Source: Alcaligenes sp. SORT26 (GTDB lineage Bacteria > Pseudomonadota > Gammaproteobacteria > Burkholderiales > Burkholderiaceae_B). From it: DNA of 64,000 bases. The stretch covers positions 992,001 through 1,056,000 of the forward strand of contig NZ_CP070975.1 in assembly GCF_017377875.1 (NCBI RefSeq), in the 5' to 3' direction. The translations under genes and the position numbers were made by a program. A model generated the notes under the pieces. It did not search any database, was not told the origin of the DNA, and was given only the letters and a program-made list of their open reading frames with translations. This document shows positions 1-64,000 of the stretch, piece by piece; position 1 is the first letter of the stretch; the number at the start of each line of letters is the position of its first letter.

Positions 1-305
1 TCATCCGAGCCCCAGGTGCCCACCATCCAGGTGACCATATTGTGGATAGTCAGAAAAGCGGTGGTCGATGGGTCTACCGCCGCCATTTCCTCGAACACAA
101 GACTGGATTCCAGGCGTCCCAGACCCAAGCCACCAATGGATTCCGGGGCATAAAGCCCGCAAAAACCCAATTCACCCGCTTTACGGAAGGCCTCAATCGG
201 GAAAATCTGTTCTTCGTCCCAGCGCGCCGCATGCGGTGCCAGTTCCCCTTCGGCAAACTCACGCGCCGCTTGCGCGAAGGCGTTCTGATCGTCTGTCAGT
301 ATCAT
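1..305 (-). CDS. Acyl-CoA dehydrogenase, N-terminal part (cut by window edge)
   Basis: The first 101 codons of a minus-strand gene lie inside the window; the rest is beyond base 1. The ATG at 303-305 is preceded by a good ribosome binding site (GGAGACAAGC). The protein begins MILTDDQNAFAQAAREFAEG and continues with the alpha-helical N-terminal domain of flavin-dependent acyl-CoA dehydrogenases. The stretch STTAFLTIHNMVTWM resembles isobutyryl-CoA dehydrogenase (ACAD8/MmgC type) of valine breakdown. The family oxidises acyl-CoA to enoyl-CoA with FAD and passes electrons to ETF. The substrate is inferred from that short match, and the catalytic Glu lies outside the window. Confidence 0.8.
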   Translation of the reverse strand, partial: MILTDDQNAFAQAAREFAEGELAPHAARWDEEQIFPIEAFRKAGELGFCGLYAPESIGGLGLGRLESSLVFEEMAAVDPSTTAFLTIHNMVTWMVGTWGSD

Positions 306-454
306 GCTTGTCTCCTTGTTTTTACCCACCATAATGCGAGCCGCCCCCTTTAGTTGTCGTGCTGATGACAATCAGCCCTTTCATAGGGGGCAGAGCAAGG
401 TAGGAGGCGACAGTCTAGCTGAAAGTGGCGGCCTGATGATCAGGCGCAGAAGAA

Positions 455-808
455 CTAGGCGCGAGCAGGTTTGCGGCGGGGTCTGGCGGCAGCGCGGGCA
501 GCCAGCTTGTGCGCGTAACGACGACGGCGCGAATCCATAGGGTCAAACACCAGTTCGCGATAGACCTCGACCCGATCCTGGTCTTGCAAGAGCTGATCAA
601 GCTGGCAACGCTGGCCGTAGACGCCTACGTGCAAAGCATCCAGGCCTTGCTGATCATCCAGAGGAGGCAAACCACATTCGCGCAGACCCTCAGCTATCCC
701 TGCTTTGAGCAAGGCGTCGCGCACACAACTGCCTGCAGGCAAACGCACAGCGGCTTTCCAGACCTGAGCCTGAGTCGCCACCAGAACGCTGACGGATAAC
801 TCAGTCAC
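455..808 (-). CDS. rnfH: RnfH family protein (RatB)
   Basis: Small protein of 117 residues with the ubiquitin-like beta-grasp fold of the RnfH family, here with a basic arginine-rich tail (RRRRYAHK...RPRRKPARA). I chose the GTG at 808 because the protein then begins VTELSVSVLVATQ as the family does, and because this start overlaps the end of ratA by 8 bases, implying translational coupling. A longer frame reaching back to 949 only reads through ratA in another frame. The family sits beside ratA and smpB in many proteobacteria. Its biochemical role is not established, and no Rnf electron-transport genes are in this window. Confidence 0.85.
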   Translation of the reverse strand: MTELSVSVLVATQAQVWKAAVRLPAGSCVRDALLKAGIAEGLRECGLPPLDDQQGLDALHVGVYGQRCQLDQLLQDQDRVEVYRELVFDPMDSRRRRYAHKLAARAAARPRRKPARA

Positions 809-1235
809 CGTAAACCTCTTGAGCACGACGAGTGAAGGAATCGATAAAGCTGTTGGCAACGCGGTTGAAGATGGGGCCCACCACCATTTCCAGCGCCCGG
901 CTGGAGAACTCGTACTCCATCGTGAACACGATCTTGCAACCGTCTTCACCCAGGGGAGTAAACTGCCAGTCTCCCGTCAAGGCCGAGAATGGCCCTTTGA
1001 CCAGGCGCAAGATAATACGATTGGGATAATCGTGTTCGTTACGCGTGGTGAAGGTTTGACGAATACCCGCAATGCTGATGGTAACCGAGGCTTCCATCCC
1101 CTTTTCGTCGCGCTGGTTGACGGTCGCGCCACCACACCAGGGCATGAATTCAGGGTATTTTTCCACCTCTGCGACCAGGTCAAACATCTGTTCACAGCTA
1201 TAAGGAAGGAGGACGGAGCGTTTTACTGTATGCAT
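801..1235 (-). CDS. ratA: RatA family protein (START-like, COQ10 type)
   Basis: Protein of 144 residues starting MHTVKRSVLLPYSCEQMFDLVAEVEKYPEF, matching the polyketide cyclase/START fold of the RatA/YfjG/COQ10 family at full length. E. coli RatA was reported to inhibit 70S ribosome formation, while the eukaryotic relative COQ10 binds ubiquinone, so the role in this organism is uncertain. It heads a two-gene minus-strand unit with rnfH (8-base overlap) and is divergent from smpB with only about 60 bases between start codons, so the two promoters must lie close together or overlap. This arrangement is conserved in beta- and gammaproteobacteria. Confidence 0.9.
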   Translation of the reverse strand: MHTVKRSVLLPYSCEQMFDLVAEVEKYPEFMPWCGGATVNQRDEKGMEASVTISIAGIRQTFTTRNEHDYPNRIILRLVKGPFSALTGDWQFTPLGEDGCKIVFTMEYEFSSRALEMVVGPIFNRVANSFIDSFTRRAQEVYGD

Positions 1236-1294
1236 CAGGTCTGGTTAATAGATAGAATGTTCTGATTTTACAATCTATGGTTGGCAATTAATTC

Positions 1295-1759
1295 ATGAGT
1301 ATTGTTGATAATCGCAAGGCTACCCACGAATATTTTATCGAAGAGCGCTTTGAGGCCGGTCTGGTCCTGGAGGGCTGGGAGGTCAAGGCGATCCGAGCTG
1401 GTCATGTTCAGCTCAAAGAAAGCTTTGTCATCGTACGCGAAGGCGAGCTGTTTATTATCGGGATGCACGTCAGCGCTTTGCCGACGGCCTCGACCCATAT
1501 CCGGCCCGATGCTACCCGTACCCGCAAGCTGCTGCTCAAAGCCGAGGAAATCAGCAAGCTGATCGGCAAGGTTGAACAACGTGGTTACGCCCTGGTTCCC
1601 CTGAATCTCCATTACAAGAAAGGTCGTATCAAGCTGGACTTCGGTCTGGGACGCGGTAAAAAACTGCACGATAAACGTGATGTTTCCCGCGACAAAGACT
1701 GGAAGCGCGAACAAGAACGCTTGATGAAACACGACACCCGCCGCAAGACGAATGAATAA
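1295..1759 (+). CDS. smpB: SsrA-binding protein SmpB
   Basis: SmpB of 154 residues, the partner of tmRNA in trans-translation, which frees ribosomes stalled on broken mRNAs and tags the peptide for degradation. It opens [25 protein letters not shown], shows the family signature [11 protein letters not shown] and later [29 protein letters not shown], and ends in a basic tail (RKTNE) expected to enter the decoding centre. Length is typical. The ribosome binding site is weak. The tmRNA gene ssrA is not in this window. A bidirectional terminator begins at the stop codon. Confidence 0.97.
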
Positions 1760-1781
1760 AACGGGCTAAAAAGCCCGTTTT
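1758..1781. terminator. Bidirectional intrinsic terminator, smpB / ndh
   Basis: A perfect 10-bp inverted repeat (AAAACGGGCT, loop AAAA, AGCCCGTTTT) sits directly at the smpB stop codon and 11 bases past the ndh stop codon. The A/T ends give a T tract on either strand, so it should terminate both convergent genes. Confidence 0.9.
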
Positions 1782-1791
1782 GTTCCAAATC

Positions 1792-3102
1792 TCAATGTAA
1801 TTTAACACGAGGGGCGGCCCGTTTGCTGAGCAAACGGCCCAAAGCCAGGGTTGCCGTACGCGCAGCACCCAAAATGGCCATGTGGTGCATCAAATGCAGG
1901 CTCATGTACATGATGCGAGCCAGCAAGCCTTCGACAAACCAGCTTTTGCCCGACAAGACCCCCATCAGGCTCCCTACTCCGCGGCTATGGCCCACGGAGA
2001 CCAGTGAGCCGTAATCCTTGTAAACGAAGGGTGACTCATCAACCGGTTTGCCCTGAATACGGGCGGCCAGGCGTTTACGCAAATAGCTGGCTTGCTGGTG
2101 CGCAACCTGGGCGCGCGCTGGCAGAAACTGGCCCTCTTTATCCCAAGGGACTTGTGCGCAGTCGCCCAGGGCCCAGATATACGGGTCCGGCGTGGCCAGA
2201 CAGGCATCCAGCACCAATTGATTGATACGGTTAACAGGCAGGCCCAGTTGAGCCAAAAAGGCAGGCGCTTCAATCCCCGCGGCCCACACACACAGATCAT
2301 TGGGATACTGCCCGCCGTTCACATCCTCGATATGATCAGCAGCCAAGCGGCTGACACGTACAGACGTCCGTACGGCCACGCCACGCTGCTCCAGCAGGCT
2401 TTGGGCAGTCGCAGACAGCTTGGGCGGCAAGGCGGACAGAATGCGATCTGCGCCTTCCAGGAGCGTGATACGCACCTCTCGGTCAGAACTGCTGCCGGGG
2501 ATACTGTAGATACTTAGATCGGCACGGGCTTCCAGCAGCTCTGCCGCCAACTCCACCCCCGTTGCTCCGCCCCCGACAATATTGATATACAAAGGTGCAC
2601 CCTGCTCACGCTGGGCACGACGGGTCACGCTGATCAGTTCATTGAGCAATTTCAAGCGGAAACGCTCGGCCTGATGGGTCGAGTCCAAGGCCAGCGCGTG
2701 TTCATGGGTGCCAGGCGTATTGAAGAAGTTGGATTTACTGCCCACAGCCATCACCAGCGTACCGTATGTCAGGCTGCGCTCCGGGAAGACCTCTTCGTGA
2801 TCGGGGCCCAGGACCGGTGCCAGCGTAATTTCGCGCTGCTCACGGTTTATACCGGTCATTTCACCCTGAATAAAGGTGAAGCCACAGTCCCGCGCCAGCA
2901 TGAAGTACGACAAACCTTCACGGTGAATGTCCAAGGTGCCCGCAGCTACCTCGTGCAAAGACGGCTTCCAGATATGGTCGCTGTCTTTATCAACCAGAAA
3001 GATATGCTGACGCCCGAACTGGCGCCCTAATTTGGCAGCCAGTTCCAGGCCGCCTGCCCCGCCCCCAACGATCACCACTTGATACGACTGCGTAGTAGAC
3101 AT
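1792..3102 (-). CDS. ndh: Type II NADH dehydrogenase (NDH-2)
   Basis: FAD-dependent, non-proton-pumping NADH:quinone oxidoreductase of 436 residues. The FAD-binding glycine motif VVIVGGGAGGLELAAKLG is at about residues 9-26, the NAD-binding motif NIVGGGATGVELAAEL is mid-protein, and ALGDCAQVP marks the second FAD contact. The C-terminal region (LLARIMYMSLHLMHHM) looks like the amphipathic membrane anchor. The start at 3102 is set by a strong GAGGAG site just upstream and by the family N-terminus; the frame stays open to 3240 but that part is non-homologous. It feeds electrons from NADH to quinone at the inner membrane. It is monocistronic. Confidence 0.92.
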   Translation of the reverse strand: MSTTQSYQVVIVGGGAGGLELAAKLGRQFGRQHIFLVDKDSDHIWKPSLHEVAAGTLDIHREGLSYFMLARDCGFTFIQGEMTGINREQREITLAPVLGPDHEEVFPERSLTYGTLVMAVGSKSNFFNTPGTHEHALALDSTHQAERFRLKLLNELISVTRRAQREQGAPLYINIVGGGATGVELAAELLEARADLSIYSIPGSSSDREVRITLLEGADRILSALPPKLSATAQSLLEQRGVAVRTSVRVSRLAADHIEDVNGGQYPNDLCVWAAGIEAPAFLAQLGLPVNRINQLVLDACLATPDPYIWALGDCAQVPWDKEGQFLPARAQVAHQQASYLRKRLAARIQGKPVDESPFVYKDYGSLVSVGHSRGVGSLMGVLSGKSWFVEGLLARIMYMSLHLMHHMAILGAARTATLALGRLLSKRAAPRVKLH

Positions 3103-3442
3103 CCACAACTCCTCGGGCTTTGTCTTAAGCAAAGAGAGTATCAGAACCGCCGCCTTATACTTTAAATCAAAACAGATAAGGACTATAGCGATCATCAAAC
3201 GCCCCTGCACGAGCCCAGGACGTCTGCCCTGTGCTACCACCCGAATATGTGGTGATTTTGAGCAGTAACAGGCCCCAGATCAAAGACTGGAGCAAACAAA
3301 TCGTTGCAGGTCCGGTGCATGGCGTAAAATCAGGGAGTCAGTCTAGCCTTCCCTTAACGATCGAAATAGAGCAGCAGCACATCAGCCATTGATACGGTAT
3401 GATGCTGACTTTGTCCTATTCACCTACTTTTTGCCTGCCATT
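3103..3442. other. Intergenic region between divergent ndh and tetR genes
   Basis: These 340 bases hold no supported gene. They must contain the promoters of the minus-strand ndh and the plus-strand TetR gene. On the minus strand TATAAG, about 55 bases upstream of the ndh ATG, is a possible -10 element without a convincing -35. I see no clear inverted repeat that would mark a TetR operator. Confidence 0.5.
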
Positions 3443-4084
3443 ATGCACGACGATGTTCCCCGAAAATCTCAACGCGCGACTCGAAAAGGACGCGAACGCC
3501 GCGATAAAATCCTGGAAGTGGCTTCCGAGGTTTTCCGCGAGAATGGTTTTGAGGCGACATCCATGTCCCAGATCGCTGCCTTGGCAGGCGGCTCCAAGGG
3601 CACTCTTTACAATTACTTCCCCTCCAAAGAAGACTTGCTGCTGGCCGTGCTACTGACCGGCGCCCAGGAATTTACCGAGCAGGTCCTGACCAAGCTGGAC
3701 ACGGAGGGCGACATACGCGAAGAACTGCAGCGTTTCTTGCTGCCCATGCTGCGCAATCTCTACTCCAAGCAAACGGCCCAGCTATTGCGTATCGTTGTTT
3801 CTGTAGGCGGCCATAGCGATATTGGCAAACGCTTTATGGAGATGCTGGATGATCAGATCTGGGACGGCGTGCAGTGCTTTTTTGCCCGCCATGTCGAGCG
3901 TGGCACTCTGCGCAAACTGGACCCGGCCTTGATGGTGGAACATTTCCGCTGCCTGAGCGAAGGCGAAATTGTCTTGCTCCTGATGGGGGCGATGGAACCC
4001 TGGAGCGAAGAGCGCATTCAGAGCGAAACCGAACATATTCTGGATATGTTCCTGCACGTTTACCAAAGCGACGTAGCCAACTAA
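3443..4084 (+). CDS. TetR/AcrR family transcriptional regulator
   Basis: Regulator of 213 residues. The N-terminal helix-turn-helix (RDKILEVASEVFRENGFEATSMSQIAALAGGSKGTLYNYFPSKEDLL, split here only by reading on) is a textbook TetR DNA-binding domain at about residues 20-65. The C-terminal half is an all-helical ligand and dimerisation domain typical of the AcrR/AefR subgroup. I chose the ATG at 3443 because the basic leader MHDDVPRKSQRATRKGRERR fits the family. It is not next to an efflux operon, so its target is unknown. It could regulate itself or the divergent ndh gene, but no operator was found. A strong terminator follows. Confidence 0.88.
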   Translation: MHDDVPRKSQRATRKGRERRDKILEVASEVFRENGFEATSMSQIAALAGGSKGTLYNYFPSKEDLLLAVLLTGAQEFTEQVLTKLDTEGDIREELQRFLLPMLRNLYSKQTAQLLRIVVSVGGHSDIGKRFMEMLDDQIWDGVQCFFARHVERGTLRKLDPALMVEHFRCLSEGEIVLLLMGAMEPWSEERIQSETEHILDMFLHVYQSDVAN

Positions 4085-4157
4085 GGTTTCATCACGCTGC
4101 TACATCGCTGGCTATCAGCACCCTACCCGTAGCAACAAAAAGCAAACACCTCATATA

Positions 4158-4196
4158 AAAACACCCCGGCATGGAAGCTCCATGCCGGGGTGTTTT
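4158..4196. terminator. Bidirectional intrinsic terminator, tetR / ppsA
   Basis: A perfect 17-bp stem (AAAACACCCCGGCATGG, loop AAGCT, then the complement) ends in T runs on both strands. It lies between the convergent TetR gene and ppsA and should serve both. Confidence 0.95.
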
Positions 4197-4252
4197 ATTT
4201 TAGCTGGCTTGACCAGCGTACTGCCAGAGAAACTCTGGCAGCCGCTTAAGTC

Positions 4253-6619
4253 TTAGGCCTTGGCCAGACGCTGCCAGGTGTCCACAACCGTGTCCGGGTT
4301 CAGCGACAAGGAAATAATGCCTTCGTCGCTCAGCCACTTGGCCAGATCAGGGTGGTCGCTGGGGCCTTGACCACAAATACCGACGTATTTGTTTTGTGCC
4401 AGACATGCCTTGATGGCACGGCTCAGCATGAACTTCACGGCTTCGTCACGCTCGTCAAAGTCAGCAGCCAACAGTTCCATACCGGAGTCGCGATCCAGAC
4501 CCAGAGTCAACTGAGTCATGTCGTTGGAGCCGATGGAGAAACCGTCAAAGTACTGCAAGAACTGATCGGCCAAAATAGCGTTGGAAGGCACTTCGCACAT
4601 CATGATCAGGCGCAGGCCGTTTTCGCCGCGAGCCAGACCGTGATTAGCCAAGAGACCCACCACACGTTCTGCCTGACCCAGAGTACGCACGAATGGCACC
4701 ATGATTTCGACGTTGGTCAGACCCATTTCGTCGCGTACTTTCTTCAGGGCTTCGCATTCCATCTTGAAGCATTCTGCGAAGTCTTCGGACAGGTAGCGAG
4801 CCACGCCGCGGAAGCCCAGCATTGGGTTCTCTTCCTCGGGCTCGTAGCGCGAACCACCCACCAGCTTGCGGTATTCGTTGGACTTGAAGTCCGACAAACG
4901 CACGATGACGGGCTTGGGGTAGAAGGATGCGGCCAGAGTCGCAATACCTTCAGCCAGTTTTTCTACGAAGAAAGCACGCGGGCTGGCGTAGCCACGGGCA
5001 GCCGATTCCACCGCTTTTTTCAGTTCGCTATCCACATTGGGGTAGTCCAGAACCGCTTTGGGGTGAATGGCGATATTGTTGTTGATGATGAATTCCAGAC
5101 GAGCCAGACCCACACCATCGTTCGGGATTTGCGAGAAGTCGAAAGCCAGTTGTGGGTTACCCACGTTCATCATGATTTTCAGGCCGATCTCGGGCATTTG
5201 ACCCCAGCTCACCTCTTCGATCTCGGTTTCCAGCAGACCGTCGTAAATACGACCTTCGTCGCCTTCAGCACACGAAACGGTCACTTCCTGGCCTTCCTTC
5301 AGCACATCAGTGGCGTTGTTGCAACCGACCACGGCAGGAATACCCAGTTCGCGCGCAATAATCGCCGCGTGGCAAGTACGGCCACCACGGTTGGTGACGA
5401 TAGCCGAAGCCAGCTTCATGATGGGTTCCCAGTTAGGATCCGTCATGTCAGTGACCAGCACGTCGCCGGGTTTGACCAGGTCCATCTCGGAAGCATCAGC
5501 CACGATACGGACTTTGCCCGAACCGATCTTCTGGCCAATAGCACGGCCAGTCACCAGCACTTCGCCGGTGGCTTTCAGACGGTAACGCTCTTGCACATCG
5601 TTGCTGCCTTGCTGGGACTTGACGGTCTCAGGACGGGCTTGCAGGATGTAGATCTTGCCGTCGATACCATCACGACCCCACTCAATGTCCATAGGACGCT
5701 GGTAGTGTTTTTCGATGATGGTGGCGTAGCGGGCCAGTTCGATAACTTCTTCGTCGCTCAGGGAGTAACGGTTGCGCTCGGACACGGGCACATCAACCGT
5801 GCGCACAGCGTGGTCCGTGGTACGGCCTTCGTCAAATTCCATCTTGATCAGCTTGGAGCCAATGCGGCGGCTGATGATGGGGTAGTGACCGGAAGCCAGG
5901 GTTGGCTTGTAAACGTAGAACTCGTCCGGATTGACCGAACCTTGAACCACGGTTTCGCCCAGGCCATAGGAGGAAGTCAAAAAGACCACATCCTTGAAGC
6001 CCGACTCGGTGTCCAAGGTGAACATCACGCCAGCACTGCCCTTGTCGGAGCGCACCATGCGCTGAATACCAGCGGACAGAGCCACTTCAGCGTGAGCGTA
6101 GCCCTTGTGCACGCGGTAGGAAATAGCACGGTCGTTGTACAGGGAAGCAAACACGTGGTGAATCTTGCCCAGCACTTCGTCAATACCGACGACGTTCAGG
6201 TAGGTTTCTTGCTGACCAGCAAAAGAGGCATCAGGCAAGTCTTCTGCAGTCGCGGAAGAACGTACGGCAAAGGAGCCCTTGCCATCGGCGTCCAGTTCGG
6301 CAAAGGCCTCACGTACGGCTTTCTCGAACTCGGCAGGGAAAGGAGTGTCGATGATCCACTGACGAATTTCGGCACCGGCGGCAGCCAGTTCACGCACATC
6401 GTCGGCGTCCAGCGTATCCAGACGCTGCTGAATGCGCTTGTCCAGATCGTTGTTTTTCAGGAAAACGCGGAATGCTTCGGCTGTTGTGGCGAAACCACCC
6501 GGCACGCGCACACCAGCATCAGCCAACTGGCTAATCATTTCACCCAGCGAAGCGTTTTTACCGCCCACTGTGTCGACGTCCGTCATGCGGAGCTTGTCGA
6601 AACCAATTACGTAAGACAT
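4253..6619 (-). CDS. ppsA: Phosphoenolpyruvate synthase
   Basis: PEP synthase of 788 residues, the usual length, which makes phosphoenolpyruvate from pyruvate and ATP (giving AMP and phosphate) for gluconeogenesis. The N-terminal ATP-grasp-like nucleotide domain contains [12 protein letters not shown] and the [18 protein letters not shown] segment. The central phosphohistidine domain has [21 protein letters not shown] with the catalytic His near residue 417. The C-terminal barrel shows [16 protein letters not shown] and a late CGQGPSD with the catalytic cysteine. The start follows an AAGGTG site. It is divergent from ppsR, whose product should control it by phosphorylation. Confidence 0.97.
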
Positions 6620-6789
6620 AAGTCACCTTGAATAGAAAAAAAAGCGTGTTTGCTTAAGGCAGTGATCCGCACAGCGCTGTCTGTGTGATCTGTCCTAAGC
6701 AAACCTGCCTTTCTCATACCCTGATCCGAGCGGTAAATGGTAATCTTGCAAATTGTACCGTTTCCCGAGCATTGTGCACGACTTATTCC

Positions 6790-7623
6790 ATGACATCTTC
6801 TCCTATTGAGCGTACCGTCTTTGTCGTTTCTGACAGCACGGGCATTACCGCCGAAACTTTCAGCAACTCCGTCCTGTCGCAATTCGCTCAATTCGAATTT
6901 CAGGCCATCCGGATTCCCTTTATCGATACTATCGAGAAAGCCCAGTCTGTCGCTGATCGCATCAACCAATGCGCTCAAGAACAAGGCCAGCAGCCTCTGG
7001 TATTCAGCACTCTGGTTGACCCCAAGATGGCGCACATTATTGGCGCGGCCAACTGCACCTTCCTGGATCTGTTTGGTGCCTTTGTACGACACATTGAACG
7101 CGCCCTGGGAGTGAAATCCAGCCGTTCCGTGGGCCGTTCGCACTCCGGTGGCATGTCCAAGCGCTACAACAATCGCATTGAGGCCATCAACTTCAGTCTG
7201 GCGCACGACGATGGTCAGTACGTGAATGGTCTGGAACAAGCCGACGTGATTCTGGTGGGTGTGTCCCGTTGCGGAAAAACGCCTACCAGCTTGTACTTGG
7301 CGATGCAGTACGCCGTCAAGGCCGCCAACTACCCCATCATTCCCGAAGATTTCCAGCGCGGCACCCTGCCCGCCACGCTGGCTCCCTACCGGAAAAAGAT
7401 TTTTGGCCTGTCCATTCATCCAGACCGCCTGTCTGAAGTGCGTAATGAGCGCCGTCCCGGGAGCAAATACGCCACCATCGAGCAATGCCGTATGGAAGTG
7501 GCTGAAGCGGAACGACTGATGCGTATGGAAGGCATTCCCTGGCTGTCTACCACCACCAAGTCCATCGAAGAAATCTCCACCAAGATTCTGGATGATGTAG
7601 GTCTGGATCGCCGCTCCTACTAA
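6790..7623 (+). CDS. ppsR: PEP synthase regulatory protein (bifunctional kinase/pyrophosphorylase)
   Basis: Protein of 277 residues of the DUF299/PSRP family. In E. coli PpsR inactivates PEP synthase by ADP-dependent phosphorylation of a Thr next to the catalytic His and reactivates it by Pi-dependent dephosphorylation. The N-terminus RTVFVVSDSTGITAETF and the P-loop GVSRCGKTPTSLYLA (about residues 157-171) are diagnostic. The start MTSSPIERT at 6790 fits the family; 35 upstream codons in frame are non-homologous. The 170-base gap to divergent ppsA must hold both promoters. The gene pairing supports the functional call directly. Confidence 0.95.
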   Translation: MTSSPIERTVFVVSDSTGITAETFSNSVLSQFAQFEFQAIRIPFIDTIEKAQSVADRINQCAQEQGQQPLVFSTLVDPKMAHIIGAANCTFLDLFGAFVRHIERALGVKSSRSVGRSHSGGMSKRYNNRIEAINFSLAHDDGQYVNGLEQADVILVGVSRCGKTPTSLYLAMQYAVKAANYPIIPEDFQRGTLPATLAPYRKKIFGLSIHPDRLSEVRNERRPGSKYATIEQCRMEVAEAERLMRMEGIPWLSTTTKSIEEISTKILDDVGLDRRSY

Positions 7624-7640
7624 AGCGTGACGCCATCCCG

Positions 7641-7682
7641 GATGCTGTACGGATTTCCACCTCAGGGAATTCGGACAGCATC
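7641..7682 (+). repeat. Imperfect hairpin downstream of ppsR
   Basis: Arms GATGCTGT and ACAGCATC (8 bp) flank a 26-base loop that contains a few further pairs. No T tract follows, so this is at best a weak or Rho-assisted end signal for ppsR. Confidence 0.3.
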
Positions 7683-7716
7683 ATCAAAACCACTGCGCAA
7701 GATACTGGTTAGCCAC

Positions 7717-7742
7717 AAAACGGGGGGCACGATCGTGCCCCC
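7717..7742 (-). terminator. Intrinsic terminator for the methyltransferase gene
   Basis: A perfect 20-base palindrome (GGGGGCACGATCGTGCCCCC) at 7723-7742 is followed on the minus strand by CGTTTTG, giving a GC-rich stem and a short T run 24 bases past the methyltransferase stop codon. Confidence 0.75.
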
Positions 7743-7765
7743 AATAGCCAAGTAGACTTCAGCTC

Positions 7766-8440
7766 TTACGGCTTGTAGGCGACCCAGCCCTTGAACGTGA
7801 ATGCGCAATAGAAAAGTTCAATATCAATAAATCCGGCCTCACGAAGCAGGTCAACATCCTGCTGCGGTGAAAGCACGGGCAGCCGCTCCTTGATCGCCGC
7901 CATATTGCCCTCGGCCTGTTCCACAGACACGCCAGAAGCCGTAGTGAATGCCGCAGTACGCGCAAGCCATTTATCTCTAGCAGGATCGTCGTCTGTGAAG
8001 CTGTGATGTGCGACGACAAGGGGCGCCCCAGGCTTGAGTCTGAGGAACATCTGTCTCAAGGTCTGCAGGCGTTCGGCTGATGGCAGAAAATGCAGCGTCA
8101 GAAAGCAAACAGCGCCATCAAACGGCCCCTCTGGGGCACTGTCGATATAGCCCTCGTGCAGGCGCACACGCCCCCCGTCCTGACCGATTGTTGTGCGGGC
8201 GAGCTCAAGCATCTGAGCTGACGGATCAACACCGTCGAAAAGCCAAGTCGGCCGCATATGGGTAAAGGCCTTCAGCTCCAGTCCGCCGCCTGCACCGAGC
8301 ACCAGGATACGTGCGTCAGCAGGCGCACGTTCACCCAACAGCACGCCTGCCATCCTATGCAAATCAAAAAGGCCGGGCACAATCCTGGGCGCCCGATCGG
8401 CATAGCTCGATACGGACACCGGGTCAGAGAACGGGTTCAT
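7766..8440 (-). CDS. Class I SAM-dependent methyltransferase
   Basis: Protein of 224 residues with a Rossmann-fold methyltransferase core. Motif I is ILVLGAGGGLELKAF (about residues 46-60), motif II contains DGVDPSAQMLELAR, then GYIDSAPEGPFDGAVCFLTLHFLP, and the post-core LRLKPGAPLVVAHHSF. The substrate is not recognisable. I chose the ATG at 8440; the preceding in-frame TTG (8443) is less likely. That ATG overlaps a TGA in the frame of the degenerate Rrf2 gene upstream (TGATG), suggesting the two genes once formed a coupled operon. A terminator follows the gene. Confidence 0.8.
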   Translation of the reverse strand: MNPFSDPVSVSSYADRAPRIVPGLFDLHRMAGVLLGERAPADARILVLGAGGGLELKAFTHMRPTWLFDGVDPSAQMLELARTTIGQDGGRVRLHEGYIDSAPEGPFDGAVCFLTLHFLPSAERLQTLRQMFLRLKPGAPLVVAHHSFTDDDPARDKWLARTAAFTTASGVSVEQAEGNMAAIKERLPVLSPQQDVDLLREAGFIDIELFYCAFTFKGWVAYKP

Positions 8441-8703
8441 CAAACGTGACCTTTCGTGAGTGAGACGTCATGCCGTTGGCGCAAGGTGACCGCTCCCAGG
8501 TCAATACGGATACGTCATCCCTCTAAGTAGCCTCGATCGGACTTCACAATGCCCGCTGTCCGCAGGTATCCCATGCTGCGTCGGACGACGACGGGATGAG
8601 TGCCCAGACACTGAGCCAGAGATTCTGAAGTAGTGGGTTCACCCTGTTCAGCCATGCGCAAAAGCGCATGAAGGAAGGACGATAGGCGGCTATCTCTTTT
8701 CAT
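8440..8703 (-). pseudogene. Rrf2 family regulator, interrupted by an in-frame stop
   Basis: From the ATG at 8703 the frame encodes 62 residues (MKRDSRLSSFLHALL...VVVRRSMGYLRTAGIVKSDRG) that match the winged helix-turn-helix of Rrf2 regulators, the cysteine-free YwnA-like subgroup. The TGA at 8515-8517 falls where the family GGGW motif has its Trp, so a single TGG to TGA change is the simplest explanation. Beyond the TGA the same frame reads RIRIDLGAVTLRQ, like the family's DL..VTLRD segment, and ends at TGA 8440-8442, overlapping the methyltransferase ATG. The usual C-terminal half is missing. The 62-residue product could still be made, but I call the gene broken. Confidence 0.7.
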
Positions 8704-8797
8704 GTAACTTATAATGTTCTCTTTGAAATGTAATGTCAAGCAGATGTAACCCAATGGCATCATCCAGCAAATGTCAGTGCTGAAATCACGGCGAAAT

Positions 8798-8836
8798 AAA
8801 AAGGGCCTGAGTCCAGTGCAATACCGAACTCAGGCC
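8798..8836 (-). terminator. Intrinsic terminator downstream of the amidase gene
   Basis: Arms GGCCTGAGT (8804-8812) and ACTCAGGCC (8828-8836) form a 9-bp stem with a 15-base loop. On the minus strand it is followed by CTTTTTATTT. It lies about 120 bases past the amidase stop codon. Confidence 0.7.
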
Positions 8837-8956
8837 TTCCGCTATTAATTTTTAACTGTCCAACCTCTTGGGCTCAGTTCACAACACCGACTTCAGGCCG
8901 TTGATAGGAAACCATCTGTCTGGAGTGCAGTCGCCCCACCCCGTGAATAGTACGTC

Positions 8957-10405
8957 TCAATCCAAACGGCCAACCCAGACTTGGGGATGTTGATCTGCCC
9001 AGGGCAAAGCCTGCTCCAACTGCCCTGCCAGACCAAACAACATGCACTCCTGACCATAGGCGGCGGTAAACATCATGCCAATCGGCAAAGAGGTCGCCAC
9101 ATCGTATCCCGCTGGTACGGACATGGATGGCGAACCACTGATATTGGCCAAAGCCGCAAAAGGCGCTTGCCGAAATACATGGGCTATCCAGCCCAGGCCG
9201 TCCACCTGATCTTGTACCTTGTTGTACTCCCCCACTTTCATGGGCAACGTGGGGACAGTGGGGGTCATCAAAACATCATATTTTTGAAAATACGCCCCCA
9301 GATTGCGTGAAACCGTATTGCGGACCGCAATCGCCCCCAAAATATCAATACCTGTGATTTTCTTGCCATAGGCATAGGCTGCCAGCGTCGCCTTTTCCAG
9401 ATACTCCTCGTTAACAGGACGCCCCGTGGCCGCTGCAATACTGTCCACCCAGGCTGCCGTATTCACGTTCCAGAACTGGGCATTGGCATGCACAAACGCC
9501 TCCCAGCTCACCCCCGAGTCAAACTGCAAGGGCTCGACCTGATGTCCCAGAGACTCCAGCACAGAAGCCATATCAATGGCCTTGGCTGCAATCATCGATT
9601 GGGTTTTGTCACCGCTGGGAGGGTCCATCATCAAGCCAATGCGCAAAGGCCCTGGATGCTTTTTCACGGCTGATAGGAAACTGCGTGGCGGTGGAGCCGT
9701 GTAATACGGCTCCCCAATGCCAGGGCGGCTGATCGCATCCAGCAAAGCGGCACTGTCACGGACGCTACGGCTGACGCCCAGGTGAGCCAATAAACCGCTC
9801 CACACCTCATCTTGCAAGGGGCCGCTGGATACCCGCCCCCGAGTCGGTTTCAAGCCGAACAAACCATTGACTGCCGCCGGAACCCGAATAGAACCACCTC
9901 CATCCGTCGCATGGGCAAGTGGCACCATTCCTGCCGCTACCGCGGCGGCAGAGCCCCCGGTTGAGCCGCCTGCATTAAAAGCGGGATTCCAAGGGTTCAG
10001 GGTGGGCCCTACGCAGCGCGCCTCGGTCGTGGTGCTGATGGCAAACTCCGAGGTCGTCGTGCGCCCCAAGGTCATCAGCCCCGCTTCCTTGTAATAACGC
10101 ATCAGGGTGCTATCAGAATCCATCACCATATCCTGTGCCAGCTTGCTGCCCAGCTCGTAGCGCTTGCCCTTCATGGTGATGGCCAAATCCTTGATCAGAA
10201 AAGGCACGCCGTAGAGCACAGAGTCCCGATCAGCATGGGGGTCCACTTCTGCATCCCAGCTTTCCACGACCGCATTGATTTTGGGATTAAGCTTGTCGAT
10301 GGCTTTTTTGCCCACCTGACTCAACTCTTGAACACTGATTTGTTTCTTGGCGACCAGCTCGCCCAAAGCCAGGGCATCGTAAGCCGCGTATTCGCTAAGT
10401 TTCAT
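8957..10405 (-). CDS. Amidase (amidase signature family)
   Basis: Protein of 482 residues of the amidase signature family, which hydrolyses amide bonds with a Ser-cisSer-Lys triad. The triad is visible: Lys72 in FLIKDLAI, cis-Ser148 in NAGGSTGGSAAAVAAG and nucleophile Ser172 in DGGGSIRVPAA, with the expected 24-residue spacing. No signal peptide is seen, so it is probably cytoplasmic. The start MKLSEYAAYDAL at 10405 has family homology from its first residues; eight further upstream codons do not. Gene neighbours do not indicate the substrate. GatA is unlikely because gatB and gatC are absent. A palindrome at 10618-10635 could be an operator. Confidence 0.88.
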   Translation of the reverse strand: MKLSEYAAYDALALGELVAKKQISVQELSQVGKKAIDKLNPKINAVVESWDAEVDPHADRDSVLYGVPFLIKDLAITMKGKRYELGSKLAQDMVMDSDSTLMRYYKEAGLMTLGRTTTSEFAISTTTEARCVGPTLNPWNPAFNAGGSTGGSAAAVAAGMVPLAHATDGGGSIRVPAAVNGLFGLKPTRGRVSSGPLQDEVWSGLLAHLGVSRSVRDSAALLDAISRPGIGEPYYTAPPPRSFLSAVKKHPGPLRIGLMMDPPSGDKTQSMIAAKAIDMASVLESLGHQVEPLQFDSGVSWEAFVHANAQFWNVNTAAWVDSIAAATGRPVNEEYLEKATLAAYAYGKKITGIDILGAIAVRNTVSRNLGAYFQKYDVLMTPTVPTLPMKVGEYNKVQDQVDGLGWIAHVFRQAPFAALANISGSPSMSVPAGYDVATSLPIGMMFTAAYGQECMLFGLAGQLEQALPWADQHPQVWVGRLD

Positions 10406-10617
10406 TGTTGACCTCATCTGAAAAAACAAGGATTAAGAATCCAGCCGGATACCAACGATGGAGCGATACAAGGGGAAGGGGCAGCACGTGCAGGGCTGCA
10501 GATAGACGGGCAAGCAAGACTGGCCTGCCCCGTCAGGTGCTTAATGCTAGCGTATCGATAACTAGGCACCTTACTAGATGATTTACTTGATTTTACAAGA
10601 AGAAACAAGTGCTATAT

Positions 10618-10635
10618 CAAGACAGAATTGTCTTG
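10618..10635. promoter_or_regulatory. Palindrome upstream of the amidase gene, possible operator
   Basis: CAAGACA-GAAT-TGTCTTG is a perfect 7-bp inverted repeat with a 4-base spacer, about 210 bases upstream of the amidase ATG and 46 bases past the RNA methyltransferase stop. It has no T tract, so an operator is more likely than a terminator. The regulator is unknown. Confidence 0.35.
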
Positions 10636-10680
10636 TACACGTTCATTCTGCTTAAGGCTTTGCAATGAAAGCAGCCAGGG

Positions 10681-11463
10681 CTAACGGCTATGTTGACGTC
10701 GTTGCTCGTACAGGCAAAGGGCGGTGGCGATAGCCACATTCAAAGACTCGACTCCCGGAGCCTGGGGAATGAACAGGCGCTGATTCGCCTCGGCCAGCAA
10801 GGCTGGGCTGACGCCCTGCCCTTCATTACCAAACACCCAAATCGCTTGGTCAGGCAAGCTAGCTTCGTACAAATCCTGAGTATCGGGCCCCAGAGAGGTC
10901 ACCAGCACCGGCAAGGCGGCCTTTTCCAGCAGCTCCGCCCCATCCACTTGCTCATGCACCTGAATAGAGAAATGAGCGCCCTGCGCGCTGCGCAGCACTT
11001 TCTGTGACCAGACGCTGGCACAGCCTGGTGTCAGATAAACGGCTTCCAAACCCACTGCCACCGCAGTTCGCAATACAGTCCCCACATTACCGGGGTCCTG
11101 GACCTGATCCAGCAAGATGGCGCGTTTACGGGGAGCCGTCCAGGCTTGCCCACGAGGCACGCGGACAATAAAGCCGACGCCCTGCCCCTGACCCACCTGG
11201 GAGACAGCGTTCATCAAGGTAGCATTGAAAATGACACTGCTATGACCAGGCAAAAAACGCGCCAACTCCAGCAGTTCTTCCGAGTGACGATCCATCTCGA
11301 AAACAGCCAGCTCCGGCTGGCCACGGCGTTCCAGCCACATCTGACAGAGATGGATGCCTTCCAACCAAATTAGCTGATCACCCCCGTCCAGCTCGCGCTT
11401 ATCATGAGCCAGGCGCTGCACTCGTTTGAACAGTGCATTATCTTTGGATTCAATCAGCCTCAT
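10681..11463 (-). CDS. TrmH/SpoU family RNA methyltransferase
   Basis: Protein of 260 residues of the SPOUT class, which methylates the 2'-OH of a ribose in rRNA or tRNA using SAM. The N-terminal substrate-binding domain starts MRLIESKDNALFKRVQRLAHDKR. The C-terminal trefoil-knot domain carries the three motifs: ILLDQVQDPGNVGTVLRTA, IWVFGNEGQGVSP and ESLNVAIATALCLYE. It resembles RlmB and related enzymes; the target nucleotide cannot be read from sequence. It is the last gene of the lpx-rnhB operon, 8 bases after rnhB. I found no canonical terminator directly after it. Confidence 0.88.
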   Translation of the reverse strand: MRLIESKDNALFKRVQRLAHDKRELDGGDQLIWLEGIHLCQMWLERRGQPELAVFEMDRHSEELLELARFLPGHSSVIFNATLMNAVSQVGQGQGVGFIVRVPRGQAWTAPRKRAILLDQVQDPGNVGTVLRTAVAVGLEAVYLTPGCASVWSQKVLRSAQGAHFSIQVHEQVDGAELLEKAALPVLVTSLGPDTQDLYEASLPDQAIWVFGNEGQGVSPALLAEANQRLFIPQAPGVESLNVAIATALCLYEQRRQHSR

Positions 11464-11471
11464 TCTTCAAC

Positions 11472-12077
11472 TTACCTAACTAAAGATGCGCGTACCGGCG
11501 CGAAACTTCGACGATGCTCTGGACAAGGGCCATGCTGTGACAAACGCTGCAAATGCAAGGCCGTCCCATACCCCTTGTGTTGATCAAAACCGTACTCGGG
11601 ATAGTCACGGTGCAGTTCCAGACACACTGCATCCCGTGCCGTTTTAGCCAGAATGGAAGCGGCTGCAATAGCCGCATGGCTGGCGTCGCCTTTGATAATG
11701 GCCTCGGCGGGACAGCACAAATTCGTTGGAATACGATTGCCATCAACCAGAGCCTGCTCTGGTTTGACCTTCAGGCCATTACAGGCTCGCTGCATGGCCA
11801 GCATGGCCGCATGCAAAATATTGATGTCATCAATCTCTGCAACGCTTGCACTGGCAATTTCCCAGGCCAAGGCCCGTTCCTTGATCAGTACAGCCAGCGC
11901 TTCACGCCGTTTGGCGGTCAGCTTTTTGGAGTCGTTCAAACCCTCGATGGGATTATCGGGATCCAGAATCACGGCAGCCGCAAAGACCGGGCCTGCCAAG
12001 GGACCACGTCCCGCTTCATCCAGCCCCGCAACCAAACCGGCCGACACATCACTGACCAATAAATCTAGCTGCTTCAT
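11472..12077 (-). CDS. rnhB: Ribonuclease HII
   Basis: RNase HII of 201 residues, which nicks RNA in RNA:DNA hybrids and removes single misincorporated ribonucleotides. The catalytic [12 protein letters not shown] motif (Asp20, Glu21), [18 protein letters not shown] and the later [10 protein letters not shown] region are all present, and length is normal. The ATG overlaps the lpxB stop codon by 4 bases (ATGA), indicating translational coupling. It belongs to the conserved lpxD-fabZ-lpxA-lpxB-rnhB string. Confidence 0.97.
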
Positions 12078-13336
12078 CCACGTGCCATCTTCAAAATAAC
12101 CTCGGCTGCCAAGGCAGGCGTGTCGCGGCGCAAGCTCAGATGCATGTCAGTAAAGACCTGCTCTATATGGGCCACATAGTCCTGATCGCTCAAGGCTTTC
12201 CAGCACGCTTGTGCCAGCTTCTGCGGCTGGGCGTCTTCTTGCAGCAATTCCGGCACCACGAAATCACGGGCCAAGACATTGGGCAAACCCACCCAAGGCA
12301 CATACGGCCTGTCCTGCCCGGATTTCCAACGTATGATGCGCTCCATCATGGGGCTAAGCACATACGAAATAACCATGGGACGCTTGTACAGCGCTGTTTC
12401 CAGACTGGCTGTCCCACTGGCAACCAGAACCGCATCACTGGCTTCCATCACCGTCCAGGCGGGAGGACGAATGACGCCTTCCGAGTCCGGCTCACGAATC
12501 CCGGCGGTATGGGCATCAATAATGTGCACATTGCGTACCGGATGCTGTGCCAGCGCCTCTTCAAACTCCTGGCGACGCTTGGGATTGACCATAGGCACCA
12601 GAATCGTCAGATCAGGATCTTGATCCTGCAGAATTTGTACGGCCTGCAAAAAGCGGGGCGACAACATCTTGACCTCGGACGAACGACTGCCCGGCAACAC
12701 ACCCAAAATACGACCTGACTCCGGCAAGCTCAGACGACGGCGTGCATCGGTTTTATCGGGCTGCAAAGGAATATTGGCCGCCAGCGGATGCCCCACATAG
12801 GTCACGGGAATGCCTTCCTTTTCGTAGATCTCGGTCTCGAAAGGAAACAGCACCAGCATATGGGAAACCGCTTCACGGATTTTGTGGATGCGCTCATAGC
12901 GCCAGGCCCAAATCGACGGACCCACAAAATGTACCGTCGGTACGCCTGCCTGACGCAAACGATGCTCCAGGCGCAAATTGAAGTCCGGCGCATCAATGCC
13001 CACAAACACATCGGGACGTTGACGCAAATAGTGATTGCGCATGCCCAGATAAGTGGAAACCAGGCCCGGAATACGCTTGAGGGCCTCGACGTAGCCAAAC
13101 ACCGTCAAGGCATCCATGGGATAGTGCTGGTGAAACTGCTGGGCAGCCATCTCGGGGCCACCAATACCTTCTACCTGCACACCAGGGCTACCCTGGCGCA
13201 ATCCCTGGATGATACGAGCCGCCAGCAAATCGCCGGACGGCTCGCCTGCTACCATTCCTACTCGCAGATCCCGCATGGCCCCAGTTTGCCCCGACCCGTC
13301 TGAACGTGCCGCTAATGGGCTGGAGGCGCTGCTCAT
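12074..13336 (-). CDS. lpxB: Lipid-A-disaccharide synthase
   Basis: LpxB joins UDP-diacylglucosamine and lipid X into the lipid A disaccharide at the inner membrane. The ATG at 13336 overlaps the lpxA stop codon (ATGA), giving 420 residues; an ATG at 13345 would also be open, and one at 13276 directly precedes [15 protein letters not shown]. Family features are [39 protein letters not shown] and, near the C-terminus, [10 protein letters not shown]. The leader [20 protein letters not shown] before the conserved core is an extension with no obvious function. It lies within the lipid A operon. Confidence 0.95.
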
Positions 13337-14121
13337 GGTCGGCAAATACCCCGGCTGGAGTCATTCAAGAAGTCGACCATGACCTGCACGGCGGCACGGC
13401 AATCGGGCTGTGCTTCTTGCAAGGCCTGCATTTGCTCTACTGCCTGCTCCACTGACAGCTTGCGACGGTACAGCAGTTTGTAGCTTTCCTTGACGGCCGA
13501 AATTGCTTCAGCCGAAAAGTTGCGACGGCCCAGACCTTCGCTATTCACACCAACCGGGCGAAAAGGATCACCCGCACCGATGACGTAAGGAGGAATGTCC
13601 TGACGCACCGAGCTGGTACCGCCAATCATGCTGTGAGCGCCGATACGACCAAACTGGTGCACGGCCGTCAAACCGCCCAGAATGGCCCAGTCGCCAATGT
13701 GCACGTGACCGCCTAACTGAACGCTATTGGCAATAATCGTGTGATTACCGATCTGGCAATCGTGAGCAATATGGGTGTAGGCCATGATCCAGTTGTCATC
13801 GCCTACACGCGTCACGCCCACATCCTGCACCGTACCGGTGTTGATGGTGACGTACTCGCGAACCATATTGCCATCGCCAATTTCCAGACGAGTGGGTTCA
13901 CCAGCGTACTTCTTGTCCTGCGGCATGCCCCCGATGGAGCAGAAACGGTAGAAATGGTTATTGCGACCAATCGTGGTCACGCCATCTATCACGCAGTGAG
14001 GGCCCACTTTGGTGCCCGCGCCAATCGTGACATTGGGCCCAATGATGCTGTAAGGCCCGACCTCAACATCATCTGCAAGCTGAGCGCCCGCTTCGATGAT
14101 GGCCGTTTCATGAATACGCAT
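13333..14121 (-). CDS. lpxA: UDP-N-acetylglucosamine O-acyltransferase
   Basis: LpxA of 262 residues catalyses the first step of lipid A synthesis, moving a 3-hydroxyacyl chain from ACP to UDP-GlcNAc. The N-terminal two thirds are hexapeptide repeats forming a left-handed beta helix (for example AGAQLADDVEVGPYSIIGPN). The catalytic base should be His120 in THIAHDCQIGNH, matching His125 of E. coli. The C-terminal helical part follows GVNSEGLGRRNF. It starts 3 bases after fabZ and overlaps lpxB by 4 bases. Confidence 0.97.
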   Translation of the reverse strand: MRIHETAIIEAGAQLADDVEVGPYSIIGPNVTIGAGTKVGPHCVIDGVTTIGRNNHFYRFCSIGGMPQDKKYAGEPTRLEIGDGNMVREYVTINTGTVQDVGVTRVGDDNWIMAYTHIAHDCQIGNHTIIANSVQLGGHVHIGDWAILGGLTAVHQFGRIGAHSMIGGTSSVRQDIPPYVIGAGDPFRPVGVNSEGLGRRNFSAEAISAVKESYKLLYRRKLSVEQAVEQMQALQEAQPDCRAAVQVMVDFLNDSSRGICRP

Positions 14122-14124
14122 AAA

Positions 14125-14580
14125 CTATTCTTCCAATTGACGGATAGCACACATAATTTTGGCTTCGGCAACCACCTGGCCATCGACCAGTGCACGGCCT
14201 GTGTACTTGCACAAAGCGCGGCTGATGCGGTCAGCCGTCACTTCCAGACGCAACTGATCGCCTGGCATCACGGGCTTGCGAAAACGCGCGCCATCCACAC
14301 CAACCAGGTAGTAGGCCAGCTTGTTGTCCACTTTGGCATACGGATCCTCGGGATCGGTAAAAGAGAACAGCGCAGCAGCCTGAGCCATGGCTTCAATGAT
14401 CAAAACACCTGGCATCACCGGCATATGGGGAAAGTGGCCGGTAAAAAAGGGTTCATTCATCGACACGTTTTTAATGGCGACGATGCTCTTGCCGGGCACC
14501 AGTTCCAAGACGCGATCAACCAGCAGCATCGGGTAACGATGAGGGAGGCGATCCATAATTTGTCGAATGTCGAGTTCCAT
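14125..14580 (-). CDS. fabZ: 3-hydroxyacyl-[acyl-carrier-protein] dehydratase FabZ
   Basis: FabZ of 151 residues removes water from 3-hydroxyacyl-ACP in fatty acid elongation. It has the hot-dog fold signature [16 protein letters not shown] and the active-site segment [20 protein letters not shown] with His49 and Glu63. It shares its 3-hydroxyacyl-ACP substrate pool with LpxA and LpxD, which explains its place between them. The gap to lpxD is 12 bases. Confidence 0.97.
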
Positions 14581-14592
14581 GTCCTGTCCTGC

Positions 14593-15726
14593 TTATTTTT
14601 GTTTATTGATATGTTCAGATGATTCGTTTGCCCCATCGGCCTGTTGACGTTCCAGAGAACGCAGGCGACGACGCAAACCGCTCAGTTGCCCCAATACGGC
14701 AGCATTTTTCTGCCAGTCCTGGTGCCCTGCAAAGGGATAAACCCCTGTGTAACGCCCGGGCTGGCTAATATTGGATGTGACGGCGGTACCGCCGGAGACG
14801 TGCACATCATCACCCAGGACCAAGTGTCCCGAGAGCATGGCTGCCCCCGCAATCGTACAACGCGCCCCGATTTGGGTAGAGCCGGCCACCCCCACACACG
14901 CCGCCATGGCGGTATGTTCGCCGACCTGCACGTTGTGCCCGATCATGATCTGGTTATCCAGCTTGACGCCATTGGCCAGGACGGTATCATCCAGTGCACC
15001 ACGATCTACCGTGGTATTGGCACCGATTTCCACATCGTCACCAATGCGTACATGGCCAATCTGCGCAATCTTGGCCCAGGCCCCCTTCCCTTTCACAGGG
15101 TCCGGCGCGAAACCAAAACCGTCAGCTCCCAGCACCACGCCCGAATGCAGAATGGCGCGCGCGCCAATATGCACCTGGTGGTACAGGGTAACGCGGGCAT
15201 GCAGCAAACAATCCTGCCCCAGGGTCGAGCCTGCGCCGATGACACAATGCGCGCCCAAACGAGTGCCGCGTCCAATCTTGACCCCGGCCTCGACCACACA
15301 GAATGGCCCGACCGACACGCCTTCGCCCAACTGAGCGCTGGGATCAATCACCGCACTGGGATGAATACCTGTAGGCAAATCCGCCATGCGAACCTGATCG
15401 AAGCGTTGCGCCAGCAGCGCATACATCAGATAAGGTTGCGAGCACAGCACCGGGATAAAAGACGGTGCAGCAGTCAGGCTTTCATAGGCTTGCGGCGTCA
15501 GAATCACCACCGCAGCAGCAGTCTGCTCCAGCAGCTCCTGCATCTTCGGATTGGACAGAAAGCTGATTTCCTCCGGGCCCGCAGAAAGCAAAGAGCCTAG
15601 GCCCCGAATCCGGGGCATAGGCTCTGTAATGCCTTCTGGCAGCTTGCAATCCAGTCCGGTCTTGTTGATGGCGTCTATGAGTTCAGACAGCTGTACAGCC
15701 TGATCAGCGTTCAGCAATACCGGCAT
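14593..15726 (-). CDS. lpxD: UDP-3-O-acylglucosamine N-acyltransferase
   Basis: LpxD of 377 residues adds the second 3-hydroxyacyl chain to UDP-3-O-acyl-glucosamine in lipid A synthesis. The N-terminal domain (about residues 1-100, [16 protein letters not shown]) binds uridine. A long run of hexapeptide repeats follows ([20 protein letters not shown] and onwards), with [19 protein letters not shown] expected to hold the catalytic His. It ends in a basic, arginine-rich helix ([15 protein letters not shown]). It lies 6 bases after the skp gene. Confidence 0.96.
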
Positions 15727-15732
15727 AGTGCA

Positions 15733-16287
15733 TCAACCGCCCAGTGCTTTCAGGACTTCCTCGGTGATGTCCACACGTGGGCTGACGGTCACGGCGTCCT
15801 GAATGATCAGGTCGTAGCCTTGGGAATCAGCAATACGCTTGATGGCGGCATCAGCCTGCTCAACAATGGCCGAGAACTCTTCGTTGCGGCGACGGTTGAA
15901 ATCTTCCTGGAACTCGCGACGCTTGCGTTGCAGATCGGAGTCCAGATCAGCCAACTGACGCTGACGCTTCACACGGTCGGACTCGGACAGCACAGGAGCG
16001 TCCTTGTCGAACTTCTGAGCTTGCGAACGCAGGTTGTTAGCCAGGCGCTCCAGCTCTTCGTCACGGCGCTTGAATTCTGCTTCGATTTTGGTCTGAGCAG
16101 CTTTGGCCGGTTTGGAATCACGCAAGATACGCTCTGTGCTGACAAAACCGATTTTGGTCTGTGCCTGAACAACAGGTGCAGCGGTCATGGCGCCGACACC
16201 CAGCGCGGCAGCCAGAACGAGCGCTTTATTGCCACGCGACAAGCTGCGGGCGATGTTTGTAAGTTTTAATGCGATGTTTGACTTCAT
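15733..16287 (-). CDS. skp: OmpH/Skp family periplasmic chaperone
   Basis: Protein of 184 residues that should hold outer-membrane proteins in transit across the periplasm. An N-terminal signal peptide is visible (basic start, then ALVLAAALGVGAMTAAPVVQAQ, cleavage about residue 43), followed by TKIGFVSTERILRDSKPAKAA and a long charged coiled coil rich in Lys, Arg and Glu (about residues 60-155), which forms the Skp tentacles. It follows bamA by about 60 bases and precedes lpxD, the usual bamA-skp-lpxD order. No promoter was identified in that gap. Confidence 0.93.
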   Translation of the reverse strand: MKSNIALKLTNIARSLSRGNKALVLAAALGVGAMTAAPVVQAQTKIGFVSTERILRDSKPAKAAQTKIEAEFKRRDEELERLANNLRSQAQKFDKDAPVLSESDRVKRQRQLADLDSDLQRKRREFQEDFNRRRNEEFSAIVEQADAAIKRIADSQGYDLIIQDAVTVSPRVDITEEVLKALGG

Positions 16288-16348
16288 GAAAAATCTACCT
16301 TGCTAATTAGGCTGCAGAATAGTGCAATTGTGCCACTAAACACGAACA

Positions 16349-18691
16349 TCAGAAAGCGGTACCAATCTGGAACTGGAAGGCCTGCTTATCGTCGCCTTCC
16401 TTGGCGCGCAGGGCGCGACCGTAAGACAACTGCAGAGGACCCAACGGCGATTCCCACGACAAGCCCAGACCGGCAGCGTACTTCCAGCCGCATGGGTCTT
16501 CCGACAGACGATCAGGTCGGCCCATTGGGCAACCACCACTGGTATTGTCCACTTTACCGGCGTCGGCAAAGACGAACCAACGCAAGGTACGGTCACGCGA
16601 TGCACCTGGGAATGGCAGGTACAACTGAGCGTTGGCGATCATACGACGCGAACCACCCAGATAGTCACCCGTCAAGGTGTCTCGGCCACCCAAAGAAGCC
16701 CCTTCGTAACCACGTACCGAGCCGATACCACCGGCGTAGACGTTCTTGATCACTGGGAAGGATTTGCCACCAATGCTGCGACCATAGTCAATGGCACCAT
16801 TCAGAGCCAATGTGTACGCACGGCCCAATGGAATGTAGTGCTGGTGGCTGGCGCGCAGCATGTAGTAGCGCAGGTCCACAGTACCCATATCAGCCGACAG
16901 GCTGGTCAAGCTGCCCTTGTTGGGAGCAATCGCGCTGTCGCGGGTATCTTTGGACCAACCCAGGTTGAAAATAAAGGTGTTGGTGCCTTCGCCGTACTCG
17001 TTCACGTAATCCTGATAGGCACGCGGCGTGTACTGCGGGCTCAGGCGCGAGAGCTTGTTGTGCTCGAAGTTCACGCCCATGAATACGCGATCGTACTCAG
17101 AGATAGGAACACCGAAGTTCAAGCCAGCACCGATCGCCGTGTTCTGGTAATCACCCCAACCGTCATTGGACTGGTAAGGCGTTGTACGGCGGTAGTAAAT
17201 CGAGGTTGTCTTACTGATACCGTCACCCGTCCAGAAAGGATTGGTGTGGCTGATCACAGCCGCACGGTTAATTTTACTGGTGTTGATCTGCAGGGACAGG
17301 CTGTTACCGCTACCGAAGATGTTGTCCTGGCTGATACCTGCCGACAGCATCAGCTTGTCGGTAGAGCCGTAACCAATACCCAGGTTAACCAGACCCGTCG
17401 GTTTCTCTTTCACTTCCACGTTCACATCCACCTGGTCAGGCGAACCGGGAACGGGTTTGGTGTTCACGTCCACTTCGTTGAAGTAGCCCAGACGGTCCAC
17501 GCGGTCACGCGAGAACTTGATCGCGTCCGAGTCGTACCAGGCCGCTTCTTGCTGACGCATTTCGCGACGTACCACTTCGTCACGGGTGCGGACGTTACCA
17601 CCAATTTCAATACGGCGCACATACACACGACGACCGGGATCGACGTAGAACGTCAGGTCGGCGGTATGGTTTTCACGATCCAGCACTGGGTTCGGATTGG
17701 CGTTGGCAAACGCGTAGCCCAGGCCACCCAAGTATTCCGTAATGGCTTTCACGGTGCCGCTCGTTTTGTCCGAGGAGAACACCTCACCTTCTTTTTGCTG
17801 AACCAGCGGTTGAATCTTGTCTTCCAGACCCAGCAAGTCGCCAGCCAGCTTCACGCTGCTCAGCGTGTAAGGCTGACCTTCATGGACAGTCAGGGTGATG
17901 TAAATGTCTTTACGATCAGGCGAGATCGAAACCTGAGGCGCTTCAGCCGAATACTCCAGGAAACCACGGTTCAGGTAGTAGGAGCGGATACGCTCCATAT
18001 CGCCTTCCAGCTTTTCGCGGGAGTATTTATCAGTACCGGTGTACCAGGTCATCATGCCCGACGTCGTCAGTTCCATCTGATCGAGCAAGTCGCCTTGCGA
18101 GATGGCTTCAGTGCCGACGATGCGAATTTCCTTGATTTTGGCCAGGCCACCCTCAAAGATATCGAAGCTCACACCCACACGGTTACGTGGCAACGGCGTG
18201 ATGATAGGCGTGATTTCCACACCATACTTGCCCTTGGACAAGTACTGTTGCTTCAGCTCGAATTCAGCGCGTTCCAGCATGGAACGGTCAAAAACTCGGC
18301 CTTCTCCAAAGCCAACCTGGGCCAGGGAGTTCGTAATATTCTTGGCGTCAAACTCGCGCATGCCGTTAAAAGACACGGAGGCGATGGTTGGACGTTCTTT
18401 GACGTTAACGATCAGCACATTAGTGCCGGTGTCAATTTGCACGTCGCTGAAAAAGCCTGTGGCGTACAGACGCTGAATCGCATCAGCCGCCTGCTCTTCC
18501 GAGAAGGACTCACCGACTTTGACCGGCAAAGACGAGAACACGGCGCCGGGATCGACCCGCTGGATGCCGTTGACTTGAATATCGCGCACGACAAACGGTG
18601 CAAATGCATTCGCCAAGGCGGGAGCAAGCAGACTTGCCACCAATACGGGCAGAACACGCAACGCAAAAGTAGGTTTCCGGCTAAACGACAT
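16349..18691 (-). CDS. bamA: Outer membrane protein assembly factor BamA
   Basis: BamA of 780 residues, the core of the BAM complex that inserts beta-barrel proteins into the outer membrane. A signal peptide (LRVLPVLVASLLAPALANA) precedes FAPFVVRDIQVNGIQRVDPGAVF, the start of the first of five POTRA domains (about residues 29-425). The C-terminal 16-stranded barrel contains the conserved loop-6 motif in SVRGYEGASLGGRD and ends in an aromatic-terminated strand (FQFQIGTAF). I chose the ATG at 18691 because the signal peptide follows it; the 30 upstream codons are non-homologous. The gap to rseP is 52 bases. Confidence 0.97.
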   Translation of the reverse strand: MSFSRKPTFALRVLPVLVASLLAPALANAFAPFVVRDIQVNGIQRVDPGAVFSSLPVKVGESFSEEQAADAIQRLYATGFFSDVQIDTGTNVLIVNVKERPTIASVSFNGMREFDAKNITNSLAQVGFGEGRVFDRSMLERAEFELKQQYLSKGKYGVEITPIITPLPRNRVGVSFDIFEGGLAKIKEIRIVGTEAISQGDLLDQMELTTSGMMTWYTGTDKYSREKLEGDMERIRSYYLNRGFLEYSAEAPQVSISPDRKDIYITLTVHEGQPYTLSSVKLAGDLLGLEDKIQPLVQQKEGEVFSSDKTSGTVKAITEYLGGLGYAFANANPNPVLDRENHTADLTFYVDPGRRVYVRRIEIGGNVRTRDEVVRREMRQQEAAWYDSDAIKFSRDRVDRLGYFNEVDVNTKPVPGSPDQVDVNVEVKEKPTGLVNLGIGYGSTDKLMLSAGISQDNIFGSGNSLSLQINTSKINRAAVISHTNPFWTGDGISKTTSIYYRRTTPYQSNDGWGDYQNTAIGAGLNFGVPISEYDRVFMGVNFEHNKLSRLSPQYTPRAYQDYVNEYGEGTNTFIFNLGWSKDTRDSAIAPNKGSLTSLSADMGTVDLRYYMLRASHQHYIPLGRAYTLALNGAIDYGRSIGGKSFPVIKNVYAGGIGSVRGYEGASLGGRDTLTGDYLGGSRRMIANAQLYLPFPGASRDRTLRWFVFADAGKVDNTSGGCPMGRPDRLSEDPCGWKYAAGLGLSWESPLGPLQLSYGRALRAKEGDDKQAFQFQIGTAF

Positions 18692-18743
18692 CCTGGACAA
18701 TCCTTGGTCGGTCAAATGGTTGGAAATTGTATGCCACCCGCTC

Positions 18744-20066
18744 TCAACTGAAAAGACGGGTGATGTCATTAAAAAAAGCAATACTCATCAGTGCGGCCAA
18801 TAAGGCCAGGCCCAGGCGCTGCCCGATGAGCATCATACGCTCTGAAGCGGGCTTGCCGCGCACAGCTTCGATGGCATAGTACAGTAGATGCCCCCCGTCC
18901 AGCATAGGCACGGGCAATAAATTCAGTAAACCAATGCTAATACTGATCAAGGCCAGGAAATTCAGGTAGGCAATAAAGCCAATACGCGCTGTCTGGCCCG
19001 CATAATCCGCAATAGTAACCGGCCCGCTGACATTACGTACAGAGACTTCCCCGCTAATCATGCGCCCGATCATCTTTAAAGAGAACCAGAAGGTCTCCCC
19101 AGTACGGGTAAATCCGCGTTCCACGCTCTCAATCGGGCCATAACGCACCAGCGTCATCGGCATATCCATAGCGACTTGCGCACCAATTCGCCCCTGATCA
19201 CTGCTATCGCCCTGGGGAGTCACCTGCAGGCGTTGAATTTCACCTTCGCGCAGTACATCCAGCCCCAGTGTTTTGCCTGCCGATTGTTGCACCTTTTGGA
19301 CAAAGGGCGTGATACCGGGCTCGATCAAATCATCCAGCCTGAGAATGACGTCATCTTTTTGCAGGCCTGCTTGCTCGGCCGCACTGTCTTTAAACACCTC
19401 TTGGACAATAGAGCGCGCCGGACGCAAAACCAGCCCGGCCTGTGCCATCAAATCCTGTCCATTTGGCAAAATCTCGCCCGGCGGTAAAGTCAGGTAACGA
19501 TTCTGTTCGTGACCGAGCAGATCCTGCACCCCGACTTCCAGCTCGCCACCCGAGGACAAGGCGTCCATAAAAGCCCAGCGCGCCTGTAACCAGGAGTCGA
19601 CTGGCTTGCCATCCACCGAGATCAGGCGGTCTCCAGCCTGAAACCCCGCCTGAGCCGCCGGTGTTTCTGCCGGAACAGCACCAATCTGTGCGATAGGTTC
19701 CTGCGTGCCCAACAAACCGACAAAAGCGTAAATGACCACCGCCAAAATCAGATTCGCCATTGGGCCTGCCAGCACAATCGCAGCACGTTGTCGCAATGGT
19801 TTCTGATTGAAAGATTCGTCGATTTGCGCCTGCGTAGCATGCGCAGGCGGATCATTTTGCATGGCGACGTAGCCGCCCAAGGGTAAGGCGGAGACGGCCC
19901 ACTCGGTGCCGTTCTTATCAAAACGTCGATACAACACCTTGCCAAAACCAATGGAAAAGCGCTCTACCCGTACACCGCAGCGGCGTGCAACCCAGTAGTG
20001 GCCCAGCTCGTGAAAAGTCACCAGCACGCCCAAGGCCACCAAGAAAGCCAGAACGGTGAACAGCAT
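18744..20066 (-). CDS. rseP: RIP metalloprotease RseP (site-2 protease)
   Basis: Membrane zinc protease of 440 residues. It cleaves transmembrane segments such as the anti-sigma factor RseA and remnant signal peptides. The zinc motif HELGH is at residues 19-23 inside the first membrane helix, and the third zinc ligand motif NLLPVPMLDGGHLLYY lies near the C-terminus. Two PDZ domains sit between (around QAGFQAGDRLISVDGKPVDSW, and AAEQAGLQKDDVILRL). Neighbour dxr ends 11 bases before its start. The dxr-rseP-bamA order is standard in proteobacteria. Confidence 0.96.
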   Translation of the reverse strand: MLFTVLAFLVALGVLVTFHELGHYWVARRCGVRVERFSIGFGKVLYRRFDKNGTEWAVSALPLGGYVAMQNDPPAHATQAQIDESFNQKPLRQRAAIVLAGPMANLILAVVIYAFVGLLGTQEPIAQIGAVPAETPAAQAGFQAGDRLISVDGKPVDSWLQARWAFMDALSSGGELEVGVQDLLGHEQNRYLTLPPGEILPNGQDLMAQAGLVLRPARSIVQEVFKDSAAEQAGLQKDDVILRLDDLIEPGITPFVQKVQQSAGKTLGLDVLREGEIQRLQVTPQGDSSDQGRIGAQVAMDMPMTLVRYGPIESVERGFTRTGETFWFSLKMIGRMISGEVSVRNVSGPVTIADYAGQTARIGFIAYLNFLALISISIGLLNLLPVPMLDGGHLLYYAIEAVRGKPASERMMLIGQRLGLALLAALMSIAFFNDITRLFS

Positions 20067-20077
20067 GTTAATTCCTG

Positions 20078-21280
20078 TTAAATACGCGCAGAACTACGGC
20101 AGTAATCCAGCGCCAGCGAACGTGTTTCGCTATCCAGTTCCAGGACTCCATCCAAGGCGTCCAAAGCCTGACTGGCTCGGCCATTGAGCTTGTCCAGACA
20201 GTGCTCGATTACAGCCGGGATCTGAGTATAGCCAATCTGCCGTTCCAGAAAACGGTCTACAGCGATCTCATTGGCAGCATTCAATGTGACACAAGCCGCC
20301 TGACTATCACGCAACGCGTCATAAGCCAGTTTCAAACAGGGGAAACGCAGAAAGTCGGGCTGCTCAAAATCAAGACGGCCCATGGTCGCCAGATCCAGCA
20401 AACTCACTCCGCTGTACAAGCGCTCCGGGAAACCCAGACCATAGGCAATCGCCGTACGCATATCGGGCTGACCCAACTGCGCCATCACCGAGCCATCTAT
20501 GTACTCAACCATGGAATGAATGACGCTTTGCGGATGCACCACCACATCAATCTGATCCACGGGTACGGAAAACAGCCAGTGCGCCTCAATGACTTCCAGG
20601 CCTTTATTCAGCATGGTGGCCGAATCCACGGAAATCTTGCGGCCCATGCTCCAGTTGGGATGGGCGCAGGCTTGCTCGGGCGTCACTGCATCCAGTTCGG
20701 ACAAGCTGCGCGCGCGGAAAGGACCACCGGAAGCCGTCACCAAAAGGCGGCGTAGAGCGGCAACAGGCTGACCAGGCTCAGGGGGCACCTCACCGGCCAA
20801 ACATTGATAGATCGCGCTGTGCTCGGAGTCGATAGGCAGAAGCTGTGCCCCGCCCTCTTGCACGGCTTGCATGAAGATGCGGCCCGCCGCGACCAGCGCT
20901 TCTTTATTGGCGAGCAAAACACGCTTGCCCGCGCGCGCTGCTGCCAAGGCCGAAGGCAGACCGGCAGCCCCGATAATGGCCGCCATCACCGTGGTCACTT
21001 GTGGGTCCGCTGCTGTGTCAGCCAAGGCCTGTGCACCCAAACGAATCTCGGGCAAGGTGCCACCCTGCCAGGCCGCCAGAAAACGGCTGCGGGCGGCTTC
21101 ATCCGGCACCAGAACAATGCGGGCGGCACTGTCGCGAGCTTGTTGAGCCAGCAGCTCCATACGACTGTGGCCACTCAAGGCATAAACCGCCATCCGATCA
21201 GGATGGCGAGCAATCACATCCAGTGTGCTGACACCAATAGAGCCAGTGGCCCCTAACACACAAACATGCTGGAAACTCAT
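20078..21280 (-). CDS. dxr: 1-deoxy-D-xylulose 5-phosphate reductoisomerase
   Basis: Dxr (IspC) of 400 residues makes 2-C-methyl-erythritol 4-phosphate with NADPH in the non-mevalonate isoprenoid pathway. The NADPH motif [16 protein letters not shown] is at about residues 8-23. Metal and substrate segments [15 protein letters not shown] and [31 protein letters not shown] are intact, and the C-terminal helical domain is complete. It feeds uppS two genes upstream in the same operon. Confidence 0.97.
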
Positions 21281-21320
21281 GAGTTCTTCCTTGACGCAAA
21301 CGCTTTAAACCCACGCAGGA

Positions 21321-22175
21321 TTAAAAGAGCCACGCCCCGCTTAATAGCAAGGCTAAGGGAGCGACCGGCAACAAGGCGTCGATACGGTCGTACACCCCAC
21401 CATGTCCGGGCAATAATTGGCTGGAATCTTTAACAGCAGCGCGGCGCTTGAGCAGGGACTCGAACAAGTCACCCACAATGGACAAGGCTGCCAGAGCCAC
21501 ACCCAAGGCAGCCGTTGCCACCCATCCCCAACGCTGCACAATATCGGCCGCAAAGCTGCCGGACCAGTTGGCGCTAGCCAACATCCATATGGCAGCCGCC
21601 ACCATACCACCCACCGCTCCGGCCCAGGTTTTACCAGGACTGACACGAGGAGCGAGCTTGGCTTTACCAAAGGCTCGACCGGCAAAATAAGCGGCGATAT
21701 CCGCTACCCAAATCAGGACCAGCAGGGACAGTACATAAACAATGCCCTGCTCGTGCAAAAACAGATACAGACTGGCCCATGCGACCAGGGGAGCCAAGAC
21801 CCCCATCACGCTTAGCAAGACGCCTTGCGCACGCTGTGTTGCCTGTCCCTGGAGAACCAGGCCAGTCGCCCCAACGATCCACAAGGCTGCCATCAGCGGC
21901 ACCAGGGCGCGATAGACCAGATCAGCCGCTTGCCCTTGCGGACCCGTTTCATACCAGTACACGCTCAGCCACAGCATCAGCGCGCCATTCAGCAAGGCCA
22001 AGGGCCAGGCCCACCGCTGCTGATCCTGGGACAGACTCAGGCGTTCCCACTCCCAGCAAGCCAGGGTACTCATCAGGACAAAAATAGCCAACAAAGGCCA
22101 GCGCACCGGGGCAAGCATGGCCGCGCCCAGGATGATCAGCATGATCACGGCGGTGATGACTCGTTGTTTCAACAT
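21321..22175 (-). CDS. cdsA: Phosphatidate cytidylyltransferase
   Basis: CdsA of 284 residues makes CDP-diacylglycerol, the precursor of all membrane phospholipids. It has about eight hydrophobic segments and the family signature near the C-terminus, LLKRRAAVKDSSQLLPGHGG followed by VYDRID. I chose the ATG at 22175 (MLKQRVITAVIMLIIL), which gives a normal length and starts with a membrane helix; the frame is open to 22289 but that part overlaps uppS and is non-homologous. It lies 13 bases after uppS. Confidence 0.95.
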   Translation of the reverse strand: MLKQRVITAVIMLIILGAAMLAPVRWPLLAIFVLMSTLACWEWERLSLSQDQQRWAWPLALLNGALMLWLSVYWYETGPQGQAADLVYRALVPLMAALWIVGATGLVLQGQATQRAQGVLLSVMGVLAPLVAWASLYLFLHEQGIVYVLSLLVLIWVADIAAYFAGRAFGKAKLAPRVSPGKTWAGAVGGMVAAAIWMLASANWSGSFAADIVQRWGWVATAALGVALAALSIVGDLFESLLKRRAAVKDSSQLLPGHGGVYDRIDALLPVAPLALLLSGAWLF

Positions 22176-22188
22176 AGATAAGGCTCCG

Positions 22189-22956
22189 TCAAGGCGCGGG
22201 GGTACCCTGCACCTGGGCACTGGTGCGCCCAAAGCGCCGCTCGCGCCCACGATACCACTCGAAGGCCTGCTCAAGCTGCGCCCGGTCAAAATCCGGCCAG
22301 TACGCGTCTGTAAAGTACAGTTCGGTGTAGGCCATCTGCCAGATCAGAAAATTGGAAATGCGGCGCTCGCCGCCCGTACGGATGAATAAATCCGGCTCAG
22401 GAGCGTACGACATCGCTAGATAGGGACTGAACATGGCCTCATCCAACTGCTCGGGATGATCAACCAAATGGGGATGGGCTGCCAGCGCCTTATGAGTCGC
22501 CTGCAAAATATCCCAACGACCGCCGTAATTGGCCGCAATCGTCAAATGCAAGGTGTCGTTATCGCGGGTTTGTTCTTCTGCATCAGCAATCAGCCCACGC
22601 AATTCTTCGCTAAACGCAGACAGCTCGCCAATAATATGAAGTCGGACGCCGCTTTTTTTAAGCGTTGCCACTTCTTTTTGCAGCATCTTGACGAACAGTC
22701 CCATCAAGAGGGACACCTCTTCGGGAGGACGTCGCCAGTTCTCGGAGCTAAATGCAAAGAGAGTCAGATAACGCACGCCGAGCTCGCCACAGGCCTCGAC
22801 AATGCGTCGCACAGTTTGCACACCACGCAAGTGCCCTGCCGTGCGTGGCAAAAGACGACGGGTTGCCCATCGTCCATTGCCGTCCATGACAATCGCCAGG
22901 TGGCCAGGAACCTGACCGTGTTCCGGAATAGTTTGGGTAGAACTGAAAGAAATCAC
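22189..22956 (-). CDS. uppS: Undecaprenyl diphosphate synthase
   Basis: Cis-prenyltransferase of 255 residues making the C55 lipid carrier for peptidoglycan and O-antigen synthesis. The family start [16 protein letters not shown] carries the catalytic Asp25, and later segments [15 protein letters not shown] and the C-terminal [24 protein letters not shown] (split here by reading) are diagnostic. It sits 22 bases after frr in the frr-uppS-cdsA-dxr order. Confidence 0.97.
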
Positions 22957-22978
22957 CTAGCCACCTGTGCAAAAGCCG

Positions 22979-23539
22979 TTAGACCGTCATGATCTCGGCT
23001 TCTTTCAGGGCGATCAGCTTATCGACCTCAGCCACGTACTTGTCGGTCAGCTTCTGGACTTCTTCCTGGGCACGACGCTCGTCGTCCTCGGAGATTTCCT
23101 TGTCCTTGACTTGCTTTTTGAGCGTGTCATTGGCATCACGACGCAGGTTGCGAATGGCCACTTTGGCATCTTCGCCTTCACCGCGTACGACTTTAGCCAG
23201 ATCGCGGCGGCGCTCTTCAGTCAGCGCGGGCATAGGCACACGAATGCTCTCGCCCATGGAGATGGGGTTCAGACCCAGCTCGTTGTCGCGAATGGCTTTT
23301 TCAATGGGGCCAGCCATATGCTTTTCCCACACCTGAACGTTCAGGGTACGAGCATCCACCACCGTGATGTTACCCACCTGGCTAACAGGCACCATGGAGC
23401 CGTAATACTCAACCTGGATGTGATCCAGCAAGCCTGCAGTAGCACGGCCAGTGCGAATTTTGGCCAGGCCTGCCTTGAGAGACTCGAGGGACTTACCCAT
23501 CCGGCTGTCGGTCGATGCTTTAATCTCGGAAAGACTCAT
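22979..23539 (-). CDS. frr: Ribosome recycling factor
   Basis: RRF of 186 residues splits post-termination ribosomes together with EF-G. It matches the family from start to end, with a three-helix bundle and the segments [13 protein letters not shown] (variant [19 protein letters not shown] here), [42 protein letters not shown] and [15 protein letters not shown]. It follows pyrH by 19 bases. Confidence 0.97.
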
Positions 23540-23558
23540 GGACTAAATTCCTATAACT

Positions 23559-24275
23559 TTAAACGTGAACCAGGGTGCCCTCGTCCTCACCAGAGACCGC
23601 GCGCGTCAAGGCGCCGGGCTTGTTGATGGAGAACACTTTGATAGGCAATTTCTGATCGCGACACAAGGCAAATGCCGTGGCATCCATCACTTCCAGACGA
23701 CGCACGATGGCCTCGTCAAAGCTGATGCGGGCATAGCGGGTCGCGCCTGGATCTTTATTGGGATCGGCACTGTAAATGCCATCGACTTTGGTCGCTTTCA
23801 GTACGATTTCCGCCCCAATCTCGGCACCGCGCAGGGCTGCTGCCGTATCGGTGGTGAAAAACGGGTTACCCGTACCAGCCGCAAAAATAACAACTTTGTT
23901 TTCTTCCAGGTAACGCAAAGCCTTGGGACGAATGTAAGGCTCTACCACCTGTTCAATATTCAGAGCAGATTGCACGCGGGCATCCAGGCCACGGTGCTTC
24001 AAGGCATCTTGCAAGGCCAGAGCATTCATGACGGTAGCCATCATGCCCATGTAGTCGGCCGTAGCACGATCCATGCCCTGGGCACCGGGTGCGATGCCGC
24101 GAAAGATATTGCCCCCGCCAATCACGATAGCCAACTGTACCCCCAACTGGGCAACTTGGGCGATCTCCTCCGTCATACGAATGATTGTGCTGCGATTAAT
24201 ACCGAACGAGTCCTCGCCCATCAGCGCTTCGCCGGAGAGCTTCAACAGAACACGTTTGTAATGAGGGGTAGTCAT
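23559..24275 (-). CDS. pyrH: UMP kinase
   Basis: UMP kinase of 238 residues phosphorylates UMP to UDP in pyrimidine synthesis and belongs to the amino acid kinase fold. Motifs: [17 protein letters not shown] at the start, [14 protein letters not shown] for phosphate binding, [19 protein letters not shown] and [22 protein letters not shown] chose the ATG at 24275 (MTTPHYKRV), because the 29 upstream codons run into the tsf-pyrH intercistronic hairpin and are not conserved. Confidence 0.97.
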
Positions 24276-24319
24276 GGTTGGGATTCCAAGTGACGAAGAC
24301 AGAAGAGAGTGTAAAGCAG

Positions 24320-24353
24320 CAGGGCAGGCACCGCCACTACGGTGCCTGCCCTG
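24320..24353 (-). repeat. Strong intercistronic hairpin, tsf-pyrH
   Basis: A perfect 14-bp stem (CAGGGCAGGCACCG) with a 6-base loop lies between the tsf stop and the pyrH start. On the minus strand it is followed by CTGCTTTACAC, not a T tract, so it may be a partial terminator or an mRNA-stabilising hairpin that lets tsf be expressed more than pyrH. Confidence 0.65.
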
Positions 24354-24368
24354 AAAAAACAAGCTAGA

Positions 24369-25247
24369 TTAGGCTTGGCCGGCAGCAGCAGCTACCTCAG
24401 CGGCGAAATCTTCAACACGCTTTTCAATGCCTTCACCCACAACGTACAGGGTAAAGCCAGCGATCGATGCTTTTTTCTCGGTCAGCATTTGCTGTACGCT
24501 TTGCTTGTCGTTCTTGACGAAAGGCTGGCTCAGCAGAGTCACTTCTTTCAGGAACTTGGCAACAGCGCCGTCAACCATTTTGGTGACGATATCAGCAGGT
24601 TTGCCCGATTCAGCGGCCTTCTGAGCAGCCACGGAGCGCTCGGCTTCGATTTCAGCAGCGTCAACGCCCGAACCGTCCAGTGCCTTAGGACGAGTTGCAG
24701 CGATATGCATGGCCAGATCTTTACCCACTTCTTCGTCACCACCGGCGAAGTCAACCAATACGCCGATCTTGCCACCGTGAACGTAGCTGGCCAGTTGGCC
24801 GGCTGTTTCGTAACGCTGGAAGCGACGGATCGAGATGTTTTCACCAATCTTGCCAACCAGAGCAGCGCGCACGGTCTCGACATTGCTGTCGGCCAGTGGC
24901 AGTTCAGCCAAAGCGGCCAGGTCTGCTGGGTTGTTCTTGGCGACCAGTTGAGCGACGTCGTTGATAAAGCCGATGAAATCATCGTTCTTGGCAACAAAGT
25001 CGGTTTCGCAGTTAACTTCAACTACGGAGCCGGTCTTGGCGTCGTCAGCGATGTAAACAGAAACCAGGCCTTCAGCGGTAACGCGGGTAGCTGCCTTGCT
25101 AGCCTTGCTGCCCAGCTTCACGCGCAAGATTTCTTCAGCACGTGCCATATCGCCGTCGGCTTCGGTCAGTGCTTTTTTGCATTCCATCATGGGCGCGTCG
25201 GTTTTCTCGCGCAATTCTTTAACCATCGATGCGGTGATTTGAGCCAC
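24369..25247 (-). CDS. tsf: Elongation factor Ts
   Basis: EF-Ts of 292 residues, the nucleotide exchange factor for EF-Tu. I chose the GTG at 25247, which follows GGAG with a 6-base spacer and gives [19 protein letters not shown], the normal family N-terminus. A TTG four codons further up overlaps that ribosome binding site. Family motifs: [19 protein letters not shown] in the UBA-like domain and [14 protein letters not shown] in the core. It is co-transcribed with rpsB, with two hairpins in the gap between them. Confidence 0.96.
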
Positions 25248-25272
25248 GGTTTTCTCCAATTCTGTAGAACAT

Positions 25273-25290
25273 GCCCCGGCAAGCCGGGGC
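25273..25290 (-). repeat. Short GC-rich hairpin before tsf
   Basis: GCCCCGG-CAAG-CCGGGGC, a 7-bp stem with a 4-base loop, lies about 25 bases upstream of the tsf start. No T tract follows. It may influence tsf translation or protect the 5' end of a processed tsf message. Confidence 0.5.
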
Positions 25291-25309
25291 GATACGAAAG
25301 GTCACTGTA

Positions 25310-25348
25310 GCTGTCTGCCATGACAACTTAAGGTGTCGGGCAGACAGC
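25310..25348 (-). repeat. Intercistronic hairpin after rpsB
   Basis: A 10-bp stem (GCTGTCTGCC with GGCAGACAGC) with some further inner pairing starts 11 bases past the rpsB stop codon. There is no T tract. It is likely a stabilising or partially terminating hairpin in the rpsB-tsf message. Confidence 0.5.
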
Positions 25349-25358
25349 GGTGAACCTG

Positions 25359-26108
25359 TTACTCCTGGGCGTCAGCCTGAACTTCGACGAATTCTTCGTC
25401 AGCAGCGATCTCTTCAACCAGACCGTTCAGGTTCTGTTCGCGGCCAGCCAACACGGCGTCAGCCATGCCACGTGCGTACAGAGCGATAGCCTTGGCCGAG
25501 TCATCGTTACCAGGAATCACGAAATCCAGACCTTCTGGCGAGTGGTTGGTATCAACCACGGCCACAACTGGGATACCCAGTGTGCGAGCTTCAGCCACAG
25601 CAATCTTGTGGTAACCGACGTCGATCACGAACAATGCGTCAGGCAGGTTGTTCATGTCCTTGATGCCGCCGATGGCCTTGTTCAGCTTTTCCAGTTCACG
25701 TTCGAACATCAAAGCTTCTTTCTTGCTCATGGTTTCCAGACGGCCTTCAGCCATCTGACCTTCCATTTCTTTCAGACGCTTGATGGAAGTCTTGACCGTT
25801 TTGAAGTTGGTCATCATGCCACCCAACCAGCGGCTGTCAACGTAAGGCATACCGCAACGCTCGGCCTCAGCAGCGACCAGTTCGCGAGCAGCACGCTTGG
25901 TGCCTACGAACAGCACGTTGCCGCCACGAGCAGCCAGTTGACGCACGAATTTGGTTGCTTCTTCGTACTGAACAACCGTTTTTTCCAGGTTGATGATGTG
26001 GATGTTGTTACGCTGACCGAAGATGAACGGAGCCATCTTGGGATTCCAGTAACGGGTTTGGTGGCCAAAGTGCACACCAGCTTCCAGCATTTCACGCATT
26101 AAAGACAT
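25359..26108 (-). CDS. rpsB: 30S ribosomal protein S2
   Basis: Ribosomal protein S2 of 249 residues. The start [21 protein letters not shown] is the family N-terminus and follows a GGAG site; four further in-frame upstream codons include that site. Later signatures include [38 protein letters not shown] and [26 protein letters not shown]. The C-terminus is acidic. It is first in the rpsB-tsf-pyrH-frr supercluster, so its promoter must lie in the gap upstream. Confidence 0.98.
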
Positions 26109-26770
26109 AAAGTTCTCCAAGGGTTTGGTCTTGTAACTGCCCGGTATCCGGTAAGGGCCGCAGCCTGTGCTGCATTCCAGACACCCCGAGACGGACAGTC
26201 ACGCGATTTACAACTTAACTACATTAAAAACGTCGCCCAACATGAGTGACGCCTGCACTACAACGGACTCGCGCCACCTGGCAGATGAAAAATCTGCCCG
26301 TCGGGCCCAAGCCTGTAACTTTTCTGGCCACCCCCTGCATACAGCGCACTGTTCGCAGGTGTATCCTAGAGGATTGGATTGGCCAGCACGTGTTGAACAG
26401 GAACCGATCCGCAGCGATGAATGTGCAAGTCAGCCTGGCTGTCTTGTCTGACCCTCTTGCTGCTGTCGTCGCTTTAGCCAAGGCTAATTACTGTTCCTGC
26501 GATCCCGCTGGCCATCATGTGTTGTGAATTTAGCGGCTTGTTGCTGCCTGTCCGCCACGTACCCTGAGACTCGTTCGCTGATGCCAGCTTGTTATACAGC
26601 TTGTTGTACATACGATCCAAGTTATTCAGATCATCTGAAAACAGGCCTGCCAAGCCAAGGAAACCCAGATACTGCGCGGCACTCAACAGACTAAAGTGGT
26701 CTGTGCGGCACTGCAAAATTCACAAAAGCCTATAATTCTACTATTTTTCAATAGACCTGTTCAAGTTGCT
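26109..26770. other. Intergenic region between divergent rpsB and map
   Basis: These 662 bases lack a gene I can support. They must hold the rpsB promoter and leader (minus strand) and the map promoter (plus strand, -10 at 26730). A small hairpin (GGCAGAT-GAAAA-ATCTGCC, 26280-26298) is present without a T tract. Short open frames on both strands have no ribosome binding site or recognisable homology; the longest, 80 codons from a TTG at 26716 on the minus strand, overlaps the map promoter. Confidence 0.5.
26730..26735 (+). promoter_or_regulatory. Probable -10 element for the map-glnD operon
   Basis: A perfect TATAAT lies 36 bases upstream of the map ATG. The matching -35 region is poor (no TTGACA-like hexamer at 17 or 18 bases), so the promoter may need an activator or be weak. 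Confidence 0.45.
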
Positions 26771-27571
26771 ATGAGTATTCTCGTCACAGACCCCACTGAT
26801 CTCGATAAAATGCGCGCCGCTTGCCAGACGGCAGCCTCCATCCTTGACTACCTGACTCCCTTCGTCAAAGCGGGCGTCACCACAGGCGAATTGGATCGCC
26901 TGTGCCTGGAGCGCATCAATGAATTAGGGGTCAAATCGGCCACCGTGGGTTACGCGCCCCCTGGCTATCCGCCCTTTCCAGGTTCTATTTGCACCTCCGT
27001 CAACCACGTTATCTGTCACGGCATTCCCGGCGATAAAGTGTTGAAAAATGGCGACATTCTGAATATGGACGTCACCATTATTCAGGACGGCTGGTTTGGT
27101 GATACCAGCCGCATGTACTACGTAGGTGAACCCAGCATCCTGGGCCGCCGCCTGACTGAAACCACTTACGAATGCATGTGGTTGGGTATTGACCAAGTCA
27201 AACCCGGCGCCACGCTGGGTGATGTGGGCCACGCCATTCAGCAACACGCTGAAAAACAAGGCTTTTCCGTGGTACGCGAATATTGCGGACACGGTGTGGG
27301 CCAGAAATTCCACCAGGATCCGCAAGTGCTGCACTACGGCAAGCCCGGCACTGGTGTGAAACTGGAACCCGGCATGATCTTCACCATTGAGCCCATGATC
27401 AATGCGGGCCGTCGTGAACTGCGCACCCTGGCCGACCAATGGACTGTGGTCACCCGCGACCACAGCTTGTCGGCTCAATGGGAGCACGCCGTGCTGGTGA
27501 CCGATACCGGCTACGAAGTGCTGACCGTCTCGCCTGGCATGCCTGCCCCTCCGGCCATCATCAAGGCGTAA
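26771..27571 (+). CDS. map: Methionine aminopeptidase, type I
   Basis: MetAP of 266 residues removes the N-terminal methionine from nascent proteins. The pita-bread fold segments are visible: SVNHVICHGIPGDKVLKNGD with the conserved His, NMDVTIIQDGWFGDTSRM with metal-binding Asp, EYCGHGVGQKFHQDP with metal-binding His, and FTIEPMINAG with metal-binding Glu. The ATG at 26771 fits the family start; 25 open upstream codons overlap the promoter. It is followed after 3 bases by glnD. Confidence 0.96.
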   Translation: MSILVTDPTDLDKMRAACQTAASILDYLTPFVKAGVTTGELDRLCLERINELGVKSATVGYAPPGYPPFPGSICTSVNHVICHGIPGDKVLKNGDILNMDVTIIQDGWFGDTSRMYYVGEPSILGRRLTETTYECMWLGIDQVKPGATLGDVGHAIQQHAEKQGFSVVREYCGHGVGQKFHQDPQVLHYGKPGTGVKLEPGMIFTIEPMINAGRRELRTLADQWTVVTRDHSLSAQWEHAVLVTDTGYEVLTVSPGMPAPPAIIKA

Positions 27572-27574
27572 ACC

Positions 27575-30154
27575 ATGTCTTTCCTGGCCCAGCTTCGCGA
27601 CAGAATTGCTTGCCGCCGGGCTCGGGCCTACGAGCGCTTCCGGCAGGACCTGCATTGTGACCGCCTGCTGAAAAGCCTGTGCCAGATTTGCGATCAAGGC
27701 CTGCGTGAGCTGCTGGATCGCTACCCTTTGCCTCGCCAGGCCAGCCTGGCGGCGCTGGGTGGCTACGGTCGTGGTGAGCTCTACCCGCACTCGGATGTAG
27801 ACCTGCTGATCCTCTTGCAGCGTGAACCCAACGCGCAGGACATTGACCGCATTCAGGCCCTGGTCGCCGCACTCTGGGACATAGGCCTGGCCCCCAGCCA
27901 CAATGTGGCCACGCCTGCACAGTGCCTGGAACAAGCCAACCAGGACATCACTACCGAAACCGCCTTGCTGGAAAGCCGTTGGCTGGCGGGCTCGCGCCTG
28001 TTACTGCGCCATGCACAACAGCAACTGCAAAGCCAGATGGACCCGCAGGCTTTCTTTTTGGCCAAGCAGGCCGAACAGCAACAGCGCCATGCGCACTTGC
28101 AAGACACGCCCTATTCCCTGGAGCCCAATTGCAAAGAGTCGCCCGGCGCCTTGCGGGACCTGCAAGTCCTGCTCTGGATGGCGCGAGCTGCGGGCCTGGG
28201 GCGTAGCTGGGTGGATGTTGCCCAATCTGAACTGTTGACCCAATCTGAACTGAAAGCCCTGCAACGGGTAGAAGAAGCCTTCAAGCGCCTGCGTATCGAG
28301 CTTCATCTGCTGACCGGGCGCGCCGAAGACCGGCTACTGTTTGATCTGCAACCTCGTCTGGCAGAAATCTACGGCTTTCAACCCACTGCTACCCGCCGCG
28401 CCAGCGAACTGCTGATGCAGCGTTACTACTGGGCGGCCAAAATCGTCAGTCAGTTGAATCTGATCCTGATGCGCAGCATTGAAGAGCACCTGTTTCCGCA
28501 AACCGATCAGGCGCCCCAGATTCTGGACCCTCACTTTCAGATTCATCACGGCCAATTGGAGTTGCGTCAGCCCGATGGCTTTGAGCAGGACCCTTCCTTG
28601 ATATTTGTGGCGATGCTGCATTTACAGCAACAGCCTAATCTACGCGGCCTGAAGGCTGATACCTTGCGCGCCCTTTGGCATGCCCGCCGCCTGATTGACG
28701 CCAAGTTCCGGGCCGAGCCCCGCAATCGACGTTTGTTTCTGGACATTCTTCAGCAGAACAAAGGCATTGTGCACACGCTGCGCCTGATGAACCTGCTGAA
28801 TCTGCTTCCCCGCTACCTGCCCGTTTTCCGGCGTGTGGTCGGCCAGATGCAACACGACCTGTTCCATGCCTACACCGTGGACGAGCACACGCTGAAAGTC
28901 ATACGCAACCTGCGTCGCTTCACCATGGCCGAGCACAGCGAAGAGCTGTCCATGGCCAATCAGTTAATGAGTGGTTTTGATCGTCACTGGCTGCTGTACA
29001 TCGCTGCCCTCTTTCATGACATTGCCAAAGGACGCGGCGGCAATCACTCCGAACTGGGCGCCCAGGACGCACTGGCGTTTTGCCAGGACCACGGACTGAT
29101 GCCTGTCGATGCCGAACTGGTGGTATTTCTGGTTCGCGAGCACCTGAGCATGTCGCAAGTAGCCCAAAAACGCGACCTGAGCGACCCGCATGTCATCTTT
29201 CAGTTCCTGCAAACGGTAGGCACGGAACGCCGCCTGACGGCTTTGTACCTGCTGACTGTGGCCGACATTCGCGCCACCAGCCCAACTGTCTGGAACTCCT
29301 GGAAAGGCAAGCTGCTGGAAGACCTGTACAACCTGACACTTGCCGCACTGGGCCGCCAAGCCAAGGACGGCGTGTCAGTACTGGATCAGCGCAAGCACGA
29401 CGCCGCAGGCGAAATACGCCTGGCCGGACTGCTGGACGACGCCCGCGAAGATTTCTGGCAGTGGCTGGATAAACCCTATTTTCTGCGTCACGATGCCAGC
29501 GAAATTGCCTGGCACACGATTCAGCTCTATCACCAGTCCCACAGCCTGACACCGATTGTGCGCATCCGTCCTGCCGGGCAGACCGACGCCTTGCAGGTGC
29601 TGGTCTATACCAAAGACGCTAGCGGCCTGTTTTTACGTATCTGTCGCTATTTTGACAGCCAGGCCGTCAGCATTCAGGATGCCCGCATCTACACCACCCG
29701 TCATGGCTGGGCACTGGACAGCTTTATCGTCATGCTGCCCGCTTACGATCACGCACTGCGGCGTGACCCCTTGCTGATCGAAACCGAGCTGTGTCAGGCA
29801 CTGCAACAAGATGTGCTCCCTAGCGAGCACATCAACTATCACTATCGCGATATTCGTTCGCGTCGCGCCCGTGTCTTTCCTATCCAGCCCACCGTGGACT
29901 TACGCCCGGACGACAAGGGCCAGGACTGGATTTTGACGCTTAGTGCCACAGACCGACGCGGTTTGCTGTACAGTCTCGCCCAGGTATTCGAGCACCACGA
30001 TGTGCGACTGCGCTCGGCCAAAGTCATGACCTTGGGCGATCGCGTGGAAGACGTGTTCATCCTCAATGGTGCCGCCCTGGAACAAAACCGGAATCAATTG
30101 CGCCTGGAGCGCGATGTACGCCTAGCCCTCTCTCAACAAGCCTCCCCGTCTTAA
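27575..30154 (+). CDS. glnD: [Protein-PII] uridylyltransferase / uridylyl-removing enzyme
   Basis: GlnD of 859 residues senses glutamine and adds or removes UMP on PII proteins, so controlling nitrogen assimilation. Domain order: nucleotidyltransferase with GGYGRGELYPHSDVDLLIL (about residues 62-80, metal-binding Asp74 and Asp76), a helical linker, an HD domain with ALFHDIAKGRGGNHSELG near residue 478, and two C-terminal ACT domains (around VRIRPAGQTDALQVLVYTKD and ILTLSATDRRGLLYSLAQVF). All catalytic elements are intact. It overlaps the next gene by one base. Confidence 0.96.
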   Translation: MSFLAQLRDRIACRRARAYERFRQDLHCDRLLKSLCQICDQGLRELLDRYPLPRQASLAALGGYGRGELYPHSDVDLLILLQREPNAQDIDRIQALVAALWDIGLAPSHNVATPAQCLEQANQDITTETALLESRWLAGSRLLLRHAQQQLQSQMDPQAFFLAKQAEQQQRHAHLQDTPYSLEPNCKESPGALRDLQVLLWMARAAGLGRSWVDVAQSELLTQSELKALQRVEEAFKRLRIELHLLTGRAEDRLLFDLQPRLAEIYGFQPTATRRASELLMQRYYWAAKIVSQLNLILMRSIEEHLFPQTDQAPQILDPHFQIHHGQLELRQPDGFEQDPSLIFVAMLHLQQQPNLRGLKADTLRALWHARRLIDAKFRAEPRNRRLFLDILQQNKGIVHTLRLMNLLNLLPRYLPVFRRVVGQMQHDLFHAYTVDEHTLKVIRNLRRFTMAEHSEELSMANQLMSGFDRHWLLYIAALFHDIAKGRGGNHSELGAQDALAFCQDHGLMPVDAELVVFLVREHLSMSQVAQKRDLSDPHVIFQFLQTVGTERRLTALYLLTVADIRATSPTVWNSWKGKLLEDLYNLTLAALGRQAKDGVSVLDQRKHDAAGEIRLAGLLDDAREDFWQWLDKPYFLRHDASEIAWHTIQLYHQSHSLTPIVRIRPAGQTDALQVLVYTKDASGLFLRICRYFDSQAVSIQDARIYTTRHGWALDSFIVMLPAYDHALRRDPLLIETELCQALQQDVLPSEHINYHYRDIRSRRARVFPIQPTVDLRPDDKGQDWILTLSATDRRGLLYSLAQVFEHHDVRLRSAKVMTLGDRVEDVFILNGAALEQNRNQLRLERDVRLALSQQASPS

Positions 30155-30867
30155 TGGAAATCTCCTCCGTATTCGCTGATGTCAGCCGCAGCTTTCTGTT
30201 TGCTTTGGCGACCTTACTGCCCATGCTTAATCCACCTGCGGCAGCCCCCATCTTTCTGACCCTCACGGAAGGCGCCAGCGTGCCCGACCGCGCCCGCCTG
30301 GCCAAGAAAGTAGCCATCAATATTTTCATCATGCTGGCCATTGCGATGGTGGCGGGCAATATCGTGCTGAATTTCTTTGGCATCTCCCTGCCCATCATTC
30401 GTATCGGCGGGGGTCTACTTGTGATCGGCACCGCCTGGCGCCTGATCAACGCCTCGGACTTTGATGCCGCCCATGCCCAGAACATGGCCGAGTCCTATTC
30501 CTGGGAACAGATTCGCTCCAAAGCCTTCTACCCCCTGACCTTCCCCATGCTTTGTGGCCCCGGCTCCCTGTCCGCCGCGCTGACGGTAGGTGCGACTTTG
30601 CACGACAACTCGGTCACCGGCACCATGAGCAAACTGGCTGGAGCCCTGCCTGCTATTGCCGCCGCCAGTTTTATTGTGTTTCTGGCCTTACGTTTTGCAT
30701 CGCAATTCCTGTACAAACTGGGTAAAAATGGCACGGCTGTCGTGATGCGCTTGTCCGCCTTCATTCTTTTGTGTTTAGGCGTGCAGATTACCTGGGCCGG
30801 TTTCCATGAACTTTTCCTGGGTTTGCTACACGAAGCCTCTACCTTTCATTCTTTGAGTTCTTCTTGA
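30154..30867 (+). CDS. MarC family inner membrane protein
   Basis: Hydrophobic protein of 237 residues with about six membrane helices, of the MarC/SNARE-associated family UPF0056. Typical segments are LATLLPMLNPPAAAPIFLTLTEG near the start, then IRIGGGLLVIGTAWRL and FPLTFPMLCGPGSLSAALTVG (here YPLTFPMLCGPGSLS). Function is unknown; despite its name MarC was shown not to contribute to multiple antibiotic resistance in E. coli. Its ATG shares one base with the glnD stop codon, so it is translationally coupled. Confidence 0.88.
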   Translation: MEISSVFADVSRSFLFALATLLPMLNPPAAAPIFLTLTEGASVPDRARLAKKVAINIFIMLAIAMVAGNIVLNFFGISLPIIRIGGGLLVIGTAWRLINASDFDAAHAQNMAESYSWEQIRSKAFYPLTFPMLCGPGSLSAALTVGATLHDNSVTGTMSKLAGALPAIAAASFIVFLALRFASQFLYKLGKNGTAVVMRLSAFILLCLGVQITWAGFHELFLGLLHEASTFHSLSSS

Positions 30868-30871
30868 TACC

Positions 30872-31372
30872 ATGGCCGCAACACTTCGCCAGTCCGCTGC
30901 ACCCTATTACCTGATCGCCCTGCTCGCCTTTTCGGGCGTAGGCATTGCCCTGCTTTCCCAGCACGTCTTCAGCATCCCGCCTTGCGCCTGGTGCGTCTTG
31001 CAGCGCTTTATTTTCATTGTTCTGGGCCTGTGCAGCCTGATCGCTGGCGTACTGCGCCAACTGGGCCATCAACGCAGCTCCACCCTGGCCAGCCTGCTGG
31101 GCCTGGCGACAGCGGTGGGCGGTATTCTGGCCGCGTGGTATCAGGTTTCCGTTGCACAGCACTTGTTTAGCTGCGACCAAACCTTTGCAGATCGCTTCAT
31201 CACCCAATCTGGCCTGGAAAGCGGCCTGCCTTGGCTATTCGGCATTTACGCTTCCTGCATGGATGCACGCCAGCCGCTGCTGGGGATTGAGTACGCGTAC
31301 TGGAGCCTGGCTCTATTTGTGATTCTGGGCTTGGGCCTGTTGGTGACGCTATTCAAGCGTCGTAGCGCTTGA
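30872..31372 (+). CDS. dsbB: Disulfide bond formation protein DsbB
   Basis: Inner-membrane protein of 166 residues with four membrane helices that reoxidises DsbA and passes electrons to quinone. The first periplasmic loop has the redox pair CAWC in SIPPCAWCVLQRF. The second loop has the other pair, Cys in LFSCDQTF and Cys in IYASCMDARQP. Both pairs are intact and length is normal. It starts 4 bases after the MarC-family gene and ends the operon. The partner dsbA is not in the window. Confidence 0.94.
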   Translation: MAATLRQSAAPYYLIALLAFSGVGIALLSQHVFSIPPCAWCVLQRFIFIVLGLCSLIAGVLRQLGHQRSSTLASLLGLATAVGGILAAWYQVSVAQHLFSCDQTFADRFITQSGLESGLPWLFGIYASCMDARQPLLGIEYAYWSLALFVILGLGLLVTLFKRRSA

Positions 31373-31416
31373 GCACTTCAGTCGCCCACTAACAGCTCTA
31401 CCTGATTGAACGCCCC

Positions 31417-31457
31417 CCCCAACAAGTGGACAGCGCTCCAATTTGTTGGGGTGTTTT
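31417..31457 (+). terminator. Intrinsic terminator after dsbB
   Basis: CCCCAACAA (31417-31425) pairs with TTGTTGGGG (31443-31451), with an inner TGGA/TCCA stem. It is followed by TGTTTTTTA on the plus strand. It lies 45 bases after the dsbB stop codon. Confidence 0.85.
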
Positions 31458-31481
31458 TTATATCCAAATTCGATGAGCGCC

Positions 31482-32696
31482 TCACGCGGGCATCAAACCC
31501 AGATCAGTGTAGACAGCATCTCTGACTTGATCCGGGAACGCACCAAACAGGCCCTCAGGCGCGGTATTGGTCATGCTGACAATAATCACATCCTGATAGG
31601 GATCAAACATCCACTTCTGTCCGAACGCCCCGACCCATTGCAAGCTGCCTGCTGACATGGGCATGGTGCTATCCGGCTCCTGACGGGAAACGGCCGCACC
31701 GTAGGTATACCCCCAATTACTCCATATACATTTAGGCGAATCCGGCACAAGGTCCGTCAACACCGCTTGATAGTGCTCGTTGGAGAGCAAGCGGCCACCG
31801 CGCAAGGCAAGCAAAATACGCATCAAGTCCATTCCCGATCCAAGCATGGACACACCGGCATAAATAGGCATAGAGCGCAAAGACATAAAGGCCTCATCAA
31901 ACTGCAAGATGCCTATCCCCAGATCAAGCGTGCGATCAACTCGTGTCAAACGATCACCATGGTTCTGGTAATTGGCCGCCATCTGAAAATAGTCGCGCTC
32001 GTAAAAAGAGCAATGTTCCAGTCCTAAAGGCTCGCAGATCGACTCCTCCAACAAGGTCGACAAGCCCTTCCCCGAAGCCACCTGCAAAGCCTGCCCCATC
32101 ACATCAATACCCAATGAGTAGCGCCAACTTGTTCCGGGGGCAAAGCGCAGAGGAACAGTACACATGCGCCGGAAATTCTCCTGCCAGCTCAAGTCGGGCT
32201 GATCAACCCCATCACTAACCTGAGCCCGAGCATACAAGCCTTTTTCTCCATCGGTAAAACGATAGCTCAGCCCAGATGTATGGGTCAGTAATTGATGAAT
32301 CGAAATCGGCGGGCAAACCGATTGATAGCTAGGCCCAAAATCTGGCAAGTAACGCGTAATTCTGTCTTTTAATGATAAGACACCGTCCTCGATCAAACGT
32401 AAGGCCAGCCAGGAGCTAATTGATTTACTGACCGAGCCCAAACGGAATACGGTGTTGTCCTGCATGGGCTGATTCTTTTCTTTATCCGCCCAACCATCCG
32501 CCACACTTAACAGTAACTGGCCCCGATGAGCAACCAGGACAACAGCTCCCATAACCTGTTGATGACCTAAAGCGTGCTCAAGAAATTGATGCAAGGAAGA
32601 AAAATCGGGTTCTGATGTCGCGGTCTGAATCGCTCCAGCCGAATCAGCAGATGGCATTGCTTGAGTTGATTTAATATCGCCGCTTAAGTTTTTCAT
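31482..32696 (-). CDS. Serine hydrolase, beta-lactamase/esterase fold
   Basis: Protein of 404 residues of the class C beta-lactamase-like family (penicillin-binding-protein fold). The nucleophile motif SxxK is Ser88-Val-Ser-Lys91 in FRLGSVSKSI; the second motif is Tyr in WRYSLGIDVMG; QLLTHTSGLSYRF is a family landmark; the KTG-like third motif is replaced by WVGAFGQKWMFDP as in esterase-type members. It probably hydrolyses an ester or amide; beta-lactam resistance should not be assumed. I chose the ATG at 32696. An upstream TTG-initiated frame to 32789 would add a hydrophobic segment that might be a signal peptide. The upstream DNA is extremely AT-rich, suggesting acquisition. Confidence 0.78.
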   Translation of the reverse strand: MKNLSGDIKSTQAMPSADSAGAIQTATSEPDFSSLHQFLEHALGHQQVMGAVVLVAHRGQLLLSVADGWADKEKNQPMQDNTVFRLGSVSKSISSWLALRLIEDGVLSLKDRITRYLPDFGPSYQSVCPPISIHQLLTHTSGLSYRFTDGEKGLYARAQVSDGVDQPDLSWQENFRRMCTVPLRFAPGTSWRYSLGIDVMGQALQVASGKGLSTLLEESICEPLGLEHCSFYERDYFQMAANYQNHGDRLTRVDRTLDLGIGILQFDEAFMSLRSMPIYAGVSMLGSGMDLMRILLALRGGRLLSNEHYQAVLTDLVPDSPKCIWSNWGYTYGAAVSRQEPDSTMPMSAGSLQWVGAFGQKWMFDPYQDVIIVSMTNTAPEGLFGAFPDQVRDAVYTDLGLMPA

Positions 32697-32920
32697 CTTT
32701 GAATCCAGATAGTATGAGTCGTAACACTCATGAGTTATCAAAAGAAACAAAGAAAAAATATAAGTTAATTTATGAAAAACACATAACAATCAAGAAGAAT
32801 ATAAAATTATCAATAAGATACAGAAAATAGATTAATTTTATAAAGCAGGCTTATTATTAAAATATCAATAAATAGAAAAATAAATAAAATCACCAAAACC
32901 AATGAAGAAAAAAGAGCAAT
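32697..32920. other. AT-rich segment upstream of the serine hydrolase gene
   Basis: About 220 bases made mostly of A and T (for example runs of ATAAAATTATCAATAAGATA), in sharp contrast with the GC-rich neighbours. It should contain the minus-strand promoter of the serine hydrolase. No gene, repeat unit or mobile-element end is seen. It resembles the AT-rich DNA bound by H-NS-type silencers. Confidence 0.6.
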
Positions 32921-32949
32921 AAAAAACCCGCTATAAAAGCGGGTTTTTT
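32921..32949. terminator. Bidirectional intrinsic terminator after purF
   Basis: A perfect 12-bp stem (AAAAAACCCGCT, loop ATAAA, complement) with a T run on either strand. It lies 23 bases past the purF stop codon and separates the purF operon from the AT-rich segment. Confidence 0.92.
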
Positions 32950-32971
32950 GTCAAACCTGACCAGCAGCTTG

Positions 32972-34456
32972 TTAATCCGTCACATCAGGCACTTCACGGC
33001 CATCCTTGCGACCTTCTGCCAACAGATTCAGATAAGCCTCATCCACATCACCCGTCACGTATTCGCCGCTAAAGCAGGAAGACTCGAAACCGGCAAAACG
33101 TGGGTTCAGATCGCGCAAGGACTGTTCCAGATCGTGCAATTCCTGATAAACCAGGCCATCTACCCCAATTTCCTTGGCAACCTGATCCACATCGCGTCCC
33201 GTGGCGATCAGCTCGGACACGGTAGGCATATCAATGCCGTACACGTTCGGGAAACGCACAGGTGGCGCTGCCGAAGCAAAGAAGACCTTGTTCGCACCAG
33301 CGGCACGAGCCATGTCCACGATCTGGCGGCTGGTCGTGCCACGTACGATGGAGTCATCCACCAGCAACACATTCTTGCCACGGAATTCCATGGGAATGGC
33401 GCTCAGCTTCTGACGCACGGATTTCTTGCGAACTTCCTGACCCGGCATGATGAAGGTGCGACCCACATAGCGGTTCTTGATGAAGCCTTCGCGGTAGTCC
33501 AGGTTCAGATGTGCAGCCAACTGCATGGCCGAAGGACGGGCTGAGTCCGGGATGGGCATGACCACATCAATATCAGCCAGACGCAAATTCTTGGCGACGT
33601 TCTCAGCCAGGTAAACCCCCATCAACAAACGGGCATCGTAGACCGATACACCGTCAACCGTAGAGTCGGGACGGGCAAAGTAGACGTACTCAAAGACACA
33701 GGGATTCAGACGTGGGTTTTCAGCGCACTGGCGGCTGGTCAAGTTGCCGTCCAGATCCACAATAATGGCCTCACCGGGCTCCACATCGCGGACCAGTTCA
33801 AAACCACAACCGGTCAAGGCGACGGACTCGGACGCGACCATCCATTCTTCACCCTTGGGCGTGACATTGCGGCCCAGGCACAGCGGACGAATCCCGTTCG
33901 GATCACGGAACGCCACCAGGCCAAAGTTCGCAATTTGCGAGACTACGGCATAGGCGCCACGAGCGCGACGGTGTACGGCGGCCACGGCTTCAAACACTTC
34001 GTCCTGAGACAGCTCGGGGCCGGTCGCCGCGCGCTGCAACTCGTGTGCATACACGTTCAGCAGAACCTCGGAGTCCGAGTTGGTGTTGATGTGACGACGA
34101 TCAATGGTGAACAGTTCTTCACGCAGCTCGCGCCAATTGGTCAGATTGCCGTTATGCACAAAGCTGATGCCAAAGGGGGCGTTAACGTAAAACGGCTGCG
34201 CCTCCTCCACGCTTTGGCTGGAACCCGCAGTGGGGTAACGCACGTGGCCAATTCCGCTATTGCCCGGCAAGGAGCGCATGTTGCGGGTACGGAAGACGTC
34301 CCGCACCAGGCCAAATGCCTTGTGCATGCTGAAGAACTGGTCGTGCCAGGTCGCCAGGCCCGCTGCGTCCTGCCCGCGGTGCTGCAGCAAGAGCAAACTG
34401 TCATAGATCAACTGATTTACAGGGCTGCGCGCAACAACCCCTACAACTCCACACAT
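32972..34456 (-). CDS. purF: Amidophosphoribosyltransferase
   Basis: PurF of 494 residues makes phosphoribosylamine from PRPP and glutamine, the first step of purine synthesis. Met1 is followed by Cys2 ([15 protein letters not shown]), the N-terminal nucleophile of the glutaminase domain, with [13 protein letters not shown] next. The C-terminal phosphoribosyltransferase domain has the PRPP motif [19 protein letters not shown]. It is the last gene of folC-SPOR-cvpA-purF and is closed by a strong terminator. The cvpA-purF pairing is conserved in proteobacteria. Confidence 0.97.
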
Positions 34457-34479
34457 GATTGGTTCCCGTTAGTGTGTTC

Positions 34480-34968
34480 TCAATAAGGCAGCCATTCTGC
34501 CAGAGACGGCGGCAGCATGGCCTTAATCGACTGCACCGCGCGGATCGCAGGCTCAGCCAGCTTGGCCTGCTCCCACCACGGTTCTTTAGGTAAATCGGTA
34601 TGCCCGGCCAGGATGACCAGTATCAGCACCAGCAGCACACCCCGAGCCAGACCAAACAAGCCGCCCAAACCGTGATCGGCAGGCGTCAAACCCGTTTGTT
34701 CTATCAGGCTCGCCAGCAGCATATTCAATAAGCCCACCAGTAACAAGACCATAAAAAAAACGGCTCCGTAGGCCAAAGCCGTACGTAATAAGCCGTTTTC
34801 TATCCAGACTTGTATCCAGCCTGATGTGCGTGGCCCCCACCAGATTGCGGCCATGAAAGCCAGCAAATAGGCGCTGAGCGAAAGAACTTCCTTGATCAAT
34901 CCGCGTATCAGACCCAGGAGGCCTGATACACCCACAATTCCAAGGACGATATAGTCGAAGCTGCTCAC
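34480..34968 (-). CDS. cvpA: CvpA family membrane protein
   Basis: Protein of 162 residues with four hydrophobic segments and the family opening SSFDYIVLGIVGVSGLLGLIRG. E. coli CvpA is needed for colicin V production; its cellular role is still unclear, but the gene is almost always just upstream of purF, as here (23 bases). Its start overlaps the SPOR gene stop by 4 bases (ATGA). Confidence 0.92.
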   Translation of the reverse strand: MSSFDYIVLGIVGVSGLLGLIRGLIKEVLSLSAYLLAFMAAIWWGPRTSGWIQVWIENGLLRTALAYGAVFFMVLLLVGLLNMLLASLIEQTGLTPADHGLGGLFGLARGVLLVLILVILAGHTDLPKEPWWEQAKLAEPAIRAVQSIKAMLPPSLAEWLPY

Positions 34969-35810
34969 TTAGCCGAGATAAAACTGTTCTCGTAACCGAG
35001 TGAGCGCAAGCGGGCCTGAGCTGCCTGAGCCGCTTCACGAGTCGGGAATGGACCCACTCGCAAGCGATAGGTTGGCTTGCCACCACTTTGTGCCGTCTCT
35101 ACATAGGCATTGGTCACACCAGCCGATACCAATTGATCGCGACGCGACTGGGCGTCGTTCTGGTTGGAATAGGCGACAATCTGCAAAATGAAGTTGCCTT
35201 GTTGCGCAGCCGGTTTGGCGGCCGCCGCAGGGGCAGGTTTATTAGGTACACGGCCTTCCAGCAAGGCCAGGGCATAGGAGCCATCGTCGGTACGATTTGC
35301 CGGTGCAGGAGGCGTCGTAGGCTTGGGCTTTTCGACGGGTTTGGGTTTTTCTACAGGCTTGGGCGTCTCTGGACGCGTGGTCACAGGAGGCGGCGCTACA
35401 GGCGTTGTCGGCGTAGTGACATGCGCAGGGTCTGTTTCCAGACCGGGGTTCACCACGGCCAAACCACCGTCAGTCGCGGTAGAAGGATCGGTCACCAAAG
35501 GTTCGTCTGGCTGCTCGATCACCGGTGTTGGGGTGTTTTCCTGCACCACCAGCTCGCCAGGACGGGTTTGTGCCGTGCCCTGCCCTGTGGTCTGGCCTAT
35601 GGGCCCCAGCGCCAGGGATTGCTCCGGCTCAGGTGGCGTTTTGTCGGCTGTCAGCATGGGGACCAGCACCACCACCGCCAGAACCAGGGCCAGCGCGCCG
35701 ATCAGACGGCGTCGAGCCCGTCCACGCAGTTCCGATAGTTGGGAATCGCTGGAAGCACCCGAACGGCGACCCGACGATGAAGAAGTATCGTTACGTGAAA
35801 ATAAACCCAT
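34965..35810 (-). CDS. SPOR domain-containing protein (DedD-like)
   Basis: Protein of 281 residues. A basic cytoplasmic head (RGRARRRLIGALAL) leads into one membrane helix (about residues 36-54). A long periplasmic linker rich in Pro, Thr and Val follows, including the tandem repeat PKPVEKPKPVEKPKP, then a C-terminal SPOR domain (from about residue 205, NFILQIVAYSNQNDAQSRRDQL to the end). SPOR domains bind denuded glycan strands at the septum, so a role in cell division like DedD is likely. Its place between folC and cvpA matches the dedD position of other proteobacteria. Confidence 0.88.
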   Translation of the reverse strand: MGLFSRNDTSSSSGRRSGASSDSQLSELRGRARRRLIGALALVLAVVVLVPMLTADKTPPEPEQSLALGPIGQTTGQGTAQTRPGELVVQENTPTPVIEQPDEPLVTDPSTATDGGLAVVNPGLETDPAHVTTPTTPVAPPPVTTRPETPKPVEKPKPVEKPKPTTPPAPANRTDDGSYALALLEGRVPNKPAPAAAAKPAAQQGNFILQIVAYSNQNDAQSRRDQLVSAGVTNAYVETAQSGGKPTYRLRVGPFPTREAAQAAQARLRSLGYENSFISAK

Positions 35811-35848
35811 GAGCCCCAGACCTATGAAATGAGCAGTCTTACCGATAT

Positions 35849-37240
35849 TCAGGAAGATGAACGGACGTTTGCGGCTTCAAGAATCGGCCCTACCGTCGCA
35901 AACGAGCCAAACACGACAATTCTATCATTGTCACTGGCCTCTTTTAGTGCCGCCTCGTAAGCGAGCTGAGGACTGTTGTAACTGGATACGACCGCTGACG
36001 CTTTACTGACCGAAGCGCGTGCAACGGGGCGAACACCTGGGCGATGCGCACTGGACTCTGCTTCCGGTGCCAGTACATCATCAGGTGCCTCGCCACTGGC
36101 CAGCACCGTGCGTACATGATGGGCCAGATCCTCGCCCGACAAGCTGCGCGGCCCTTCCAGGCTGGCACACATCCAATGATCGATACGGGTCGCCATACGG
36201 GCGATCACACCATCCACATCCTTATCCTTGTACATACCCACTACAGCAATCGTCTTGGGATAAGGAGGCATATTGTCCAGGTTCTGCGCCAAGGCCGCCG
36301 CGGCATGCGGATTATGTGCCACATCAAAAATGACACAAGGCAGGCCGGGCTGAATCTGAAAACGTCCTGGCATCTGCGCACGCAGCAAACCGGCACGCAC
36401 CGCTTGCGCAGGAACCGCCAAACGAGGATGCAAGGACTCTAGCGCCGCCAGCGCGGCAGAGGCATTAAGCAATTGGTTTGCGCCACGCAAGGCCGGATAG
36501 GCCAGGGCTGCACGTCGCTGAGTACGGCCACCGTAAGCCCACTGTTGGCGATCCCCGGAGTAATTGAAATCTTTGCCAAACAGCCACAACTTCGCACCGA
36601 CTTGCTCGGCGTAATCCAGCATGGTCTGTGGCGGCACGGGATCAGCGCAAATGGCGGGACGATCCGCACGGAAAATATGAGCTTTTTCCCAGGCAACCTG
36701 CTCTCGGGTATTACCCAGGTATTCGGCGTGGTCAATATCAATGCTGGTGATGACAGAACAATCCGCATCAATAATATTGACGGCGTCCAAACGACCACCC
36801 AGGCCGACTTCCAGCACAGCGACGTCAACACGCTGCTCCTGGAACAGCAACAAGGCGGCCAGCGTGGAGAACTCAAAATAAGTCAGCGTCAGATCGCCAC
36901 GCGCTTCGTTGATACGCGCAAATTGCGCCGTGATCTGCGCATCCTCGGCCATCTCGCCATTCAAGCGAATGCGCTCGTTGTAGCGCACCAGATGCGGCGA
37001 GGCATACACGCCTACCTTATAGGCTGCTGCCAGCAAAATGGCTTCCAGCATGGCGCAGGTCGAGCCTTTACCATTGGTGCCACCCACCGTAATGACGACG
37101 GAATCCAGTTTGATGTTCAGACGTTGGGCAACCTCGCGAATTCGGCCCAGGCCCAGATCAATGGTCGAGGGATGCAAAGTTTCCAGATAGGACAGCCAGT
37201 CACTCAGCGAGGAGTCGGCTTTCAGAACAGGATTAGTCAT
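35849..37240 (-). CDS. folC: Bifunctional folylpolyglutamate synthase / dihydrofolate synthase
   Basis: FolC of 463 residues adds glutamate to dihydropteroate and to folates. The Mur-ligase-type P-loop GTNGKGS is at residues 54-60, and later segments NIIDADCSVITSIDIDHAEYL, FDVAHNPHAAAAL and VVGMYKDKDVDGV are characteristic. I chose the ATG at 37240; four earlier in-frame codons start at a TTG with no better ribosome binding site. A terminator for the upstream lpdA operon lies between lpdA and this gene, so folC probably has its own promoter within about 25 bases of that terminator, or depends on read-through. Confidence 0.94.
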   Translation of the reverse strand: MTNPVLKADSSLSDWLSYLETLHPSTIDLGLGRIREVAQRLNIKLDSVVITVGGTNGKGSTCAMLEAILLAAAYKVGVYASPHLVRYNERIRLNGEMAEDAQITAQFARINEARGDLTLTYFEFSTLAALLLFQEQRVDVAVLEVGLGGRLDAVNIIDADCSVITSIDIDHAEYLGNTREQVAWEKAHIFRADRPAICADPVPPQTMLDYAEQVGAKLWLFGKDFNYSGDRQQWAYGGRTQRRAALAYPALRGANQLLNASAALAALESLHPRLAVPAQAVRAGLLRAQMPGRFQIQPGLPCVIFDVAHNPHAAAALAQNLDNMPPYPKTIAVVGMYKDKDVDGVIARMATRIDHWMCASLEGPRSLSGEDLAHHVRTVLASGEAPDDVLAPEAESSAHRPGVRPVARASVSKASAVVSSYNSPQLAYEAALKEASDNDRIVVFGSFATVGPILEAANVRSSS

Positions 37241-37252
37241 GGACAACACCAA

Positions 37253-37295
37253 TTACAAAATAAAAACGGCAGGCGCTGATGATAGCACCTGCCGT
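37253..37295 (-). terminator. Intrinsic terminator of the aceE-aceF-lpdA operon
   Basis: On the minus strand ACGGCAGGTGCT-ATCATC-AGCGCCTGCCGT forms a 12-bp stem with one G-U pair (37266-37295), directly followed by TTTTTATTTTG. It lies 38 bases past the lpdA stop codon and just upstream of folC. Confidence 0.9.
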
Positions 37296-37332
37296 GGTCC
37301 AATACGCCTTAACTATCAGGCTGGTACTGGTA

Positions 37333-39105
37333 TTACTTGCGACGTGTTGGCGGCAAGTCCGTGCACGTACCTTCGGCGACGGCAGCCGCTTTGCTGACCG
37401 ACTCGCACAAGGTCGGGTGCGGGTGGATGGATTTGGCCAAATCGACGGGGTCTACGCCCATCTCAATCGCCAGAACCAGCTCACCAATCAGCTCACCTGC
37501 GTTGGTGCCGACGATACCGCCACCCACGATACGGTGGGTTTCAGCATCGAACAGAACCTTGGTGAAGCCTTCATCGCGGTTGTTGGCAATCGCACGACCG
37601 GATGCAGCCCAGGGGAACACGCCCTTCTCGACCTTGATACCGTCTTTCTTGGCCTGATCTTCTGTCAGACCTACCCAGGCGATTTCCGGATCGGTGTAGG
37701 CCACCGAAGGAATCACGCGAGCGTCAAAGAAGGATTTTTCACCGGCGATGACTTCGGCTGCCACGTGCGCTTCGTGCTCGGCCTTATGTGCCAGCATGGG
37801 CTGACCCACGATGTCGCCAATCGCATAGATGTGCGGCACGTTGGTACGCTGCTGCTTGTCAACCTGGATGAAACCACGGTCGGTCACCTGCACACCGGCT
37901 TTCTCGGCACCGATCTTCTTGCCATTGGGCGAACGGCCCACGGCTTGCAGAACCAGGTCGTAGCACTGAGGCTCGGCCGGAGCGTTCTTGCCCTCAAAGG
38001 TCACCCAGATACCGTCTTCGCGGGCTTCAGCCGCCACAGTGCTGGTTTCCAGCATCATGTGGTCGAAGCGGTGCTTGTTCATCTTCTCCCACACCTTGAC
38101 CACGTCGCGGTCTGCGCCCGGCATCAGGCCGGTTTGCATTTCCACCACGTCCAGGCGTGCGCCCAGAGCCGAGTACACCGTACCCATTTCCAGACCGATG
38201 ATGCCGCCACCCACGATCAGCATGCGCTTGGGCACAGACTTCAATTCCAGCGCGCCAGTCGAATCCACAACACGAGGATCATTGGGCAGGAATGGCAGTT
38301 TTACCGACTGGCTACCGGCCGCAATAATGGCCGAGCCGAACTTGATCACTTTCTTGGTGCCGTCATTGGCGGTCACTTCGATGTGGTTCGGGTCCAGGAA
38401 TTCGCCGTTACCGACGACAACCTGCACCTTGCGGCCTTTGGCCATACCGGCCAGACCACCAGTCAACTTGCCGATCACCTTGTTCTTGTAGTCGCGCAGC
38501 GCATCAATATCGATTTGCGCTTCGCCGAACTTGATGCCATGCGTTGCCAGGGACTTGGCTTCCTCGTAGACCGCCACGGTGTGCAGCAAGGCCTTGGAAG
38601 GAATACAACCCACGTTCAGACACACGCCACCCAAGGTGCTGTAGCGCTCGACCAGAGCCACTTTCAGGCCCAGGTCAGCCGCACGGAAGGCCGCGTTGTA
38701 ACCGCCAGGGCCAGCGCCCAGCACGACCACATCCACGGAATCATCCGAGCCGCCTTGATGGCTGGCGGCCTGCGGAGCAGGTGCCGCGGCTGGAGCAGCA
38801 GCGGCCGGAGCGGCTGCTTTAGGCGTTTCTTGTTTGGCAGGTGCCGCAGCGGGAGCCGCTTGGCCCTCCACCACTTCGATCTTGGCAATGGCCGAACCCT
38901 GGGAGACTTTGTCACCCACTTTGACCAGCAATTCCTTGATCACCCCTGCCTGAGCGGCGGGGATTTCCATGGAGGCCTTGTCGGACTCCACGGTGATCAG
39001 GCTTTGCTCGACTTCGACCGTATCGCCGACCTGCACCAGCACTTCGATGACATCGACTTCGCCGGAGTCACCGATATCCGGGACCGTCAGATCAATCAGA
39101 CTCAT
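37333..39105 (-). CDS. lpdA: Dihydrolipoyl dehydrogenase (E3) with N-terminal lipoyl domain
   Basis: E3 of the pyruvate dehydrogenase complex, 590 residues, longer than standard E3 (about 475) because of an N-terminal lipoyl domain. That domain has the lipoylation site [11 protein letters not shown] at Lys43, then an Ala/Pro-rich hinge (about residues 82-118). The flavoprotein part starts with [18 protein letters not shown] and carries the redox disulfide in [13 protein letters not shown] (Cys162, Cys167); the C-terminal His-Glu pair is in [12 protein letters not shown]3 with a lipoyl domain is known from Neisseria and Bordetella relatives. It is 9 bases after aceF. Confidence 0.96.
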
Positions 39106-39114
39106 GACAACTCC

Positions 39115-40812
39115 TTACAGTGCAATGCGGCGGAAGTCAGCCAGCATCGTTGCCAGGAAGGCATTGAAGCGAGCAGCCGAGGCACCGTCGATAACACGGT
39201 GGTCGTAGGACAGGGACAGAGGCAGCATCAGGCGTGGCTCGAATTCCTTGCCATTCCAGACAGGCTGCATGGAGGAACGCGACAGACCCAGAATGGCCAC
39301 TTCTGGCGCATTGATAATGGGTGTGAAGTCCGTACCGCCAATACCGCCCAGCGAGGAAATGGTGAAGCAACCGCCTTGCATTTGCGCAGCGCTCAGCTTG
39401 CCATCACGGGCCGCAGCCGCCAGTTCGCCGGTTTCACGGGCGATATCCAGAATGCCTTTCTTGTCAGCATCACGGATCACTGGAACGACCAGACCGTTAG
39501 GCGTATCAGCCGCAAAACCGATGTGGTAGTACTGCTTGAGCACCAGATTGTCGCCGTCCAGCGAAGCGTTGAACTCGGGGAATTTCTTCAGGGCAGCAAC
39601 CGCCGCCTTGATGACAAAAGCCAGCATGGTGACGCGAGCGCCGGACTTCTTGTATTCCTCGTTCAGCTCTTTACGCAGGGCTTCCAAAGAGGTGATGTCA
39701 GCCACATCGTTATTGGTGACATGAGGAATCATGACCCAGTTGCGATGCAGGTTGGCACCCGAAATTTTCTTGATGCGCGACAGAGCCTGAGTCTCGACCG
39801 GACCAAATTTGGTGAAGTCGACTTTAGGCCAGGCCAATACATCCAGACCGCCCACTTGAGCAGCCGTGCCCGCAGCCGTGACTGGGGCAGCGCCACCAGC
39901 AACAACCTGCTTCACAAAGCCACGCACGTCATCAGCGGTAATGCGGCCTTTGCTGCCCGTACCGTGAACCTTGGCCAGATCCACACCCAGTTCGCGAGCA
40001 AATTTGCGCACGCTAGGCGATGCATGAGGCAGATTGCGCACGGAGCCTTCCGCTTCGGCAAAGGCTGCCGTAGGCGAAACGCGCTCTGGTGCGGGTGCAC
40101 CGGCGCTGACCACCACCGAGGAACTGGCGGCAGGCGCAGCAGCCGGAGCGGCGGCGGGAGCAGGAGCTGCTTCCGCTTGCTTGGCCGGCGCAGGTGCCGC
40201 AGCGGCACCTTGTACCGCCACTTCCAGAATGTCGCTGCCCTGGCTGACCTTGTCGCCAAGCTTCACTTTGATGGCCGTAACCACACCGGCGTGAGAGGAC
40301 GGCACTTCCATGGAAGCCTTGTCCGATTCCACGGTGATCAGGCTTTGGTCCACTTCAATGGTGTCACCCACTTGCACCATGATTTCGATAACGTCCACAT
40401 CGCGGGCGTCGCCGATATCAGGGACTTGAACCGTCACTTGCTGCTCGGCACCGGCAGGAGCAGCCGCTGCTGCGGCGGCGGGAGCCGCGGCAGGTGCCGC
40501 TTCTTCAGCCTTGGGAGCAGGAGCAGCTTCGGCCTTGGCAGGCTCAGCGGCAGGCGCGGCCTGCGCGCCTTCGGCGGCTTCCAGTTCCAGAACCAGGCTG
40601 CCTTCCTTGACCTTGTCACCCAGCTTGACCTTGATGGACTTGACCACGCCAGCGTCGGACGATGGGATTTCCATGGAGGCCTTGTCGGACTCCACCGTAA
40701 TCAGGCTTTGCTCGACCTCAATGGTCTCGCCTTCCTTGACCAGGATTTCGATCACTTCGACAGCGTCGTCAGCACCGATATCCGGGATTTTGACTTGAAT
40801 GATATTGCTCAT
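39115..40812 (-). CDS. aceF: Dihydrolipoamide acetyltransferase (E2) of pyruvate dehydrogenase
   Basis: E2 of 565 residues transfers the acetyl group from lipoamide to CoA and forms the core of the complex. Domain order: lipoyl domain 1 (Lys44 in [11 protein letters not shown]), Ala/Pro/Glu-rich hinge, lipoyl domain 2 (Lys165 in [11 protein letters not shown]), second hinge, subunit-binding domain (about residues 262-300, [16 protein letters not shown]), then the catalytic domain ending in [11 protein letters not shown] with His538 and Asp542. The two lipoyl domains are near duplicates. It is 11 bases after aceE. Confidence 0.97.
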
Positions 40813-40823
40813 GGTTCAGTCCC

Positions 40824-43532
40824 TTATGCGTGCTGCGGGTTGGCCTTGGAAGGATTGATGCCGTATTTGGCAATCGCTTCGGACGCTTTGCTAAATGGAA
40901 TCTTGCCTTCTTCAGCCAGCGCGCGCAGAGCAGCCAACACCACAAAGTGACGATCAACCTCAAAGTGCTCACGCAGCTTGAAGCGGTAGTCGGAACGACC
41001 AAAGCCATCGGTACCCAGCACTTTCAGTGTGCGGTTCTTGGGCACGAAAGGACGAATCTGGTCACCAAAGGCCTTGATGTAGTCGGTGGAGACCACGATA
41101 GGACCGTCGGTGTTTTGCAGTTGGGTCGTCACGTACGGTACTGGCAGATCCTTGCCTTCCGGATTCAACAGCGCAGCACGCTCGCAATCCAGACCATCAC
41201 GACGCAGTTCGGTAAAGCTGGTGACGCTCCAGACGTCGGAGCCAATGCCCCAGTCTTTTTCCAGCAGATCTTGTGCAGCGATCACTTCGCGCAGGATCGT
41301 GCCCGAACCCATCAACTGAACACGCAGCTTGCTGTCTTTGGCCACGGACTTGAACTTGTACATCCCGCGCAGGATGCCCTCTTCGTCGCCTTCGACCAGA
41401 CCGGGCTGAGCGTAGTTCTCGTTCATCAGGGTGACGTAGTAGTACACGTCTTCCTGATCCTGAACCATGCGCTTCAGACCGTGCTGCATGATGACAGCCA
41501 CTTCGTGCGAGAAGGTGGGGTCGTAGGATACGCAGTTAGGAATCAGCGAGGACTGAATATGGCTGTGGCCATCTTCGTGCTGCAAACCTTCACCGTTCAG
41601 GGTGGTACGACCGGCAGTACCGCCCAGCACGAAACCACGTGCCTTCATGTCACCCGCTGCCCAGGCCAGGTCGCCAAAGCGCTGGAAGCCGAACATGGAG
41701 TAGTAAATGAAGAACGGGATCATGATGCGGTTGCTGTTGGAGTACGACGTCGCAGCCGCAATCCAGGAGCTGAATGCACCCTGTTCGTTAATACCTTCCT
41801 GCAACAACTGACCGTTGGCCGTTTCGCGGTAGTACATGACCTGGTCTTTATCGACCGGGGTGTACTTCTGGCCTTCTGGTGCGTAAATACCGATCTGACG
41901 GAACAGACCTTCCATACCGAAGGTACGGGACTCGTCAGCCAGGATAGGTACAGCACGAGGACCAACTTGCTTGTCGCGCAGCAAGGTGTTGAAGAAGCGT
42001 ACAAAAGCTTGAGTCGTGGAAATTTCACGACCTTCGGCAGTGGCTTCCAGCATGGGCTTGAACGCGTCCAGCGTGGGCACGGTCAACTGTTCGTCAGCCT
42101 TGTTGCGACGCTTGGGCAGGTAACCGCCCAAGGCTTGGCGACGGGCATGCAGATACTGCATTTCTGGCGAATCATCGGCAGGCTTGAAGTACGGCAGCTC
42201 TTCCAGTTTGTCGTCAGGAACCGGGATATTGAAACGGTCGCGGAATTCGCGCACGGCGTCCAGATCCAGGCTCTTTTGTTGGTGCGATGGGTTCTTGGCT
42301 TGGCCCACGTGACCCATGCCGTAGCCCTTGATGGTCTTGGCCAGAATGACGGTAGGCTGACCTTCGTGTTTGGTTGCGGCGTCAAACGCCGCAAATACCT
42401 TGTGCGGATCGTGACCACCACGGTTCAGGCGCCAGATGTCTTCGTCGCTCATGCGGCTGACCATTTCCAGCAGCTTGGGGTGTTTGCCAAAGAAGTGTTC
42501 ACGTACGTAAGCACCGTCGTTGGCTTTGTAGGCCTGGTACTCGCCGTCCACGGTTTCTTCCATGACCTTGCGCAGGATGCCTTCCTTGTCGCGAGCCAAC
42601 AATGGATCCCAGTAACCGCCCCAGATCAGTTTGAGCACGTTCCAGCCAGCACCACGGAAGGTGCCTTCCAGTTCCTGGATGATCTTGCCGTTACCACGCA
42701 CAGGACCGTCCAGACGCTGCAAGTTACAGTTCACGATGAAAATCAGGTTGTCCAGCTTTTCACGTGCGGCCAGACCGATGGCGCCCAGGGATTCAGGTTC
42801 GTCCATCTCGCCGTCGCCCAGGAACACCCAGACTTTACGGCCGCTGGTATCAGCAATGCCACGGGCATGCAGGTACTTCAGGAAACGGGCTTGGTAAATC
42901 GCCATCAGTGGGCCCAGGCCCATGGAGACGGTGGGGAACTGCCAGAATTCGGGCATCAACTTGGGATGCGGGTAGGAAGGCAAGCCTTTGCCATCCACTT
43001 CCTGACGGAAGTTGTTCAACTGGTCTTCGGAGATACGGCCTTCCATGAAGGCGCGGGCGTAAATACCGGGCGAGGAGTGGCCCTGGAAAAACACCATATC
43101 GCCGCCGCGATCTTCGGTCTCGGCGTGCCAGAAGTGGTTTTGACCGCAGCCAATCATGGTGGCCAGCGAGGCAAACGAAGCAATGTGACCGCCCAGACCG
43201 CCGCCATCAGGAGGGGTTTCGCGGTTGGCGCGCACGACCATGGCCATGGCATTCCAGCGAATGTAGGAACGGATACGCTCTTCCAGTACCAGATTGCCGG
43301 GGTGGGCAGGTTCCAGACCGGGGGGAATCGTGTTCTCGTAAGCCGTATTGGGCGAGAACGGGATGTGAGCGCCGGAACGACGGGCCAGATCGATCAGTTT
43401 TTCGATCAGATCATGTGCGCGGGCCGGGCCTTCACGGTCCACCACCGCTTCCAGGGCGTCAAGCCACTCTTTTGTTTCTAGGGCTTGGTCTTGACTGACC
43501 TGAGCCGAACTATTGTCTTGGGTTGAGGACAT
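40824..43532 (-). CDS. aceE: Pyruvate dehydrogenase E1 component (homodimeric)
   Basis: E1 of 902 residues decarboxylates pyruvate with thiamine diphosphate and acetylates lipoamide. The TPP motif runs from VFLGDGEMDEPESLGA to NLIFIVNCNLQRLDG. The long single chain is the AceE type of proteobacteria. The start MSSTQDNSSAQVSQDQAL at 43532 follows a family-like unstructured N-terminus; 19 upstream open codons are non-conserved. It heads aceE-aceF-lpdA and is divergent from the histidine kinase gene, with 267 bases between them for both promoters. Confidence 0.97.
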   Translation of the reverse strand: MSSTQDNSSAQVSQDQALETKEWLDALEAVVDREGPARAHDLIEKLIDLARRSGAHIPFSPNTAYENTIPPGLEPAHPGNLVLEERIRSYIRWNAMAMVVRANRETPPDGGGLGGHIASFASLATMIGCGQNHFWHAETEDRGGDMVFFQGHSSPGIYARAFMEGRISEDQLNNFRQEVDGKGLPSYPHPKLMPEFWQFPTVSMGLGPLMAIYQARFLKYLHARGIADTSGRKVWVFLGDGEMDEPESLGAIGLAAREKLDNLIFIVNCNLQRLDGPVRGNGKIIQELEGTFRGAGWNVLKLIWGGYWDPLLARDKEGILRKVMEETVDGEYQAYKANDGAYVREHFFGKHPKLLEMVSRMSDEDIWRLNRGGHDPHKVFAAFDAATKHEGQPTVILAKTIKGYGMGHVGQAKNPSHQQKSLDLDAVREFRDRFNIPVPDDKLEELPYFKPADDSPEMQYLHARRQALGGYLPKRRNKADEQLTVPTLDAFKPMLEATAEGREISTTQAFVRFFNTLLRDKQVGPRAVPILADESRTFGMEGLFRQIGIYAPEGQKYTPVDKDQVMYYRETANGQLLQEGINEQGAFSSWIAAATSYSNSNRIMIPFFIYYSMFGFQRFGDLAWAAGDMKARGFVLGGTAGRTTLNGEGLQHEDGHSHIQSSLIPNCVSYDPTFSHEVAVIMQHGLKRMVQDQEDVYYYVTLMNENYAQPGLVEGDEEGILRGMYKFKSVAKDSKLRVQLMGSGTILREVIAAQDLLEKDWGIGSDVWSVTSFTELRRDGLDCERAALLNPEGKDLPVPYVTTQLQNTDGPIVVSTDYIKAFGDQIRPFVPKNRTLKVLGTDGFGRSDYRFKLREHFEVDRHFVVLAALRALAEEGKIPFSKASEAIAKYGINPSKANPQHA

Positions 43533-43799
43533 ATAGTGTCTCCATATATGTGGTAGTAGTCCGGTCTTGCTCGACGCTGAGCCGCCCATCTAATAAGTAG
43601 TAAAGCGATCCTGACCGAAGCGGGTATTGCGGACTGTGAGCGTTCTAGGCGGGGTACGCCTGCACCAAACCATTCTAGGAAAGAACGCTCAAACGCTCAA
43701 GCAAAATTTCATTTTATGGTATGTGTTTTCATAATACGAAATATCACTAAAAAAAATAGCCCTACATTACAATCCAGCCATACTTCTTTTCTTGCTGTT

Positions 43800-45557
43800 A
43801 TGGCCACTCATCCCAAAAAGTCCCTCATCCCTTCAACCTTCTATGATCAGGCCAAGCAGAATCGCCGCGGATTCTATTGGTTGACACCGGTTGTTGTGCT
43901 GTTTCTCTACCTCTGTGTCATGGGCGTTTTCCTATGGCTGCAGCGCCTGCAAAACGATAGCGTCATGTTTGTGACCATCGACCAGGAAACACGGCAGCAA
44001 CGCCTGATGATGGTGATTCTGGCCCTGTCCCTGGTGATTGTGGTCAGCCTGCTGGCGCTCTGGCGCTATACCCGTTTCCGCACGCATGCCGAAGCTGCCC
44101 AGACCGCCGAAACCGGTTTCCGGCGCGCCATGGAAAACTCCATGTCCACGGGGATGCGCGTGTTTGACATGCAAGGCCGCATTGCCTACGTGAACCCGGC
44201 GTTTTGCAGAATGATTGGCTGGAACGAGGCCGATCTGGTCGGTCGTACCGCCCCCTTCCCTTATTGGTTACCCGGTCGTCATCAGCAGCATCAGGAAACC
44301 CTGGATCTCCTGCTGTCCGGCCGCACGCCCAGCAGCGGTCTGGAAGTGGAAGCACAGCGCCGTGATGGCTCGCGCTTTACTGCCCGTATGTATGTCTCGC
44401 CTCTGCGTGCTCCTAATGGAGAGCAGATCGGCTGGATGACCTCCATGACGGACATTACCGAACCCAAGCGTATTCGCGAGGCCCTCACCGCCGCGCACGA
44501 ACGCTTCATGACGGTGCTGGAAGGTCTGGATGATGCGATTTCCGTGGTGGCCGATACGTCGGATGGCCTGGAGCTGCTTTTTGCCAACCGCACCTATCGT
44601 CGCTTCTTTGGCGCCCAGTCCAATGGGCACGCGGAATTGCTGGGGGGCCGCCTCGGCCGCTTCACCGACGAAACCGTAGAGATTTACTCCGAATCCGCCG
44701 CCCGCTGGTTTGAGGTCCACCACCGCATGCTGGCCTGGACAGATGGCCGTCGTGTACGCCTGCAGGTGGCACGCGACATTACCGACCGCCGCAAACATGA
44801 AGAGGCCTCGCGGATTCAACAAGAGAAAGTGCAGTTGACCAGCCGCCTGACCACGATGGGTGAAATGGCTTCTTCCCTGGCGCACGAACTGAATCAGCCG
44901 CTGACAGCCATTAATAACTACAGCATGGGTGCAGTGGCCATGCTGAAGTCTGGCCGCTACCAGCCCGAGACCTTGCTGGCCGCGCTGGAAAAAGCAGCTC
45001 AGCAGGCCGAACGCGCAGGCAAGATCATTAGCCGCATTCGTGAGTTCGTGAAACGTAGCGAACCGCGCCGCACTCGCGTCAAGGTCATGCGTATTGTGGA
45101 AAATGCCGTCGGCTTTGCCGAAATCGACGCCCGCAAGCGCCAGATCGAGATTGAATTGAGCATTCCGGATCCCGTTCCTGACGTCATTGCCGACCCCATT
45201 CTCATAGAACAGGTATTATTGAATCTGCTCAAAAATGGGATCGAAGCCATGGAACACAGCGAGCATCATGTGCTTCAATTGGTGATTACCCAACAAGAAT
45301 CGCTTTTGGAGATGGCCGTCATCGATCGCGGTCATGGCTTGAAAGACCCCGAGCGCCTCTTTGAACCGTTTTACAGTACCAAGTCCGAAGGCCTTGGGAT
45401 GGGCCTGAATATCTGTCGCACAATTATTGAATCGCACCACGGCCGCCTGTGGGCAGTCGGCAATCCAGAGGGTGGAACGATTTTCCGTTTCAGTCTACCT
45501 TGTGCGGCACCCGATGTAGCGGACACCCTTGATAACAAACTGGAGATACCCGAATGA
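43800..45557 (+). CDS. PAS-containing sensor histidine kinase, FixL/DctB-like
   Basis: Membrane kinase of 585 residues. Two hydrophobic segments (about residues 27-49 and 69-89) bracket a very short periplasmic loop. A PAS domain follows (about 104-230, FDMQGRIAYVNPAFCRMIGW), then a second, more divergent PAS-like region (about 235-340), the dimerisation helix with phosphoacceptor His362 in LAHELNQPLTAI, and the ATPase domain with N box NLLKNGIEAM, G1 DRGHG and G2 GLGMGLNICR. The signal is unknown. It overlaps the response regulator gene by 4 bases. I chose the ATG at 43800; 28 open upstream codons are AT-rich and non-homologous. Confidence 0.9.
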   Translation: MATHPKKSLIPSTFYDQAKQNRRGFYWLTPVVVLFLYLCVMGVFLWLQRLQNDSVMFVTIDQETRQQRLMMVILALSLVIVVSLLALWRYTRFRTHAEAAQTAETGFRRAMENSMSTGMRVFDMQGRIAYVNPAFCRMIGWNEADLVGRTAPFPYWLPGRHQQHQETLDLLLSGRTPSSGLEVEAQRRDGSRFTARMYVSPLRAPNGEQIGWMTSMTDITEPKRIREALTAAHERFMTVLEGLDDAISVVADTSDGLELLFANRTYRRFFGAQSNGHAELLGGRLGRFTDETVEIYSESAARWFEVHHRMLAWTDGRRVRLQVARDITDRRKHEEASRIQQEKVQLTSRLTTMGEMASSLAHELNQPLTAINNYSMGAVAMLKSGRYQPETLLAALEKAAQQAERAGKIISRIREFVKRSEPRRTRVKVMRIVENAVGFAEIDARKRQIEIELSIPDPVPDVIADPILIEQVLLNLLKNGIEAMEHSEHHVLQLVITQQESLLEMAVIDRGHGLKDPERLFEPFYSTKSEGLGMGLNICRTIIESHHGRLWAVGNPEGGTIFRFSLPCAAPDVADTLDNKLEIPE

Positions 45558-46177
45558 CCAGCCCGCAAATGCCATGCACCATTTACGTAGTCGATGACGA
45601 CGAAGCCGTACGGGACTCCTTGCGCTGGCTACTGGAAGCCAACGGCTACCGGGTCCGCTGCTTTGCATCGGGCGAAGAGTTTCTGGGCGCTTACGACCCG
45701 GCACAAGTGGCCGTCCTGATTGTGGACGTCCGTATGCCCGGCATGAGTGGTCTGGAGCTTCAGGAAGCCTTGATTGCCCGCAAATCGAATATCCCGATTG
45801 TGTTCATTACCGGCCACGGCGATGTACCCATGGCCGTGAGCACCATGAAGAAAGGCGCCATCGACTTTCTGGAAAAACCCTTTAACGAAGCCGATCTGCG
45901 CACCATTGTCAGCCGCATGATCGACCAGGCTACGGCTCGTGCCTCGCAAGCGCAGGCGCAAAAAGATCAACAAGAAGTCCTGGGCCGCCTGACCGCGCGT
46001 GAGCAGCAAGTGCTGGAGCGTATTGTGGCCGGCCGCCTGAACAAGCAAATTGCTGGGGACTTGAATATCAGCATTAAAACTGTCGAAGCGCATCGCGCCA
46101 ATATCATGGAAAAACTGGAAGTCACTACGGTTGCCGACCTCATGAAAATCGCCCTCACCAAGTCCGAGGACGCGTAA
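45554..46177 (+). CDS. FixJ/NarL-type response regulator
   Basis: Regulator of 207 residues with a receiver domain (TIYVVDDDEAVRDSLRWLL; phosphoacceptor Asp58 in LIVDVRMPGMSG; Lys in FLEKPF) and a C-terminal LuxR-type helix-turn-helix (LTAREQQVLERIVAGRLNKQIAGDL, here split by reading, and IKTVEAHRANIMEKL). The overall layout is that of FixJ and related TodT/StyR regulators. It starts within the kinase stop codon (ATGA) and is the obvious partner of that kinase. Targets are not shown; the divergent aceE operon and the downstream folD are candidates by position. Confidence 0.92.
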   Translation: MTSPQMPCTIYVVDDDEAVRDSLRWLLEANGYRVRCFASGEEFLGAYDPAQVAVLIVDVRMPGMSGLELQEALIARKSNIPIVFITGHGDVPMAVSTMKKGAIDFLEKPFNEADLRTIVSRMIDQATARASQAQAQKDQQEVLGRLTAREQQVLERIVAGRLNKQIAGDLNISIKTVEAHRANIMEKLEVTTVADLMKIALTKSEDA

Positions 46178-47041
46178 ATGAGTGCTCGCATCATTGATGG
46201 AAAAAAGCTGTCCACCGCCATCAAGGCGGAAGTTGCAGAACGCGTTGCCAAACTGAAGCAAACTCACGGCATTCAGGCCGGTTTGACCGTGGTGCTGGTC
46301 GGAGAAGATCCGGCCTCCCAGGTTTATGTACGCAACAAGGGCCTGGCATGTGAAGCCGCTGGTCTGAAGTCCGAAATCATCCGCCTGCCTGCCGACACCA
46401 CGGAAACCAAGCTGCTGGCCCTGATTACTCGTTTGAATCAGGACAGCTCGGTACACGGCATTCTGGTTCAACTGCCCTTGCCCGCCCACCTGGACGAGCA
46501 CAAGGTGATTGAAACCATTGCGCCGCATAAGGACGTGGACGGTTTTCACGTCAGCAATGCGGGCATGCTCATGACTGGCAAGCCTCTGTTTGCCCCCTGC
46601 ACGCCCTACGGCGTCATGAAAATGCTGGAGTCCGAAAACGTGGCACTGCGTGGCGCAGAAGCCGTGGTGGTCGGTGCCAGCAATATCGTGGGTAAACCTA
46701 TGGCCATGCTTTTGCTGGCTGCAGGCGCTACCGTCACCCTCTGTAATTCCAAAACGCGTGATCTGGCCGCTCAGACCCGCCGCGCCGATGTGCTGGTCGC
46801 TGCCGTAGGCCGCCCTGGCATCATTACCGGTGATATGGTCAAGCCCGGTGCCGTCGTGATCGACGTCGGTATCAACCGTGGTGCAGACGGCAAGCTGTGT
46901 GGTGACGTGGACTTTGCCAGCGCCAGCGAAGTGGCCTCGGCCATTACGCCCGTGCCCGGTGGCGTCGGCCCCATGACCATTGCCATGCTGCTGGTCAACA
47001 CCTTGGAAGCGGCCGAACGTTCGGCCAATATCAGTCTTTAA
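46178..47041 (+). CDS. folD: Methylenetetrahydrofolate dehydrogenase / cyclohydrolase
   Basis: FolD of 287 residues interconverts methylene-, methenyl- and formyl-tetrahydrofolate. Signatures: [17 protein letters not shown] with the catalytic Lys, [27 protein letters not shown], the NADP-binding [15 protein letters not shown] and [18 protein letters not shown] at the end. Its ATG directly follows the response regulator stop codon (TAAATG), so the three genes are very likely one transcript. Confidence 0.97.
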
Positions 47042-47056
47042 TTTAATCAACGGTTT

Positions 47057-49129
47057 ATGACGACAAATCCCTTACTGGTTCCTATCGACAGCCTTATTGA
47101 CTATCCCGCCATCCAGCCCGAGCACATCGAGCAGGCGGTGGACCAACTGCTGGCCTTGGCCCGCCAAGCCGTAGACACAGTCTCCAACGACGATAGCGAA
47201 CCCAGTTGGGGCAACATCGTCGAGCCCATCACCGACGCCACCGAAACCTTGTATCGCGCCTGGTCGGTGGCGGGTCACCTGAACTCGGTCATCAATACGC
47301 CCGAGCTGCGCACGGTCTACAACCAGTGCCTGCCGCGCATGAGCGAGTTCTCGACCTGGGTGGGCTTGAACCGTCCTTTGTTCCTGCGTTATCAGGCTCT
47401 GGCCGACAGTCCGGCCTTTGCCGCCCTGACGCCCCAGCGCCAACGTATCATTACCCTGGCCCTGCGTGATTTCCGCCTGAGCGGCGTACAACTGGAAGGT
47501 CAGGCGCGTGATGACTACGCCCGTATTTCCGAAGAGTTGGCTCAGACCTCGCAGCAGTTCTCCGAGCATGTGCTCGATGCCATTGACCAGTGGCATTACC
47601 TGGTCACGGACAAGGCTGAGCTGGACGGTATCCCGGACGACGTTCTGGCTGCTGCCCAACGTGCTGCCCAGGAAAACGATCAGGAAGGCTGGCGTCTGAC
47701 GCTGAAAATGCCTTGCTACCTGCCTGTCATGCAATACGCTCGCAATCAAACCTTGCGTGAGCTGATGTACCGGGCCTACACCACCATTGCCTCCGAACAA
47801 GGCGATGCCCAATTCGATAATTCCCAGGCGATTGAAACCCTGCTGGACCTGCGTGCCCAGGAAGCCAGCCTGTTGGGATTTGCCAGCTACGCCCATATGC
47901 GTCTGGAAACCCGCATGGCCGACACCCCTGAGCAGGTGATGAGCTTCTTGCGCGATCTGGCCGCCAAAGCCCGTCCCTACGCCCGCCAGGATCTGGACGA
48001 ACTGCAAGCCTTCGCTCAAAAAGAACTGGGCCTGGAAACCTTGCAAGCCTGGGATGTCCCTTTCAGTGCCGAGCGCTTGCGCGAACAGCGCTACGCCTAC
48101 TCGGAAGACGAGGTCAAACAGTACTTCACAGAGCCCGCTGTCTTAAGCGGCCTGTTCAAAGTCATTCAGCGTTTGTTCGATGTCACGCTGCGTGCCGCCG
48201 ACGTCCCCGCCTGGCATCCTGCCGTGCGTCCTTTTGAAGTGATTGCCTCGGATGGCAAGGTGCTGGGCTATCTGTACATGGACCTGCATGCTCGCCAAGG
48301 CAAGCAAGGCGGTGCCTGGGTGGATAGTGAACGCAGCCGTCGCCGTCTGGGTGAAGAGCTGTGTCTGCCTATCGCTTACCTGGTGTGCAACTTTGCCGAG
48401 CCCCAGCCCGGTCGCCCCGCCCTGCTGACGCATGACGATGTCATCACCCTGTTCCACGAGTCCGGCCACGCCCTGCACACGCTGCTCTCGCGTGTAGACG
48501 ATCCGGCTGCCTCGGCCTTCTCCGCCGTGGAATGGGACGCCATCGAACTGCCTTCGCAGTTCATGGAAAACTTCTGCTGGGAATGGCCCGTCGTTCAGAT
48601 GCTGACCGCCCACGTGGAAACCGGCGAACATCTGCCACGCTCGCTCTACAACAAGCTGAATCTGGCTCGCAATTTCCAAAGCGGCATGCAAATGGTGCGC
48701 CAACTGGAATTTTCGCTGTTCGACATGCTGATCCATTCGCGTGACAGCGGCATGAGCATTGACGATGTGATGGACATTCTGTCCCAGGTTCGTCAGGAAG
48801 TCGCCGTCTTGTTCCCACCCGAATGGCACCGCTTCCCGCATCAGTTCTCGCACTTGTTTGCGGGTGGCTATGGTGCGGGTTACTACAGCTACAAGTGGGC
48901 AGAGGTCCTGTCCGCCGATGCCTACTCGGCCTTTGAGGAAAAAGCCTATACCCACTCGGATGGGGCGCGTGATACCCTCGACAGCAATACGGGGCATCGC
49001 TTCTGGCGCGAGATTCTGTCCGTAGGGGGCGAACGCCCGGCGGCTGACTCCTTCCGTGCTTTCCGTGGCCGCGACCCTTCCATTACCGCCCTGCTCCGTC
49101 ACAGCGGCCTGACTCCAGAGCCAGCCTGA
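47057..49129 (+). CDS. prlC: Oligopeptidase A (M3 family metallopeptidase)
   Basis: Cytoplasmic zinc peptidase of 690 residues that degrades short peptides such as cleaved signal peptides. The zinc motif HExxH is in TLFHESGHALHTLLS near residue 467, and the third zinc ligand Glu follows in VEWDAIELPSQFMENFCWEW. The C-terminal GGYGAGYYSYKWAEVLSADAY is an M3 landmark. It begins 15 bases after folD. No signal peptide is present. Confidence 0.95.
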   Translation: MTTNPLLVPIDSLIDYPAIQPEHIEQAVDQLLALARQAVDTVSNDDSEPSWGNIVEPITDATETLYRAWSVAGHLNSVINTPELRTVYNQCLPRMSEFSTWVGLNRPLFLRYQALADSPAFAALTPQRQRIITLALRDFRLSGVQLEGQARDDYARISEELAQTSQQFSEHVLDAIDQWHYLVTDKAELDGIPDDVLAAAQRAAQENDQEGWRLTLKMPCYLPVMQYARNQTLRELMYRAYTTIASEQGDAQFDNSQAIETLLDLRAQEASLLGFASYAHMRLETRMADTPEQVMSFLRDLAAKARPYARQDLDELQAFAQKELGLETLQAWDVPFSAERLREQRYAYSEDEVKQYFTEPAVLSGLFKVIQRLFDVTLRAADVPAWHPAVRPFEVIASDGKVLGYLYMDLHARQGKQGGAWVDSERSRRRLGEELCLPIAYLVCNFAEPQPGRPALLTHDDVITLFHESGHALHTLLSRVDDPAASAFSAVEWDAIELPSQFMENFCWEWPVVQMLTAHVETGEHLPRSLYNKLNLARNFQSGMQMVRQLEFSLFDMLIHSRDSGMSIDDVMDILSQVRQEVAVLFPPEWHRFPHQFSHLFAGGYGAGYYSYKWAEVLSADAYSAFEEKAYTHSDGARDTLDSNTGHRFWREILSVGGERPAADSFRAFRGRDPSITALLRHSGLTPEPA

Positions 49130-49144
49130 ACTCAGAGGACGTCC

Positions 49145-49759
49145 ATGACACCCAGCCGCCCCGTTCAGTCCATTCTTGTCTTGTTAAAACAATGTGGTCT
49201 GAGCCTGGCGCTGGGGCTATTCATGCTTGGCAGTGCTGCCGCTGCCAATCTGCATCCCGTACGTGGCTTCCTGCCCGACCTGCGTTTTTCCCTGCAAGCC
49301 GCTGGCCACAAAACCGTCACCCAGGATGACTTCAAGGATAAAGTCGTCATGATGTTCTTTGGCTATGCCAGTTGCCCGGATATTTGCCCCACCACCTTGG
49401 CTCAACTGGGCCTGGTCATGGAAGAACTGGGGAACGATGCCGAGCAGGTACGCATCATCTTTGTCAGTGTGGACCCCCACCGCGATACGCCCGACTCCCT
49501 GGCCCGTTATGTGGCCGCCTTTGATGGCAAGCACACGACAGGCCTGACAGGCTCTGAAAAGCAAATTGCTGATCTGGCCCGTCGTTACCGGGTAGCCTTC
49601 CAGATTGAAAAACCCGATCCCAAAGCGCCCGAGAACTACGAGGTATCGCACAGCCGGGGCGTGTACATTTTCGACCAGCAAGGTAGAGCGCGCTATCTGG
49701 CTCCGGATACCGAGTCGGTGCAGGTTCTGGCGGCTGGGGTACGCAGCTTGCTGCCCTAA
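49145..49759 (+). CDS. SCO1/SenC family copper-binding thioredoxin-like protein
   Basis: Protein of 204 residues with an N-terminal signal or anchor helix (about residues 10-34, LSLALGLFMLGSAAAANL) and a periplasmic thioredoxin fold. The copper-binding CxxxC is Cys77-Pro-Asp-Ile-Cys81 in GYASCPDICPTT, and the third ligand His169 is in YEVSHSRGVYIFD. The family delivers copper to cytochrome c oxidase or protects against oxidative stress. No oxidase genes are nearby. It follows prlC by 15 bases; its stop codon overlaps that of the convergent peroxidase-family gene. Confidence 0.93.
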   Translation: MTPSRPVQSILVLLKQCGLSLALGLFMLGSAAAANLHPVRGFLPDLRFSLQAAGHKTVTQDDFKDKVVMMFFGYASCPDICPTTLAQLGLVMEELGNDAEQVRIIFVSVDPHRDTPDSLARYVAAFDGKHTTGLTGSEKQIADLARRYRVAFQIEKPDPKAPENYEVSHSRGVYIFDQQGRARYLAPDTESVQVLAAGVRSLLP

Positions 49760-50217
49760 GCCTGCTGCTCTTTCACCGCTTGAGGCGGATTTCTGAAGCT
49801 GATTGCCAAACGGTTATAGGTATTCATCAGCCCGATAGCAATGGTGAGATCCACCAGTTCTTTCTCGCTAAATACCTCCCGTGCCGCCTGATAATCCTGA
49901 TCAGGCACACCCGTGCAGGCCACATTCGTGACGCTCTCGGCCCAGGCAAGCCCGGCACGTTCACGCTCACTAAAAAGAGAACCCGCTTCGGCCCAGGCTT
50001 GCAGCAAAGCCAGCTTCTCAACTTTCACCCCATGCTTGAGAAGATCACGGGTGTGCATGTCCAGACAATAAGCACAATTATTGATCTGCGATATACGCAG
50101 AAAAATCAATTCGACAAACTGGGTATCCAAGCCACACTGCAGCACGTAGGCATAGACCGAACCCAGGCTTTTAGTTCCAGCGGGCGCAACCTGCGCATAA
50201 TCAATTCGTTGGGTCAT
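49756..50217 (-). CDS. AhpD-like / carboxymuconolactone decarboxylase family protein
   Basis: Protein of 153 residues of the AhpD-like all-helical fold. The redox motif CxxC is Cys48-Ala-Tyr-Cys51 in INNCAYCLDMHTRDL, with His55 following, as in alkylhydroperoxidase-type members. Such proteins reduce peroxides or take part in thiol redox chemistry; the exact substrate is unknown. It ends convergently with the SCO gene, the two stop codons overlapping by 3 bases. About 70 bases separate it from the upstream oxidoreductase gene. Confidence 0.87.
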   Translation of the reverse strand: MTQRIDYAQVAPAGTKSLGSVYAYVLQCGLDTQFVELIFLRISQINNCAYCLDMHTRDLLKHGVKVEKLALLQAWAEAGSLFSERERAGLAWAESVTNVACTGVPDQDYQAAREVFSEKELVDLTIAIGLMNTYNRLAISFRNPPQAVKEQQA

Positions 50218-50290
50218 CTCTTGCTCCCTGATTAAATAAGATGGGCTATCTTGCTAACTGACGACGAGGACATGGAACAGCCCGTACGAC

Positions 50291-50926
50291 TCAAGAAACC
50301 ACTCCGTCCTTGACCGACCAGTTCATAAAATACTCAGCAATCTCGGCCTGCGCTCCCAGCCTGGCTTCCTCCAGCAGCGCTTCGTCTTTGGCACTACCTT
50401 GCACCGAAAAAAAGGTGATGCATTTAAAGCCAATCGTAGCCAGCACGGCTCTCAAATAAGGCGTCAGGAAATCCGGCTGATGGGCCTGGGAGCCCGAAAA
50501 CACGGCACCCGACGATACGGCTACAAAAACAGGCCGGTCCGCTAGCTTCCCGATTTTTCCTGCTGGCGTGGCACTAAAAGTATGGCGAATCCGCACAACA
50601 TGATCTATCCAGGATTTCAAGCCGGATGGAACGGTGTAATTATGCATGGGCGTGGCAATGACCAGATAATCCGCTTCCGACAAGCTCTGAATCAAGTCAT
50701 CTGACCGCCCTAAAGAACCGCCTTCAGCGTCCTCAGGATCGCATGGTCCACCCAAGGCGCGAGCATAGGGTGCGTCCACATGCGAGAGCCGATTCGCGTC
50801 AATCTCAAGAATCTCTGTGCCAAGGGCGGCATCGGATTTTGACAAAGCCTCCACAATGAACTGCGACAAGCGAAAGCTTTCCGAATGCACGCCATTTGGG
50901 CTACAAGCCAATCGAAGAATAGTCAC
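50291..50926 (-). CDS. FMN-dependent NAD(P)H oxidoreductase, azoreductase (AzoR/AcpD) family
   Basis: Protein of 211 residues with a flavodoxin-like fold. The N-terminus ILRLACSPNGVHSESFRLSQ is the FMN phosphate loop variant of this family, and ATPMHNYTVPSGLKSWIDHV is the signature of AzoR-type FMN-dependent NADH:quinone/azo reductases, followed by VAVSSGAVFSG. It probably reduces quinones or azo compounds by two electrons. It starts 5 bases after the GNAT gene ends, so the two are co-transcribed. Confidence 0.88.
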   Translation of the reverse strand: MTILRLACSPNGVHSESFRLSQFIVEALSKSDAALGTEILEIDANRLSHVDAPYARALGGPCDPEDAEGGSLGRSDDLIQSLSEADYLVIATPMHNYTVPSGLKSWIDHVVRIRHTFSATPAGKIGKLADRPVFVAVSSGAVFSGSQAHQPDFLTPYLRAVLATIGFKCITFFSVQGSAKDEALLEEARLGAQAEIAEYFMNWSVKDGVVS

Positions 50927-50931
50927 GATAT

Positions 50932-51369
50932 CTATTTACCTAACACTTTGCTAAATCCCAAGGAAGCGCTCAGCATCCCTTGCCGAAAATAAAACCGCTG
51001 TGCGAGTGCGAAATTCAGGCCGGTATCCAATACCAAGCGCGAGCAGCCTGCCTCCTGGGCCAGACTCTCCAGCCTATGCAACAGACTAGCACCATGACCA
51101 GCGCTACGCTTCTCTGTGCTCACGACCAGATCGTCCACATAAAGAAAGTGACCGAAGATCAGATTTTGCTGATAGCGATAGCCAGCCAAAGCAATAGGCT
51201 CCCCCGCCTCCCACACCGCCAGCAAGGCGTAGCGTTCTGATCGCATATCCTCCACTTGGCGAACAAACTCATCTGCATCCAGCAGATGAGGCCGTAATTG
51301 CTGCATAAGTGCGAAGCACGCTCTGAGCTCCTGAGCGGTTTCGACATGGCGCATTTCCAAAATAGCCAC
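50932..51369 (-). CDS. GNAT family N-acetyltransferase
   Basis: Protein of about 145 residues with a GNAT fold: MRHVETAQELRACFALMQQLRPHL, the beta-strand segment FGHFLYVDDLVVSTEKRSAGHGASLLHRL, in which RSAGHGA is the acetyl-CoA pyrophosphate loop, and LVLDTGLNFALAQRFYFRQGM (LDTG to RFYFRQG). The start is uncertain: GTG at 51369 follows GGAG, an ATG at 51354 begins the conserved core, and the frame stays open to 51441. The substrate is unknown. It is divergent from a MocR-type regulator and co-transcribed with the azoreductase-like gene. Confidence 0.8.
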   Translation of the reverse strand: MAILEMRHVETAQELRACFALMQQLRPHLLDADEFVRQVEDMRSERYALLAVWEAGEPIALAGYRYQQNLIFGHFLYVDDLVVSTEKRSAGHGASLLHRLESLAQEAGCSRLVLDTGLNFALAQRFYFRQGMLSASLGFSKVLGK

Positions 51370-51447
51370 GAGCCCCTTCTCCTCAATATCTCTGCCCAAC
51401 TGGCAGTCGCTGAGGCTATTTTGCGTGGATTCATGACACAATCAAAG

Positions 51448-51462
51448 ATCCATAAATTGGAT
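51448..51462. promoter_or_regulatory. Small inverted repeat between GNAT and MocR genes
   Basis: ATCCA-TAAAT-TGGAT is a perfect 5-bp inverted repeat in the short divergent promoter region, 14 bases upstream of the MocR ATG. Two further partial copies of TGGAT/TCCA lie nearby (51426-51430 and 51473-51476). It may be a binding site for the MocR protein. Confidence 0.3.
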
Positions 51463-51475
51463 TTTCAACTAGTCC

Positions 51476-52912
51476 ATGTTGCCTATATTTATTGAACGCC
51501 TTGCGCTCAGCAGCTCCCGTAATGAGCCCATGTACAAGCAGATTTATGAGCGCTTCCGGGCCGCTATCATTCAGGGCACACTGAGTCCGGGCGACCGGAT
51601 TCCCTCTGCACGCGGCTTGGCAACGGAATTAGGAGTGGCGCGCGGCACCGTCGAGATGGCCTACTCCTTGCTGCATGCTGAAGGTTATGTGCAGCCACGG
51701 GGGCAAGCGGGCACGGTAGTTACTCCGGGATTGCAGGCCCGGCCCTCAGAAACGAGCTCGCATCTTGCCACTACGCTGTCCACAAGGGCTCTGGATCAGG
51801 AGCAGGAGCCCATGCCATTCCAGATGGGCTTGCCTGCCCTGGACGCTTTCCCCCGCAAGATCTGGGCGCGTCTAGGCGCCAGACACTTGCGCAGCATGCA
51901 GGCTGCGGACCTGTCCTATCCACCGCAAAATGGCTTGCCCGAACTACGTGCCACGATTGCCACCCATTTGCAGGTAGCGCGCGGTATCCAATGCACGCCT
52001 GCACAGGTATTCATTACTTCGGGATACCGAGAGAGCTTGCATCTGTTCATCCACGCACTCTTGCAAAACCATGAACAAGTCTGGGTGGAAGACCCCTGCT
52101 ATCCATTAACGCGTGAAATACTGCAGCACTCGGGTTTGAGCATGGTGGCCGTGGGCGTTGATGAGCAAGGCTTAAGAGTGTCCGAGGGCATACAAAAAGC
52201 ACCGCAGGCCAGCGCAGCAATCGTGACGCCCGCCCACCAAAGCCCACTTAGCGTGACGCTGTCCCTGACCCGACGCCAAGCCTTACTGGAGTGGGCAGAG
52301 CGCAATCAACGCTGGATCGTGGAGGATGATTATGACGGAGAATATCGCTATGTCAGCCGGCCTCTGCCCGCTTTGAAAAGCCTGGATCATCATGGTCGTG
52401 TAATTTACGCAGGCACCTTCAGCAAGCTGCTGTTTCCCGGCATTCGCCTGGCCTATCTGGTAGTTCCTGAAGCGCAGATTCAGCGATTTGACGCCGTCAA
52501 ACAGGTTTTGGGCAGCGGTATCCCTGGACTGACGCAAGCCTTGCTCAGCTCCTTCATGGTCGAAGGGCATTTTGCACGCCACATTCAGCGCATGCGAAGG
52601 CTGTATGCAGAGCGCCGAGAGGCCACGGCAGCGGGATTATCCAAAGCGTTTGGTGCCAGCATGTCCATTGATCCGCAACCGGGTGGCATGCATCTATTGG
52701 TCAGGATGCAAGGTCATCACACTGATCGTGCGCTGGCCGATCGCCTGCGCCAGAACGGCATCTATGCGCAGGCCTTATCGCGCTGGACAAGTGAAGCTGC
52801 TTGCGGCTCGGGCCTCTTGTTGGGCTTTACCAATATAGAGTCGCAAGAGCGGGCCGAGCAGCTCGGCCGCCGTATCATGGACCTGAAGCAGCACCCTGAC
52901 GACCAAGTCTGA
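51476..52912 (+). CDS. MocR family regulator (GntR winged helix plus aminotransferase domain)
   Basis: Protein of 478 residues. The N-terminal GntR-type winged helix (about residues 15-80, MYKQIYERFRAAIIQGTLSPG then RIPSARGLATELGVARGTVEMAY) binds DNA. The rest is a fold-type I aminotransferase-like domain that should bind pyridoxal phosphate through Lys317 in GTFSKLLFPGIRLAYLV, with VEDDYDGEYRY and ITSGYRESLHLF also conserved. Family members respond to PLP or amino compounds (PdxR, GabR, TauR). Its divergent neighbours, a GNAT enzyme and a flavin reductase, are its likeliest targets. A terminator overlaps its stop codon. Confidence 0.92.
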   Translation: MLPIFIERLALSSSRNEPMYKQIYERFRAAIIQGTLSPGDRIPSARGLATELGVARGTVEMAYSLLHAEGYVQPRGQAGTVVTPGLQARPSETSSHLATTLSTRALDQEQEPMPFQMGLPALDAFPRKIWARLGARHLRSMQAADLSYPPQNGLPELRATIATHLQVARGIQCTPAQVFITSGYRESLHLFIHALLQNHEQVWVEDPCYPLTREILQHSGLSMVAVGVDEQGLRVSEGIQKAPQASAAIVTPAHQSPLSVTLSLTRRQALLEWAERNQRWIVEDDYDGEYRYVSRPLPALKSLDHHGRVIYAGTFSKLLFPGIRLAYLVVPEAQIQRFDAVKQVLGSGIPGLTQALLSSFMVEGHFARHIQRMRRLYAERREATAAGLSKAFGASMSIDPQPGGMHLLVRMQGHHTDRALADRLRQNGIYAQALSRWTSEAACGSGLLLGFTNIESQERAEQLGRRIMDLKQHPDDQV

Positions 52913-52925
52913 TCGGGTGCTTTTT
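52891..52925 (+). terminator. Intrinsic terminator of the MocR gene
   Basis: GCACCC (52891-52896) pairs with GGGTGC (52915-52920) around a partly structured loop, followed by TTTTT. The stem spans the stop codon at 52910-52912. The 6-bp stem makes the call moderate. Confidence 0.6.
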
Positions 52926-52946
52926 GACAGGCTTTGCGGCCTGTCA
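52925..52946. repeat. Hairpin between convergent MocR and flavoprotein genes
   Basis: TGACAGGC-TTTGCG-GCCTGTCA is an 8-bp stem 8 bases past the minus-strand flavoprotein stop codon. It lacks a T tract on the 3' side in either direction, so termination is uncertain. Confidence 0.45.
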
Positions 52947-52954
52947 GAAATCCA

Positions 52955-54340
52955 TCAGGAAGATTTCAAAGCAGATTGAGCCTGACGCAAGGCCGTACGC
53001 AAACCTTCTTCCAGTACCGGATGGTAGAACGGCATCGCCAACATCTGATCCAGGGTCAGCCCCATCTGCAAGGACCAGGCCAACAGGTGGGCGATATGCT
53101 CGGCTTGAGGCCCGACCATCTCGGCTCCCAGGAACTTGCCCTCCTTGTCCGCATAAACATGCAGCAAGCCACGGTTAACCAGCATCACGCGAGCACGGCC
53201 CTGATTGCCGAAGTTCACGCTCCCTGTCACCGCGCCTTCTGGCAGTGATTTGAAGGGTGTACCAACGACAGCCACCTGCGGATCACTAAATACCACCGCC
53301 ATGCGCGCACGACGCGCCATAGGCTCGTCCTGGCCATTGCTGATGGCCTGCAAAGCGGCCAGACGACCATCATCCGCTGCCTCGTGCAAGATAGGCGCAC
53401 GCTGATTCACATCACCCGCGAGATAAATGGAGGTGCCTTTCAGTTGCAGGCTGTCCATGTCAAAGACCACACGCCCTTTGCTATCCCACTGCGCTGGCGT
53501 ATTTTCCAAGCCCAGATTGTCCAGTTGCGGACTGCGCCCGGCGGCACCCAACACGTAGTCGTAATCCTCGACCACTTCCTTACCATCCACCTGCAAACGC
53601 ACGCGTGCCTTGCCATTGACAACTTCGCTACCCAATACGGCTACGTCAGCGCGAATGTTCAGCTCCTGGCTGAAAATTGCCCGTCCGGCTTCACGCACCT
53701 CGGGATCAGAAAGACCGGCCAGACTCTGGCTGCGGTTGATAATGGAGACTTTCACCCCTACACGCGCCAGCGCCTGCCCCAGCTCCAGACCAATTACGCC
53801 CGTACCGACAACCAGCACGCTTTCCGGTAAATCCGTCCAGTCGAAAACATCCTCGTTATTGATCAGCAAGGCTCCCAGCGGCTCCAGCTCCTTGGGGCGC
53901 ACGGGCGTGGAGCCTGTGGCAATAATCACGTGCTTTGCGGTGATACGAGTATGGTCATCCACCTCCAGCACATGCTCGGAGACAAAGCGGGCATGGCCAC
54001 GCACTTTATCCTCGGCATCAAAGCCTTCCACATCATCCACGACAAACCGCACAAAGCGATCACGCTCACGACGCACCCGGTCCATGACCTGTTTGCCATC
54101 AATGCGAATATCGCCGTCCACATGCACACCAAAGGGAGCGGTATGACGCGCGTGATGCGCCGCATCGGCAGCCGCAATCAGCAGCTTGGAGGGCATGCAG
54201 CCAACCCGTGCGCACATCGTGCCGTAAGGGCCCGACTCGATCATCAGCGTTCTCTTGCCGGCCCGTTTGGCCGTGCGATACGCTGTCATGCCCGCTGTCC
54301 CCGCTCCAATCACGGCAACATCACACTGAATTTCTTTCAT
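52955..54340 (-). CDS. Flavoprotein disulfide reductase, dihydrolipoyl dehydrogenase-like
   Basis: Protein of 461 residues of the class I pyridine nucleotide disulfide oxidoreductases. The FAD motif is VAVIGAGTAGMTAYRTA (about residues 8-24), and the redox cysteines are Cys43 and Cys48 in GTMCARVGCMPSK. The NAD(P) motif is VLVVGTGVIGLELGQAL, ALGDCA is replaced by IYLAGDVNQRAP, and the C-terminal His-Glu pair is in YHPVLEEGLR. It has no lipoyl domain and is only distantly like the lpdA product in this window, so it is not the PDH E3. The substrate is unknown. It is divergent from a CueR-like regulator that may control it. Confidence 0.87.
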   Translation of the reverse strand: MKEIQCDVAVIGAGTAGMTAYRTAKRAGKRTLMIESGPYGTMCARVGCMPSKLLIAAADAAHHARHTAPFGVHVDGDIRIDGKQVMDRVRRERDRFVRFVVDDVEGFDAEDKVRGHARFVSEHVLEVDDHTRITAKHVIIATGSTPVRPKELEPLGALLINNEDVFDWTDLPESVLVVGTGVIGLELGQALARVGVKVSIINRSQSLAGLSDPEVREAGRAIFSQELNIRADVAVLGSEVVNGKARVRLQVDGKEVVEDYDYVLGAAGRSPQLDNLGLENTPAQWDSKGRVVFDMDSLQLKGTSIYLAGDVNQRAPILHEAADDGRLAALQAISNGQDEPMARRARMAVVFSDPQVAVVGTPFKSLPEGAVTGSVNFGNQGRARVMLVNRGLLHVYADKEGKFLGAEMVGPQAEHIAHLLAWSLQMGLTLDQMLAMPFYHPVLEEGLRTALRQAQSALKSS

Positions 54341-54368
54341 AACCGCTCCTTGAATTCATACTAAGGCA

Positions 54369-54382
54369 ATCAGGGGCCTGAT
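54369..54382. promoter_or_regulatory. Candidate operator in the flavoprotein / MerR promoter region
   Basis: ATCAGG-GG-CCTGAT is a 14-base palindrome placed, on the minus strand, five bases before a TAGTAT -10-like element of the flavoprotein gene. A dyad inside the promoter spacer is the usual arrangement for MerR-family control. The -35 is not clear. Confidence 0.4.
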
Positions 54383-54468
54383 GACCTACCCGAGCACCCG
54401 TTCTACAATGTGCAGAATCGACCTTTTCAATCATAACGCAGTCCCCCCGTACTGCCCGAGGAAAGCCC

Positions 54469-54885
54469 ATGCTGATTAGTGAAGCGGCCCGCATCACCGG
54501 CCTGACACCCAAGATGATCCGGCACTATGAAGATCTGGGACTGTTAAATAGTGACCGTGCCCCCAATGGCTATCGTGTCTACCAGGATCAGGACCTAGAT
54601 ACCCTGCACTTTATTGTGCGTGCCAAGGAGCTGGGGTTCAATCTGGCAGACATCCAGCAACTGACCAGCCTGTGGCGCGACCAGCAACGCCCCAGCAGCG
54701 AGGTCAAGCAACTGGCACAGGCCCATATCAAAGCCTTGGAAAGCCGCGCTGCCCTCTTGCTGGACATGGCAGCCAAGCTGCGGGTGCTGGCCGAACAATG
54801 TCAGGGTGACCACCAGCCCGATTGCCCCATTCTGGACGGTTTGGAAGGCGGCCATTGTTCCGGGTCGGCACAAAAAACTGCCTGA
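54469..54885 (+). CDS. MerR family regulator, CueR-like
   Basis: Regulator of 138 residues. The N-terminal winged helix reads MLISEAARITGLTPKMIRHY and EDLGLLNSDRAPNGYRVY, a typical MerR/CueR domain, followed by a dimerisation coiled coil (about residues 75-108). The metal-binding loop holds Cys111 and Cys119 (C-x7-C) in CQGDHQPDCPIL, matching Cys112 and Cys120 of E. coli CueR, and Ser at the position that selects monovalent copper over zinc or mercury is kept (SSEVK). No copper ATPase or copper chaperone is next to it; the divergent flavoprotein gene is the nearest possible target. Confidence 0.9.
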   Translation: MLISEAARITGLTPKMIRHYEDLGLLNSDRAPNGYRVYQDQDLDTLHFIVRAKELGFNLADIQQLTSLWRDQQRPSSEVKQLAQAHIKALESRAALLLDMAAKLRVLAEQCQGDHQPDCPILDGLEGGHCSGSAQKTA

Positions 54886-54954
54886 GCGCAGGCTCATCCA
54901 GACACAGGCCGCACTTGTCGGCATCCCACAGATCTCTTGAAGCAGAACGGCTCT

Positions 54955-54996
54955 AAAAAAAATGCCTCTCAAACCTTCAACAAGGCTTGAGAGGCA
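54955..54996 (-). terminator. Intrinsic terminator of the TRAP/catabolic operon
   Basis: TGCCTCTCAA (54963-54972) pairs perfectly with TTGAGAGGCA (54987-54996), with an inner CCTT/AAGG stem. On the minus strand it is followed by a run of eight T. It starts 28 bases past the dctM stop codon and closes the operon. Confidence 0.93.
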
Positions 54997-55023
54997 GCGG
55001 CATAGTGCCAATCTATAGATAGG

Positions 55024-56310
55024 CTAGGAACCAGCCACCAAGTTAGGCAGCCACACCGACACTTGTGGGAACAGGGTCAAGATGACGAGTACCAGCAAGG
55101 CCGTGAACAGGAAGGGAGCAATCCCCACCACACCACGCTCCAACGAGATACGAGCCAGCAAGGACGAAATATTCAGGCACAAACCGGCTGGCGGTGTAAT
55201 CAGACCAATACACAGGTTCACGACGGCCACCACGGTAAAGTGAGTCGGATCGATCCCCAGCTTCATCGCAATGGGATAGAGCACAGGAATCAACATCACC
55301 AGTGCGGCATTGGTTTCCAGGAACATACCCACGATCAGCAACAACACATTGACGAACAGCAGGAACACAAGCGGGTTGCTGATGTTTTCCAAAACGAAAG
55401 CGGAAATGGCTTCGGGAATACTGACATACGCCAGCAGCCAGCTAAAGACACGCGCTGCGGCAACGATGATCATGATCACAGCGGTGGTATGGGCTGCGCC
55501 AACCAGGCTGTCTACAAAAATCTTCCAGGTGATCTGACGGTAAATCAGCGTCCCGACGACCAAGGCATAAATCACAGCCATGATGGCCGCTTCGGTAATG
55601 TTGAAAATACCGCTGCGAATGCCACCCAGAATAAAGACTGGCAGCAACAAGGCGAAGGCCGAGTTCTTAAAGGTAATCCAGATTTCCCGGCCCGAGGCTT
55701 TGCCTTGTGTTGGGAAATTATTGCGCTTGCTGATCCACCAGCTCATCACCAGCATGGACAGCATATAAAGAACGCCTGGCACCACACCGGCCAAGAACAA
55801 GGTCGTGATGGACTGGCCTGTCAGTACGGCCACCACAATAAACGGGATGGAAGGCGGAATGATGGGAGCCACCACGTTCGCGGCTGCAATGACGCCGCCT
55901 GCAAAACCGGGGGGATAGCCAGAGCGGATCATGGCGGGAATCATGATGCGGCCCAAAGCGCTGGTGTCCGCGACGGCCGAGCCGGAGATGCCGGCAAACA
56001 TGCCCGAGGCCAGCACACCGCTCATGGCCAGGCCACCTTTGAAACGGCCCAACAAGGCATTGGCAAAATCCAGCAAGCGGCTGGTCAGGCCACCGGAGGT
56101 CATCAGGCTACCAGCCAGGACAAAGAACGGAATGGCCAGCAAGGAAAAACTGTCCAGCCCACTGAACAATTGCTGGGGAACCGCCATCAAGCTGATATCA
56201 CCCAGTGCTACCAAAGCAGCCAGAACGCCCGCCGTGATGGCAAAGCCGATCGGCATGCCAATCAGCATGAGAATGAGCGTCAGAAGGGTAATTAAGGTTA
56301 CGGTGATCAT
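55024..56310 (-). CDS. TRAP transporter large membrane subunit (DctM)
   Basis: Membrane protein of 428 residues with about twelve hydrophobic segments, matching the DctM/SiaM family: MLIGMPIGFAITAGV near the start, LLAIPFFVLAGSLMTSGGLTSRLLDF, FAGGVIAAANVVAPIIPPSIPF and, near the end, VAVVNLCIGLITPPAGLCLN. It forms the sodium-driven translocation channel with DctQ and takes substrate from the periplasmic DctP. It lies 18 bases after dctQ and is the last gene of the operon. Confidence 0.95.
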   Translation of the reverse strand: MITVTLITLLTLILMLIGMPIGFAITAGVLAALVALGDISLMAVPQQLFSGLDSFSLLAIPFFVLAGSLMTSGGLTSRLLDFANALLGRFKGGLAMSGVLASGMFAGISGSAVADTSALGRIMIPAMIRSGYPPGFAGGVIAAANVVAPIIPPSIPFIVVAVLTGQSITTLFLAGVVPGVLYMLSMLVMSWWISKRNNFPTQGKASGREIWITFKNSAFALLLPVFILGGIRSGIFNITEAAIMAVIYALVVGTLIYRQITWKIFVDSLVGAAHTTAVIMIIVAAARVFSWLLAYVSIPEAISAFVLENISNPLVFLLFVNVLLLIVGMFLETNAALVMLIPVLYPIAMKLGIDPTHFTVVAVVNLCIGLITPPAGLCLNISSLLARISLERGVVGIAPFLFTALLVLVILTLFPQVSVWLPNLVAGS

Positions 56311-56328
56311 AAAAAGTGTTTTCCGTAC

Positions 56329-56859
56329 TTAGGGATGCTCGTCGGTACTGCCGGATGTCCAATCAGGCTGACTGCCCAAGCGGATTAACAGCAAAATCAC
56401 TACGCACAAGCCCATTCCCAGCCACAGGGACGCATAGACCCAGGACATGGGGATATCCATCGCTGCCGAGAGCTGAACCGCATTGATTTGCGCAAATTCC
56501 CAACCGTAGTAAGTGATGCAGAGCAAGGTCGCCAGCATCAGCAGGTCGCGAATAATCAAGACGCGTCGTTTCAGCTTGCTTGAAATGTGATCCAGCAAAA
56601 TCGTGACCGTGACATGACCACTACGGCGCAAGACAGCCGCACTGCCCAGCAAGGAAATCCACACCATCAAGAAGCGAGCGACTTCCTCACTCCAGGAGGA
56701 CATATCTTTCAGGACGTAGCGAGAGAAGATCTGCCATGCAATAACCGCACACATCACAAACATCATGCTGCCGATAATCCAGTCCAGCGCCTTTTCAATA
56801 ACAGACGCGCTTTTATCGGCCCAATTTTCTGTTTTGGTCGGTACGTTGTTAGTTGTCAT
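56329..56859 (-). CDS. TRAP transporter small membrane subunit (DctQ)
   Basis: Protein of 176 residues with four membrane helices. Conserved DctQ features include FSRYVLKDMSSWSEEVARFLMVWISLLG and a following arginine-rich connection (AAVLRRSGHVTVTILLDH). It supports DctM. I chose the ATG at 56859 (MTTNNVPTKTENW), because the 13 upstream codons run through the dctP-dctQ gap. It lies 54 bases after dctP. Confidence 0.92.
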   Translation of the reverse strand: MTTNNVPTKTENWADKSASVIEKALDWIIGSMMFVMCAVIAWQIFSRYVLKDMSSWSEEVARFLMVWISLLGSAAVLRRSGHVTVTILLDHISSKLKRRVLIIRDLLMLATLLCITYYGWEFAQINAVQLSAAMDIPMSWVYASLWLGMGLCVVILLLIRLGSQPDWTSGSTDEHP

Positions 56860-56913
56860 AACTTTTACCTGTGGGGTCGGGACATGCGGGTGACACATGT
56901 CCCGATTTTTTCA

Positions 56914-57891
56914 TTATTGAACGGCGCGGATTTTATCCAGCCAAACCTGCAGCTCGGGGAACTCTGCATCCATGGCTTTAATCTTGGTCGCAAAGGCTTC
57001 GCGATCAACGGCGTTAAATGCCATGCCTTTTCCGGTCAGGAACTGCTTCATGTTTTCTTCTTCCACGATCATGCGATCCGTGGCTTCCTTCATGACACGC
57101 TCGCCCTCTTCCTGCAGAATCTGGCGTGTTTCTTCAGGGAGTTTCTTGAAGTAGGCGTCCGAGTAGATCAAGGTCATGGCACCGATGGTGTGCTGAGTTT
57201 CAGCCACGTTCTTTTGCACCTCGAACAGATTGACGTTCTTGATCACTTCCAGGGGGTTTTCCTGGCCATCAATCATGCCGTGCTGCAAGGAAGTGAACAG
57301 CTCGGCCATGCCCATAGGCACCGGGCTGGCACCCAGCGTGGTCCAGGTGCTGCGATACATACGCAGTGGAGGGACACGCATTTTCAAACCGTGCAAATCA
57401 TCCGGGTTTTGAATCACACGGTTCGATGTCAGGTAACGAGCACCGCGGTAGGCCGCCCCCACCAGCTTGAACCCGCTTTCCTTGGCGATCTGGTCATACA
57501 GCTCCTGGCCGACTGGGCCGGTATAAACCGCACGGTAGTGATCCATATCGCGAATCAGGTAGGGGTAGGCTTCGACACCGGCCGATTTTGCGTAGCGATC
57601 CAGGGCCCCCACACTTTGCAGCACGATGTGATTAGTGCTCATGCGCAGGCCTTCAATGGACTGAGGCCAGTCACCAGTCAAACCATTGGCGTCGATATTG
57701 ATCTTGATTTTCCCGCCCGAACGCTCTTCAACAGCGGCTTTAAAGCGCTCTGCTGTTTGCCCCCAATGATCCTGGACGGCATAAATATGCGCAAACTTCA
57801 GCGTAACGGGTTTGATTTCTGCCTGAGCGGCAACACTGCTGAACAAGCCAACAGCGGCAAAAACGGTAGCGAGTAGAGAAAACTTTTTCAT
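56914..57891 (-). CDS. TRAP transporter substrate-binding protein (DctP)
   Basis: Periplasmic binding protein of 325 residues. A signal peptide (about residues 1-24, KKFSLLATVFAAVGLFSSVAAQA) is followed by VTLKFAHIYAVQDHWGQTAERF. The conserved region DLHGLKMRVPPLRMYRSTW holds the Arg that usually grips the substrate carboxylate, and FTSLQHGMIDGQENPLEVI is the DctP signature. It thus most likely imports an organic acid. The specific ligand cannot be read. It lies 39 bases after the dehydroquinase-like gene in the same operon. Confidence 0.94.
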   Translation of the reverse strand: MKKFSLLATVFAAVGLFSSVAAQAEIKPVTLKFAHIYAVQDHWGQTAERFKAAVEERSGGKIKINIDANGLTGDWPQSIEGLRMSTNHIVLQSVGALDRYAKSAGVEAYPYLIRDMDHYRAVYTGPVGQELYDQIAKESGFKLVGAAYRGARYLTSNRVIQNPDDLHGLKMRVPPLRMYRSTWTTLGASPVPMGMAELFTSLQHGMIDGQENPLEVIKNVNLFEVQKNVAETQHTIGAMTLIYSDAYFKKLPEETRQILQEEGERVMKEATDRMIVEEENMKQFLTGKGMAFNAVDREAFATKIKAMDAEFPELQVWLDKIRAVQ

Positions 57892-57930
57892 GTCTTCCTC
57901 CGTATTAATCGTTATATGAAAAGAGGTGGA

Positions 57931-58464
57931 CTACTGACCGGAAGGGCGACCCAGGAAGCTCTGATCATCCAGAGCCAGGGTCATGGCGGTCAAGGCAGCC
58001 AGATAGCTGTAATGGCGCATGCCCATGCAAATGCCAGTAGCGGTATGGGTGAAACTGGACTGAATGCTGCCACCACCCAAACCACGGGCAGCGCCTGCAC
58101 TGGCAGCAATGTTCGAGAAGTGAACTTCCATCACGGGCAGCTCAGTGTCTTCCAGGGCATGACGCACGCCTTCCCCAATCGTGGTCAGGCCAGCGGGATT
58201 GATCAGGTAGCCATCCACCCGATGAGCGGACTCGTGGATGTATTCCAAAATATCGCCCATGTGATTGGACGAAAAATTCTCTACCTCTACACCCAACTGC
58301 TCACCAAAGTTGCGCACGCACTCCTTGAGCTCGTCCAGGGACTGGATGTTTCCATAGACTTTTTTGCTGCGCTTACCTAGGCTCGACATGTTCGGGCCAT
58401 CAATCACAGCGATAAGGTGTTTGCGGTTGGAAGAACGGGTGATGGTGAAGTTATGTGCACTCAT
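57931..58464 (-). CDS. Divergent type II 3-dehydroquinate dehydratase-like protein
   Basis: Protein of 177 residues with the flavodoxin-like fold of type II dehydroquinase (AroQ/AroD). Kept: IDGPNMSSLG (Asn25), Arg32 and the catalytic Tyr37 in KRSKKVYGN, Asn89 in LINPAGLTT, and EVHFSN (Glu113, His115). Changed: the substrate-binding His of the family GGLTH motif is Thr95, and the loop that normally carries the second substrate Arg (ARE.FR.HS) is replaced by a glycine-rich insert (AGAARGLGGGSIQSS). The protein also has a longer N-terminus. Its operon is catabolic, not aromatic biosynthesis. I expect a related dehydration or hydration on another ring substrate. Confidence 0.8.
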   Translation of the reverse strand: MSAHNFTITRSSNRKHLIAVIDGPNMSSLGKRSKKVYGNIQSLDELKECVRNFGEQLGVEVENFSSNHMGDILEYIHESAHRVDGYLINPAGLTTIGEGVRHALEDTELPVMEVHFSNIAASAGAARGLGGGSIQSSFTHTATGICMGMRHYSYLAALTAMTLALDDQSFLGRPSGQ

Positions 58465-58490
58465 GCTTGGAAGCCTCTTGCTAAGTGGGA

Positions 58491-59246
58491 TTAGTTAAAA
58501 CGCAGACCAGCATCCACGTTCAGTGTCTGACCAGTGATGTATTTGCTTTCATCAGAAGCCAGGAACATGGTGGCGCCGATCATGTCGCTGACATCCCCTT
58601 TGCGTTTCAGGGTTTGGGCAGCGATGATGGCGTCCCATTGCTCTGGACGAATGGTGTCGCGTGGGACTTCAGTCACGATGCCGTGCGGGCTGATAGCATT
58701 GACGTTGATGCAGTACTCACCCAGCTCGGTGGCCAGGGCGCGGGTCAAGGCAACAACCGCCCCTTTAGAGGCCACGTAGTGCGCGTAATTCGCACGGCCC
58801 GTCACCACAACGCTGGAAGAAATATTGATGATCTTGCCGCTTTGCTGTTGCTTCATGAAGGGCGATACCGCCTTGATGCAGTTAAAGACACCACGGGCAT
58901 TCACGCCCATCACAAAGTCCCACTCGTCTGCGTCGATTTCTTCAAATGGCTTCATTTTCAGGGTCGAGAAAACGGCCGCATTGTTAATCAGCACGTCCAC
59001 CGTGCCAAAGGCTTTGACTGCCTGCGCAACCATCTCGGCCGTGCTCTTGTCGTCCGACACATCAACTTTGACGGCCAGTGCCTGACCATTTTCTGCCTGA
59101 ATTTCTGCGGCAACAGCCTGTGCTTTTTCGATGTTCAAATCAGCCACCACCACCGCAGCACCTGCCTTGGCAAATTCTTGCGCGTAGGCACGACCAATCC
59201 CTTGGCCCGCTCCGGTGATAATCACTGTTTTATTTTCAAATCTCAC
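58491..59246 (-). CDS. Short-chain dehydrogenase/reductase (first of two)
   Basis: Protein of 251 residues, classical SDR. The cofactor motif TGAGQGIG is at about residues 11-18 and VVVADLN with an acidic residue after strand 2 suggests NAD(H). NNAA, the catalytic Ser in NISSSVVV and the Tyr/Lys pair in YVASKGAVVALTRAL are intact. It ends with ITGQTLNVDAGLRFN. It is expected to oxidise a secondary alcohol to a ketone. It lies 26 bases upstream of the dehydroquinase-like gene, and only about 30% of its residues look shared with the second SDR by eye. Confidence 0.92.
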   Translation of the reverse strand: MRFENKTVIITGAGQGIGRAYAQEFAKAGAAVVVADLNIEKAQAVAAEIQAENGQALAVKVDVSDDKSTAEMVAQAVKAFGTVDVLINNAAVFSTLKMKPFEEIDADEWDFVMGVNARGVFNCIKAVSPFMKQQQSGKIINISSSVVVTGRANYAHYVASKGAVVALTRALATELGEYCINVNAISPHGIVTEVPRDTIRPEQWDAIIAAQTLKRKGDVSDMIGATMFLASDESKYITGQTLNVDAGLRFN

Positions 59247-59279
59247 GATAGTTCCTTATTGATATGGGTATGAATGTGT

Positions 59280-60026
59280 TCAGGCAGGCATACGCAAGGT
59301 AGCCATACCACCATCAATATTGATGATGGTGCCGGTGTAAGACAGCGCACCCGGATGGGCAACGTGGGCAACCAGACGAGCAACCTCTTCGGGCTGAACC
59401 ATTTGCCCGGTGGGTTGGCGACCGTGAAACTCATTGCGCTTGGCCACCGGATCGCTAGTGCGATTGGCCAGCTCGGTCATGAAGGGGGTGTCTACGGTGG
59501 CGGGGGCAATGCCCACTACGCGAATCTGCTCGGCAATCAAATCGGCGGACATGGCCAGCGTCATGGACTGGATCGCCCCTTTGCTGGCTGAATACAGCGC
59601 ACGCTCGGGCAAACCATTGATCGCGGTGCAAGAAGACATATTGACGATCACGGCATTTTTCGACTGACGCAAATACGGCAAACACGCACGCGTACTACGC
59701 ATATAGCCCAGCACGTTGATATTAAAAATGCGCAGCCAGTCTTCGTCACTGCCATCTTCTATCGTGCCCACAAAGCTCACACCGGCGTTGTTGACCAAGA
59801 CATCAATGCGACCCTGTTCCTGGGCGAACCCGGCCAGTGCCAGATTCAAGGATTCCTGATCGGTCACATCAGCAATCAAAGCCGTAGCCCCTTCCGGGAT
59901 GCCCTCAGGCTGACGGTCAATACCGCCAACGATAGCGCCCAGCTCCAGCAGGTGCTGGCATACAGCCTGGCCTATGCCTGCGGCGGCACCTGTGACAACA
60001 ACGATTCGGCCTGTAAAGTCTGACAT
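59280..60026 (-). CDS. Short-chain dehydrogenase/reductase (second of two)
   Basis: Protein of 248 residues, classical SDR. The cofactor motif TGAAAGIGQAV is at about residues 12-22, IGGIDRQ-like segment GGIDRQPEG follows strand 2 (Asp favours NAD), then NNAG, the catalytic Ser in NMSSCTAING and the Tyr/Lys pair in YSASKGAIQSMTLAM. It ends GTIINIDGGMATLRMPA. Two SDRs in one operon suggest two separate alcohol or ketone steps in the pathway. It lies 8 bases after the alpha/beta hydrolase gene. Confidence 0.92.
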   Translation of the reverse strand: MSDFTGRIVVVTGAAAGIGQAVCQHLLELGAIVGGIDRQPEGIPEGATALIADVTDQESLNLALAGFAQEQGRIDVLVNNAGVSFVGTIEDGSDEDWLRIFNINVLGYMRSTRACLPYLRQSKNAVIVNMSSCTAINGLPERALYSASKGAIQSMTLAMSADLIAEQIRVVGIAPATVDTPFMTELANRTSDPVAKRNEFHGRQPTGQMVQPEEVARLVAHVAHPGALSYTGTIINIDGGMATLRMPA

Positions 60027-60034
60027 AAGCGTTC

Positions 60035-60868
60035 CTAGCGAAAATGAGTGGTGCCGGATGCCTTGAAATGCGCCAATAGCAAGTCAATCAAGGTATCGGG
60101 CGGGGTCAGTGGCAACATGTGCCCTCCCCCATCAATAATGTGTAGCGCGGTCTGTGTCTTGCCCGCCTTGTGCAAAGCATCCAGGATGATCTGCATGGCA
60201 CTGGCGGGGGTAGACAGATCCTGGCTGCCCGTCAGCAGCAAAGTGGCCGGCAAGTGCGCCGCCAGGTCGCCGTACCCGGAAAACTGGGCAAGACTTTGCC
60301 AACTGCTCAGCAATGTCTCCACCGGAACCAGGCTGAGCTGTTGCTCTGCGTACTGCATGGCTTGGGCTAGCTCAGGGCTGGTCTCCAGCCCACCAAACCA
60401 GCGCTGCATGGTGGTCTCTACAATGGTTTGACGACTTTCATGCTGCATGGCCTGAGCACGCTCACCAAATACCGCCAAGCCCATCGGCGGGCTGGCGATA
60501 ATGCTCAGGCTTTGCACCGTTTTAGTGGGACGATCGGCCAGCCTGGCCGCTGCCAGCGCTGCAATCACCCCGCCAATCGAATGTCCCAGCAAATGAACCT
60601 TGTCAAAACGGCAGGACTCCACCACCTTGACGGCATCGTCCACCAAGGTATCCAGGTCGAAATGCGATAGCGCGGCGGCCGAGCCATGACCTCGCAGGTC
60701 GTAGCTCAGACACGGGTAATCGGCAGCCAAGTGGCTGAACAGTGCGTCAAAGGAGCACGCATCGACCCCGATGGAGTGCAAGGCAATGACACACTCATCA
60801 CGGCTCGCGCCCGTCTCTGCGACGAGCAAAGAGCTTGGGTAATGAAGCCTGGCCAATGGGGTCGTCAT
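60035..60868 (-). CDS. Alpha/beta hydrolase (PcaD/enol-lactonase-like)
   Basis: Protein of 277 residues with the alpha/beta hydrolase fold. The nucleophile elbow GHSIGG follows KVHLLGHSIGGVIAAL, the strand DLRGHGSA precedes it, the acid is expected in LLLTGSQDLSTP, and the catalytic His is in IDGGGHMLPL. The layout resembles 3-oxoadipate enol-lactonase and C-C bond hydrolases. I chose the ATG at 60868, which overlaps the CoA-transferase stop codon (ATGA). In this pathway it could open a lactone, a ring diketone or a thioester. Confidence 0.88.
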   Translation of the reverse strand: MTTPLARLHYPSSLLVAETGASRDECVIALHSIGVDACSFDALFSHLAADYPCLSYDLRGHGSAAALSHFDLDTLVDDAVKVVESCRFDKVHLLGHSIGGVIAALAAARLADRPTKTVQSLSIIASPPMGLAVFGERAQAMQHESRQTIVETTMQRWFGGLETSPELAQAMQYAEQQLSLVPVETLLSSWQSLAQFSGYGDLAAHLPATLLLTGSQDLSTPASAMQIILDALHKAGKTQTALHIIDGGGHMLPLTPPDTLIDLLLAHFKASGTTHFR

Positions 60869-62091
60869 GCTTGGCTGCACGTGCTGTTCAACAACACGCC
60901 TTTACTTTGTAAAGACGACACGGCTTCAGCAGACAGGCTTAACCACTCACCCAACACGCGCGCATCATCCTCGCCCTTCTTGGGCGGGAACCGGGATGGA
61001 GCAGCATCAGCGCCCACGAACTTGATGGGGTTTCCAACCACCTCAATACTGTGGTCTTCATTTTGAAGGGCCAGAATCATGCTGCGCTCTGAATCGCGTG
61101 CATGTGCCAATGCCTCTGGAACGGACTGGATCAGGGCAACCGGCACGCTATGCTCTTCCAATAATGGAATCCAATGCGCAGCCGCCTGGGTCGCGAAAGC
61201 GCTTTCAAGCAGCTCCCACAAGGCCTGTTTGTTTTTCAGACGGCTGGCGCCATTCTGAAAGCGCTCATCGTCAATCAGCGACTCCAGGCCCAGCACACGG
61301 CACAAGCCTTGCCACATTCTCTCGGTATTGGCCGTCACTACAAACTCGCGGCCATCCCCACCTCGGAAAGAGCGATAGGTAGGAATAGAATCATGCTTGG
61401 CCCCTTGGGGAGCAGGCGTCACGTCCGCAATCAAGGCGTAAGCACTTTGATAAGACAGCATGGCTAACTGGCAATCCAGCATCGCCACATCCACAATCCG
61501 ACCCTTACCAGTACGTTCCCTGTCAGCCAGGGCAGCATTGATAGCGATAGTCGCGTACAGGCCAGCCACCGTATCACCGGCTGGAATACCCAAACGTACG
61601 GCGGGTCTGCCCTCTTCGCCCGTCAGGCTCATGACGCCTGACAAGGCTTGCACAATCATGTCGTACGCAGGTTTGTCGCGATCCGGGCCGGTTTGTCCAA
61701 AACCACTAATGGACGCCCAGACCAGACCGGGATGCTCTTCACACAGGGCCTGCGGATCCAGGCCCAGACGGGCTGCCACACCGGGGCGGTAGTTTTCCAC
61801 AACCACATCCGCTTTCAGGATCAGTTGTCGAACCAGATCCAGCCCTTCGGCGGTTTTCAGATTTACCGCCAAACTGCTTTTATTGCGGTTGATACTCAGA
61901 TAGTAAGCACTATCCTCACCCACAAAATGGGGGGGAATACTGCGACTGGAGTCACCTTCCGGTGCCTCGATCTTGACCACTTCAGCCCCCAGATCCCCCA
62001 GCACTTGCGTACAAAAGGGACCGGACAAAAAGGTAGTGAGGTCGATGACCTTATAGCCTGCCAGGGGCTGCGCGGTAGCGGTATGACTCAT
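60865..62091 (-). CDS. Family III CoA-transferase (CaiB/BaiF type)
   Basis: Protein of 408 residues. The N-terminus GYKVIDLTTFLSGPFCTQVL then LGDLGAEVVKIEAPEGDSSR is the family signature. The catalytic Asp144 is in KPAYDMIVQALSGVM, and NRNKSSLAVNLKTAEGLDLV and VVENYRPGVAARLG are conserved. It moves CoA between carboxylic acids, so it probably activates the imported acid. Its start overlaps the iclR stop codon by 4 bases and its stop overlaps the hydrolase start, so translation is coupled through three genes. Confidence 0.94.
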   Translation of the reverse strand: MSHTATAQPLAGYKVIDLTTFLSGPFCTQVLGDLGAEVVKIEAPEGDSSRSIPPHFVGEDSAYYLSINRNKSSLAVNLKTAEGLDLVRQLILKADVVVENYRPGVAARLGLDPQALCEEHPGLVWASISGFGQTGPDRDKPAYDMIVQALSGVMSLTGEEGRPAVRLGIPAGDTVAGLYATIAINAALADRERTGKGRIVDVAMLDCQLAMLSYQSAYALIADVTPAPQGAKHDSIPTYRSFRGGDGREFVVTANTERMWQGLCRVLGLESLIDDERFQNGASRLKNKQALWELLESAFATQAAAHWIPLLEEHSVPVALIQSVPEALAHARDSERSMILALQNEDHSIEVVGNPIKFVGADAAPSRFPPKKGEDDARVLGEWLSLSAEAVSSLQSKGVLLNSTCSQA

Positions 62092-62894
62092 AATTTGGTT
62101 TTTCTATGTCGGTATCCGAACATCTCGGACAGTTTTTCGGCATGATGAATAACGGCAGCGGTAATGGCGCTCAAACCTGCACTGGGCACACGGGTGGTGG
62201 GCATGGTCAAACAAATACAGCCCACAATGCCGTGGTTATCAAAGACAGGTGCGGCAACCCCGCGTGCATCGGGCAACTTCTCGCTCATGCTGTGGGCATA
62301 ACCGTTCTGGCGCACTTCGCTCAGTTCTGCCAGGAGCGACTCCAAAGCAGGCAAAGGTGCATCTTGCGCCGGAGAGGTTTCAGCCTTGGCATACACACGC
62401 TCTATCGTGTCCTGATCCAGATACGCCAAAATAGCTTTGCCGGACGCGCCCCATACCAGGGACATGGGCTTGTGCAAATCAATCTGATATTGCAGCTTGT
62501 GCTCGCCCCGTGCGATGGCGGCAAAACTCATGGCCGACTCGCTGACGGCATACGTGCCAAACAGAACGGTCTCGTTGAACTCGGAAGCAATCTCGTCCAG
62601 AGAGTTTTGTGCCAATGCAGGCTTGGATTCAGCGCTCATGACTTGCGCCGCTACTCGATAAAATTCAGGCCCAATGCTGTACAAACCACTGCCACCACTG
62701 ACCACCGCAACAAAATCATCTTTGCGCAGCAGATTCAGCAAGCGGTGAGCCGTTGAAGGGGCCAGGCCCATTTGCTCGGACACTTGCTTGACGGTTACCG
62801 GGCCGTTGGACTCGGCCAAGACAGCCAATAGCTGAAGCGCGCGGCTTACGGTTCCGGTTGAACTAGTAGAGGTGGACGTGTTTTGTGTGGTCAT
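62088..62894 (-). CDS. IclR family transcriptional regulator
   Basis: Regulator of 268 residues. A Ser/Thr-rich leader (about residues 1-14) precedes the IclR winged helix (GTVSRALQLLAVLAESNGPV, VKQVSEQMGLAPSTAHRLLNLL). The C-terminal GAF-like effector domain contains LVWGASGKAILAYLD and RGVAAPVFDNHGIVGCICLTMP. The gene lies inside the operon, overlapping both neighbours by 4 bases, so it is made together with the enzymes it likely controls. Effector and operator are not visible; the operon promoter is outside the window. Confidence 0.93.
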   Translation of the reverse strand: MTTQNTSTSTSSTGTVSRALQLLAVLAESNGPVTVKQVSEQMGLAPSTAHRLLNLLRKDDFVAVVSGGSGLYSIGPEFYRVAAQVMSAESKPALAQNSLDEIASEFNETVLFGTYAVSESAMSFAAIARGEHKLQYQIDLHKPMSLVWGASGKAILAYLDQDTIERVYAKAETSPAQDAPLPALESLLAELSEVRQNGYAHSMSEKLPDARGVAAPVFDNHGIVGCICLTMPTTRVPSAGLSAITAAVIHHAEKLSEMFGYRHRKTKL

Positions 62895-64000
62895 ATCTGG
62901 GCTTCAAAAATATGGATTGCACAAGCACCATGATCAAGGCCCGCAATACCGCCACCCGTGACGTGAGTCATGGCGTAGCGAGCATCAGGAACCTGACGTT
63001 CTCCGGCCTGGTGTGTCAGTTGCCAGTACATTTCCACGGCTTGGGCCACACCGCTTGCTCCCACTGGGTGACCCTTGGCCAGCAAACCTCCACTGGGGTT
63101 CACCACCACGTCACCGCCGTAGGTACTGCGGCCATCCAGCAGAAACTGAGCGGACTGCCCGACCTCACACAAACCTAGTGCTTCGTAATAAATAAGTTCG
63201 GCGATTGTAAACGCGTCATGCAGCTCAACTGCATCCAGATCCTGGGCGGTGATCCCCGCCATCTTGTAGGCGTCGCGGGCGGATTCCGCTGAAATCTCGG
63301 GACGGGTCATATCGCGAAAGCCGCTGGTCGCCTGACCGGAATGCAGCACGGACGCAGCGACACGCATGGCAGGTTTCTGCAAGCGTTTCAAGGCACGCTC
63401 GGACACCATGATCAAGGCTGCCGCGCCATCACCCGTAGGGCAACATTGCAGCAAGGTCAGCGGATCACAAATAGGACGGGATGCCAGCACCTGCTCCACC
63501 GTCAGCGGATCGCGATACTGTGCATAGGGATTATGTTTGCTGTGTGTGCGAGCCTTGATGGAGACCTGTGCCAGAACTTCTGGCCCCAGATTGCGTTCAT
63601 GCAGGTAACGACGAGCACGCATGCCATATACCGCAGGCATCACCAAACCTTGCTGGACTTCGGGATCTTCCTGCACCAAAGGCAAGGTGCCTCCGCCAAA
63701 CTGCGTGAGCTTGTCCACACCGATCACCAGTACGACGTCGTGTCGGCCAGCCTGGATATCTTTCCACGCCAAGTGAATGGCCGTGGCCCCACCCGAGCAG
63801 GCGTTATCGCAATTGACGACGGGCACCGTGCCAATACCGATTTCCTTGACCAAGCGCTGTCCCGTCAACATGCCGCCAAAGGCGTGGCCGCAAACAACAG
63901 CATCAATATCCTGAGCCTGTACACCAGCACTGGCCATCGCGTTCAGGATGGCAGGCAAGGCCAAACCGGTATAGCTGGATTCTTTATGACGAGCCATGGG
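62891..64000 (-). CDS. Thiolase family protein, SCP2/lipid-transfer type (cut by window edge)
   Basis: At least 368 residues are in the window. The first Met available (63997) is followed by MARHKESSYTGLALPAILNAM, which corresponds to a region some way into SCP2-type thiolases, so the true start is probably just beyond base 64000. The acyl-accepting Cys is in NCDNACSGGATAIHLA, the NEAF-like motif is HDAF in VELHDAFTIAEL, and GGLLAKGHPVGASG holds the catalytic His. SCP2-type thiolases cleave 3-ketoacyl-CoA, often with branched or ring-derived chains. These sometimes act with a DUF35/OB-fold partner, which would be upstream outside the window. It overlaps iclR by 4 bases. Confidence 0.9.
   Translation of the reverse strand, partial: PMARHKESSYTGLALPAILNAMASAGVQAQDIDAVVCGHAFGGMLTGQRLVKEIGIGTVPVVNCDNACSGGATAIHLAWKDIQAGRHDVVLVIGVDKLTQFGGGTLPLVQEDPEVQQGLVMPAVYGMRARRYLHERNLGPEVLAQVSIKARTHSKHNPYAQYRDPLTVEQVLASRPICDPLTLLQCCPTGDGAAALIMVSERALKRLQKPAMRVAASVLHSGQATSGFRDMTRPEISAESARDAYKMAGITAQDLDAVELHDAFTIAELIYYEALGLCEVGQSAQFLLDGRSTYGGDVVVNPSGGLLAKGHPVGASGVAQAVEMYWQLTHQAGERQVPDARYAMTHVTGGGIAGLDHGACAIHIFEAQI

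Follow-up and report, generated by a model that had tools for sequence, protein, structure and literature searches.

Two described catabolic systems are among the closest to the locus analysed here. The bbs operon of benzylsuccinate breakdown encodes a two-subunit CoA-transferase (BbsEF), an acyl-CoA dehydrogenase (BbsG), two short-chain dehydrogenases (SDRs) and a DUF35/thiolase pair; oxidation by BbsCD is followed by cleavage by BbsAB to an acyl-CoA and succinyl-CoA. The lower beta-ketoadipate pathway relies on PcaD, PcaIJ, PcaF and PcaR. The known quinate/shikimate route to protocatechuate needs no CoA-transferase or thiolase. In dehydroquinase itself, according to a published account (PMC6011038), the C4 and C5 hydroxyls of the substrate dehydroquinate are bound by His81, Asp88 and Arg112, His81 and Arg112 being the C5-hydroxyl ligands and Asp88 essential.

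The window analysed here is a stretch of 64,000 nucleotides of Alcaligenes sp. SORT26. Its first-pass annotation had reported ten genes on one strand, and both their presence, on the - strand between 55024 and 64000, and the families named for them (DctM, DctQ, DctP, DHquinase_II, two SDRs, an alpha/beta hydrolase, CoA_transf_3, IclR and thiolase) were confirmed. Inspection of the DNA past 64000 for the head of the operon showed that the thiolase gene extends beyond the window end and is preceded by two further genes, i.e. twelve co-directional genes in all:

54963..54996, - strand, operon terminator (stem of 15 pairs with a 4-base loop, followed by T8)
55024..56310, - strand, TRAP large permease DctM (397.5 bits, Pfam cut-off 23.8)
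56329..56898, - strand, TRAP small permease DctQ (106.3 bits, Pfam cut-off 28.3)
56914..57891, - strand, TRAP solute-binding protein DctP (221 bits, Pfam cut-off 23.4)
57931..58464, - strand, type II dehydroquinase-like (DHQ-like) protein, probable dehydratase (DHquinase_II, 108 bits)
58491..59246, - strand, SDR1, short-chain dehydrogenase (adh_short_C2)
59280..60026, - strand, SDR2, short-chain dehydrogenase (adh_short)
60035..60880, - strand, HydB, alpha/beta hydrolase (Abhydrolase_6), listed with a GTG start
60865..62091, - strand, family III CoA-transferase (CoA_transf_3, 391.7 bits)
62088..62894, - strand, IclR-family regulator (IclR_C and HTH_IclR), with a 4-base overlap with both neighbours
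62891..64000, gene to 64036, - strand, BbsB-like thiolase of 381 aa (best solved relative 7pxp)
64038..64475, - strand, DUF35 protein, thiolase partner, outside the window and upstream of the thiolase gene (gap of 1)
64494..65324, - strand, HydA, second alpha/beta hydrolase, outside the window and upstream of the DUF35 gene

The close spacing described earlier held, but the maximal gap of 54 bases did not, intergenic gaps reaching at most 39 bases with the starts used here: 18 (DctM-DctQ), 15 (DctQ-DctP), 39 (DctP to the DHQ-like gene), 26 (DHQ-like gene to SDR1) and 33 (SDR1-SDR2). The four tight upstream junctions comprise a gap of 8 (SDR2-HydB) and three 4-base overlaps (HydB with the CoA-transferase gene if its ATG start at 60868 is taken, CoA-transferase with IclR, IclR with thiolase). 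The strong terminator at the operon end was likewise recovered, and terminator-like hairpins bracket the twelve-gene unit on both sides, such sites numbering 22 in the scanned stretch against 10.0 (sd 3.3) in shuffles. The 220 bases upstream of HydA hold a palindrome and a hairpin with a T run that follows the next gene. Judging from the sequence, we read the twelve genes as one transcription unit serving the breakdown of a single organic acid taken up from outside, most likely the sugar-acid-like compound discussed below, and give this combined reading a probability of about 0.45.

Genomes of the genus that were examined have either the entire twelve-gene block or none of it at this place. 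The genes flanking it are adjacent, 103-284 bases apart, in four of six Alcaligenes genomes without the operon; in SORT26 a distance of about 10.66 kb, filled by the twelve genes, separates them, and the full set of twelve also lies between them in the two carriers examined of the three other genus carriers. TRAP and enzyme genes are thus present or absent together across the genus genomes examined, which, with the co-conservation of the gene set seen on comparing gene neighbourhoods, supports the earlier proposal that one catabolic unit imports and degrades one acid. A nucleotide search of plasmids with positions 58000-63900 matched 33 records, none covering most of the query.

Beyond the genus, much of the gene set recurs in Proteobacteria and Actinobacteria, but rarely. 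This recurrence in other phyla and the joint presence or absence of the twelve genes in the genus argue that the operon is more than a chance assembly. Co-occurrence was assessed on 38 related loci anchored on the thiolase, in which ORFs were called mechanically and some of those chosen in GC-rich loci are probably spurious. Gene content is nested: close relatives of SDR2 occur in 17 of the 38 loci and the DHQ-like protein in all 17 of these, whereas close relatives of SDR1 occur in 13 of 38, HydA and the DHQ-like protein being present in all 13. One locus (L038) keeps the set with no detectable HydB, and in another (L048) SDR1 and HydA sit in a separate divergent unit. Samples anchored on the DHQ-like protein were too thin for such an assessment, as the operonic type appeared only in SORT26 itself at the level of order (1/250), class (1/369) and phylum (1/398). 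Among 268 genomes sampled in the family, 16 matched it at E 1e-20; six of these matches stand apart, i.e. four in the genus (SORT26 counted), G296 (76 %) and G331 (54 %), while the other ten, at 33-36 % identity, resemble ordinary AroQ. The DHQ-like gene of locus L024, 54 % identical, stands outside any such operon.

The DHQ-like protein shares with AroQ its fold and the equivalents of Asn12, Arg19, Tyr24, Asn75, Glu99 and His101. Foldseek with the predicted structure (pLDDT 76, loop 119-140 unreliable) gave 6hsq as best match (E 1.2e-8, TM-score 0.66 by query), and all 50 fold matches among those listed were dehydroquinases. In an alignment of 15 operonic sequences, the window included and L027, L047 and L052 left out, Asn12, Arg19, Tyr24, Asn75 and His101 are kept in every row; His81 is replaced by Thr, Asp88 by His and Arg112 by Ala, Ser or Pro, also in 15/15 rows, the alignment near Arg112 being less sure because it crosses the Gly/Ala-rich insertion that replaces the Arg108/Arg112 stretch. 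By sequence, the protein keeps the enolate and leaving-group residues without the holders of the C4 and C5 hydroxyls. Since the essential Asp88 is a His and Ser103 is an Ala in 10 of the 15 rows, even dehydration is a predicted activity. The protein further differs from AroQ in scoring 105.4-105.8 bits with TIGR01088 (aroQ), below the cut-off of 169.85, and in that a separate, normal AroQ (204.5 bits) is encoded elsewhere in the SORT26 genome. In a tree, 23 DHQ-like sequences (15 operonic, 8 others) separate from 11 AroQ (98/92), although the tree has long branches that meet. In public records, related genes are labelled 'type II 3-dehydroquinate dehydratase', a label that would mislead.

The first-pass annotation had listed quinate and shikimate among the acids for growth tests. 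If one of these were the substrate, SDR2 would yield 3-dehydroquinate and the DHQ-like protein 3-dehydroshikimate, for which the dehydroquinase fold and the retained Arg/Tyr/His catalytic set speak. The replacement of His81, Asp88 and Arg112 in every operonic row compared and the separate AroQ led us to reject this substrate, and the protocatechuate route would leave the CoA-transferase and the thiolase with nothing to do; we regard it as very unlikely.

The importer points elsewhere. DctM scores 438 bits with TIGR00786 (cut-off 268), a fold search with DctP matched the TRAP binder fold, and among 14 aligned DctP rows Arg172 is invariant, Arg152 and Asn212 being present in at least 90 %. The solved TRAP binders nearest to DctP are 4pc9, 4nq8 and 4p9k, the ligands of which we take to be aldonate, pantoate or erythronate, although TRAP binder ligands are hard to assign from sequence. 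DctP thus resembles sugar-acid, pantoate and erythronate TRAP transporters, from which the operon's relatives depart in using other TRAP types, an MFS importer (Sphingomonas) or, at the Leucobacter soli locus, where no TRAP was found, an ABC importer of sugar type that stands upstream on the same strand together with a lactonase-like gene. The hint of a sugar acid comes from these nearest binders and from the Leucobacter locus; together, the importers suggest a sugar-acid-like compound over a plain alicyclic acid. Our favoured substrate, held at slightly less than even odds, would be a polyhydroxylated, sugar-acid-like acid or its lactone.

The second half of the operon invites comparison with bbs. 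The thiolase matches 7pxp, benzoylsuccinyl-CoA thiolase, at E 3.1e-85, aligns with Cys80 at what is presumably the nucleophile position, and shares with BbsB an HDAF motif in place of HDCF (as in SCP2 thiolase 6hsj). A tblastn search located a relative of its DUF35 partner in 36 of the 38 loci, and blastp recovered one in each of the two remaining loci, L059 and L060. The two-subunit DUF35/thiolase, nearest to BbsA and BbsB, the family III CoA-transferase and the two SDRs would all fit an alkyl- or aryl-(hydroxyalkyl)succinate that is activated, oxidised by both SDRs and cleaved to acyl-CoA and succinyl-CoA. We nevertheless consider such a substrate improbable: both subunits score far below the cut-offs (BbsA, 45.8 bits against 250; BbsB, NF053628, 325.3 against 750), no acyl-CoA dehydrogenase or second CoA-transferase occurs among the twelve operon genes, and the DHQ-like protein would be left without a task. 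The single CoA-transferase is nearest to 9br7, succinate--hydroxymethylglutarate CoA-transferase (SUGCT; E 4.8e-78), a benzylsuccinate CoA-transferase subunit matching at E 4e-31 only. Moreover, the zinc-finger CxxC...CxxC of DUF35 reads SxSS...CxET in SORT26; the four zinc cysteines are missing from 24 of 36 aligned DUF35 rows (window included) and kept in 12, i.e. ten actinobacterial and two alphaproteobacterial (L055, L063). The operon also adds to the bbs set a DHQ-like protein, two hydrolases and a TRAP importer, and true bbs membership was rejected on the sub-cut-off scores, the absent zinc cysteines and the missing genes.

For HydA and HydB alike, the top-scoring models are of PcaD type, yet the scores fall far below every curated cut-off: HydB reaches 112 bits with PcaDC (cut-off 390) and 99.8 with PcaD (cut-off 255.85), its nearest solved relative being KAI2-like 6azc (E 4e-10), and HydA reaches 119.9 bits with PcaD. 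HydA also matches a PHA depolymerase model weakly (52 bits, cut-off 300) and the two SDRs give sub-cut-off scores with models for 3-hydroxybutyrate dehydrogenase, as use of hydroxy-fatty acids or PHA oligomers by an esterase, a 3-hydroxyacid dehydrogenase, a CoA-transferase and a thiolase would predict. With a thiolase of DUF35 type rather than a classical one, and no role for a DHQ-like protein that accompanies every close SDR2, this use seems very improbable.

The IclR regulator scores 72.1 bits with the PcaR/PcaU model (cut-off 284.75). The palindrome before HydA, just outside the window, reads ATTCCG-N5-CGGAAT and is the one such site in the SORT26 genome, a reversed control giving none. 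With at most one mismatch it lies within 2.5 kb before the thiolase in 12 of the 38 loci, against a mean of 0.15 and a maximum of 2 loci for permuted half-sites (n=100); at two mismatches it is absent from 21 of 38 loci over the same 2.5 kb. In other genomes a relaxed pattern also occurs away from the operon (up to 5 sites); 3 of the 18 genomes or records have no site, and the reversed control matches in 4 of 18. IclR would control the operon at this putative site.

Like the lower beta-ketoadipate pathway, the operon combines a hydrolase, a CoA-transferase and a thiolase under an IclR-type regulator; it differs in having a CoA-transferase and a thiolase of other types, and hydrolases and a regulator far below the Pca cut-offs. 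The second half could stand in for that pathway in the degradation of an aromatic or N-heterocyclic acid, fed by ring opening outside or inside the operon. The core (DUF35, thiolase, CoA-transferase and often HydB) does occur elsewhere beside enzymes that resemble KstD or methylaspartate lyase, a NicC-like hydroxylase or a Mo-hydroxylase, and a link between the thiolase and sugar acids is therefore not obligatory. In Pigmentiphaga the core adjoins a hydroxylase that, among solved structures, is closest to 6-hydroxynicotinate 3-monooxygenase (E 9.6e-119), the same hydroxylase ORF cluster appears in four other loci, Variovorax included, and a Mo-hydroxylase lies beside the core in V. paradoxus. 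However, the five loci with the NicC-like hydroxylase have neither the DHQ-like protein nor a close SDR2, no oxygenase is among the twelve genes, the palindrome occurs nowhere else in the genome and the Leucobacter importer is of sugar type. We therefore view an aromatic or N-heterocyclic substrate as unlikely.

For the sugar-acid-like substrate we favour, the class of acid, the order of steps, the role of each hydrolase and the products are those that we infer. After TRAP import, HydA would open a lactone or ester and SDR1 oxidise a single hydroxyl; in some relatives this upper tier was not seen. SDR2 would then yield a beta-hydroxy ketone, from which the DHQ-like protein would eliminate water via an enolate. 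HydB would hydrolyse the enol-lactone or diketone so formed, giving a 3-oxo acid, which the CoA-transferase, whose nearest solved relative is of a succinate-dependent type acting on dicarboxylates, would load with CoA from succinyl-CoA. Cleavage of the substituted 3-oxoacyl-CoA would fall to the DUF35/thiolase pair and might regenerate succinyl-CoA, as happens when benzylsuccinate is broken down. A bolder version, which we think doubtful, is that catabolism has recruited the type II dehydroquinase fold as a general dehydratase of beta-hydroxy keto acids, giving 3-deoxy or branched, isosaccharinate-like aldonic acids a route dependent on CoA, on which their skeleton would become a 3-oxo acid cleaved by a zinc-free DUF35 thiolase. 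Isosaccharinate is put forward by structural analogy, its carboxylate, hydroxyl, CH2 and CHOH being arranged as C1-C3 of quinate; none of the papers listed by a literature search for isosaccharinate genes named the compound. A limited literature search turned up no characterised pathway with this gene set, in agreement with the annotation.

The locus would represent a complete and compact catabolic pathway in a genus that offers both natural carriers and natural empty-site strains, and it would add, from within the family, a case in which the DUF35 subunit of a thiolase has lost its zinc cysteines. The DHQ-like enzyme appears to have been turned from amino acid biosynthesis to catabolism; we know of no earlier catabolic role for a relative of type II dehydroquinase, and, if the proposal is true, this would be the first.

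The ten genes that the first-pass annotation had grouped into one catabolic operon were borne out, families included, by gene and profile calls, and the operon head, sought past the window end, was found to comprise the rest of the thiolase gene (whose last 36 bases fall there), a DUF35/OB-fold protein and the alpha/beta hydrolase HydA. The features were as follows:

992001-1056000: the window, within a single-contig genome of 4.08 Mb
55024-64000, minus strand: the ten operon genes within the window
Transcription order, minus strand: HydA, DUF35, thiolase, IclR, CoA-transferase, HydB (alpha/beta hydrolase), SDR2, SDR1 (short-chain dehydrogenases), dehydroquinase-like protein, DctP, DctQ, DctM (TRAP importer)

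Intergenic gaps did not exceed 39 bases across the operon, with 4-base overlaps at three junctions, and the strong terminator claimed at its end corresponded to a strong terminator-like hairpin 3' of DctM. The 220 bases 5' of HydA contained the palindrome ATTCCG-ATTAA-CGGAAT and, behind the nitroreductase gene, a hairpin followed by a T run, which was recognised by eye and is absent from the list of the terminator scan. The operon is real and self-contained, and it is rare. Its thiolase was 99% identical to that of a named Alcaligenes faecalis record.

The nitroreductase stretch was present in 10/10 genomes of the genus and the dehydroquinase-like gene in four of them, own genome counted; all twelve genes stood at the operon place in both other carriers fetched (two of three). 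Among the six genomes without the dehydroquinase-like gene, the distance from the nitroreductase to the MerR-type gene was 103-284 bases in four, and the remaining two had 2.3 and 3.1 kb between the flanks, with no operon matches there. Importer and enzyme genes are therefore present or absent together at one place within the genus, as expected of the single unit that had been proposed. At 52955-54885 of the window, a dihydrolipoamide-dehydrogenase-like gene adjoins the MerR-type regulator, a pair that also forms the downstream flank of this place in the eight other genus genomes looked at.

The neighbourhood comparison that had been advised showed the full enzyme set recurring in several genera of Proteobacteria and Actinobacteria, i.e. 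Alcaligenes (L027, L028), Achromobacter (L029), Pseudoprimorskyibacter (L039), Granulosicoccus relatives (L040, L046), a Rhodobacteraceae MAG (L062), Leucobacter (L045), Aeromicrobium (L047, L049), Nesterenkonia (L064) and Marivita (L048, with SDR1 and HydA in a divergent unit); Azospirillum agricola (L038) carried the set without detectable HydB. Gene content was nested across the 38 loci retrieved by a thiolase scan of the genome collection, the numbers being conditional on the thiolase on which this sample is anchored: the 17 loci with SDR2 all had the dehydroquinase-like gene, and the 13 with SDR1 all had HydA and the dehydroquinase-like gene. The dehydroquinase-like gene occurred in 18 loci, the one without SDR2 being a 3.1 kb contig (L052), and HydA in 15, those without SDR1 (L031, L052) being short contigs. 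Seven of the 20 loci lacking the dehydroquinase-like gene were cut short and 13 were longer; at E 1e-40 this gene was found in 0/13 genomes of the longer loci and in 1/7 of the short ones (L051).

The dehydroquinase-like protein was predicted by fold search to adopt the type II dehydroquinase fold (loop 119-140 of the model not being reliable), and its score of 105 bits fell short of the 169.85 cut-off, whereas the ordinary dehydratase AroQ encoded elsewhere in the genome reached 204.5. For the M. tuberculosis and H. pylori enzymes, PMC6011038 describes Asn75 and Ser103 as holding the carboxylate, His101 as protonating the leaving C1 hydroxyl, Tyr24 with Arg19 as taking the C2 proton, Asp88 of the neighbouring subunit as activating Tyr24 and holding the C4 hydroxyl, and His81 and Arg112 as holding the C5 hydroxyl. 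In all 15 aligned operonic proteins (window included; L027, L047 and L052 left out), Asn12, Arg19, Tyr24, Asn75, Glu99 and His101 were kept, whereas Thr stood in place of His81 and His in place of Asp88. A Gly/Ala-rich insertion took the place of the Arg108/Arg112 stretch and carried a new, invariant Arg127; the Ser103 position held Ser in 5/15 and Ala in 10/15. From this residue pattern, we read the protein as probably carrying out a dehydroquinase-type elimination on another beta-hydroxy keto acid; with Asp88 gone, it may instead catalyse some other reaction.

Relatives of this protein were also observed in other surroundings. Tandem pairs, 35-44% identical to the window's protein, lie at L021:13473-14498 (Mesorhizobium pWSM4875) and L022:4047-5019 (Shinella zoogloeoides p3_Teo12), where they adjoin Mo-hydroxylase subunits and succinate-semialdehyde dehydrogenase. 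The Arg/Tyr lid is missing from the first copy within each pair, and these pairs represent a further case of the fold in an orphan catabolic role. A pair at L050:14662-15728 (Jannaschia, uncultured isolate; 42% and 46% identical, opposite strand) adjoins the DUF35-thiolase-CoA-transferase core and links the tandem type to the operon type. At L024:10250-10783 (genome G331, same family), a 54% identical gene is flanked by genes for an MFS transporter and an alpha/beta hydrolase, with no thiolase or CoA-transferase nearby.

The operon thiolase was nearest the benzoylsuccinyl-CoA thiolase subunit BbsB (7pxp, E 3e-85), both sharing an HDAF motif, while its DUF35 partner aligned weakly with BbsA (45.8/250 bits) and had SxSS...CxET at the zinc cysteine positions. 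The four cysteines were absent from 24/36 aligned DUF35 proteins, window included, and kept in 12, i.e. ten actinobacterial ones and the alphaproteobacterial L055 and L063, for which no dehydroquinase-like gene was found; L054, L059 and L060, outside this alignment, also kept them. Leucobacter, Aeromicrobium and Nesterenkonia combine the same enzyme set with intact cysteines, so that the proteobacterial form seems able to do without zinc. The CoA-transferase came closest to 9br7 (E 5e-78), which is of the succinate-dependent dicarboxylate type. Together, these relationships suggest that succinyl-CoA would be the CoA donor and a substituted 3-oxoacyl-CoA the compound cleaved.

The core (DUF35, thiolase and CoA-transferase), in many cases accompanied by HydB, was also seen in loci lacking both the dehydroquinase-like gene and a close SDR2. 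Its neighbours there were a hydroxylase near 6-hydroxynicotinate 3-monooxygenase in Pigmentiphaga (cluster members in L036, L053, L056, L059), methylaspartate-lyase-like and PrpD-like genes in Allopusillimonas, Mo-hydroxylase, GMC oxidoreductase and aldehyde dehydrogenase genes in Variovorax paradoxus VAI-C, and KstD-like dehydrogenase and enoyl-CoA hydratase genes in Mycobacterium branderi and Pseudonocardia thermophila. Given these varied neighbours, the core seems to be a plug-in end-piece, with SDR2 and the dehydroquinase-like protein as the substrate-specific front.

In Allopusillimonas ginsengisoli (L033:2664-9998), TRAP, enoyl-CoA hydratase, methylaspartate-ammonia-lyase-like and MmgE/PrpD genes precede the core, and variant palindromes lie before both halves. 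On the Variovorax plasmid (L065:6267-24089), the core stands within a long gene row, with two palindrome copies in front and a branched-chain-type ABC importer and an enoyl-CoA hydratase among its genes, a make-up that we take to be reminiscent of a furan-acid pathway.

The palindrome occurred once in its own genome. Allowing up to one mismatch, the 2.5 kb upstream of the thiolase contained it in 12/38 loci, two of them (L027, L028) from other Alcaligenes close to the window; for 100 permuted half-sites, the number of loci averaged 0.15 and never exceeded 2 in the same test. It was not found at up to two mismatches within this 2.5 kb in 21/38 loci; copies in Aeromicrobium and Nesterenkonia lay outside it, before TRAP genes heading rearranged clusters. 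A relaxed pattern also matched away from the operon in other genomes, and the reversed control matched in 4/18. Position and conservation point to a putative binding site of the IclR protein.

The importers differed among loci: the window's TRAP type was shared by L039, L040, L046 and L062, a fused-permease TRAP occurred in L029 and L038, other TRAP types in L041, L047, L049, L057 and L064, and Sphingomonas soli had an MFS gene downstream of its cluster. The stretch upstream of HydA in Leucobacter soli carries, on HydA's strand, genes for a sugar-type ABC importer and, after them, a lactonase-like gene (AhlS model, 143/475 bits; 4-pyridoxolactonase model, 123.5/325 bits).

The most likely substrate is a sugar-acid-like hydroxy acid or lactone, and we give the whole outline a probability of about 0.45. 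This reading draws on the ligands of the solved structures nearest the TRAP binder, on the sugar-type importer and lactonase-like gene of Leucobacter, and on the carboxylate, hydroxyl and ketone machinery retained by the dehydroquinase-like protein. Quinate, among the acids put forward for growth tests by the first-pass annotation, is unlikely: the protein lacks the residues holding the C4 and C5 hydroxyls, and the genome has its separate AroQ. Literature searches, mostly at listing level, returned no characterised pathway with this gene set. The parts of the operon are of known kinds, while neither their combination nor the apparently catabolic dehydroquinase relative is described in the literature searched. 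The altered active site and the apparent loss of zinc are worth a specialist's test, the operon being otherwise one of many orphan catabolic operons.
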